A stretch of DNA of 8,685 bases, from NCBI GenBank assembly GCA_012031335.1, contig JAAUTT010000138.1, positions 1-8,685 of the forward strand. The letters run 5' to 3'. A model generated the notes under the pieces. It had not been told where the DNA came from, did not search any database, and saw nothing but the letters and a program-made list of their open reading frames with translations. A program made the position numbers and the translations under genes. Position 1 is the first letter of the stretch, and each line of letters starts with the position of its first letter. Positions 1-8,685 of this stretch are shown here, piece after piece. The DNA comes from Bacteroidales bacterium. Lineage in GTDB: Bacteria; Bacteroidota; Bacteroidia; Bacteroidales; JAAUTT01.

Positions 1-898
1 GTTCGATAACATTGTTTTCGGAAGCAGGTCTGGCCCATTCCTGTTCCTCACCACCACTCTCCTGAATAGCATTGTCACTCAATCGCTGTTGTCGTGCAAA
101 GTTAATCAGATCGTCTACCGACGTTGTTGCAGTAGCACTATTCCCTTCTTGTTGTTCGCTATCAAACATATTGGATATTTTGGTTTTGAAATCGGCAATA
201 GATCGTTGATACACTCTAAGTCGTCCCGTAATTTTGGGCTCACTAGTCCCAATCACCTCCGCTAACCGGACCGAATGCACATCGGAGATTTGAACAGTGT
301 TCTCCGCGTCTTGTTTCCCATGGGCCAAAAAGACGCTTAAACTTTTATTAAAAATATTGTAGACCCCTTTAAAACTTTTCCCCATACCAATAGGCCAGCT
401 TAAAAGAGCGGCCTTTATTTGGAGCTTATTTTCGATCTCATCGATCAAGTCAAAGGGGTCTAAACCCTCCCGGTCCAGCTTGTTGATAAACGTGATCACC
501 GGCGTGTGACGCATACGGCATCACTTCCAAAAGTTTTTCGGTTTGGGGTTCCACGCCTTTGGCGTGGTCAATCACCATAATGGTGCTGTCCACCGCGGTC
601 AAGGTCCTGTAGGTGTCTTCGCAAAAATCCTGGTGGCCGGGCGTGTCTAGAATATTGATTTTACAGTCGCGGTATTCAAAACCCATTACCGAAGTAGCCA
701 CCGAGATACCGCGCTGTTTTTCAATCTCCATAAAATCGGAGGTACAGTACGCTTTATTTTATTGGATTTCACCGCCCCGGCCACATGAATAGCGCCACCA
801 AACAATAAAAGCTTTTCTGTTAAGGTGGTTTTCCCTGCATCGGGGTGACTGATGATCGCGAATGTTCTTCTTCTTTTTATTTCGTCTATAAATCCCAT
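1..898 (-). CDS. prfC: Peptide chain release factor 3, 5' part, multiply frameshifted
   Basis: RF3 is the cytoplasmic translational GTPase that releases RF1/RF2 from the ribosome after termination. The start at 898 gives [20 protein letters not shown], the usual RF3 N-terminus; an earlier in-frame ATG would add 19 unrelated residues. GTPase motifs appear in order: P-loop SHPDAGKTT (residues 17-25), the switch I region [22 protein letters not shown] (G3), NKLD (G4), and [15 protein letters not shown] after it. They are split over two frames. One shift lies near 741-750, between KIKRT and TSDF. Another is at 521, where one extra base breaks EV|CRMRHTP. Downstream the frame stays open to the window edge, but after VQISD the RF3 match is recoverable only by allowing further small indels (KLRDDLE, then a match to SALNNFGV, then VDDLIN). 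The 3' end is outside the window. Identity is sure for the GTPase domain; whether it is broken in the cell or only in the data is unresolved. Confidence 0.85.
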
Positions 899-911
899 TT
901 TCAAATATTTG

Positions 912-942
912 ACCTCAAAAATCCCACCCGGGAATTTGAGGT
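912..942 (-). repeat. Inverted repeat / hairpin in prfC leader
   Basis: Perfect 8-bp arms ACCTCAAA (912-919) and TTTGAGGT (935-942) enclose a second short stem, TCCC (922-925) with GGGA (930-933). In RNA it would form a two-part hairpin beginning almost at the predicted transcript 5' end and ending 13 bases before the prfC start codon. It could stabilise the leader, affect translation initiation, or be a DNA operator. It has no T-run in a terminator position for a gene in this window. A 12-bp palindrome, TCAAATATTTGA (901-912), abuts it. Confidence 0.4.
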
Positions 943-951
943 GCAAAAGTA
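943..951 (-). promoter_or_regulatory. Bacteroidota-type -7 element for prfC
   Basis: Read on the minus strand this is TACTTTTGC, a perfect match to the Bacteroidota -7 consensus TAnnTTTGC. It predicts transcription starting near 940, about 42 bases before the prfC ATG at 898. The only upstream TTG (minus strand, 978-976) is 24 bases away, a little too far for a good -33 element, so the assignment rests on the -7 box and its position. Confidence 0.5.
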
Positions 952-1005
952 ACATTTTTTAAGATATTTACCTGTCAACCCATAACTGCATAATGAATTT
1001 CCTTT

Positions 1006-1118
1006 TACCCCATATTTATAAACAATTATATTTCATTTTATATGTTTTATAATTTTATACCCCTTATTAAAATTATATTTAATATTTTTATTAAAATATA
1101 TTTATTAACATTTACCCC
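1006..1118 (+). repeat. Three TACCCC-centred motifs at about 5-helical-turn spacing
   Basis: In otherwise very AT-rich DNA, TACCCC followed by an AT-rich tail occurs at 1006-1011 (then ATAT), 1058-1063 (then TTATT) and 1113-1118 (then TATATT). The start-to-start distances are 52 and 55 bases, near five turns of B-DNA, so the three would lie on roughly the same face of the helix. They look like candidate protein-binding sites upstream of the operon start at 1157. No known regulator is recognised. Confidence 0.3.
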
Positions 1119-1156
1119 TATATTATTTCATATAATATTCACAAAAAACAAAAACA

Positions 1157-2638
1157 ATGACAACATCCACTTCTCAAATAAATGACTCCGGATTATTTCG
1201 AGGGTATTTTTTAGGAGATACCCTTCTGGATGAAGTTTTTGAACAAAACTCAGCTGCGAACCAAAACTATAAAGACCTTCTGAAATATTACCAGACTTAT
1301 AATCAGGATGAGTTTAAAATATTAAATGAATATGCTAAAAAAAGTTTCCTTACCCGTGGAATAACTTTTGCCACCTATACCAATAATCCGAAGGGTAATG
1401 AGCGCATATTCCCCTTTGATCTGTTTCCAAGGATTATTCCAATGAATGAGTGGCTTACCCTGGAAAAAGGACTTATTCAGCGGGCAAAGGCCATTAATTT
1501 ATTTCTGCACGATATATACCATGAGAATAAAATCCTGAAAGATAAAGTTATCCCGTCCGATCTGATTTTTTCCTGCGGAAACCTGAACCGCTATATGCAA
1601 AATGTAACGCCCGTGGGCGGTGTTTACAACCATATTTCGGGTACCGATATTATAAAACACAACGATGGTAACTTTTATGTTCTGGAAGATAATGTTCGCT
1701 GCCCGTCGGGAGTCAGCTATGTGCTCGAGAACCGGGAAGCCATGAAGAAAAACAATTCCCGGAATTTTTTTCGCTCTATAAAACCTGTCCCGTTTCGGGA
1801 TATGCTGAAGCACTGCATAATATAATGCGCTCTGTAAGTCCTGATAATGTCGACAAACCTGTTTGTGCCGTTCTCACGCCAGGCGCTTATAATTCGGCCT
1901 ACTACGAGCATTCATTTCTGGCTCAGGGTATGGGGGTGGAATTAGTTGAAGGCAGAGACCTTTTTTACTGAAAACGATTTTGTTTATATGCACACGGTAT
2001 ATGGGCCAAAAAAGGTGGATGTGATTTATCGTCGGGTAGATGATGAGTTTATGGATCCGCTGGTATTCCGCTCCGATTCAGTGCTGGGAGTTCCGGGATT
2101 AATGAGTGCATACCGTAAAGGCAATGTTTCGCTTCTTAATGCTATTGGTACCGGAGTTGCCGATGATAAAGCTATTTATACATACATACCCGAGATTATT
2201 AAATATTACCTGGATGAAGATCCGATTCTGAGCAATGTACCTACATACCGTTGCGATGTCGAAACTGAACGGAAGTATATCGAAGAGAATATGCATAACC
2301 TGGTGGTAAAACCGGTTGATCAGTCGGGTGGATACGGAATATTTATCGGCAGCCAGGCCACCAGAGAGGAAATTAGCCTTCAAAAGGACAAAATTAAAGC
2401 ACATCCACGAGGTTTTATTGCACAGCCAATCATGAGTTTGTCCGTTCATTCCACTTATATCGAAAAGGAAAATGTGTTTCAGCAGCGGCATATTGACCTG
2501 CGAACATTTACGTTGCTGGGTAAAAATAAAGCATTTGTGCTAAAAGGAGGATTATCGAGAGTTGCCCTGAAAAAGGGTAGTCTCATTGTTAATTCTTCAC
2601 AGGGAGGTGGTTCTAAAGATACATGGGTAATCGAATAA
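1157..2638 (+). CDS. Circularly permuted ATP-grasp protein (COG2308, CP_ATPgrasp), frameshifted
   Basis: This family is predicted to use ATP to activate a carboxylate and form an amide or peptide-like bond; the substrate is unknown. The permuted layout shows RGITFATYTN and the RIFPFDLFPRIIP segment (about residues 68-98), then the acidic EDNVRCPSGVSYVLENRE block (about 178-195). After these come the KPVDQSGGYG glycine loop (about 382-391), the FIAQP hinge, HIDLRTFTLL and the C-terminal SSQGGGSKDTW. Two shifts split the gene. Near 1750-1758 an A-rich stretch breaks MKK from PEFFSLYKTCPVSGYAEALH. At 1961-1966 one extra T in a six-T run breaks RDLF from TENDF. Between them the third frame reads MRSVSPDNVDKPVCAVLTPG, clearly the same protein. 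Corrected length is about 492 aa, normal for the family. It is the first gene of the operon and ends 7 bases before the alpha-E gene. Reaction inferred, family sure. Confidence 0.9.
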
Positions 2639-2645
2639 CAATACT

Positions 2646-3584
2646 ATGCTTTCACGGGTAGCCGATAATTTGTTTTGGATGGGTAGGTATATCGAAAGAG
2701 TCGAGCATTTGACAAGGTATCTCAATGTTCAGTATTTCTCATCCATTGAAGTACCTTATCCACAATTGCGGGAAAGAGCTTTGTATTCCATCCTGGATTT
2801 GGTGAGTCAGAAATGGAGAGAATCGCGTCCCTCAGAGGAAGAAATCCTTGTTTCTGTTGCCTTTAACGAAAGAAATCCCGAATCCATCCTTCAACTGTTT
2901 ATTATGGTCGCGAAAACGCACGTAGTGTGCGCGACTCAATTTCTGCGGAGGTATGGGAAGCAATAAATCAAAGTTATCTTTTTGTTTCGGCATTTTTCGC
3001 TCGATTTTTTATAAAAACCCGCGGTTTTACATGAATTCACATCACAAGTTATAAACAACAGTTCGATTATTCGAGGTAAAATACATCATACCATGCTGCA
3101 TGATGTAGCCTGGAATTTCATTCAGTTGGGTATGCATCTTGAGCGATCTACTCAGCTCATCAGGATGTTAATTAGCAAACTCACTGAAATAAACGAACTT
3201 CATGAGTATAAGGTAGGTGAAGCCCTGGAAATTCAACAATGGAACATCCTCCTCGATTGTGCGGAAGCCCGGGACATGTGCCGTAAGTTTAATAACGCCT
3301 CTCCCGACAGGTTGCTTGCTCTTGAGTTCCTTTTGCTAAACCCGCGATTCCCAAGATCGGTGGTGTATAATCTTACTCATACTCTAAATTTCCTTGGAAG
3401 AATTAATCCCACCAAATTGAACCATAAAGGCTCTTTGGAGTTTAAGGTAGGAAAGATTATAAATCATTACCAATATCTCGAAATAGAGGATATTCAGAAC
3501 AATATGATTCCTTTTTTAGAAGAAAGTCGGAAAAATATATATCAGATATGCGATTTAATTGTAGACGAATATTTTAGATATTAA
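2646..3584 (+). CDS. Alpha-E domain protein (DUF403/COG2307), frameshifted
   Basis: Alpha-E proteins are all-helical partners found almost always beside circularly permuted ATP-grasp genes; their biochemical role is not established. The opening MLSRVADNLFWMGRYIERVE is a family hallmark, repeated as a related element LGMHLERSTQLIRML in the C-terminal half. Two shifts occur. Near 2894 one base seems missing; restoring it gives YYGRENARSVRDSISAEVWE. At the T-run 3025-3028 one T seems extra; removing it restores LHEFTSQVINNSSIIRGKIH. The two shifts cancel, so the corrected product is 312 aa, the usual size, and the final 163 residues are in the starting frame. The stop overlaps the next start (TAATG at 3582-3586), implying translational coupling with the transglutaminase-like gene. 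Confidence 0.9.
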
Positions 3585-4468
3585 TGAACAAGTATCAGGT
3601 AAGCTATATAACAGACAATTATTATTCACAGCCAGTTCATAAGGCTGTACTTGAATTTATGGTATTACCCGAAAAAACATCTTCTCAAAACTATTACGAT
3701 CTAAAGATTGAAAATTCACTGGGAATAAATGCTCAATTTTCGCATTCGCTGTTTAATGCCAATTTGCTCAGGTTTAATTTACAAAAGCCTTTTTCAGCAT
3801 TTGGAATGAAGGTTTCCTTTACTGTAGAGAAGGAGGTAATTAACCCCTTTGACTTTATAGAATTGTCATGTGAACTCGAAAATAAAATGTTGCATGAGCT
3901 GACATTTATGATTTCGAATCACAACTTTTTATCGTTAAGCCGTTATACTACTCCCGAAAAACAGGATATTCCCTGCATCATTATGCGTCAGCGTAACGAA
4001 CCGGTTTTTATGTATCTGCAAAGGTTAAATACTTTCGTGAATGGATTTCTGAAATACCAAACAAACTCAACAACCACTCAAACCATGATTGATGATATTC
4101 TCCTTCATCGTAAAGGAGTTTGTCAGGATTTTGCTCATCTGTTTATATGTCTTGCGAGAATCAGTGGCATCCCTGCACGGTACGTAAGCGGATATCTCGA
4201 CCAGGGTTCCGATTTAGCAGGAAGTGCTGCACTGCACGCCTGGGCCGAAGCTCTTATTCCAGGTATTGGCTGGATAGGATTTGACCCTGCCAATCGACTG
4301 GTTGCCAACGAACATTATATTAAAATCGCTCATGGCGTTGATTATGCGGATTGTATGCCTATTAAGGGAGTGCTTCAGTTTGCCGGAGAAAGTAATACTA
4401 ACTACTTTGTTAATGTTAAAATGAAGAACGAATTAAATTACATTCAAAACCAGGTTCAATCGCAATGA
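3584..4468 (+). CDS. Transglutaminase-like cysteine protease
   Basis: An intact 294-residue member of the bacterial transglutaminase-like superfamily (COG1305). The N-terminal beta-rich half (about residues 1-115) fits the bacterial transglutaminase N-terminal domain, followed by the papain-like core. The catalytic triad is visible: Cys180 in KGVCQDFAH, His218 in ALHAWAEALIPG and Asp234 in GFDPANR. No signal peptide is present, so a cytoplasmic location is expected. Most bacterial members act as peptidases or amide-bond transferases rather than classical cross-linkers. In this operon it could cleave or transfer the bond made by the ATP-grasp enzyme; that is inference. It overlaps the alpha-E gene by one base and the peptidase gene by four (ATGA at 4465-4468). 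It is the only undamaged gene of the four. Confidence 0.93.
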   Translation: MNKYQVSYITDNYYSQPVHKAVLEFMVLPEKTSSQNYYDLKIENSLGINAQFSHSLFNANLLRFNLQKPFSAFGMKVSFTVEKEVINPFDFIELSCELENKMLHELTFMISNHNFLSLSRYTTPEKQDIPCIIMRQRNEPVFMYLQRLNTFVNGFLKYQTNSTTTQTMIDDILLHRKGVCQDFAHLFICLARISGIPARYVSGYLDQGSDLAGSAALHAWAEALIPGIGWIGFDPANRLVANEHYIKIAHGVDYADCMPIKGVLQFAGESNTNYFVNVKMKNELNYIQNQVQSQ

Positions 4469-5177
4469 CATACTGTCTCGGCATTAAATTGAAAGAGGGA
4501 ATTGTGGCAATTTCCGACACACGTATCACATCGGGCACTGAAACTTCTGTTGCCGAAAAATACATTATTTACGAACATTCCGGTGGCCAGTTTTTTATTA
4601 TGACATCCGGATTACGCTCCGTCCGTGATAAAGTGGTAACCTACTTTAGTGAGTCGCTTCAAAAAAAAAGCCTGAACTGGAAAAACTTTACAAAGCTGTT
4701 AACCTGCTGGGAGAGCAAATCAGAAAGGTAGCCCGGGAAGACAAAAAAAACCTCCTGGAGGCCGGTCTTGCCTTTAACCTTTATATCATTATCGCCTGAA
4801 AACTGAAAGGCGATAACGAACATAAGATGTTTCTGCTGTATCCTGAGGGTAATTGGGTCGAAATTGACAATTATTCAAATTTTACCATTATTGGAAATTC
4901 AGGTTATGGAAAACCAGTGCTGAAGCGCACAGTACATTACGAATCATCAGTGCGTTTTGCCTTAAAAACCGGATTCCTTTCCTTTGATTCCACACGGGTT
5001 ATCGCAAACGATGTTGGATATCCGATAGATGTAATTATTTATAAACATGATAAACAGCAACTTCATGTGCGCCGTTTGGAGCAAAAAGAAATGGAACCTA
5101 TTTCCAAAATGTGGGGCGAATTGCTGGTTCAGTCGGTAAACCAGGTACCCGACCAATGGATGGATGAATTTATCTGA
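4465..5177 (+). CDS. Anbu-type proteasome-related peptidase (COG3484), frameshift plus in-frame TGA
   Basis: Anbu is an Ntn-hydrolase fold protein related to HslV and proteasome beta subunits that assembles into ring or helical particles in the cytoplasm. Removal of Met1 would expose Thr2 as the nucleophile (MTYCLGIKL). Asp18 in ISDTRITSGTE and Lys32 in AEKYIIYE occupy the places of the proteasome Asp17 and Lys33. A nine-A run at 4661-4669 lacks one base. Restoring it gives KPELEKLYKAVNLLGEQIRK and rejoins the later frame. Codon 112 (4797-4799) is TGA where the family has the second Gly of a GG-x-x-KG motif, and the codon before it is Ala instead of Gly. The rest, from KGDNEHKMFLLYPEGNW to DQWMDEFI, is normal. 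Corrected length 237 aa matches the family. Last gene of the operon. Confidence 0.9.
4789..4816 (+). repeat. Perfect 8-bp inverted repeat inside the Anbu gene, at the TGA
   Basis: TTATCGCC (4789-4796) and GGCGATAA (4809-4816) are exact inverse complements with a 12-base loop, TGAAAACTGAAA. The in-frame TGA is the first codon of the loop. The left arm contains the altered Ala codon GCC where family conservation predicts a glycine codon. Confidence 0.75.
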
Positions 5178-5253
5178 CCATAATAACAGATACAACCGGG
5201 AACAAATAGATACCAAGGAGAAATCAGTCTACCTTTATTAGAGCTAAAATATT

Positions 5254-5262
5254 TAACTTTGC
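5254..5262 (+). promoter_or_regulatory. Bacteroidota-type -7 element for the GAF gene
   Basis: TAACTTTGC is a perfect TAnnTTTGC match. It puts the transcription start near 5265 and leaves a leader of about 16 bases before the ATG at 5281. No good TTTG is seen at the -33 position. It supports separate transcription of the GAF gene from the operon upstream. Confidence 0.55.
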
Positions 5263-5280
5263 GCCTCAGAGATTTTACCT

Positions 5281-5741
5281 ATGGATAAAGTTAAAAAAGA
5301 GGGCCGCTATCAGCGGTTGTATTCCCAAATAGAAGGGTTGATGAAAAAATGCGAAAACCCTGTTTCTCGCATGGCTACTATGGCTGCGGTTCTACATCAT
5401 AAAATGGATGATTTTTTTGGACAGGTTTTTATCTGGTTCACAATGATCGACTATTGGTTGGTCCTTACCAGGGACCAGTTGCCTGTCAGGAGCTCGAAAA
5501 AAATAAAGGCGTATGCTGGGCTGGAATTAATGGTAAAAAAACGGTGGTGGTGGAAGATGTACATCAATTTCCCGATCACATTGCCTGCGATTCGAGATCA
5601 AATTCTGAAATTGTTGTACCTCTGTTTGATAAAAGCGGAAATATTATCGGAGTTCTGGACATCGACAGCAAGGAATTGGCTACATTCGACGATGTCGATG
5701 CCCGGGAACTCGAAAAAATTGTGATGTTGCTGTTTTCCTGA
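5281..5741 (+). CDS. GAF-domain free methionine-(R)-sulfoxide reductase, frameshifted
   Basis: This family (COG1956, fRMsr) reduces free L-methionine-(R)-sulfoxide with electrons from thioredoxin, a cytoplasmic oxidative-damage repair reaction. The first 46 residues read MDKVKKEGRYQRLYSQIEGL to HHKMDDFF. A seven-T run at 5412-5418 lacks one T; restoring it gives WTGFYLVHNDRLLVGPYQG and a 153-residue product of normal length. All three family cysteines are present at corrected positions 69 (PVACQ), 79 (KGVCWAG) and 103 (HIACDS). The spacing of 10 and 24 is the same as Cys84, Cys94 and Cys118 of the E. coli enzyme. SEIVVPLF and GVLDIDS, the GAF core, follow. It has its own promoter and its stop directly abuts the stop of the convergent barrel gene. 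Confidence 0.88.
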
Positions 5742-6353
5742 TCAGAAAAATAAAGCAGCGCCAAACACCCACTGACTCATTCTGCTGTCGAACGATCGGG
5801 TTTGGCCGGCAATTGTAACACCATCGCCCAAACGGCTCAGATTACCTTCATATTTAACATCGAGAGCAAGTTTCCAGATATCGAGGCCAATGCCAGCCTG
5901 GTAACCAAATGTTGCAGAGTTAAACTTATCACTGAAGTTATTTATATCTTTAAGCTCCGATTTGCTTTTGATAACAATACTGGCAACAGGTCCAACTCCC
6001 AAACGAACTGGTCCCCATTTGCCTCCAACCAGCACAGGAATTTCGACTTTTGAAAATTTCTGATCTCTCAAAGTGGATCCATTAACATCCGAAACTCTTA
6101 AAACACCTCCGGAGGTGGCAAATAACAATTCGGGTTGAAGGAAGAACTTACGAATCTGAATCTGACTGACAAGACCAACCTGAAAACCAATCTTTGCATC
6201 ATTTACCGTTTCAATTGTATAATCGCCGGCACTTACTTTGTCGGCTTCGAGCGTGGAAGAAGTAATACCTGCCCTTACCCCGAATTTTATCTGGCTTTGG
6301 GCGTTATATGCCACAAGAATGGCAAAACATGATAACAGAAGAATTCTTTTCAT
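5742..6353 (-). CDS. Outer-membrane beta-barrel protein (PorT / OMP_b-brl_2 type)
   Basis: An intact 203-residue exported protein. It has a Sec signal peptide (MKRILLLSCFAILVAYNAQS, with cleavage plausible around NAQSQ). Next comes IKFGVRAGITSS, the typical first strand of small Bacteroidota eight-stranded barrels. Alternating strands follow, with the motifs FFLQPELLFATSG, VEIPVLVGGKWGPVRLGVGP and FGYQAGIGLDIWKLALDVKY. It ends in Phe, as outer-membrane barrels usually do for assembly by BAM. Transport, adhesion or another function cannot be read from the sequence; PorT itself serves type IX secretion, but most proteins of this fold are unrelated in role. It is transcribed alone, convergent with the GAF gene; stop codons abut at 5739-5741 and 5742-5744. 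Confidence 0.85.
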   Translation of the reverse strand: MKRILLLSCFAILVAYNAQSQIKFGVRAGITSSTLEADKVSAGDYTIETVNDAKIGFQVGLVSQIQIRKFFLQPELLFATSGGVLRVSDVNGSTLRDQKFSKVEIPVLVGGKWGPVRLGVGPVASIVIKSKSELKDINNFSDKFNSATFGYQAGIGLDIWKLALDVKYEGNLSRLGDGVTIAGQTRSFDSRMSQWVFGAALFF

Positions 6354-6370
6354 TTGTTTAAGGTTTTAGT

Positions 6371-6379
6371 TCAAAATTA
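6371..6379 (-). promoter_or_regulatory. Possible -7 element for the barrel gene
   Basis: On the minus strand TAATTTTGA matches TAnnTTTGC except for the last base, 17 bases before the ATG at 6353. No -33 TTTG is visible. The remainder of the gene-free 6354-6594 stretch is AT-rich and must also carry the promoter of the phosphoesterase gene, for which I see no convincing box. Confidence 0.3.
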
Positions 6380-6594
6380 AAACTAAGTTTTTAATAAGTT
6401 ATTTTGATAACAGGATTAAAATAATCAACTCTAAATCTGTTAATGAATCTAACCTTTGAGATAAAGTTTTGTTTTAGCATTATTGCCATTTTAATCTTTT
6501 CCGGTTAATAAAAATAAAACGGATCTTTTACCGTATATTTTTTCAGGAATTCTTAATCTGTGCATGTTTCATAATTTCTAAATTGTGTATTTTA

Positions 6595-7863
6595 ATGAAA
6601 AAAACAATACTCATGCTTTTTGTGCTCATATTAATCATAATGCTCATTGTAGATGTTTATTCTTTCAAAGGCATTCGCATGCTAACTGAAAATCTGCACC
6701 AAAATTTTTGGAGAAAAGCAATTTACATCACTTTTTGGGCAACTACTATTCTCATGGTCCTGGCTATGGTATCAGGTTACTTCTTCCGAAGCAGCACCCG
6801 TAACCCGGCAGTTTTCACGTGGTACTATTATATTTTCGGTTTATTCCTTATTTTTTATATTCCCAAAATTCTTTTTGGATTATTCCATTTAACTGAAGAC
6901 ATAATTTACGGTATCACCTATGTTTTTCAAAAAATATTTCAGTCAAAAACAGCATCACATGCTGGTGGAGAGCCTATTACCCGTGTGAAATTTATATCAC
7001 AAACAGGCTTAATTCTTGCTTCCATTCCTTTTCTTTCTTTTATATGGGGAATTGTCCGCGGACGGTTTAATTTCCAGGTTGAGCCTGTAAATGTGGCGTT
7101 TAAGAATTTGCCAAAACGTTTTGATGGCTTAAAAATAGTTCATATTTCAGATATTCATATTGGCAGTTTCCAGGGATTTGAAAACCAGGTTAAGGAAGCT
7201 ATTGATATGATAAATGCACAGAAACCTGACTTGATTCTGTTTACCGGCGACCTGGTTAATAATTTCTATGAGGAACTGAACGGATGGTTGCCAATTCTGT
7301 CTAAAATGGAAGCCAAATATGGTAAGTATTCAATTTTGGGTAATCATGACTATGGCCATTATTATAACTGGTCCTCGAAAAAAGAAATGAATGAAAATTT
7401 CTCAAGAATAAAAGAGGCACATGCTCAAATGGGTTTTAAGCTTTTGAATAATGCATCGGAAGTATTTGAATTGGATGGAGAAAAAATTGCCATTATTGGT
7501 GTCGAAAACTGGGGCTTACCCCCATTTCCCCAAATTGGTGATTTTAAAACTGCGGTGAAGAATGTAGAGGATATTCCTTTTAAAATACTTTTATCGCACG
7601 ATCCCACACATTGGGAAGAGAAAATTCATGGTAAAACAGATGTGGCAATAACATTATCGGGGCACACCCATGGTATGCAGTTCGGAATTCAGGTAGGTAA
7701 TGTAAAATGGAGTCCTTCACAGTATAAATATCCCCGTTGGTCGGGTCTTTATAAGGAATCGGGTCAATACCTTTATGTAAACCGAGGATTTGGTTACATA
7801 GGCTACCCGGGGCGAGTAGGAATGCCTCCCGAAATAACCGTACTGAATTTGAATTCCGCCTGA
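6595..7863 (+). CDS. Membrane-anchored calcineurin-like metallophosphoesterase
   Basis: An intact 422-residue protein starting at the ATG 6595 (MKKTILMLFVLI). An upstream in-frame TTG at 6583 would add only four residues. The N-terminal third holds four hydrophobic segments, about residues 2-20, 40-64, 72-98 and 136-153. The catalytic domain follows with every metal-binding motif: Asp186 and His188 (ISDIHIGS), Asp219 (FTGDLVNN), Asn250-His251-Asp252 (GNHDYG), His335 (LSHDPTHW), His357 and His359 (SGHTHGMQFG). The layout resembles YkuE-like phosphoesterases, some of which act on lipid or cell-envelope phosphates, but the substrate cannot be told from sequence. It is monocistronic, and its stop is one base from the stop of the convergent DUF4252 gene. 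Confidence 0.93.
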   Translation: MKKTILMLFVLILIIMLIVDVYSFKGIRMLTENLHQNFWRKAIYITFWATTILMVLAMVSGYFFRSSTRNPAVFTWYYYIFGLFLIFYIPKILFGLFHLTEDIIYGITYVFQKIFQSKTASHAGGEPITRVKFISQTGLILASIPFLSFIWGIVRGRFNFQVEPVNVAFKNLPKRFDGLKIVHISDIHIGSFQGFENQVKEAIDMINAQKPDLILFTGDLVNNFYEELNGWLPILSKMEAKYGKYSILGNHDYGHYYNWSSKKEMNENFSRIKEAHAQMGFKLLNNASEVFELDGEKIAIIGVENWGLPPFPQIGDFKTAVKNVEDIPFKILLSHDPTHWEEKIHGKTDVAITLSGHTHGMQFGIQVGNVKWSPSQYKYPRWSGLYKESGQYLYVNRGFGYIGYPGRVGMPPEITVLNLNSA

Positions 7864-7864
7864 T

Positions 7865-8404
7865 TTACTTGTTTGCTCCAGGGGTAGTGGCCGGTTTTTT
7901 ATCCTGCATTTTTCCCAACTGTTCCATGCCTTGAATTTTCATTGTTTTCGATAATTGAGCAATGTTTTTCAAGTCAATATTTCCCTGAATTGAGATAAGT
8001 GTATTATCTTTTCCTCCCGCAATCAGCAATAATTCGATAATTTTCCCCTGGTATTCCCGCACCATAAATCGAACATCCTGCCCTTTTTCCTTGATTATCA
8101 TAAGCTCTTTATACTCTTTAACCGGTAAATCCTTCATAATCTCGGAAGAAAAATTGACTCCTTTGGGAGGATTTTCGTTATCAACAGCCAGAATCCGGAT
8201 ACTTTTCAAGCTTTTAACCAGATTATCAAAGTCCTTGTCATCGGTTTTCACATCTTTAAACATGCTGAACATATACTGTGTGATGTAAACCGTAGTAAAT
8301 CCGTCTTTTTCAGCATACCGGTCGAAAAGTTTGTCTACGGCCGATGTTTGTCCCCAACTCATCAGATTTACTGATATCAGTAATATAGATAACAGATATT
8401 TCAT
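7865..8404 (-). CDS. DUF4252 domain exported protein
   Basis: An intact 179-residue protein of a family found mainly in Bacteroidota and of unknown function. A signal peptide covers about residues 1-19 (MKYLLSILLISVNLMSWGQ), so the mature part is periplasmic or extracellular. The mature domain opens VDKLFDRYAEKDGFTTVYIT and contains IRILAVDNENPP and MVREYQGKIIELLLIAGGKD, then DNTLISIQGNIDLKNIAQLS, all typical of DUF4252. A lysine-, proline- and threonine-rich tail ends the protein. It lies 50 bases downstream of another minus-strand gene and is probably cotranscribed with it. DUF4252 genes often sit in clusters with an ECF sigma factor and a membrane protein, which may continue beyond the window edge. 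Confidence 0.85.
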   Translation of the reverse strand: MKYLLSILLISVNLMSWGQTSAVDKLFDRYAEKDGFTTVYITQYMFSMFKDVKTDDKDFDNLVKSLKSIRILAVDNENPPKGVNFSSEIMKDLPVKEYKELMIIKEKGQDVRFMVREYQGKIIELLLIAGGKDNTLISIQGNIDLKNIAQLSKTMKIQGMEQLGKMQDKKPATTPGANK

Positions 8405-8427
8405 TTTCTTGATTTTTATAAATTATG

Positions 8428-8446
8428 CAATGAAATCAATTCATTG
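8428..8446. repeat. 7-bp inverted repeat between the two last minus-strand genes
   Basis: CAATGAA (8428-8434) and TTCATTG (8440-8446) are exact inverse complements around a five-base loop. The repeat lies in the 50-base gap upstream of the DUF4252 gene. No T-run follows on either strand, so it looks more like a small operator or processing hairpin than a terminator; it could also be chance in AT-rich DNA. Confidence 0.3.
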
Positions 8447-8454
8447 TAGTGATA

Positions 8455-8685
8455 TTATTTAACTGATTCTTCTTCATATTTCGACATAAGCTCGAGATTC
8501 TTCAACCCTGAACCAAATGTTGAAAATATCGACATTTCGTTTGATGCTTCTTCAATTCGTGATACCGTTTGAAGTTTGTCAGTACCCTTATTTAAAGTTT
8601 GAGAAACATATAACAAACTTTCTTGGCTTCAAGATAAGCTATTTGAGGATCCTGATAGGTGTCTTCCAGATTTGCATTGCTGTTT
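8455..8685 (-). CDS. Unrecognised protein, C-terminal part, frameshifted
   Basis: The 5' end lies outside the window. The readable C-terminus begins NSNANLEDTYQDPQIAYLEA, shifts frame near 8615-8624 (an AAGAAAG stretch), and continues LLYVSQTLNKGTDKLQTVSR to the end KYEEESVK and TAA at 8457-8455. The residues are hydrophilic and helix-forming with no membrane segment in this part. The D-P-x-I-A-x-x-E-x-x-K-x-L-x-x-V-S-x-x-L-N-K-G pattern recalls C-termini of membrane-anchored proteins encoded between ECF sigma factors and DUF4252 proteins in Bacteroidota. On that basis an anti-sigma-like or cell-envelope regulator is possible, but this is a guess from context. Confidence 0.6.

Follow-up and report, generated by a model that had tools for sequence, protein, structure and literature searches.

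The locus analysed here is a Bacteroidota copy of the already described 'Anbu operon' (PMC6376114); it is neither a new system nor a special minimal form, and its reading frames appear to be broken by errors in the contig. In the reading that we favour, with a probability of about 0.6, a circularly permuted ATP-grasp protein (AG), an alpha-E protein and a transglutaminase-like protein (TG) would together make and process an amide-linked product, and the Anbu peptidase, here of the Anbu-2 subtype, would be an optional hydrolase.

The window, the whole stretch of 8,685 nucleotides, carries the genes on the forward strand in the order AG, alpha-E, TG and Anbu, which matches the order in PMC6376114. 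AG is represented by two ORFs, at 1157..1825 and 1946..2638 (Pfam CP_ATPgrasp_2, E = 3e-42 and 2e-77), that cover positions 1-124 and 176-374 of the 374-position CP_ATPgrasp profile. The chain of known structure nearest to the second ORF is 3n6x, a 'putative glutathionylspermidine synthase' (E = 1e-78). Alpha-E is likewise represented by two ORFs, at 2646..2966 and 3093..3584 (Pfam Alpha-E, E = 3e-19 and 2e-28), covering positions 1-84 and 140-294 of the 294 in PF04168, followed by TG at 3584..4468 (Pfam Transglut_core, E = 6e-22) and by Anbu at 4465..4731 and 4827..5177. A 7-nucleotide gap separates AG from alpha-E, alpha-E overlaps TG by 1 nucleotide, and TG overlaps Anbu by 4; from these tight junctions the four genes form a putative transcription unit. 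The arrangement recurs in Bacteroidota and so is not due to chance: AG and alpha-E are same-strand neighbours in 59 of 60 neighbourhoods, and AG, alpha-E and TG share one strand in 56 of 60. These loci came from 60 of 143 alpha-E genomes, comprising most of the lower-scoring ones and a sample of the high-scoring group, and proportions among them are not those of a random sample because they were chosen by score group.

Of the four genes only TG lies in a single intact frame. The middle of AG (about 1750-1966) switches to a second frame and then returns, as does the middle of alpha-E (about 2890-3030), and in both genes the stretch between the ORFs matches relatives in another frame. Anbu contains one frame shift, at about the A9 run at 4661-4669, and an in-frame TGA (4797-4799) ahead of its second ORF. 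The sequence read out of frame retains 44-67% identity to relatives, which favours sequencing error over decay, and such error is probably the source of the breaks. The number of breaks, the stop codon and the position of some breaks away from any long run (those of Anbu and the GAF gene lie near A9 and T7) would also fit a decaying pseudogene cluster, with real breaks in the source genome. We regard decay as very improbable, however. The breaks extend to prfC (three ORFs, 2-955) and to the GAF gene, whose frame shifts close to the T7 run at 5412; family sequence is kept in the out-of-frame stretches, and the window retains 67 of 78 AG columns that are invariant in 124 relatives, with 10 falling in the broken stretch and only 1 different. 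The OMP gene, the phosphoesterase and the DUF4252 gene, like TG, have intact frames. The original prediction of a ligase, alpha-E, transglutaminase and Anbu system was right about the families, which profile and structure matches confirmed, about their order and close packing, and about the catalytic residues that it named, but it overlooked the broken frames of AG, alpha-E and Anbu.

Genome counts were used to ask which genes travel together. Among 395 Bacteroidota genomes, AG (strong matches) was found in 143, alpha-E in 143 and both in 141, that is, in 141 of the 145 genomes holding either. PF14403 matched 152 of the 395 genomes, 147 of them over the curated cut-off, and 143 were used; the AG count left out nine genomes with weak matches (E = 1e-3 to 2e-11), at least four of which therefore pass the cut-off, while the alpha-E count retains two weak matches (G152 and G281). 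Fisher values for co-occurrence treat genomes as independent of kinship. TG was kept out of these counts because the family is broad, the window's TG matching 191 of the 395 genomes. Anbu was found in 25 of the 395, all 25 of which also hold AG and alpha-E, and was not detected in 118 of the 143 alpha-E genomes, where some absences may be gaps, genome completeness not being given. Of the 25 Anbu genomes, 19 have it next to alpha-E; in the other 6 the two genes lie apart and the genome keeps both, which is linkage without neighbourhood. These data suggest that AG, alpha-E and TG are the core and that the Anbu peptidase is an optional extra.

The window had been described as a bond-forming and bond-cleaving machine built around Anbu, and as possibly a minimal form of it. 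Consistent with such an organisation are the overlap of Anbu with TG in the window, the presence of Anbu in 70 of 80 loci fetched by TG query and of all four genes in 67 of 80 (mostly from Alphaproteobacteria, with some contigs ending early), and its presence in 53 of 70 Alphaproteobacteria with alpha-E. In Bacteroidota, on the other hand, only 25 of 143 alpha-E genomes have a detected Anbu, as against the near-constant pairing of AG with alpha-E; the nearest sampled AG and TG relatives of the window are without it; and the three-gene AG-alpha-E-TG form is both smaller and commoner than the Anbu-bearing one. An Anbu-centred machine is accordingly unlikely. Nor is the window a minimal form, since its four-gene order is the general order of the operon as given in the consulted text of PMC6376114 and alpha-E loci lacking Anbu are commoner among the sampled Bacteroidota; nor is the Bacteroidota version always free of additional genes, since a DUF2126 amidoligase or a further TG accompanies the operon genes in some members of the phylum. 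It had further been proposed that the idea would fall if the genes were rarely neighbours in relatives. AG, alpha-E and TG are not rare neighbours, while Anbu comes close to being one in this phylum, adjoining alpha-E in 14 of the 60 alpha-E loci, albeit in most Anbu genomes.

The predicted TG residues Cys180, His218 and Asp234 are present in the window. In an alignment of 102 TGs, the window included and one locus (L001 and L131) counted twice, the cysteine is kept in 101, the histidine in 100 and the aspartate in 102. In trees the window's TG is of the core type and is sister to TGs from loci without Anbu; the doubly sampled locus stands as two leaves in both the AG and TG trees, and the Fitch count took L131 only. 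One TG relative, P0002, whose longest contig spans 8835 bases, is 73% identical. None of the 25 Bacteroidota Anbu genomes sampled has Anbu directly after a core-type TG with no partner TG, and the arrangement in the window may therefore be untypical. Alpha-E carries its ER motif (R14, E17 and R18, invariant in 54 aligned relatives). It gave no confident relative among solved structures, and its role is for that reason a guess. AG and alpha-E are fused in a paralogous system.

Assignment of the Anbu pieces relied on solved structures and on a family profile. The Pfam Proteasome match over 4465-4731 was weak (8e-4, 19.6 bits, under the 22.4-bit cut-off), and the Pfam search gave no match over 4827-5177. 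Solved Anbu structures, however, matched both pieces (best E = 1.4e-4 and 8e-17), as did an Anbu profile built in the present analysis (2e-25 and 1e-41). Thr2, Asp18 and Lys32, corresponding to catalytic Thr1, Asp17 and Lys32/33, are present in the first piece together with two S1-pocket arginines. With its two pieces merged into one row, the window's Anbu falls in the Anbu-2 clade, which consists of 24 Bacteroidota leaves and the window, with no others (support 1.0). Pocket alignment and tree included 24 of the 25 Bacteroidota Anbu genomes, G077 being left out; R50 and R53 occur in all 24 and in the window, whereas other Anbu proteins have L50 (70 of 70) and T, S or A at position 53. Anbu-2 thus probably prefers an acidic P1 residue, judging from the alignment, and cleavage after acidic residues was proposed for it in PMC5666114 (section 13).

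Taken together, family membership and co-occurrence suggest a scheme in which AG would use ATP to activate a carboxylate and then build an amide bond, alpha-E would be its constant helical partner, and TG, as a cysteine enzyme, would next hydrolyse or transamidate the product. Anbu-2 would be an optional N-terminal-threonine hydrolase whose two-arginine pocket suggests cutting after acidic residues; the residue at which the product or its protein conjugate is cut would therefore probably be Glu or Asp. By analogy with reports from Pseudomonas and Burkholderia, nitrogen limitation is the likely setting. A more elaborate version, which we consider possible but doubtful, divides the Bacteroidota system into two modules. 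AG, alpha-E and TG would be the writer, and Anbu-2 would be an eraser that moves independently of it, in many cases together with a partner TG belonging to one of two TG clades. An eraser tuned to acidic residues would imply a writer product that ends in, or is rich in, Glu or Asp, and the window would represent a rarer joining of eraser to core TG.

Published experiments bear on several of these steps. In line with the original prediction, the consulted portions of PMC5666114 and PMC6376114 name no settled substrate. In the parts of PMC6376114 used here, the tested Anbu proteins, none of them Anbu-2, showed no peptidase activity on standard 20S substrates, the peptidyl-glutamyl one included, and specific binding was not seen among co-expressed operon proteins. 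The proposed ATP assay of the ligase is partly in print: the Yersinia bercovieri ATP-grasp frees phosphate from ATP, and neither Gln nor Glu nor Anbu stimulates the reaction (PMC6376114, section 8). Because Glu and Gln fail to stimulate, an acidic substrate is suggested by the pocket only. In Burkholderia cenocepacia, an ntrC mutation lowered the DUF404/407, DUF403 and TG genes 6-9 fold (PMC5491218). In Pseudomonas putida, PP_2686-2688 rose 11-37 fold under nitrogen limitation, as against only 1.1-4.8 fold for the Anbu gene PP_2685, in one study (PMC7801951), and two separate nitrogen-sensitive promoters were cloned from the regions upstream of PP_2685 and of PP_2688 (AG) (PMC8050072). Fuchs et al. 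held protein degradation to be likelier than a role in peptide synthesis for Anbu (PMC5666114, section 14). It could be, then, that Anbu is a general protein degrader in nitrogen starvation, with no chemical tie to the ligase, and that clustering reflects shared regulation. We think this improbable, as Anbu occurs without alpha-E in only 1 of 54 Alphaproteobacteria (53 of the 54 hold both) and in 0 of 25 Bacteroidota, even when unlinked.

Returning to the core-plus-hydrolase reading, the genome counts suggest as first targets the constant pair of AG and alpha-E in Bacteroidota lacking Anbu, and Anbu-2 against acidic P1 residues. The cluster is widespread, and its substrate has been a question ever since Iyer et al. 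(2009) reportedly predicted the system by comparative genomics.

Among known systems, the Y. bercovieri Anbu operon, as described in PMC6376114, has the same four families, order and Anbu catalytic residues as the window. It differs in having Leu and Thr/Ser in the Anbu pocket where the window has two arginines, and in the window's broken frames. The Anbu-2 of Cytophaga hutchinsonii, known to us from its description in PMC5666114, has I20, A29 and a basic pocket, the same residue set as the window's Anbu; the pocket is printed there as R46-R50-T53, while the present alignment gives T46-R50-R53. Closest in sampled AG and TG is the Anbu-less cluster of Flagellimonas pelagia, Formosa and four further genomes, which shares the window's three-gene order; a search for Anbu through five complete gene sets from this group (G001, G119, G131, G183 and G235) gave no match. 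The paralogous amidoligase operon has the AG, alpha-E and TG domains in common with the window but, unlike it, joins AG to alpha-E in one frame of 850-905 amino acids (Pfam was run on one fusion) and encodes a 1110-amino-acid TG-DUF2126 protein.

The four genes recognised in the original prediction are a real and correctly identified operon on the forward strand, encoding a circularly permuted ATP-grasp protein (AG, 1157-2638), an alpha-E protein (aE, 2646-3584), a transglutaminase-like protein (TG, 3584-4468) and an Anbu peptidase (4465-5177). AG and aE are separated by a 7-nucleotide gap, while the aE/TG and TG/Anbu junctions overlap by 1 and 4 nucleotides. AG, aE and TG were assigned from Pfam matches; because the Pfam proteasome profile matched the first piece of Anbu weakly (E 8e-4 at best) and the second piece not at all, Anbu was assigned using solved Anbu chains and an Anbu profile built in this analysis. 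The catalytic residues named for TG and Anbu were found in the sequence. What the original prediction overlooked is that the frames of AG, aE and Anbu are broken, TG being the sole intact gene of the four. AG and aE each exit the frame and then return to it, and Anbu carries a single shift near an A9 run and an in-frame TGA. Read in the other frame, the out-of-frame stretches are still 44-67% identical to relatives. Two neighbours are broken likewise: the divergent upstream prfC-like gene (2-955, reverse strand; named from GTPase matches) and the downstream GAF-domain gene (5281-5741, forward strand), which shifts near a T7 run at 5412. The three prfC-like ORFs span successive parts of the GTP_EFTU profile, supporting sequencing error, and the breaks are probably of that origin rather than real. 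The GAF-domain gene presumably resembles a free methionine-R-sulfoxide reductase; among the clustered loci, whose neighbours were named in part, no such gene was seen repeatedly next to the operon. Intact genes for an outer-membrane beta-barrel protein (reverse strand), a calcineurin-like phosphoesterase (forward) and a DUF4252 protein (reverse) lie within 5742-8404.

The proposal that the system is built around Anbu fails in Bacteroidota. Among 395 genomes, alpha-E was found in 143 and AG in 143 (strong matches; counting every match gives 152, from which nine weak genomes were dropped), the two together in 141, but Anbu in only 25, all of which also carry AG and alpha-E. Profile insensitivity is an unlikely reason for these absences, since an alphaproteobacterial Anbu was recovered at 1e-36, while genome gaps may account for a few. 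In 60 Bacteroidota neighbourhoods examined, AG adjoins aE in 59 and AG, aE and TG share a strand in 56, whereas Anbu adjoins them in 14; the expected four-gene neighbourhood held for AG-aE-TG and came close to failing for Anbu in this phylum. Of 190 alphaproteobacterial genomes, 70 contain alpha-E and 54 Anbu, with alpha-E present in 53 of the 54; in the exception, Anbu lies ~1.9 kb from the start of its contig. Anbu therefore accompanies the core, while the core often occurs without Anbu, and an Anbu-centred minimal form is unsupported. Seven genomes (G080, G138, G191, G250, G276, G284 and G372) retain separate AG and alpha-E genes far apart or on different contigs, and in the last four Anbu is also unlinked.

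Gene arrangements were compared across the 25 Bacteroidota Anbu genomes. The order is aE-Anbu-TG in 12, aE-TG-Anbu-second TG in four, and aE-Anbu with a long TG (1109-1127 aa) on the opposite strand in three, one of which was domain-scanned and is a TG-DUF2126 protein; Anbu lies apart from alpha-E in six, with TG adjoining Anbu in four of these. None has the plain aE-TG-Anbu order of the window. The TG tree has 102 leaves, and the 19 TGs that come directly after Anbu all fall within two supported clades, one of 15 leaves (support 0.999) and one of 8 (support 1.0); the two clades together hold four further leaves that are not so placed. The window TG is of the core type, sister (support 1.0) to TGs of six distinct Anbu-less loci (seven leaves, L001 and L131 being one locus), two of them from the named Flavobacteriaceae Flagellimonas and Formosa. 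The AG tree agrees on this placement, and the Anbu profile found no match in five whole genomes searched from the AG/TG sister group. An AG tree of 60 leaves, made up of the window, the Formosa locus L002 and 58 of the 60 loci, shows 4 changes of the adjacent-Anbu label, versus a mean of 13.5 (minimum 8) in 500 shuffles, indicating that Anbu adjacency tracks lineages yet was gained or lost several times. A TG from one of the two Anbu-partner clades occurs in alpha-E locus L161, whose genome (G227) has no Anbu match, perhaps a trace of Anbu loss. The TG relative P0002 is 73% identical to that of the window; its longest contig is 8835 bases.

A predicted model of an alpha-E relative was confident (pLDDT 93), and neither Foldseek nor VIA-align returned a convincing solved relative. 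R14, E17, R18, R93, N95, N112 and L206 are invariant across 54 alpha-E sequences. Loci L161 and L208-L214 contain another system, a paralogue of this one, whose AG and alpha-E share a single 850-905 aa frame; in L161 it adjoins a TG-DUF2126 protein. ATP-grasp ligases form amide bonds via acyl phosphates. With the families, gene order, co-occurrence and pocket of the system established, a role can be proposed for each protein: alpha-E would be the constant partner of AG, as co-occurrence and the paralogous fusion suggest, TG may act on the AG/alpha-E product, and Anbu-2 might cut that product after acidic residues. The idea of peptide synthesis or tagging is credited to Iyer et al. 2009 in the available text of PMC5666114.

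Regulation is described in the accessible portions of several studies: induction in nitrogen limitation in P. putida (PMC7801951, PMC8050072), NtrC dependence in B. cenocepacia (PMC5491218), and a tie between operon domains and urea metabolism in marine metagenomes. The P. putida Anbu gene, PP_2685, rose 1.1-4.8 fold versus 11-37 fold for its operon neighbours (PMC7801951), which counts against a tight Anbu link; in the other study, as far as its available text goes, PP_2685 and the AG gene PP_2688 were both strongly nitrogen-responsive (PMC8050072).

The window cluster is an already described operon, not a new one. Its gene order is that of the four-gene Yersinia bercovieri operon, for which the available portions of PMC6376114 report that the ATP-grasp protein releases phosphate, that Anbu was inactive towards the substrates tested and that the operon proteins did not bind one another specifically. 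The useful addition here is the counts, by which AG-alpha-E(-TG) forms the core, while Anbu-2, with its basic pocket, is an optional extra. The window Anbu falls within a clade consisting of 24 Bacteroidota sequences and itself (support 1.0). Thr1, Asp17 and the Lys are invariant across all aligned Anbu, and Arg occupies positions 50 and 53 in the window and in 24/24 Bacteroidota sequences, as against Leu at position 50 (70/70) and Thr (57), Ser (12) or Ala (1) at position 53 in 70 other Anbu, drawn from loci L001-L080 and mostly alphaproteobacterial. Anbu-1 and Anbu-2 were defined, and the basic Anbu-2 pocket pointed out, in the P. aeruginosa/C. hutchinsonii study, in the available text of which the C. 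hutchinsonii pocket is printed as R46-R50-T53, whereas our alignment gives T46-R50-R53, an identical set of residues (PMC5666114).
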